NCBI GenBank assembly: GCA_025453925.1
Contig: JALOPK010000023.1
Coordinates: 1-22,333, forward strand
Direction of reading: 5' to 3'
From: Candidatus Eiseniibacteriota bacterium
GTDB lineage: Bacteria; JAFGKV01
DNA length: 22,333 nt
Shown: piece by piece, positions 1-22,333 of the stretch
Numbering within the stretch: the stretch's first letter is position 1
Layout of the letters: every line of letters starts with the position of its first letter
The notes under the pieces: model-generated
Seen by the model: the letters and a program-made list of their open reading frames with translations, nothing else
The model's database searches: none
Told to the model about the DNA's origin: nothing
Made by a program: the position numbers and the translations under genes

Positions 1-1
1 C

Positions 2-895
2 ACGCCTTTCGGTGAGGCGAGCGACATGTTGGGCGGCTCGGCGGTGTATTTCGCTTTGGCGGCATCGCTGTTCGTTCCCGTGAGCATCGTCGGGGTCGTC
101 GGTACGGACTTCTCCGAGAGTCACATGGATCTTCTCCGGTCGAAGGGTGTGGACCTGCAGGGGCTCCAGATGGTGGCCGGCCGCACCTTCAGGTGGGGTG
201 GGAAGTACGGGTATGATCTCAATCAGAGAGAGACCCTCTTCACCGAACTCAACGTGTTCGAGCACTTCCGGCCGAGCCTGCCGGACTGCTATCGTGAGAC
301 CCCCTATCTCTTTCTGGGGAACATCGACCCGGATCTGCAGGGGCTCGTGCTGGACCAACTCCGGTCGCCGGTGATGGTGGCCGGCGACACGATGAACTTC
401 TGGATCAACGGGAAACGCGACTCCCTCCTGGCGGTCATCTCCCGGCTGGACGTGCTCCTGCTCAACGACAGCGAAGTCCGGCTGCTGACGGACGAGCCCA
501 ATCTCGTGCGGGCAGCCCGGCACGTGCTCAGGCGTGGCCCCAAGAGCGTCGTGATCAAGAAGGGCGAACATGGCGCGATGATGCTTCTGCCCGAGAGTTG
601 TTTCTTCGCACCTCCCTTCCCGCTGGAAATGGTCGTTGACCCGACCGGCGCGGGCGACTCGTTCGCCGGCGGGTTCATGGGCTATCTCGCCGGGTGCGAC
701 GTGGTCGGCGAGGCCGAGCTCCGTCGGGCGGTGATGTATGGATCCGTGGTCGCCTCCTTCAGCGTCGAGGATTTCGGTGTCCGCCGGCTTGCCAGGCTGA
801 CGCGAGAGGAGGTTGAGGGCCGTGCGATGGAGTTCGGGAAGATGACGGTGCTTGATCTTTCGCGCACGGACCGCGGCCTCCGGGAGGCCGGCTGA
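2..895 (+). CDS. PfkB-family carbohydrate/nucleoside kinase (5' end outside window)
   Basis: This gene probably phosphorylates a sugar or nucleoside with ATP in the cytoplasm; the substrate cannot be read from the sequence. The frame is open from base 2, and the codons before the first ATG (base 26) read TPFGEASD, running straight into MLGGSAVYFALAAS. This is the usual PfkB N-terminal glycine-rich region, so the true start lies upstream and ATG 26 is internal. The C-terminal PfkB signature DPTGAGDSFAGGF is clear, with the catalytic-base Asp in GAGD, preceded by a VVIKKGEHGAMML strand-turn typical of the ATP site. About 297 residues are visible, so only about 10-20 are likely missing. It is followed by a 180-base gap and then lnt on the same strand. 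The family call is secure; a specific activity (ribokinase, fructokinase, adenosine kinase-like) is not. Confidence 0.9.
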   Translation, partial: TPFGEASDMLGGSAVYFALAASLFVPVSIVGVVGTDFSESHMDLLRSKGVDLQGLQMVAGRTFRWGGKYGYDLNQRETLFTELNVFEHFRPSLPDCYRETPYLFLGNIDPDLQGLVLDQLRSPVMVAGDTMNFWINGKRDSLLAVISRLDVLLLNDSEVRLLTDEPNLVRAARHVLRRGPKSVVIKKGEHGAMMLLPESCFFAPPFPLEMVVDPTGAGDSFAGGFMGYLAGCDVVGEAELRRAVMYGSVVASFSVEDFGVRRLARLTREEVEGRAMEFGKMTVLDLSRTDRGLREAG

Positions 896-930
896 CGATT
901 CCGCCGATCTCCGGGTTGTCGCATAATCAG

Positions 931-1070
931 GGGCTGCCCCCGGGGATGGTCTCTCCTACCGGTGGGTCGAGGCCGTATCGGCCGCCGGAGGGCCCCCGGG
1001 TCCCGATGGTGCAACGCCGACGCATTGCGCCCGTGTGGGCCTCTTCCCTCCGGTGAAGCGGAGTTCGCCC
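931..1070 (+). promoter_or_regulatory. possible structured RNA leader upstream of lnt
   Basis: The gap between the PfkB gene and lnt contains several nested complementary arms. These are GGGC 931-934 with GCCC 1067-1070 (closing), CCCGGGG 939-945 with CCCCGGG 994-1000, and CCTACCGG 955-962 with CCGGAGG 985-991 (one bulged A). Further in are GGCCG 971-975 with CGGCC 979-983 (loop TAT), GGTGCAA with TTGCGCC just downstream (one G-U), and CTCCG with CGGAG near 1050. A CATAAT hexamer lies at 922-927, without a good -35. No known RNA class (SRP, 6S, RNase P, tmRNA, common riboswitches) was recognised. The region is very GC-rich, so chance pairing is a real alternative. Confidence 0.25.
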
Positions 1071-1075
1071 TGAAC

Positions 1076-2551
1076 GTGCGTTCCCTCCTCCTTCTGTTCC
1101 TGTCAGCGCTTGCGGTAATCCTGTCCTTTCCCCGGAGCTCGATCTATCCCCTGGCTTTCATCGCGCTGGCGCCGGCGCTGTACGTCTGCGAGGGGTCGAG
1201 GGCACGCGCGCGGCGCGCGTTCCAGGCGGGATGGCTTGTGGGCCTCCTCGCCCATCTGGGCACGCTGTGGTGGATCGCCCGGCTCTACCCCACGGAGATC
1301 ACCTATCCCTGGCTGCGGCTTCCGGCGCTGCTTCTCCTGGCCTGTTTCGAGGGTGTGTTCTACGGCCTCGCGTTTTGGGGATGGAACGCCGCATCGCGCG
1401 GGCGACGGTGGTGGCTATGGCCCGGCGTCTGGGTAACCGCCGAGTATGCCCGCTCCCTGGGCAGCATGGCCTTTCCATGGACGGTGTTGGGAAATGCGCT
1501 GGCGGCGCAGCCGTTGCTGCTTCAGCCGGCCGTTCTGGGCGGTGTCTGGCTTCTCGACCTGGGCCTGGCGAGCGTCAATCTGCTGCTGTACAAATCGGTC
1601 GAGCGGCCCCGCTACCTCTGGGCGGCCGTGCTGGTTCTTGGTTGCTGGATCGGCGGCGGCATGGCTTCGATGGGGGTCGAACGGGGTTCTCTGCAGGTCG
1701 GCATCGTACAACCCAACGCGCTCCCCGACTTCAAATGGCACCAGGGCGGCCAAAGGCGCGTGCTGCGGGATCTCGAGGAGCTCTCCGCCGCCGCCGTGGA
1801 CTCCATGGGCGCGGGTGGAACGCGGCTTCTGGTGTGGCCGGAGACGGCCGTTCCCCTGGTCATGCGCCCGGGTGGCGGCGCCGAGTTCTGGCTTACCCGC
1901 CTCGTAAACGACCTGCAGGTGCCGGTGATCACCGGTACGCTGGGCACTCGAACCGTCCGAGGACAGGAACTGCCGACCAACGCGGCCGTGGTGGCGGTTC
2001 CGGGAACGGGGATCACCGCCAGGTACGACAAGCTGCACCTGGTCCCGTTCAGTGAGAAGATGCCGCTGTCGGACCGGCTCCCGGCCATCAACGAACTCAA
2101 CTTCGGGCAGGGGGACTACGCGGCGGGCACCGATCCGGTGATCCTGGAGGCCCATGGTGTCAAAGCCGCTGTCCTCATCTGTTTCGAAGCGATCCTTCCG
2201 GCCTTGGTGCGACGGCATGCGGCCGAGGGGGCCGAAGTGTTCGTCAACATCACCAATGACAGCTGGTTCGGCGCATCAGGAGCGCCCGAGCAGCATGCGG
2301 CCATCGCGGTCATTCGTGCAGTCGAGCACCGACGCTGGCTGGTGCGCGCCGCCAATACCGGGTTGAGTCTGGTGGCAGATCCCTGGGGCCGCGTAGTCCG
2401 CCATGGCGGGCTCTTCCGCCCTGAGGTTCTCATCGCCGACATCCAGCCGCGAAGGGGGCGAACGCCCTACGCGCGGGTGGGCGACTGGGCGGCGTGGTTG
2501 GGCATCTTCGCCACCCTGTGGGTCGGGGCTCACGCAAGGGCCCGCCGGTGA
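1076..2551 (+). CDS. lnt: apolipoprotein N-acyltransferase
   Basis: Lnt transfers an acyl chain from phospholipid to the N-terminal cysteine of diacylated lipoproteins at the periplasmic face of the inner membrane, the last step of lipoprotein maturation. The first roughly 200 residues are strongly hydrophobic with several membrane segments. A nitrilase-fold domain follows, from about residue 205 (GSLQVGIVQPNALPDFKW). The catalytic triad is present: Glu256 in LVWPETAVP, Lys319 in RYDKLHLVPFSE and Cys369 in LICFEAILP. A final hydrophobic helix (WAAWLGIFATLWVGA) ends the protein. I chose GTG 1076 because it begins directly at the first membrane segment (VRSLLLLFLSALAVIL) and gives 491 residues, near the usual length. 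An upstream GTG at 962 would add 38 Arg-rich residues that do not resemble Lnt. Its stop overlaps the next start by 4 nt (GTGA). Confidence 0.93.
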   Translation: MRSLLLLFLSALAVILSFPRSSIYPLAFIALAPALYVCEGSRARARRAFQAGWLVGLLAHLGTLWWIARLYPTEITYPWLRLPALLLLACFEGVFYGLAFWGWNAASRGRRWWLWPGVWVTAEYARSLGSMAFPWTVLGNALAAQPLLLQPAVLGGVWLLDLGLASVNLLLYKSVERPRYLWAAVLVLGCWIGGGMASMGVERGSLQVGIVQPNALPDFKWHQGGQRRVLRDLEELSAAAVDSMGAGGTRLLVWPETAVPLVMRPGGGAEFWLTRLVNDLQVPVITGTLGTRTVRGQELPTNAAVVAVPGTGITARYDKLHLVPFSEKMPLSDRLPAINELNFGQGDYAAGTDPVILEAHGVKAAVLICFEAILPALVRRHAAEGAEVFVNITNDSWFGASGAPEQHAAIAVIRAVEHRRWLVRAANTGLSLVADPWGRVVRHGGLFRPEVLIADIQPRRGRTPYARVGDWAAWLGIFATLWVGAHARARR

Positions 2552-3243
2552 CCCGGCCTCTCATTCTCCTCTCCTGCGATCATGCGGTGGTGGGGGATCC
2601 GCCCCGGTTGTCGGATTTGGTCAACCACGCGTATGTGCGCGCCATCGAGCGGGCCGGGGGCGCTCCGGTGCTCTTGCCGGCGTTGGGGGCCCCGTGGCTG
2701 GCAGATCTGATGGGTCGAGCGGACGGCATCCTGCTGACGGGTGGCCGTGACTACCGGAGGGCGGGCCTCCATCCTGCTGCCGACTACTGTCGCATTGAAC
2801 GGGAGCGACGGGATTTCGTACTCTGGCGGCGGCTGGTCGGCCAGCACCAGGCAGTTCTGGGTATTTGCCTTGGCATGCAGCTGATGAACCTCGGATCCGG
2901 AGGCACGCTTTACCAGGATCTCGGCACGCAGTTCCCCGGGTGCCGCATTCACAAAGGCACCCACCACGCGGTCCGTCTGACATCTGAGAGTCGGCTGGGG
3001 CAGCTCATGGGCCCCCGAGTTCTGGTGAATTCCAGTCACCACCAGGCGGTTAGGCGCTCCGCCGGAGCCTTCAGGGCGGTGGGGTGGTCCCTTGACGGGG
3101 TCATCGAAGCCGTGGAATTCCCCGGCGACCGTTTTGTGGCCGGCGTTCAGTGGCATCCCGAACGGATGCCGGAAAGCGCTGCCCAACGCGATTTGTTCGC
3201 GGCGTTCGTTCGGGCCTCAGGAAATGGAGGGCAGTGGACCTGA
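2548..3243 (+). CDS. class I glutamine-amidotransferase-like hydrolase (peptidase C26 / gamma-glutamyl-GABA hydrolase family)
   Basis: This is a cytoplasmic hydrolase of the C26 family, which cleaves gamma-glutamyl amide bonds (for example gamma-glutamyl-GABA in PuuD); the real substrate here is unknown. The 231-residue protein shows the family layout: an N-terminal LILLSCDH strand, an ADGILLTGGRDYRR turn, the nucleophile Cys107 in GICLGMQLMN, and the His203/Glu205 pair in VQWHPERMPE. The second half keeps the VNSSHHQAV motif typical of C26 proteins. The start is GTG 2548, which overlaps the lnt stop as GTGA and implies translational coupling; an in-frame upstream ATG at 2494 lies inside lnt and adds an unlikely tail. 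Its own 3' end overlaps the next gene by 10 nt. It stands alone without a synthetase partner, so it is unlikely to be the glutaminase subunit of a biosynthetic complex. Confidence 0.85.
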   Translation: MTRPLILLSCDHAVVGDPPRLSDLVNHAYVRAIERAGGAPVLLPALGAPWLADLMGRADGILLTGGRDYRRAGLHPAADYCRIERERRDFVLWRRLVGQHQAVLGICLGMQLMNLGSGGTLYQDLGTQFPGCRIHKGTHHAVRLTSESRLGQLMGPRVLVNSSHHQAVRRSAGAFRAVGWSLDGVIEAVEFPGDRFVAGVQWHPERMPESAAQRDLFAAFVRASGNGGQWT

Positions 3244-4049
3244 GCGACGACACCCTGGCCGGGATGGAGCAGGTCGCGCGGGATGCCGGTGCGCTCTTGC
3301 TGCGCTACTTCCGTCGTCCCTTGGCGGTATCCTACAAGGGCGTCGCGAACCTCATTACCGAAGCTGACACTGCAAGCGAACATCTCATCAGGGAACGACT
3401 GGCGCCGATCGTCCCGGACGCGGCATTCCTGGGCGAGGAGTCAGGCGGTGAATTGTCATTGTCAGGAATGTCATGGGTGGTCGATCCCCTTGATGGGACC
3501 ACCAACTTCGCCCACGGGTTCCCCTGGTTCAGCGTGAGCATCGCTCTGGTCGAACACGGCGTGCCCGTCCGGGGGGTGGTGTACCATCCGGTGCTTGACG
3601 AGCTCTATGCAGCCACGGCAGAGGCCGGGGCGTTCCGGAACGGCGTTCCCATCTCCGTGTCCACCACCGGTTCGCTCGTTGATGCGCTTCTCACCACCGG
3701 TTTCTACTATCACAAGGGCGGTGAACTGGCCCGCCAGATCGCGTTGTTCGAGCGTGCGCACCAGCGGGTCCAGACCATCAGGCGGCCGGGCAGCGCGGCC
3801 CTCGACCTCGCCTATGTGGCCGCAGGCCACTTTGAAGCGTTCTGGGAGCAGGGGCTATCGCCATGGGACGTGGCCGCCGGTTATCTTCTCGTGCAGGAGG
3901 CTGGCGGCAGGGTGAGCGACTACGCCGGGCGGCCCGTTCGGATCGGCGAGGGCGAGACCCTCGCCTCCAACGGCTACCTACACGATGAAATGGTGGTTCT
4001 GCTGCGCGGCGTGCGCGGAAGCACCTCGCCTGCCGCACCATCCCTCTGA
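3234..4049 (+). CDS. inositol-monophosphatase-family phosphatase
   Basis: This is a Mg2+-dependent phosphatase of the IMPase/SuhB/CysQ superfamily, acting on inositol-1-phosphate or a related small phosphate ester. The metal site is complete: G67-EES-G71 (Glu68), then WVVDPLDGTTNF with Asp84 and Asp87, and SPWDVAAGYLLVQEAGG with Asp212. The HGFPWFSVSIAL stretch after the metal loop is typical of true IMPase-like members, and the 271-residue length fits. The start is GTG 3234 with a GGAGG at 3226-3230; the spacing is short, so CTG 3240 or ATG 3264 remain possible. The gene overlaps the C26 hydrolase by 10 nt. The distinction between inositol phosphatase, 3'-phosphoadenosine phosphatase and fructose bisphosphatase activity cannot be settled from sequence alone, though the motif spacing favours inositol-1-phosphatase. 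Confidence 0.88.
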   Translation: MDLSDDTLAGMEQVARDAGALLLRYFRRPLAVSYKGVANLITEADTASEHLIRERLAPIVPDAAFLGEESGGELSLSGMSWVVDPLDGTTNFAHGFPWFSVSIALVEHGVPVRGVVYHPVLDELYAATAEAGAFRNGVPISVSTTGSLVDALLTTGFYYHKGGELARQIALFERAHQRVQTIRRPGSAALDLAYVAAGHFEAFWEQGLSPWDVAAGYLLVQEAGGRVSDYAGRPVRIGEGETLASNGYLHDEMVVLLRGVRGSTSPAAPSL

Positions 4050-4153
4050 GTGTCCCTCACTAGCGCGCCCGCCGGGGCTTTCAGGCCTGCGCGGCGACCA
4101 TACGAGGCGGTGCAGCCCACGCGTCCTGCGCCCGCTGCCTTTCTCGCGCTCCG

Positions 4154-5887
4154 TCACCGGCCGTCTTCCAGGGCCCAGGATGCTCCGCCGACCGGCGGCG
4201 TCGGCACTGACCGGCTCAACCCTGCGCGGGACATCAGCGTGTAGTACCGTTGGAGGCCTGCGGCGGGAAGGGCTCCGGCGTCGAGGTATGAGGTGCCGGC
4301 GGTCGACGACGAGCCCTGAGGCTCGATCCACGGAGCGGATGCCCACCAGACGACGTATTCCAATGCATTGGGAACGGGCGCCCACGTCACCATGAGATCC
4401 TGCGCGGTTTGTGCCGCCACCGTCACCCATGCGGGTCCGGCCAGTGGCGGCGCGTCTCCCGATCGGAAGGCGAAGAACTCGCCGTCGCGCAAGGGGGATT
4501 CTAGGAACTCCTGAAGCCCCACGGTCGGCGCGGCCACGACCGCACAGCTCCATACTAACGCATCGTTTGCCGGGGTATACGAGGGATCAGGCAGTGTCGT
4601 CCATCCCGGTGCGGCCCCACCAAGCTGCGGCAACTCGAATGCTGCCAGCGACGCCGGCCCCATCACCTCCCAGAGGAGGGAGTCGTGATCGGCATCGGAC
4701 CGGTCATCCAGCATGAACGAAGATGTGGCCCAGTCGGCGTGAGGCGTTCCGGCGGGCTGATACCCGCCGAACGAGAACTCGTCACCGACACGGGCCAGCT
4801 CAGGCGGGAGGTAGAAGGCATCGAACGTTCGAGTCGCCCCGGGCGACAGTGCGGTCCAATCGAACGCCCCGCCTCCCCAGGTCGGCTGCGCCGATGTGTC
4901 GGTGTACGCCACGCCCGAGTACGCGGCAAGATCGGCGAACACCCCCGTGGCCGGCAGGTAGGAAATCGACACGGTCGTATCGACCTCCGCACGGCACTGC
5001 ACGCCGTGAAGCGGAACGTAGCGGTCTTTGCGAGGGCTGGCAGTGAGTTCGCCGAGACTGGCGACGTAGCCCTTGCTGCCTCCAGGCAGGCCGCTCACCG
5101 TCACCTGTACGCCATGGACGAAGTTCACGCTGCAGGTGTGATTCACGACGGCATCGCCGGGCACCAGGTAGTTCCGCGAAGCGGTGGCCTTCGTGGCCAC
5201 GACCTGCTGCGGCTCGCCGGCAACGAGGTCATTCACGTCGACACGGTAGCCGAGGCAGATCATATCCACGGTGTCTCCGGTGGGGAAGCGCTGCGTGTAT
5301 GGTTCCTTGAAGAAGTTGACAATGAACAACGCCGTCTGACTCGGGATGTCGATGTTCTCGGGAATCGGAACATCGGTATTCACCGGAAACCCGATGTGCA
5401 TGGTGTCCATGAAGCTGGAGACCAGCATGCCGATCCCGCCGCTCAAGACCTGTTCCGGAGCGATTGCCCCCATCACGATCCCGACGTCAAGGTAGCTGTC
5501 TGTGTTTACTATGGGAAGGCCCCGCACGACGCCGCTGATCATGGCGGTATCCGGCCACTCCTCCCGTGCCGCCGGGTCGCACCAGATCGTCAGCGCCCCC
5601 ACCGGACAGTCCAGCACGGTGAGGCGGGCATATCCAACGGGTGCGACCGTTACGGGGAGCCCCGGGGACAGAGCCGGATCCTGGAGGGTGAGCTGGCCGG
5701 TCCCGTCGGTCAGACCCCAGTTGCCGGCAAAGGGTATGCCGGGCCCGGGGCCGATTTGTGTGTACGTGCCGCCGAGTGGGGCATTGGTCCGGCGATCGAG
5801 CACCGTGACCGTCAACTGATCAGCCAAGGCTGATGCCGCACTTAATGCCAGCCAGCATGCCGCCGGCGCCCAACGCAGTGTGTTCAT
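4154..5887 (-). CDS. secreted protein with carboxypeptidase-regulatory-like N-terminus and C-terminal fibronectin type III domain
   Basis: This is a secreted protein of unknown function, about 577 residues. The N-terminus MNTLRWAPAACWLALSAASA is a clear Sec signal peptide with a likely cut near ALA-DQ. Residues about 23-95 (LTVTVLDRRTNAPLGG..., then a TDGTGQLTL loop) resemble the carboxypeptidase regulatory-like beta fold. A long central part, rich in Gly, Asp and aromatic residues, is unassigned. The C-terminus (from about PPLAGPAWVTVAAQTAQ, then VTWAPVPNALEYVVWW) is a fibronectin type III domain. The start ATG 5887 is set by an AGGAGG at 5894-5899, six bases upstream; the open frame continues upstream but with unrelated Arg-rich sequence inside the neighbouring gene. 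It is the last gene of the long minus-strand operon, 10 nt after the GWxTD gene, converging on the IMPase gene. A structural or adhesive surface role is plausible but not shown. Confidence 0.8.
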   Translation of the reverse strand: MNTLRWAPAACWLALSAASALADQLTVTVLDRRTNAPLGGTYTQIGPGPGIPFAGNWGLTDGTGQLTLQDPALSPGLPVTVAPVGYARLTVLDCPVGALTIWCDPAAREEWPDTAMISGVVRGLPIVNTDSYLDVGIVMGAIAPEQVLSGGIGMLVSSFMDTMHIGFPVNTDVPIPENIDIPSQTALFIVNFFKEPYTQRFPTGDTVDMICLGYRVDVNDLVAGEPQQVVATKATASRNYLVPGDAVVNHTCSVNFVHGVQVTVSGLPGGSKGYVASLGELTASPRKDRYVPLHGVQCRAEVDTTVSISYLPATGVFADLAAYSGVAYTDTSAQPTWGGGAFDWTALSPGATRTFDAFYLPPELARVGDEFSFGGYQPAGTPHADWATSSFMLDDRSDADHDSLLWEVMGPASLAAFELPQLGGAAPGWTTLPDPSYTPANDALVWSCAVVAAPTVGLQEFLESPLRDGEFFAFRSGDAPPLAGPAWVTVAAQTAQDLMVTWAPVPNALEYVVWWASAPWIEPQGSSSTAGTSYLDAGALPAAGLQRYYTLMSRAGLSRSVPTPPVGGASWALEDGR

Positions 5888-5897
5888 TGGGTTCCTC

Positions 5898-7100
5898 CTA
5901 CCAACGGGACAGGTCGCCCTCGACGAGATCATAGCGGCCGAAACCGGTGCGATCCACGAAGACGAACTGACGCTTGAGGGCATGGTAGCTCCAGATCTCA
6001 TAGGGTTTGTTGTTGCGGTCGAACGGATGCCGCTCGATGTCATCGGGCGGCCCGAATCGCACGTAGACCATGCCCATGTCGGTCTTCCATCCCTCCTCGA
6101 ACGCCGAGAAGTGATCATTGGCGAACATGATCCGCGCCTCGTATGTTTCCAGCAGCTCATTACGGGGCGTGGAGGGCACGGGGTCGCGTTGCGCCCAGTA
6201 GTCAAGCCAGAATGCCGTGCGTTCCTCCGCCGGGAGCTTCTTGAACGCCTGCACTTCATCCTTGGTGGCGACGTAGGTCAGGAGCCTGTGGGCATCATCG
6301 TAGTTGCTCACCATTGCCCTGATCGACCAGGGCACGATCACGCGTTTGTCCGCCCAGACGCGGTCGGCCTCACCGATCTCCATCCGTATGTCGTAGGTTC
6401 CGGCCTCAAGTCGGCTGATTCCGACAGAGACCTCCACTTTGGTCAGAGCACCCTCCACTGCGATGCTGTCTTTCTGTTCGATCCTTGCCTTGCCCCGGGA
6501 ATCGGTGATGACGACTCTCACCGGGAGCGTCAAAGCGGAGCTGTCTCCGAATGCGTACAGCTCCGCCCCCAAAGTGAACGCGTCGCAGGGATCGGGCAGG
6601 GTGTCCGAGAGCATCTGGCGTGCTTCCATGCACCCCATCAGCATCAGCGAGCTGAGCCGGAAGCCCGTCCGGCTCGGCGGCGCGATCTCCAGTGTCTGAT
6701 GCCGCGTCCCGCTTCGACGGTTCTCCACGTCCTCAATTGTGACGCTCACCACATAGCTGCCCGGCGGAAGCTTCAGGCGGAGTTCCTCGTTGGCGAACAA
6801 GTTCCGTCTATTCGTCTCGGCGAAGGAAAACACCTGCACCATGCCGTTCAGATGCCCCGTGTGTACCCGTTCCCCCTTGGACGTCGATACCCGGTACGAT
6901 GTCGAGTATCCCGCGGTATAGCCTTCCTCTGCCTTCACAAACAGGAGCTCATCGTAGGTGATAGATAGCCTGATCTTTGCGTATGATCCCTCCGCCGGTT
7001 CCCAGTAGCTGGCGGTTTCCAATTGGAAGGGGAGAGGTGTTGCCTGTCCGTGGGCGCTGGAGCCGAGGAGCAGCAGGACAAGGGCCGTGAGACGGATCAT
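5898..7100 (-). CDS. secreted GWxTD-domain protein
   Basis: The protein is 400 residues with a Sec signal peptide (MIRLTALVLLLLGSSAHGQ). The middle is beta-rich, reminiscent of Ig-like strands (LKLPPGSYVVSVTIEDV; LEAGTYDIRMEIGEA). The C-terminal third carries the GWxTD domain: YWAQRDPVPSTPRNE, then FEEGWKTDMGMVYVRFGPPD with the defining G-W-K-T-D, then PYEIWSYHAL and FVFVDRTGFGRYDLV. GWxTD proteins are known mainly from FCB-group and Acidobacteria genomes and have no established biochemical role. ATG 7100 overlaps the upstream fusion gene's stop as ATGA and has a GGAG about 8 nt upstream. Its place directly after glycan-assembly genes and before a secreted FnIII protein suggests a job at the cell surface (inference). 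Confidence 0.87.
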   Translation of the reverse strand: MIRLTALVLLLLGSSAHGQATPLPFQLETASYWEPAEGSYAKIRLSITYDELLFVKAEEGYTAGYSTSYRVSTSKGERVHTGHLNGMVQVFSFAETNRRNLFANEELRLKLPPGSYVVSVTIEDVENRRSGTRHQTLEIAPPSRTGFRLSSLMLMGCMEARQMLSDTLPDPCDAFTLGAELYAFGDSSALTLPVRVVITDSRGKARIEQKDSIAVEGALTKVEVSVGISRLEAGTYDIRMEIGEADRVWADKRVIVPWSIRAMVSNYDDAHRLLTYVATKDEVQAFKKLPAEERTAFWLDYWAQRDPVPSTPRNELLETYEARIMFANDHFSAFEEGWKTDMGMVYVRFGPPDDIERHPFDRNNKPYEIWSYHALKRQFVFVDRTGFGRYDLVEGDLSRW

Positions 7101-9394
7101 GGGCGATCTCCAGTTGTTGATGTATGCCGCGGCCGCCGGGGCCCGCCGCGGAACGCGGAGGCAATGACCTTAAGCGAGCCGATGAGTATCCTCAGGTCGG
7201 TGCCCAGATTGAGGTTGTTCACGTAGGCAAGATCGTACTTCAGCTTGTCCGACGCCTCTGAATCGTACCGTCCGTTGACCTGGGCCAGTCCGGTGAGGCC
7301 CGGTCTCACCACGAGTCGCCGCTGGTATGTCGGGTCGCTCCGCGTGAACATCTCTACGAACTCGGGCCGCTCCGGCCGAGGGCCGACGAAACTCATCTCG
7401 CCCCGCAGGATGTTGATGAGTTGAGGGATCTCGTCCAGATGCGATGCCCGGAGGAACCCGCCGAACCTGATGATCCGCGGGTCGCTGGGGGTCGCCATCA
7501 CCGGGCCCGATTCCTTCTCGGCATCGTGGATCATGGTTCTGAACTTCAGCAGAACAAAGTTCTTCCCTCGCCGGCCCACCCGGTTCTGCCGGTAGAGAGC
7601 AGGCCCGGGGCTCGACAGCTTCGTGCTGGCGGCGACGAGCGCAAACACCCATGAGAACAGAAGCAGTCCGATGGCACTGCCGACCAGATCACATCCCCGC
7701 TTGACCAGCCGATACCAGCCAGAAAGGGGATCCGTGGGCAGCTTGATCAGCGGCATGCCTGCCAGATTCGTCAGTTCCACCTTGCCGATCAGAATCTCAT
7801 AGAGGCTCGGCACGATTCGTACCTGTGCGCCCCGGCTTTCGCAGCTGGCGATCACATCCATGAGCCGATGCGGCGTCCATGAACCAACCGCGATGATCAT
7901 CTCGGTGAGCGCGAAACGGTGCAGGACGGTGGTGATGCCGTCCGCCGCACCCAGTATCGGCTTCAACGCGGACCCACCTGGCGTGGTCTCGATGAAACCC
8001 ATGAATCGGGAGCCCGCCCCGAGCCGGGTCCTCAGTTCCTGGGCGAGTCTCTGCGCCGCATCGCCCGTGCCGATGATGCCGATTCTGGTGATTCCCTTCT
8101 TGAGCGCCGTCGGCGAAAGAAGCATGGCTCGGACTCCGATGAGCGGCACGGCAGACAGCACCCATCCCAGAGTGAAGACAGAGCGCGGGAAAGGGAAGGT
8201 GAGCGTGGCGAACCGCCGCGACACGAAATTGGCAAGGACGAAGAGGCCCGCCGCCACCGTTAGCGCGCGCAGAGTCTGATACGTCAACTGCGCCGTGTCC
8301 CTGTCCCGCTCGGCCGTGTACAGCCGGGCGCCCCAGAACACCAGAAGGGTCACGCCGGTCAGAACGGGTGATGCACTCAAGTACGCACCGAAGTGCGGCT
8401 GCAGCATGCCGCCCAGTTTCAGATAGAACGCCACCACCTGGGCCATGTTGATGAGTACCGCATCCAGGGTCATGAGCGCCAGCACACGCGCGACGGGAGC
8501 GACACCGTCAAGAATGCCCCTGATGAGCACGCCGAAGGAAACCAACCAGTTGAGCGGCCTCGCGAGTGTGCCGGCGAAGTGCTTGTTGTGGAACACCAGC
8601 ATGGCGCGATGGAACTCGTACTTGCTCCGCAACTTGCTGCGTTTGCTGAGGCCGCCCTTGTAGTGGATGATCTCCGCCCCGGGGTTGTACCACACCTTCC
8701 AGCCTTTCTGCCGGGCGCGAAGGCACCAGTCCAGTTCCTCGCCGTACAGGAAAAACTGCTCATCAAGATCTCCGACTGTACTCAGCAGTTCGGGCCGAAA
8801 CATGAGGAAGGAACCCGAGACGGCGTCGACTTCCATCTCCTTCGAGTCATCCATATAGGTGAGGTTGTACCGGGCAAATCGTCGGCTAGACGGCAGGATC
8901 CTGGCCAGCCCGACCATGCGGTAAAGGGCGACCGACGGGGTGGGTATTGATCGCCGGCAGGCCAGTTGGAGGGTGAGATCCGGGTTCAGGACCCGGCACC
9001 CCGCTATCCCTGCGTCCGGGTGGGTATCCATGAAGGCAGTCATGGCCGAAAGGGCATCGCCGAGCACGCGGGTGTCGGGGTTCATCAGCAGGATGTATCG
9101 CCCCCTGCAGTGGGGAAACGCCTGGTTGTTGGCGCGGGCGAACCCTGCGTTCTCGCGGTTGACGATCACGTGAACCTGAGGGTAGTGCCGACGGACGAAT
9201 GCGACGCTGCCATCGGTGGAGGCATTGTCCACGAAGAGCACCTCCACGCCGATGCCCGCGGTGTGAGCGAACACGGAATCGAGGCATTCCTCCAGGTACT
9301 CGATGCCGTTCCAGTTCACGATGACCACCGACAAGTCGGGTGCAGTGCAATGGTCGCCCTCCGCCGGTGTCGTAACCTGGAAGGCTGAACTCAC
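7097..9394 (-). CDS. GT2 glycosyltransferase fused to polyprenyl glycosylphosphotransferase (monotopic phosphoglycosyl transferase)
   Basis: This is a 765-residue two-enzyme fusion. Residues about 20-275 are a GT2 domain of the rhamnosyltransferase type: LSVVIVNWNGIEYLEECLDS, VDNASTDGS (55-63), the metal-binding NPD at 105-107 and FFLYGEELDWCLRARQKGW near 214-232. Residues about 290-425 hold several hydrophobic membrane segments. Residues 437-550 form a Rossmann-like CoA-binding-type domain (RIGIIGTGDAAQRLAQEL). Residues 560-750 are the sugar-1-phosphate transferase core: KRGCDLVGSAIGLLL, FVLLKFRTM, the catalytic Asp-Glu pair 654-655 in SHLDEIPQLINILRGEMSFV, GPRPERPEF and VRPGLTGLAQVNGR. The second half transfers a sugar-1-phosphate from a nucleotide sugar to undecaprenyl phosphate; the first half could add the next sugar. 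GTG 9394 overlaps the upstream gene as GTGA with a GAGAGG upstream. The frame runs uninterrupted through the junction. Confidence 0.92.
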   Translation of the reverse strand: MSSAFQVTTPAEGDHCTAPDLSVVIVNWNGIEYLEECLDSVFAHTAGIGVEVLFVDNASTDGSVAFVRRHYPQVHVIVNRENAGFARANNQAFPHCRGRYILLMNPDTRVLGDALSAMTAFMDTHPDAGIAGCRVLNPDLTLQLACRRSIPTPSVALYRMVGLARILPSSRRFARYNLTYMDDSKEMEVDAVSGSFLMFRPELLSTVGDLDEQFFLYGEELDWCLRARQKGWKVWYNPGAEIIHYKGGLSKRSKLRSKYEFHRAMLVFHNKHFAGTLARPLNWLVSFGVLIRGILDGVAPVARVLALMTLDAVLINMAQVVAFYLKLGGMLQPHFGAYLSASPVLTGVTLLVFWGARLYTAERDRDTAQLTYQTLRALTVAAGLFVLANFVSRRFATLTFPFPRSVFTLGWVLSAVPLIGVRAMLLSPTALKKGITRIGIIGTGDAAQRLAQELRTRLGAGSRFMGFIETTPGGSALKPILGAADGITTVLHRFALTEMIIAVGSWTPHRLMDVIASCESRGAQVRIVPSLYEILIGKVELTNLAGMPLIKLPTDPLSGWYRLVKRGCDLVGSAIGLLLFSWVFALVAASTKLSSPGPALYRQNRVGRRGKNFVLLKFRTMIHDAEKESGPVMATPSDPRIIRFGGFLRASHLDEIPQLINILRGEMSFVGPRPERPEFVEMFTRSDPTYQRRLVVRPGLTGLAQVNGRYDSEASDKLKYDLAYVNNLNLGTDLRILIGSLKVIASAFRGGPRRPRHTSTTGDRP

Positions 9395-10896
9395 CGCGGG
9401 ACCTCTCGGGACGGGCGAGAGCGGGACCGGAGCCAGCTGAGTAGACGAACCGCGTCATTGGCCATGGCGCGGGGCTCTCCACGCCAGACGGAGGCGCGAG
9501 ACCGCACCCGTTTCATCAGGCGGCCCGGTGATGAATTGTAGCGGTGGAAACGCGCATGCATGGCCGACTCCACGGCAGGGTAGCTGACCCCTTGAGGGAG
9601 GATCATTCCTCGGTCATCGCGGGTGAAGTAATAGTCATGGGGGTTTGTGCGGAAGAACTCCTCCCGGGTCATGGCGGCTTTCACGATCCCCTTTTCCAAA
9701 GCCCGTTGGAACAGCTCTGTTCCGGGGAAGGCCTCGTAGCCGGAGAGGCTCGCGAAATCCGGGCCGAGTTGCCGCATGAACCGGTAGGTCTGGTCGAGAT
9801 CATCCAGGGTTTCCTCCGGCAGTCCCATCATGAAGTAGGCAGTCCAGTGCATGCCCGAATGGCGCAGCCAGTCGGCCGCCCGGAGTATCGCCGCCCGATT
9901 CATGGAACGATCCAGGCGCTCCATCATTCGTTCCGAGCCCGTTTCCACCCCGATCTTGATCCCCGTACACCCCCGGCGCTTCATCTCGACCAGGAGTTCT
10001 CGGTCAATCCGGTCAACCCGCGTCACACAGTCCCAGGTCACACCTCGCCCCGCGAGGAGGCCGCCGAGGGTGACGACCCGCTCACGGTCCAAAGTGAAGA
10101 CATCGTCTTTGAAGGTCACATGGCGGACTCCGTGTCGCGCGACGTCATCGAGTTCATCCTCCAGGGCCTTGAGGGGGACGAACCTGACCCTTCGTCGCCA
10201 GAGACCCTGGCTGAAGCAGTACGCGCATCCATAGGGGCAGCCGCGAGATGTCATCATCAGTCCGAGGTCTTCCCGCGCATATGTGCCCCGAACAAAGCAG
10301 TCGCGGGCCGGGGGAGGCAGGCTGCCCAGATCCGCCGGCGCCACCTCCGTGCAGACCCCCGCGGAGCGGGTGAGCAGGCCGGGCGCAACGCCGGCCATGG
10401 CGAGGAGGACATTGCGATCGCCCACGAGGATGCGGGAGAGAATCGGTTCGCCTTCCCCCACGATCACGCCGTCCACCTCTGGTGCGTTCTCCAGAATCTC
10501 TTGCGGGCGAGCCATGGCATGGGCTCCGCCGACAACGACGGGCACGCGGGGCAGGATTTCACGCACCACGGAGGCCGTCCTCATCACGGTCGCCATCTTG
10601 GCGGTCAGCGCCGAGATCCCCACCCACTCGGGCCGGATGGACTCCAGAATTCGGGCGAGCTCTTCCCACACAGGACCCTCAGCGCTTGCCACCGCCGCCA
10701 GGTAGGCCGGGTAGCGACGCGGGAGCGCCTGATAGTCCACGCCTCGAGCCTGAGTGTCGTGGTCGGCGTCGTAGATCAGCGGTTCGTGCCCCAATGCCCG
10801 TGCGCAGGCAGCCAACGCCGCCAGACCGTAGGGGAAGTAGCGGGTGTAGTAGCCCATGAACCGGTAGAACGGTGGGTCTATGAGCAGGAGTCGCAT
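9391..10896 (-). CDS. B12-binding-domain radical SAM protein
   Basis: The protein has 501 residues. Residues 1-150 form a cobalamin-binding-type Rossmann domain (MRLLLIDPPFYRFMG; SIRPEWVGISALT; VPVVVGGAHA near 119-127; VDGVIVGEGE near 141-150), of the class that lacks the DxHxxG loop. The radical SAM core follows with Cys220-x3-Cys224-x2-Cys227 in SRGCPYGCAYC, then VRHVTFKDDVFTLDRERV and GIKIGVETGSERMME, which are typical of this superfamily. The C-terminal region is an accessory helical part. Members catalyse difficult methylations, ring contractions or epimerisations using SAM with or without cobalamin; the substrate here is not deducible. It overlaps the preceding GT2 gene by 19 nt and the following GT2-PGT gene by 4 nt (GTGA). 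That strongly suggests it modifies a sugar, a lipid carrier or a glycan in this pathway (inference). Confidence 0.9.
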   Translation of the reverse strand: MRLLLIDPPFYRFMGYYTRYFPYGLAALAACARALGHEPLIYDADHDTQARGVDYQALPRRYPAYLAAVASAEGPVWEELARILESIRPEWVGISALTAKMATVMRTASVVREILPRVPVVVGGAHAMARPQEILENAPEVDGVIVGEGEPILSRILVGDRNVLLAMAGVAPGLLTRSAGVCTEVAPADLGSLPPPARDCFVRGTYAREDLGLMMTSRGCPYGCAYCFSQGLWRRRVRFVPLKALEDELDDVARHGVRHVTFKDDVFTLDRERVVTLGGLLAGRGVTWDCVTRVDRIDRELLVEMKRRGCTGIKIGVETGSERMMERLDRSMNRAAILRAADWLRHSGMHWTAYFMMGLPEETLDDLDQTYRFMRQLGPDFASLSGYEAFPGTELFQRALEKGIVKAAMTREEFFRTNPHDYYFTRDDRGMILPQGVSYPAVESAMHARFHRYNSSPGRLMKRVRSRASVWRGEPRAMANDAVRLLSWLRSRSRPSREVPR

Positions 10897-11792
10897 GCCA
10901 TCCTCGTGGAGAGGGAAGCCCTCAGCACCGCGCCGTGTTCAGCCATGCCGCCGCGGGCGATTGCCAGCAGGGAGTAGCCGGCCAGCAGCGCACGCGTCCC
11001 GGTGCACTGGCCGGGGGTCCCGTGGCGCTGGAAGTACCGGAGAGCGCTCAGCGACCGGTGACGATGGGCCAGGGCGGAACGGCTGGGGGCGCTTCCCCCG
11101 ATCACGTGTTCCGCCGTCGCGGCGGGAGTGAATCCCACGGTCCACCCGGCATCCCAAAGGCGCCGGCAGAGGTCTTTCTCCTCATAGTACAGGAAGAACC
11201 CCGGGTCGAACGGTCCCGCGTCCGCCAACGCACGACGTCGCAGAACAAAGCATGCGCCGCTTACCATCTCGACCTCCCGCTCCACCGTATGAGGGTCCAG
11301 CTGGCCGAACGCCCTGGACAGGGGAGTTTTCGACAGGATACGTTTGATCCCCGGAGGCACCCTGCCGGCGATGCCGAGCAGATGCCCCGACAATTGCACC
11401 AGAGTGGGAAGGCGATAGCTACTGGTCTGCAGGCCCCCGTCCGGGTTGCGCAGGCGCGGCCCGGCCATGCCCATCCGGGGGTTCCTCCGGAGAAACTCGA
11501 CCAACAAATCCGCTGTTCCCGGCTGGACTGTCGTGTCGGGATTCACGATCAAGACAAACTCGTTTGCTGCCTGAGAAAGGGCGCGGTTCACGCCCCTCGA
11601 GAAGCCGAGGTTGAGGCCGGGTTCGTCCCAGACCACCTGTTCCCGGAAGCCTTCTCGCAGGACGGCCGGCACGGGATCGGGGCCATGATTCACCACGACG
11701 GTCTTCCTGACCTGGGGAACGAGGGCGCCTAAACAGAGGTGCAGCATGCCGAACGGACCATAATGGACCACGATGCCCGCGATGTCGTTCAC
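10878..11792 (-). CDS. glycosyltransferase family 2 (rhamnosyltransferase-like)
   Basis: This cytoplasmic GT-A fold glycosyltransferase probably adds one sugar to a lipid-linked glycan. The 304-residue protein has a divergent N-terminal strand (DIAGIVVHYG), a LNLGFSRGVNRAL nucleotide-site helix, the metal-binding NPD at 84-86 (VLIVNPDTTV), GPRLRNPDGGLQ near 111-121, a long MVSGACFVLRRRAL acceptor segment and FFLYYEEKDLCRRLWDAGW, the usual acidic catalytic region of WbbL-like enzymes. I chose GTG 11792 because it overlaps the stop of the upstream gene as GTGA; the frame is open to 11966 but that part lies inside the DUF218 gene and has no family likeness. The donor sugar is unknown. The C-terminal tail is a hydrophobic helix (ALLAGYSLLAIARGG) that may bring it to the membrane. 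Confidence 0.88.
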   Translation of the reverse strand: MNDIAGIVVHYGPFGMLHLCLGALVPQVRKTVVVNHGPDPVPAVLREGFREQVVWDEPGLNLGFSRGVNRALSQAANEFVLIVNPDTTVQPGTADLLVEFLRRNPRMGMAGPRLRNPDGGLQTSSYRLPTLVQLSGHLLGIAGRVPPGIKRILSKTPLSRAFGQLDPHTVEREVEMVSGACFVLRRRALADAGPFDPGFFLYYEEKDLCRRLWDAGWTVGFTPAATAEHVIGGSAPSRSALAHRHRSLSALRYFQRHGTPGQCTGTRALLAGYSLLAIARGGMAEHGAVLRASLSTRMACDSCS

Positions 11793-12433
11793 GTCGCTAC
11801 GCTCCGGTAGTGGAGGCGATAGAATGCGGTCTTGACCGTCTCGGTGAACACGGTGATGAGCCCCTTCTCGGTGAGCCACCATCGGGCGGAATCCACTTCG
11901 GGTACCGGGACCGTGGCGAGGTGCACCACGATCCCCTTGGGGACGCATACCCGCCGGAGGATCCACCGCGCCCGCGAAGCATGGCAGCTCGATGTCACGA
12001 AGAGAACACGCTCAAGCCCGTGCGCGACGGCCCATGACGATGCTGCCACGGCCTCATCGTACGTGCTCTCGACCGTTCCGGGGAGCACTACTACCGCGGA
12101 GTCGGGGATGCCCAGCCGATTCAGAATGCGGCACGCGATCTCCTCCTCGCGGGGGAGAAGGCCAAGCTCGCAGGCGGCATTGGTTCCCGGAGTCCCCATG
12201 GCGACAAGCGGCGCGCGACCCTCTCGCGCGAGCATGGCCGCATAGGTGGCCCGAGGCACCACGTCGCCCAGCAGAATGAACACTGCGTCCGCCCGCCGCG
12301 GGAGCTCCTCCCAATGCTGCAGCCTATTCCGCCAGCTGTGCAGAAGAGGATCCGGATTGGCCAGCAGGACGGCGAGCAGCGCCAAGGCACACAGGATCAG
12401 CGCCGCAATCCGCGAGGGTTTCTTCGTGCTCAC
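11789..12433 (-). CDS. DUF218 (YdcF/SanA/ElyC-like) membrane-anchored protein
   Basis: This is a 214-residue protein with one N-terminal membrane segment (RIAALILCALALLAVLLAN, about 8-26) followed by a DUF218 domain. The family landmarks are visible: ADAVFILLGDVVPRATYAAML (about 49-68), EEEIACRILNRLGIP then VVVLPGTVESTYDEA (about 97-128) and ERVLFVTSSCHASRARWILRR (about 141-161), where the usual T-S-x-x-H-x-x-R-A pattern is kept. DUF218 proteins such as ElyC and SanA are linked to envelope integrity and undecaprenyl-carrier or peptidoglycan metabolism, with no firm enzymatic assignment. GTG 12433 overlaps the upstream GT2 stop as GTGA; upstream in-frame sequence lies inside that GT2. It sits between two GT2 genes, supporting a role at the membrane in glycan or lipid-carrier handling (inference). 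Confidence 0.85.
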   Translation of the reverse strand: MSTKKPSRIAALILCALALLAVLLANPDPLLHSWRNRLQHWEELPRRADAVFILLGDVVPRATYAAMLAREGRAPLVAMGTPGTNAACELGLLPREEEIACRILNRLGIPDSAVVVLPGTVESTYDEAVAASSWAVAHGLERVLFVTSSCHASRARWILRRVCVPKGIVVHLATVPVPEVDSARWWLTEKGLITVFTETVKTAFYRLHYRSVAT

Positions 12434-13386
12434 GGGGGCGCCGTTTTGGATCGCGTCCAGGGTCTCTGCGCCACGAAGAACCACGGGGCAACGCGGCGGC
12501 TGAATCCACTGAGCGGCCTCCCGCGGCGGAGCCTCGACGGGGGGCCGGCGAATGCCGCCCACTTCGCCTTGAGCACAGTTCTTCCCCGGCCGGCAACGGC
12601 GTGGCGGATCACGCTGGCTCCCTGGTATCCCACGTGGAGAACGCCAAAGACTGGCCACCACCACCACGGAGTGTTCGACCAGAAGGCCCACTCGAGGTTG
12701 CGTTGCGCCAACGCCAGCAGCAGCGTCGGGGATCGGCGCAGGGTCTGTCCTCCGAGGTGAACCACCACGGCCCGGGGCTGCACGACGCAGATGAACCCCG
12801 CGTTGCGCACCCGGAAGGCGAGGTCAATGTCCTCGTCCTGGGCGAAGAACGACCGGTCGAAGCCTCCGGCGGCGATGAGCGCCTCCCGCCGGAACACTGC
12901 GGCGCCGCCGCTGGCGCCGAAGACCTCGAACGGTTCCCGAGGGAGGTCATCGGGGCGCGCGCCCTCCATATGCCGACGCCCCACGCCCCAGATGCTCATT
13001 GCGAGGCCGGCGGATTCGACGGTTCCTCCCGGCACGAGGATCACCGATGCGCACGCGCCGACCGCCTTCTCCTCGAACACTGCCGCTGATGCCTCCAGCC
13101 AGGCCTGATGCGGCCTGGCGTCGTTGTTCAGGATGGCGACCAATTCGCTCGCGGTGGATTCCACTCCTTCCTGAACGGCCCCCGCGAAGCCCTGGTTGAC
13201 TTCCAGGCGGATGAGCCGCACGGAAGGCCAGGTCGCCCTGAGCCAGTCTTCGGTCCCGTCGGACGATCCGTTGTCAACCACGATGACTTCCTCTGGCGCC
13301 AGGGTCTGGGCCGCCAGCGCCCGAAGGCAATCTTGCAGCAGCGGCCTGCCGTCCCACGATGGGATGATGACGTCGATCCCGCTCAT
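12430..13386 (-). CDS. glycosyltransferase family 2
   Basis: This is a 318-residue GT-A fold glycosyltransferase. Visible motifs are DVIIPSWDGRPLLQDCLRAL at the N-terminus, VIVVDNGSSDGTEDWL (34-49), NQGFAGAVQEGVE (64-76), the DXD-equivalent NND at 87-89 (VAILNNDARP), FGASGGAAVFRREAL (156-170) and FFAQDEDIDLAFRVRNAGF (180-198) with the catalytic acidic pair near 185-186. The C-terminal 100 residues are rich in Trp and basic residues (SNTPWWWWPVFGV), compatible with membrane association. ATG 13386 overlaps the rlmN stop as ATGA. It probably adds a sugar to a polyprenyl-linked or surface glycan; donor and acceptor cannot be inferred. It is the first glycosyltransferase gene of the operon after rlmN. 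Confidence 0.88.
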   Translation of the reverse strand: MSGIDVIIPSWDGRPLLQDCLRALAAQTLAPEEVIVVDNGSSDGTEDWLRATWPSVRLIRLEVNQGFAGAVQEGVESTASELVAILNNDARPHQAWLEASAAVFEEKAVGACASVILVPGGTVESAGLAMSIWGVGRRHMEGARPDDLPREPFEVFGASGGAAVFRREALIAAGGFDRSFFAQDEDIDLAFRVRNAGFICVVQPRAVVVHLGGQTLRRSPTLLLALAQRNLEWAFWSNTPWWWWPVFGVLHVGYQGASVIRHAVAGRGRTVLKAKWAAFAGPPSRLRRGRPLSGFSRRVAPWFFVAQRPWTRSKTAPP

Positions 13387-14486
13387 GGGCCGGCTACGAC
13401 TCTGGCCTCCGGGCCGCCTGCGAGCTGACCGCACGCCGCGGCGATGTCGCCACCCAGGCTCTGTCGCATCGTGACCGTGGGTGAGGCCGGCAGCAGGATC
13501 GAGAGGAACGTTCGAATGCGGTCGCCGGAGGGCGCACGGAACATCGTGCCCTCGGTCTCATTGTATACGATCAGGTTGATCTTGGAGGGCAGGCGTGAAG
13601 CCAACGCAGACAACGCCCGGGCACAGGCGGCGGTATCGTTGACACCGCCCAGGAGCACGTACTCCAAGGTGACGATGGTCCTGGTCGCCTCCGCGTAGTG
13701 CCGTAATGCGGGGATGACATCTGCCAGGGGAGGAGCATTCGGCATCAGAGACGTGCGCAACCCCTCCCATGGGGCGTTGAGGCTGAACGCGAGCCGAACC
13801 CTGAGCCCCGCTTCGGCCAGGGCCCTGATGCCGGCGGGGATTCCGCAGGTGGATACGGTGATGCGTCGCGCCGCGTAGCCGAACCCGTGTTCCCACGTCA
13901 GCACACGAATCGTCTCGATCACGGGGCGGGGCTCGAGGAGCGGCTCGCCCATCCCCATGAAGACGATGTGTGTGGGCCTCGTTCGTCCTGCCCCCGCCGG
14001 AGCGGGGCGAACAACGGCCATGAACTGCTCGATCAGCTCCCCTATCGTCAGCGTTCGACCGGGTCCCAGCCGCCCCGTCGCGCAGAAAGCACAGGCCATG
14101 GGACATCCGGTCTGCGAGGACAGGCACACGGTCGTCCTCCCGGCGGCCGGGAGGTGCACTGCCTCGACGGCGGCCCCTGATGCGAACCTGATCAGGAGTT
14201 TGCACGATCCGTCCGCTGAGGACGTGGCCGCGGCGATAGTGCCCCGCCCGATGAACCATGACGCGGCTATCCGGCTCCTCAGGGACGCGGGGAGGTTCGA
14301 CATCTCCGCCACGGTCGAGGCATCTTCGCGGTACACCCACCGGCCGATCTGGGCGGCTCGGAAGGGCTGTAGTGCGAACCGAGCGACCATGTCCGCCAAC
14401 CCCGAACACCCCAGGTTCTTCAGATCAGAGGGTTCGCCCGCCTTGGGCTCATCCACGGCCACCCCGCCTTGGTCTCGACCACGCAC
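13383..14486 (-). CDS. rlmN: 23S rRNA (adenine2503-C2)-methyltransferase, radical SAM
   Basis: RlmN methylates C2 of A2503 in 23S rRNA (and A37 in some tRNAs) using radical SAM chemistry through a methyl-cysteine intermediate. The N-terminal FRAAQIGRWVYREDA helix, SNLPASLR, the cluster motif QTGCPMACAFCATG (Cys128, Cys132, Cys135), MGMGEPLLE, ITVSTCGIPAGIR and KINLIVYNETEG are all present. The C-terminal catalytic Cys352 lies in DIAAACGQL. The usually conserved Arg two residues before the Asp-Ile motif is replaced by Leu343 (MRQSLGGDI rather than RxxRGxDI). Starts considered were GTG 14525, 14498, 14486 and 14462; 14486 has a GGAG six bases upstream and gives 367 residues. The position ahead of glycosyltransferases with an ATGA overlap looks like operon sharing rather than shared function. 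Confidence 0.9.
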   Translation of the reverse strand: MRGRDQGGVAVDEPKAGEPSDLKNLGCSGLADMVARFALQPFRAAQIGRWVYREDASTVAEMSNLPASLRSRIAASWFIGRGTIAAATSSADGSCKLLIRFASGAAVEAVHLPAAGRTTVCLSSQTGCPMACAFCATGRLGPGRTLTIGELIEQFMAVVRPAPAGAGRTRPTHIVFMGMGEPLLEPRPVIETIRVLTWEHGFGYAARRITVSTCGIPAGIRALAEAGLRVRLAFSLNAPWEGLRTSLMPNAPPLADVIPALRHYAEATRTIVTLEYVLLGGVNDTAACARALSALASRLPSKINLIVYNETEGTMFRAPSGDRIRTFLSILLPASPTVTMRQSLGGDIAAACGQLAGGPEARVVAGP

Positions 14487-14624
14487 TTCACTCTCCACGC
14501 GGCGCCTCGAACAGGGAACGGTCACAGACGAAGCTCCACGCCACGGCCACCAGGCCCCCGCTCCGGCGCCGTACCCCGGACCGGGGCGGAACCCGTCGCG
14601 CGCGCCGTGTACCTGACAGCCGGG

Positions 14625-17048
14625 TCACTCGGTGGAGAGGACGATGGCGCTGAGCGGCGGCATGGTGAGGCGTACCGTCCCGGCGTACTGATTCGCGGTG
14701 GCCTCTCCCCAGCGTCGCACCAGCCGTGAACCGGGTAATCCCGCCAAGTCCACCGTACGCTCCCACGAATCGGAGCCGAGGTTGAAGGCCACGATCGCGA
14801 GCTGATCGAAATCAACACGGGCAATGACCAGTGCCTGTTCCTCCACGTGGAGCACCACGCAATCACCGTAGGACAGTGCGGGGATGCGTCGCCTGAGCTG
14901 CCCAAGATCGCGCATTTCGGCGAGATGGTTGCGCTCGATGTCACTCAACTCGTTGCCGAAGCGCATCATCCGGCGATTGTCCGGATCGGCCGCGCCCGCC
15001 ATGCCGATTTCGTCCCCGTAGTAGAGCACCGGTATGCCGGGTACCGACAGGTTGAACAGAAAGAACAGCTGCAGCCTCCGGTTCGCGGCCGGGTCTCGAG
15101 CCGTGAGCGAGTGCGTCCAGCCCCACTGACGTTCATTGGCACCCGGCGGGATGTCCTGCTGCGACAGGGTGATGAAGCGCACCTGATCGTGGCTGCCCGT
15201 GACGTTGGCCATCAGGTGGAGAGGCCCGAACGCATCCAACGATTGCTCCAGTTCGCGGGTGACCTGCTTGAATGATGCTGCTTCCTTTCCGCAGAACATC
15301 GGCCTGGACGCGTAGTAGAGATTGAAGTCGAACTGCCCGTCCATTTCCGCGGGAACGGCATAGCTTCCGACGAGTTTTCTGGAACCGAAGGTCTCTCCGA
15401 TTTGCAGCACCTGGCGGCCGGGGGCGGCGGCGCGCAGCCCCGCCGTGAGCGACCGCCAGAACTCGTGGGGGATATGCTTGGTGGCGTCATGCCGGAAGCC
15501 GTCCAGGCGAAACGTCTCCAGCCACCACGCGGCGGATGCCACCACCGAGTCGACCCCGGGGGCTCCACCACGGAGGTCCAGCGTCGGGAGGAAGGGATCA
15601 AACCACGTGGTGAGGCGGTGCGCATCCCAGTGGCGAAGATTGAGCGTGCCGTCGGGCAGCACGAGGTCCTGCATCCACTCGGGGTGGGAGGCAACCCAGG
15701 GGTGATCGATATGTACGTGATGCGGCACAAGGTCGAGAATCACCCGGAACCCGCGCTGATGGGCCGACGTCACCAGGTTCTGCATCAGTGCAACGGTGCC
15801 GAACCTCGGCTCTATATCCCGATCTCGGACCGGCCAGTAGCCGTGGTACCCACTGTAGGCGAGGGCGGGTGGAAAGGCCGCCTCCGGTATCGGGAGCTGT
15901 CGCTGGCCGAAGTACGGGTCGATCATTGTGGCGAGGAGGGAGTCGAGCTCCGGAACCGACAACGCCCGCATCCGGTCGGTGTACTCCAGTGGTGAAATGG
16001 CGATGCGATCGGGGCCGGGGTAGAGCGGGCCCAGCCAGAGGGTCGTCACTCCCAGTGAGTCGAAGTAGCCCTCCTCCAGAGTCCGCCGTATCCCTTCCAG
16101 GTCCCCGCCTTGATAGTTGACCATGGTGTGCACGCCGGGATGGCACACGGGCCGGTCGTTCAGGGTGTCGCCATTGCGGAAGCGATCAGGAAACAGGCTG
16201 TAGATGAAGCTGCGGTAGATGCCGTCGTCGGCGCCTTCCCGGCCGCGGGGGATGCCGCGGTCAAGCCAGGTCCAGCTCTCGGGCAGCGGCCGCCCTTCCG
16301 CGTCGGCGCCCAGGACCCGCAGGAATGAACCATCCCCCTCCTCGACACCAACGGCCCCCGACTCGTAGGTGAATGGTGCCTCATGACCATCCATCAGCAC
16401 AATGATGGTGGACGGGGGAGGCGCTTGGGGAGGGTAGTACACGAAGGTCATCCTTCCGTCCCGGCAGCTTGACTTCACGAATCTGCAGGACGACAGGCCG
16501 CTGCTGATGTGAAGCACCGAGTTGTGGCTGCCGAGCCCGTCATCGACGCGGTCACTGTTACCGGGATCGGGCATCCACGCGCCATCCACCACGAACTTGT
16601 AGAGGTAGGTGCCCGGCGGGAGCTGGAGGGTCGTGCCGAATCGTCCGTCGTTCCTCAACGCCATCGGTGTGGCCGTTCCATTCCACCCGTTGAAGGAGCC
16701 CGCCAGGAATGCGGCCACCGGCGCGTCACCCGGTGGGTCATAGGAGAACGAAACCTCGGTCAACGGTCTGCGTTCCAGCGGAATCACCAGTGTCTCTCCA
16801 TCCGGAGAGGCGAGATGCACCATGCCGATTCCTCCTCCCGGCTCCTCGGCGGCGACCACCAGGAGATCATCGAGGACGCTGGCGTCGATGCCCGGCGTGC
16901 ATGACGTGACGACCCATGGCCTGGACAGATACCACGAGGAGAGATCCATCGTGTCCGGCAGCATGCCCACCAGATGCAGCGTCGGCGGAAACGGGGCGGA
17001 CGCGTAGGCCGACGCCGCGACTACGCCGGCGAGGACTAGTCGCCGCAT
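14625..17048 (-). CDS. secreted alpha-glycosidase (GH13, alpha-amylase family) with CBM48-type module
   Basis: This 807-residue protein has a Sec signal peptide (MRRLVLAGVVAASAYASA). Residues about 105-182 form an AMPK-beta/CBM48-like glycogen-binding module (AFLAGSFNGWNGTATPM; PPGTYLYKFVVDGAWM). From about residue 275 the GH13 barrel begins (YRSFIYSLFPDRFRNGD, as in cyclomaltodextrinase/neopullulanase types). Catalytic regions are visible. Region I is DLVPHHVHIDHP (Asp439; the common Asn is His443), region II is GFRHDATKH (Arg519, nucleophile Asp521, His525), region III is QIGETFGS (acid/base Glu552) and region IV is GSHDQ (His620, Asp621). A beta-sheet C-terminal domain ends the protein. 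It should cleave alpha-glucans in the periplasm or outside the cell. ATG 17048 overlaps the pckA stop by 13 nt. A 138-nt gap to rlmN follows, without a convincing terminator. Confidence 0.9.
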   Translation of the reverse strand: MRRLVLAGVVAASAYASAPFPPTLHLVGMLPDTMDLSSWYLSRPWVVTSCTPGIDASVLDDLLVVAAEEPGGGIGMVHLASPDGETLVIPLERRPLTEVSFSYDPPGDAPVAAFLAGSFNGWNGTATPMALRNDGRFGTTLQLPPGTYLYKFVVDGAWMPDPGNSDRVDDGLGSHNSVLHISSGLSSCRFVKSSCRDGRMTFVYYPPQAPPPSTIIVLMDGHEAPFTYESGAVGVEEGDGSFLRVLGADAEGRPLPESWTWLDRGIPRGREGADDGIYRSFIYSLFPDRFRNGDTLNDRPVCHPGVHTMVNYQGGDLEGIRRTLEEGYFDSLGVTTLWLGPLYPGPDRIAISPLEYTDRMRALSVPELDSLLATMIDPYFGQRQLPIPEAAFPPALAYSGYHGYWPVRDRDIEPRFGTVALMQNLVTSAHQRGFRVILDLVPHHVHIDHPWVASHPEWMQDLVLPDGTLNLRHWDAHRLTTWFDPFLPTLDLRGGAPGVDSVVASAAWWLETFRLDGFRHDATKHIPHEFWRSLTAGLRAAAPGRQVLQIGETFGSRKLVGSYAVPAEMDGQFDFNLYYASRPMFCGKEAASFKQVTRELEQSLDAFGPLHLMANVTGSHDQVRFITLSQQDIPPGANERQWGWTHSLTARDPAANRRLQLFFLFNLSVPGIPVLYYGDEIGMAGAADPDNRRMMRFGNELSDIERNHLAEMRDLGQLRRRIPALSYGDCVVLHVEEQALVIARVDFDQLAIVAFNLGSDSWERTVDLAGLPGSRLVRRWGEATANQYAGTVRLTMPPLSAIVLSTE

Positions 17049-18075
17049 GCCGCTCTCACGATGAGGGGCTCCACGTGATAGGTTTCAAGGAACTTCCGCC
17101 TTTCGGCCTTCATTCTCGCGACCCACTGCGTGTAGAGGCCCTCACGGCCTCGGGCGGCGTAGAACCGGACCGGCCGGAGGATATCGGCAGGCACCTTGTC
17201 GAGGAGTGGCTGGCAGTCGGGATGATCAACGTCGGGAACGAGGTACCCGAAATCGGGATCCGGGGTCCACGGTATGGCGCCCGTGAGCATGGCCTCCAGC
17301 ATCGCACTTGAATGCCGGATCTTTACCTTGAGCGCATCGCCCCGTTGCACATCCCGCTCGTCTCCTCCCACATAGCCGGTGTTCATCGCCCACATCTCAA
17401 GGTCGCAGATGCCGGCGACCAATTCCCGGAACCGGGCGGCCTGTAAGCCGTGGGCACGGGGAAAGAACGGCTGGGTGAACGGCGACCGTGTCTTGCCGCG
17501 ATCCTTGCCGGCCGCGGAGGTTTTCGTCGTCTCGCCCAGCATGAAGTAGGCGGCGGCCTGCTCCGGTGTCGCGAATCTCATGATGCCTGGCGTGGCCGCG
17601 TCGGGCCCCTCGTCACGATTGAGTATCCCCATCGAACCCAGCTGAGGGATGGTGGTGAGGTTTGCCGCGTTCTCTATCGCGGACATCGGGATGATCGATC
17701 GTCCGTTCTGCGTCCACACGACGAAATCCCATCCGTCGGCCGGAATGCCCAGTTCATCCACCACGTCTTCAGCCTTGACCGCGCCCCGCGCGTACCGGTC
17801 AACGTGATCGGGATCCGCCCCGGTGGCGACCAGCACCTCGGCCAGACGGCCGACGTCGTCCCCGGAGAGGACGCACTTGGAGAAGTCGAAATGACCATGC
17901 CGGTCGACATAGACGTTCTCGACCCAGGCGGTCGGGCTCAGTGTCCCGCGGTAGATCACGGGCTCGCTCTCCTCGGTCAGTCCGAAGGTCTTGGCGAAGC
18001 AGCCGTTTTCGGTGATCGAGATCTCACCGCGGGGCCACAGGACCACCATATCGTCCTGGATGGGCTGGACCAGTT
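17036..18075 (-). CDS. pckA: pckA, C-terminal part after frameshift
   Basis: This is the larger part of an ATP-type phosphoenolpyruvate carboxykinase, which converts oxaloacetate and ATP to PEP, CO2 and ADP in gluconeogenesis. It is read in a different frame from the P-loop part. It begins with LVQPIQDDMVVL (the metal-binding Asp-Asp), then ENGCFAKTFGL, SIIPMSAIENAAN (substrate/metal region) and YFMLGETTKTSAAGKDRG, the conserved C-terminal region, ending in LIVRAACGD. No natural start lies near the break; the open frame continues upstream to about 18625, but that part is a shadow of the N-terminal coding frame and has no homology-like sequence. One missing base between about 18071 and 18079 would join the two parts into a protein of about 582 residues. 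Its stop overlaps the GH13 start by 13 nt. Confidence 0.85.
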
Positions 18076-18783
18076 GGTGGTCTTCCCCGTTCCCGAGAGC
18101 CCCATGATGGTCATGGTCGTGTGGCGGCCGTTGACGGTGACCGCCTTGGCCCCTGCATGCAGCAGCAGCCCGCCTCTGTGGTAGATCAGCTCCGCGAGCA
18201 TGCGAAGCGCGCCCTTCTTGCTCTCTCCGAAGTAGTCGGGCCCCATGACATAGGTTTCCATGCGGCCGAGGTCCACCAGAATCGCTTGGTTCCCGGGCAG
18301 CCCAGAGGCGGCACAGTCCGGCGTGTAGATCACCCGCGCGTCCGGCTCGAAGGGCCGCGCGAGCTGGGCGGGGTTCTCGACCATGCTTCGGGGGAAGGCC
18401 AACACCTGCTGCATGCCGGCAAGATTCGCTGCCTCGGGGGTGAAGAGCCATTCCACCGCCAGGGCCCGGGGGCCCAGGCCGAGGTAGCCCTGAATGGCGA
18501 TGAGCGTTCCGGCGCGTTCGATGTACTCCCGCTGCACCTCGATGAGCGGATGAGCCATCGCCGGCTCGATGAGACCGCCGGAAAAGGCGGGCTTGTCGCA
18601 TTCGGGCGCGATGATATAGGTCCATTTTGCCATACGCGCTTTGTTGCGTGTTATCTTGGTCAGGCTGCCGTATGCCGTCGCGATCACCGCGGCGGCATGC
18701 CGGCGGGTCAGACCCCGCAGCTCATCCTGGCTCGGATTCAGCATGTAACGGACGTTGAAACGATGGTTGACGCTCTCTGCCAT
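17977..18783 (-). CDS. pckA: pckA, N-terminal part before frameshift
   Basis: This is the N-terminal part of ATP-type PEP carboxykinase. Residues 1-236 are genuine: a 60-residue N-terminal extension (VNHRFNVRYMLNPSQ), YIIAPECDKPAFSGGL, VIYTPDCAASGLPGNQ, GPDYFGESKKGALRML (the YxGExKKG active-site motif, Lys189-Lys190), LLLHAGAKAVTVNG and the P-loop GLSGTGKTT (228-236, Lys234). After codon 236 (base 18076) the frame runs on to 17977 as nonsense (NWSSPSRTIWW), while the correct continuation lies in the -1 frame. ATG 18783 is supported by a strong purine-rich Shine-Dalgarno (GGAGAGAGGG) just upstream. It is the first gene of the minus-strand operon, next to a divergent promoter region. Alone it would lack the metal- and substrate-binding C-terminal half and be inactive. 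Confidence 0.85.
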   Translation of the reverse strand: MAESVNHRFNVRYMLNPSQDELRGLTRRHAAAVIATAYGSLTKITRNKARMAKWTYIIAPECDKPAFSGGLIEPAMAHPLIEVQREYIERAGTLIAIQGYLGLGPRALAVEWLFTPEAANLAGMQQVLAFPRSMVENPAQLARPFEPDARVIYTPDCAASGLPGNQAILVDLGRMETYVMGPDYFGESKKGALRMLAELIYHRGGLLLHAGAKAVTVNGRHTTMTIMGLSGTGKTTNWSSPSRTIWWSCGPAVRSRSPKTAASPRPSD

Positions 18784-18848
18784 GACTGCCCTCTCTCCTC
18801 ACATGGACGACGCGGTACTGGGGTGTACGATCGAGGGGAACCAAAGTC

Positions 18849-18877
18849 ATCTTACATTGCCGCGTGCGTAGCGGCAA
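18849..18877 (-). promoter_or_regulatory. candidate sigma-70-type promoter for pckA and the downstream operon
   Basis: On the minus strand a -35-like TTGCCG (18872-18877) is followed by exactly 17 bp and a -10-like TAAGAT (18849-18854). Each matches the consensus at four of six positions. It lies 66-95 bases upstream of the pckA start, in the divergent intergenic region, leaving room for a short leader. The -35 box lies inside an inverted repeat, so a regulator binding there could control it. This is pattern matching only; no transcript data are available. Confidence 0.35.
18857..18877. repeat. perfect 7-7-7 inverted repeat between divergent genes (candidate operator)
   Basis: TTGCCGC (18857-18863) and GCGGCAA (18871-18877) are perfect reverse complements separated by GTGCGTA. 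The repeat lies 23 bases upstream of the UroD/MtaA-like gene start and overlaps the spacer and -35 of the putative pckA promoter. Its size and symmetry suit a dimeric repressor site. It would also form a 7-bp hairpin just before the Shine-Dalgarno of the plus-strand gene. No regulator gene is adjacent, so its identity is open. Confidence 0.45.
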
Positions 18878-18899
18878 GACTCCGCAGGAGGATTCGCCG

Positions 18900-19877
18900 G
18901 TGCGCGCGTTCCCTGACTTAGTGCGCCCGGGACGGGTGGGTCTCCTCTTCGGAGCGGATCACGCCGCTCACGTCGCGGGAGTTCCTTCCGCTCGTGCGCT
19001 GAGGGATCCGGCCATAATGGCCCGCTCGATTCTCCATGCCCGGTCGCTCTACGACCACGACCTGGTGATTGTGCACAGCGACGCCCTCCTCGGCCTCGAG
19101 GCGCTCGGTGGAAGAATGGCGTTTCCCGAGCACGGCCCCCCGATGCTGGTCAGCCGGCCGGTTTCCCCGCCCCCCCGGCCGCTCGATCCGTGGCGCGATG
19201 GACGGATGCCACTGCTGCTGGAGGCCGCCTGCAGGGTGCGCCGCGGCGTGAGCGCGGAGACGGCCGTTGCCGTTTCACTGACCGGACCGTTCACCCTGGC
19301 GGCGGCGGTCGGAGGGGAATCGAGCTTCTTGGCCCTCCTCCCGCGGCTCGGCGCCCGGGAGCGGGACCTCATGGATTGCGCCGTGGAGAGCACGATCCGC
19401 GCAGTGAACGCAGCAAGGGGGGAAGGGCTGGGGGTTATGGTAGCGGAACCGCTGGTGAGCCTGCTCGGTCCGTCAGTGTTCGTCGACCTCATCGTCCCTT
19501 CGCTTCGCCGCGTACTTGCCGGCCCGGACGCCATCGTGCACATTTGCGGCGATTCCTCACATCTCCTCCCCCATCTGTCTTCCCTCACGGCAGGCGCCTT
19601 CAGTCTGGATCAGGTTGATCTGGTCGAGGCATCGCGGGTGGTCCGCGGACATGCGGTTGTCATGGGCGGGCTGGCGCCGGAGATGGTTCGCACGGGCACA
19701 CCGGAGTGCATTCAACGCGCCGCGGCAGACCTTCTGTGGAGGGTGGGGGATTGTTTCATTCCCTGCACCGGGTGTGACCTCGTCTGGGATACCCCCGTTG
19801 CCAACGTTCAGGCGTTCATGCGGGGTGCCCGGTCTGCCCCGGCGCAACTACCAGCCGGCGAGGTTCGGCCGGCCTGA
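18900..19877 (+). CDS. UroD/MtaA-like protein (corrinoid-type methyltransferase family)
   Basis: This 325-residue protein has the uroporphyrinogen decarboxylase/MtaA barrel fold: ALRDPAIMARSILHARSLYDHD, VSLTGPFTLAAAVGG (126-138), MVAEPLVSLLGP (180-191), VHICGDSSHLLP (213-224), DQVDLVEASRVV, VVMGGLAP and IPCTGCDLVWDTPVANVQAFM (287-307). The His214-x-Cys216 pair and Cys292 in the GC-x-x-x-x-x-TP segment match the zinc site of MtaA/CmuA-type methylcobalamin:thiol methyltransferases and are not features of HemE. It may therefore move a methyl group between a corrinoid protein and a thiol rather than make coproporphyrinogen; no corrinoid protein partner is encoded nearby. GTG 18900 is chosen because AGGAGG (18886-18891) lies eight bases upstream; ATG or GTG codons further up are less well placed. 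Confidence 0.78.
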   Translation: MRAFPDLVRPGRVGLLFGADHAAHVAGVPSARALRDPAIMARSILHARSLYDHDLVIVHSDALLGLEALGGRMAFPEHGPPMLVSRPVSPPPRPLDPWRDGRMPLLLEAACRVRRGVSAETAVAVSLTGPFTLAAAVGGESSFLALLPRLGARERDLMDCAVESTIRAVNAARGEGLGVMVAEPLVSLLGPSVFVDLIVPSLRRVLAGPDAIVHICGDSSHLLPHLSSLTAGAFSLDQVDLVEASRVVRGHAVVMGGLAPEMVRTGTPECIQRAAADLLWRVGDCFIPCTGCDLVWDTPVANVQAFMRGARSAPAQLPAGEVRPA

Positions 19878-19966
19878 CACGTACCGGCAGCACCCGTCTC
19901 CTGCGCCGGGAGGCGCGGAGGTGCGGCGGATGATTGCGTGCCCCTACGGCAACCCAAGGAGCGGTG

Positions 19967-21088
19967 ATGCGCGCACGAACCTATGCGACTGTCGCTTTGA
20001 TATCGGTGGCGTTCACCGCGGGTCTGCCCGGTAGCGATCCGCTGGCGCAGCCTGAGATACCCGATACCGTGCGCCCGGTGTCGGCGCGAATCATCCCCGA
20101 GCGCCTGACGCTGTGCGGCGAAGAAGTGCCGCTGGACCGGGAGGATGTCCGGGAGCGCCTGGAGCGGGAGTTCTACTTCAACCTCGACCGCGAAGGGCAG
20201 CTCGTGCTTTACCTCAAGCGTGCGGCGCGCACCATGCCGGTCGTACAGCGCGTGCTCCGTGAGCTGGGTCTTCCCGACGATCTGAAGTATGTGCCGGTGG
20301 CCGAGAGCGGGCTCTACTTCCGGGCCGCCAGCGCGGCGGAGGCCATGGGCTACTGGCAGTTCATCAAGGGAACGGCGACGCGCTATGGCCTCACGGTGGG
20401 AACCTACGTTGACGAACGGCGGGATCTCGAGAAGTCGACCCGCGCCGCCGCGGCATACCTCAAGGATCTCCGCAACCAGTTCGGTTCATGGGCTGTCGCC
20501 TTGGGCGCCTACAACTGGGGTGAAAACCGGATGGAGAGGGCATTGAGCGAACAGGGATCTGCGTCCTATTACGATCTCTATCTCCCGGATGAGACTGATC
20601 GGTTCGTGTTTCGCATCGCCTGCCTCAAGCTTCTCCTCGAGAACCCCCAGGGATACGATATCTACCTCCCGGAGGATCGGCTCTACCACGCCCCGGCGAC
20701 GGAGGAGGTGGAGGTGACGTCAAAGGGTTGGCTGCAGATGGTCGCCCTGTCGCGGGCCGCCCAGGTTTCCGCACGAACATTTCGCTACCTCAACCCGTGG
20801 ATGAACGCCCACACCCTTCCCCCGGGGACGTATCGGTTCACGGTCCCCGAGGGGCAGGCCCAGGGCTTCCCGGGGCGGGCATCGCGGCCGGGCAGCACAG
20901 TGCCGCCTCAATCCGGCGGCCAAGGAGCGGTGCATCTAGTACGGGTGGGCGACAGTCTCACGCGTCTCGCCATGCGGTACGGGGTCTCCCTGGAAGACCT
21001 CGAACGATGGAACGGGATCTCGCGCAGGGACGCCATACACCCGGGGCAGCGGCTCATCGTCGGGAACCGTGCCACTGAACCCGGGTAA
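19967..21088 (+). CDS. lytic murein transglycosylase, MltD-like, with C-terminal LysM
   Basis: This enzyme cleaves the MurNAc-GlcNAc bond of peptidoglycan, forming 1,6-anhydro-MurNAc, in the periplasm. The N-terminus has a signal-like hydrophobic stretch (ATVALISVAFTAGLPG) without a clear lipobox. Residues about 75-235 are the SLT domain: DDLKYVPVAESGLYFRAAS with catalytic Glu113, AAEAMGYWQFIKGTATRYGL, DLEKSTRAAAAYL and VALGAYNWGENRM, all typical of MltD. Residues about 322-366 form a LysM peptidoglycan-binding repeat (VHLVRVGDSLTRLAMRYGVS; IHPGQRLIVG). ATG 19967 has AAGGAG (19956-19961) five bases upstream; the upstream codons from 19934 do not fit. The 373 residues are somewhat shorter than E. 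coli MltD (two LysM repeats). It probably recycles or remodels the wall. Confidence 0.88.
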   Translation: MRARTYATVALISVAFTAGLPGSDPLAQPEIPDTVRPVSARIIPERLTLCGEEVPLDREDVRERLEREFYFNLDREGQLVLYLKRAARTMPVVQRVLRELGLPDDLKYVPVAESGLYFRAASAAEAMGYWQFIKGTATRYGLTVGTYVDERRDLEKSTRAAAAYLKDLRNQFGSWAVALGAYNWGENRMERALSEQGSASYYDLYLPDETDRFVFRIACLKLLLENPQGYDIYLPEDRLYHAPATEEVEVTSKGWLQMVALSRAAQVSARTFRYLNPWMNAHTLPPGTYRFTVPEGQAQGFPGRASRPGSTVPPQSGGQGAVHLVRVGDSLTRLAMRYGVSLEDLERWNGISRRDAIHPGQRLIVGNRATEPG

Positions 21089-21110
21089 GAGACTGAGCCG
21101 CACCGGGTTG

Positions 21111-21139
21111 TTGACAACTCGGGAGGCCGCCAATAACGT
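21111..21139 (+). promoter_or_regulatory. candidate sigma-70-type promoter upstream of the DksA/TraR-family gene
   Basis: A perfect TTGACA (21111-21116) is followed by a 17-bp spacer and TAACGT (21134-21139), which matches the -10 consensus at three of six positions. Transcription would start near 21146, giving a leader of about 83 nt before the ATG at 21229. The upstream MltD gene ends at 21088, so the region is truly intergenic. The -10 is weak, so confidence is moderate. Confidence 0.4.
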
Positions 21140-21148
21140 AATGCTCGC

Positions 21149-21207
21149 GGCCAGATCTGCTCTGGTCACAGTTCATCTGTTCTTCAGCCCGCCAGCCCTG
21201 CTGGCGG
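21149..21207 (+). promoter_or_regulatory. two hairpins in the 5' leader of the DksA/TraR-family gene
   Basis: The first hairpin pairs CCAGA (21151-21155) with TCTGG (21161-21165), extended by a G-U and a G-C pair outside. The second is a perfect 8-bp stem, CCGCCAGC (21189-21196) with GCTGGCGG (21200-21207), loop CCT. No run of T follows the second stem, so it is not a standard intrinsic terminator of the MltD gene. It ends about nine bases before the GGGGAG Shine-Dalgarno and could affect leader stability or translation of the downstream gene (inference). Confidence 0.35.
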
Positions 21208-21228
21208 CTCGTCTCTAGGGGAGCGCGT

Positions 21229-21672
21229 ATGGACCAGGAAGCCATCCTGCGGATCAAAGACCAGCTCCAGGAGCGCAAGAGCGAACTCCTCCGGCTCATA
21301 AAGGAGCAGCAGGAGGAGATGGGTGTCATCCAATCCACGCGCTCTCCGGACTGGCTCGACCTTACCACCGCCACCGAGAACATCCATCTGCTGATGACGC
21401 TCGGGGACAATGAGCGCCGCGAGCTCGACGATATCGAGATTGCGCTCGGGAAGATCGATGATGGGACATATGGGGAGTGCGAAGCCTGCGGCCGGAAGAT
21501 CAAGTCGGCTCGGCTGGAGGCGCTCATGACCGCGCGGCTCTGCAAGAAGTGCAAGGACGAGGAGGAGGCGACGCTGAAGCCGACATCCCCGGACTACAAC
21601 ATCGGCTGGCGGGCCATCGAACAGGATCCGACGCTCCTCGCGGGCGCAGGCGAAGAAGAGCAAGACGAGTGA
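21229..21672 (+). CDS. DksA/TraR-family C4 zinc-finger protein
   Basis: This is a 147-residue protein of the DksA/TraR family, which binds the RNA polymerase secondary channel and tunes promoter choice, often with ppGpp. The N-terminal half (ILRIKDQLQERKSELLRLIK, then LLMTLGDNERRELDDIEIAL) should form the antiparallel coiled coil. Its tip region SPDWLDLTTATEN carries two acidic residues (Asp41, Asp44) in the place of the DxxDxA tip of DksA. The zinc finger is CEAC (Cys84, Cys87) and CKKC (Cys105, Cys108), followed by an acidic tail of about 38 residues. The start ATG 21229 has GGGGAG a few bases upstream. Since the tip only partly matches DksA, it could be a CarD-independent regulator or a general stress-type family member rather than DksA proper. 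Confidence 0.85.
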   Translation: MDQEAILRIKDQLQERKSELLRLIKEQQEEMGVIQSTRSPDWLDLTTATENIHLLMTLGDNERRELDDIEIALGKIDDGTYGECEACGRKIKSARLEALMTARLCKKCKDEEEATLKPTSPDYNIGWRAIEQDPTLLAGAGEEEQDE

Positions 21673-21689
21673 CAACCACTCCGGTTGTC
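21671..21689 (+). other. 7-bp hairpin at the end of the DksA/TraR-family gene
   Basis: GACAACC (21671-21677) pairs perfectly with GGTTGTC (21683-21689) around the loop ACTCC, beginning inside the stop codon. It is not followed by a T tract (CCGTGACG follows), so a rho-independent terminator is not supported. It may shield the message 3' end or weaken read-through into the metallophosphoesterase gene, whose start is only 12 bases further on. Confidence 0.3.
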
Positions 21690-21701
21690 CCGTGACGACC
21701 G

Positions 21702-22333
21702 GTGGGGACACGGCTCAGCAGACGCAGCTTCCTTACCTGCGCGGGTAGCGCCGTGATAGGGGCCGGGGTCTACGGCCTTGCCTGGGGCCCCCGCGATCTC
21801 AGGGTGGCGGAGGCGTCCGTTGCCATTCGCGGCCTGCCTGATACCCTCGCCGGGCTCAGAATCGCCCAGATCTCTGACCTGCATCGCGGCCGCTGGGTGA
21901 GTGAAGGTCAGATCCGTCGAGCCGGTGATGTCGCGCGCAGCCTCGACCCTGATCTGGTGGTGCTCACCGGTGACTACGTGACCGGGCGCGCGTCGTATGT
22001 CTGGAGTTGCGTGGAGGCGCTAGGCCCCATTCCCTCCCGGTTCGGCACGTTCGCCGTGCTCGGCAACCATGACTGGTGGACAGATGCGGGCGTGGTGCGG
22101 CGGGCCTTGCAGCGCATTGATGCGTACGTACTGTCCAACGACGCCGTCAGGCTCGGCCACGACGGCGCCCGGCTGTGGCTGCTGGGGGTGGAAGACATGT
22201 GGAGTTCTGCCTTTTCGCTGGCCAGGGCGGTCTATGCGGCGGGAGACGGCGCGCCGCGGATCCTGCTCTGCCACAACCCCGATGTGTTCGCTGCTGCCGC
22301 CGCCTGGGGCATTGACCTGGTGCTGTCGGGGCA
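21702..22333 (+). CDS. Tat-exported metallophosphoesterase (3' end outside window)
   Basis: The frame opens at 21696 after a stop and runs to the window end without a stop. From GTG 21702 the protein starts VGTRLSRRSFLTCAGSAV, a twin-arginine signal (SRRSFLT) followed by a hydrophobic stretch. The calcineurin-like phosphoesterase motifs follow: RIAQISDLH (Asp59, His61), DLVVLTGDYV (Asp91), FAVLGNHDWW (Asn122, His123), ILLCHNPD with the next His, and DLVLSG, where the last metal-binding GxH motif is cut off by the window edge. This layout resembles YkuE-type membrane-associated metallophosphoesterases (phospholipid or nucleotide phosphatases). No Shine-Dalgarno is obvious. About 210 residues are visible of the 270-300 normal for the family. 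Confidence 0.85.
   Translation, partial: MGTRLSRRSFLTCAGSAVIGAGVYGLAWGPRDLRVAEASVAIRGLPDTLAGLRIAQISDLHRGRWVSEGQIRRAGDVARSLDPDLVVLTGDYVTGRASYVWSCVEALGPIPSRFGTFAVLGNHDWWTDAGVVRRALQRIDAYVLSNDAVRLGHDGARLWLLGVEDMWSSAFSLARAVYAAGDGAPRILLCHNPDVFAAAAAWGIDLVLSG

Follow-up and report, generated by a model that had tools for sequence, protein, structure and literature searches.

A conserved Fermentibacterota gene block joins a B12-type radical SAM enzyme to predicted surface-glycan genes

We identified in Fermentibacterota a conserved block of eight genes in which a B12-type radical SAM enzyme is encoded directly before a predicted glycan-priming PGT. The reading that we favour, with a probability of roughly 60%, is of an operon that builds a surface glycan on a polyprenol carrier, with an early sugar altered by the radical SAM enzyme and with two secreted proteins as lineage-specific accessories. 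The partnership of a cobalamin-type radical SAM enzyme with a glycan-priming PGT appears to be undescribed; in the literature searched, no paper brought together cobalamin-dependent radical SAM enzymes, glycosyltransferases and polysaccharides.

Gene order is conserved in Fermentibacterota

The window analysed here is a whole contig of 22,333 nucleotides (C272) from a draft genome (G000; 3.9 Mb in 502 contigs). It carries a run of eight genes, all on the minus strand, which encode, in order, RlmN, a family-2 glycosyltransferase (GT2a), a DUF218 protein, a second family-2 glycosyltransferase (GT2b), a B12-type radical SAM enzyme, a GT2–PGT fusion, a GWxTD protein and a secreted FnIII-like protein. 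Every gene that a preliminary description of this DNA had listed was found, on the minus strand and in the family named; RlmN, which lies inside the interval described, was missing from that list. The best Pfam matches of GT2a (12430..13386) and GT2b (10878..11792) were PF00535 (4e-25) and PF13641 (3e-12), respectively. RlmN, a dual-specificity RNA methyltransferase (13383..14475), matched TIGR00048 at 283 bits against a cut-off of 290, and its start codon is uncertain. We considered and rejected a role for it as a specialised pathway enzyme, because RlmN is the best fit and this is the only copy in the genome; it is a housekeeping gene that stands first in a tight run.

Read from the sequence, the junctions from GT2a to the FnIII-like gene are overlaps of 4, 4, 19, 4 and 4 nt followed by a 10-nt gap, as had been claimed, and RlmN joins GT2a by a further 4-nt overlap (ATGA). 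No terminator-like sites were found between the block genes; the sole minus-strand match falls within the PGT gene, and there are fewer terminator-like matches than the mean of shuffled sequences. Short overlaps also occur outside the block, such as the 13 nt shared by the PEPCK and GH13 genes. Because similar overlaps occur elsewhere in the genome, overlaps alone are little proof of an operon, and it is the conserved gene order that proves the block.

We compared three Fermentibacterota genomes of two genera: that of the window, one of the same genus (G001, locus on contig C232) and one of the same family (G002, contig C168), the latter two being Candidatus Fermentibacteria drafts. The full order of eight genes was kept in both relatives, with protein identities to the window of 49–78% overall (59–78% in G001 and 49–65% in G002; for GT2a 61% and 56%, for GT2b 69% and 56%). 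Upstream, a GH13 gene is kept in G001 and another GT2 takes its place in G002, whose contig stops just past the FnIII gene. Since the order was kept in G002 while this flank changed, the block has a boundary of its own, at least on the upstream side. Judged by gene order in these three genomes, the earlier suggestion of a coherent operon is supported.

The upstream GH13 gene (14625-17048, minus strand) encodes a secreted amylase-like protein with a glycogen-binding-type domain; it adjoins the block in G000 and G001 and is absent there in G002. Farther along the window is a URO-D family gene (18864-19877, plus strand), whose best NCBIfam matches, below cut-off, were among the MtaA/CmuA methylcobamide methyltransferases; a gene for a LysM lytic transglycosylase-like protein follows shortly downstream.

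The radical SAM family is tied to glycan genes across phyla

The radical SAM protein (9391..10896, minus strand) combines a CxxxCxxC core at residue 220 with an N-terminal B12-binding-like domain, both above the Pfam cut-off (PF04055, 3e-22; PF02310, 4e-18), although a B12-binding match alone is not proof of cobalamin use. The three cysteines are invariant in 20 relatives, and the 66 invariant columns of the 20 aligned rows are spread to the C terminus. No named NCBIfam family, ApyD, BchE, AprD4 and TIGR04295 included, matched above its curated cut-off: the best score was 151 bits (cut-off 750), with AprD4 at 117 (500) and TIGR04295 at 69 (400), and the weak matches include BchE, HpnR and HpnJ. 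The closest solved chain by sequence was AprD4 (1e-40). The G000 genome holds a rich set of B12-type radical SAM proteins, with at least 25 matching places.

With the radical SAM sequences of the three Fermentibacterota genomes as queries, a search of named genomes, in which neighbouring genes played no part, recovered 38 further relatives, mostly full length and 35–43% identical. Their hosts include Brocadiales (Brocadia, Kuenenia, Jettenia and Loosdrechtia), other planctomycetes such as Phycisphaerae, Nitrospirota, Elusimicrobiota and a Desulfobacteraceae bin. In a tree, one branch with modest support (75/50) split 28 relatives from 18 other B12 radical SAM proteins. Among the 35 relatives with at least 0.9 kb of downstream sequence, 23 were followed on the same strand by a Bac_transf PGT no more than 2.2 kb away, and 5 more had a downstream GT2 that was 41–54% identical to the GT2 domain of the fusion. 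At control loci encoding other B12 radical SAM proteins, a PGT lay within 1.5 kb in 0 of 27 and 1 of 23 cases (1/50 together). Because most of the positive loci are from Brocadiales, they represent about six independent lineages rather than 23. One locus (L152) carries three separate genes, for radical SAM, GT2 and PGT, arranged as in the fusion, with 51% and 50% identity to its two domains, and two others (L134 and L143) have a radical SAM gene, a short GT2-like gene and then a PGT.

As an independent check, we ran a profile of the 20 radical SAM rows against 386 genomes and obtained four new near-relatives scoring at least 547 bits, the next match being at 448. All four lie in glycan clusters. 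One (L193) is preceded by two GT4 genes, a Wzy_C-like gene and a GT9; another (L194) is preceded by a UDP-glucose dehydrogenase gene and followed by heparinase-like and GT4 genes; the third (L195) is followed by a GT4 and an epimerase gene; and the fourth (L196) has a GT4 before it and a PGT directly after it. As only the last of these adjoins a PGT, direct PGT adjacency is frequent and not a rule; an adjacent PGT was also not found at L136, L137, L151 and L159. What holds more steadily across the family is a place in a glycan cluster, and the tie of this family to PGT or other glycan genes across phyla is supported.

These neighbourhoods also bear on whether the enzyme acts on a lipid, such as the polyprenyl carrier, rather than on a sugar. 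Its gene often adjoins that of a carrier-using enzyme, and BchE, HpnR and HpnJ, among its weak matches, are non-sugar families. However, all four independent near-relatives stand among glycosyltransferase and sugar-nucleotide genes, three of them with no adjacent PGT, and the best solved match, AprD4, is a sugar enzyme; we consider a lipid substrate improbable. AprD4 is a radical SAM diol dehydratase that acts on paromamine and deoxygenates the aminosugar, and GenK and GenD1 are cobalamin radical SAM C-methylases of aminosugars (PMC5461906). Because the closest chain and these two methylases act on aminosugars, a sugar would be the likeliest substrate, and methylation or deoxygenation the likeliest outcome.

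A candidate for methylated anammox glycans

In Brocadiales, the radical SAM–PGT pair stands alone between unrelated genes. Such stand-alone pairs, with no other glycan genes around, were seen in anammox bacteria and related planctomycetes (L126–L162; for example, L139:10001-12880 and L162:10001-12892). A search for GT2 orthologues elsewhere in the anammox genomes gave only general GT2 matches of 34–40%, which are uninformative. The S-layer of Kuenenia stuttgartiensis, a member of the Brocadiales, carries a short O-glycan that includes methylated HexNAc, also at the reducing end, as well as a 174-Da unit that was left unidentified (PMC5088730).

On a rival explanation, the block would make a glycan O-linked to protein instead of a free polysaccharide, with the secreted proteins or an S-layer as acceptors: pairs that lack other glycan genes are typical of the same order in which this short glycan, methylated at its reducing end, was described. 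Against this, the authors of that study favour O-methylation (PMC5088730), and we saw the pair in K. hertensis, whereas the glycan was described from K. stuttgartiensis. We regard a protein O-glycan as possible but on balance unlikely. For the same two reasons, the link between the pair and the Kuenenia glycan is a test and not a result. The pair offers a specific candidate for the so far unexplained methylation of S-layer glycans in anammox bacteria. In our view rather doubtful is the general proposal that, through the conserved radical SAM–PGT partnership, the early (reducing-end) sugars of surface glycans become C-modified in several phyla, with the methylated glycans of anammox S-layers among them.

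The priming fusion, the DUF218 protein and export genes

The fusion (7097..9394, minus strand) consists of a GT2 domain (about residues 20–250; PF00535, 7e-25) and a WbaP-like membrane part with CoA_binding_3 (PF13727, 6e-6) and Bac_transf (residues 565–744; PF02397, 3e-59) domains. The Asp-Glu dyad of Bac_transf (LDEIPQ near residue 654) and its GPRP motif (at 671) are intact, and among solved structures the protein matched WbaP chains in the PDB at 4e-34. PGT fusions with two functions are already recognised as a class (PMC10942596). We found GT2–PGT fusions to be common in other phyla, where, by names given on inspection, they lie beside Dpm1-like GT2 (14 of 20 loci), RmlD-like (9) and AccA (9) genes; no window-type radical SAM protein was found beside them in the 20 loci read. 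In these fusions (L103–L122), the PGT part is often divergent, with 20–30% identity over about 150 residues. An attempt to trace co-inheritance of the radical SAM enzyme and the PGT by trees was set aside, as trees of full-length and domain-only PGT sequences place the window's PGT differently, with weak support.

The DUF218 protein (11789..12432, minus strand; PF02698, 9e-15) has an ElyC/SanA-type domain and, by inspection, an N-terminal membrane anchor. In E. coli, the DUF218 protein ElyC regulates a surface glycan, the phosphoglyceride-linked form of enterobacterial common antigen (PMC8609368).

No flippase, polymerase or other export gene was found within the block, in agreement with the preliminary description. 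A reading of this absence as a special trait was rejected: elsewhere in G000 there are matches to Polysacc_synt_3 (8 places), Wzy_C (7) and Poly_export (1), and since Wzx-, Wzy- and Wza-like genes are thus encoded elsewhere in the genome, their absence from the block is not odd.

The secreted proteins are lineage-specific neighbours

The GWxTD protein (5898..7100, minus strand; TIGR04514, 2e-34, 118 bits against a cut-off of 28) has a signal peptide, two beta-sandwich domains (about residues 20–258) and a C-terminal GWxTD domain (about 260–400). Its AlphaFold2 model (pLDDT 91) shows the two sandwiches and a mixed C-terminal domain. Beta sandwiches are a common fold, and Foldseek matched only this part (20–258) of the model, with many unrelated chains tied; the top match was RbmA (2e-8, but with a TM score of 0.22). 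The FnIII-like protein (4154..5887, minus strand) has a signal peptide by inspection and an FnIII-like C terminus. Its gene starts at 5887, whereas the longer mechanical open reading frame, up to 6259, reaches into the GWxTD gene. The protein had no Pfam or NCBIfam match, its orthologues in the two relatives are 70% and 49% identical, and its AlphaFold2 model, built from three sequences, was unusable (pLDDT 31). Full-length relatives were seen only in Fermentibacterota, in a search that covered the three genomes of that phylum.

GWxTD genes were present in 94 of 386 sampled genomes. We read about 60 GWxTD loci elsewhere, mostly of 8–20 kb each, by tblastn with the block's proteins. None had a PGT in the same operon as GWxTD, and none had DUF218 or RlmN as partners; a single PGT lay within about 6 kb, on the opposite strand (L089), and weak radical SAM matches occurred at three loci, in two of them to RimO-like genes. 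On these neighbourhoods we rejected the idea that GWxTD marks glycan systems in general. The preliminary description had proposed that the combination could point to the role of GWxTD proteins; because no locus elsewhere shares an operon with a PGT, the block reveals no general role, and outside Fermentibacterota the GWxTD homologues are scattered. A literature search found no paper naming GWxTD or PF20094, and the window's operon does not settle the question of GWxTD function.

By names given on inspection, the recurrent GWxTD neighbours were ABC ATPases (12 loci), MreB (10), RimO-like (10), FtsY (9), LD-carboxypeptidase (8) and PurH (7) genes. In other phyla, GWxTD lies beside RimO-like, FtsY, LD-carboxypeptidase, PurH/PurN and MreB/MreC/PBP2 genes at L038, L044, L049, L054, L064, L086 and others, a hint that its context there is the cell envelope or cell shape, and many GWxTD genes of these phyla are tandem pairs. 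In two of the three Fermentibacterota genomes, about 4.7 kb separates a second GWxTD gene (L035:9106-14987 on G000:C134; L056 on G001:C162) from the sole Poly_export (Wza-like) gene of the genome, and this GWxTD gene has aminotransferase, Ddl and Era genes as neighbours.

The GWxTD and FnIII-like genes thus appear to belong to the block only in Fermentibacterota. There they may be mere passengers of a genuine glycan core, co-transcribed with it, as RlmN is, without acting on the glycan. Housekeeping RlmN is coupled just as tightly at the other end, overlaps occur outside the block, and GWxTD genes elsewhere show no linkage to PGT or GT2 genes. However, both secreted genes stay at the block's end in three of three genomes, at 49–70% identity, despite the changed upstream flank. 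We give the passenger explanation a substantial chance, somewhat short of even.

Proposed pathway

From the observations above, we infer substrates, chemistry and roles for the DUF218 protein and the two secreted proteins. On the favoured reading, of a polyprenol-linked surface glycan with a modified early sugar, the C-terminal PGT domain of the fusion is predicted to transfer a sugar-1-phosphate to undecaprenyl phosphate, its GT2 domain would probably add a second sugar, and GT2a and GT2b would extend the chain. The radical SAM enzyme would act on an early sugar, either as a nucleotide sugar or once lipid-linked, and most likely C-methylate or deoxygenate it at an unactivated carbon. By analogy with ElyC and enterobacterial common antigen, the DUF218 protein may tune the pathway, and flipping and export would rely on proteins of the Wzx/Wzy/Wza type whose genes lie elsewhere. 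The GWxTD and FnIII-like proteins would be secreted accessories added in Fermentibacterota, perhaps as glycan-binding proteins or glycan acceptors. The earlier proposal of a lipid-linked glycan, probably started by the PGT, is supported.

Comparison with known systems

The block differs from a Wzx/Wzy-dependent polysaccharide locus in lacking a flippase and a polymerase, matches to which lie elsewhere in the genome. Its PGT resembles the large monotopic PGTs of the WbaP and WcaJ type (TIGR03025) in its membrane bundle, CoA_binding_3 domain and Bac_transf core with LDE and GPRP, but sits behind an N-terminal GT2 domain; compared with the GT2–PGT fusions of other phyla, it is found beside different genes. 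Like ElyC and SanA, the DUF218 protein carries a membrane-anchored DUF218 domain, although ElyC has two membrane helices and the window's protein, by inspection, has one N-terminal anchor and is encoded inside a glycan operon. The GWxTD protein shares with other members (TIGR04514, PF20094) a signal peptide, a beta-sandwich part and a C-terminal GWxTD domain well above cut-off, but its place in a glycan operon was not seen in the approximately 60 other loci. Its sandwich match to RbmA-like biofilm scaffold proteins, which have a tandem FnIII fold and bind exopolysaccharide, is not singled out from the tied unrelated chains. Finally, AprD4 and the class B cobalamin radical SAM C-methylases (GenK, GenD1 and TokK) have a domain plan similar to that of the radical SAM enzyme. 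Those enzymes belong to antibiotic pathways, the setting in which C-modification of sugars by radical SAM enzymes is most familiar, whereas the window's family scores far below every NCBIfam cut-off and is tied to surface-glycan genes; such a family would extend this chemistry to the bacterial surface.
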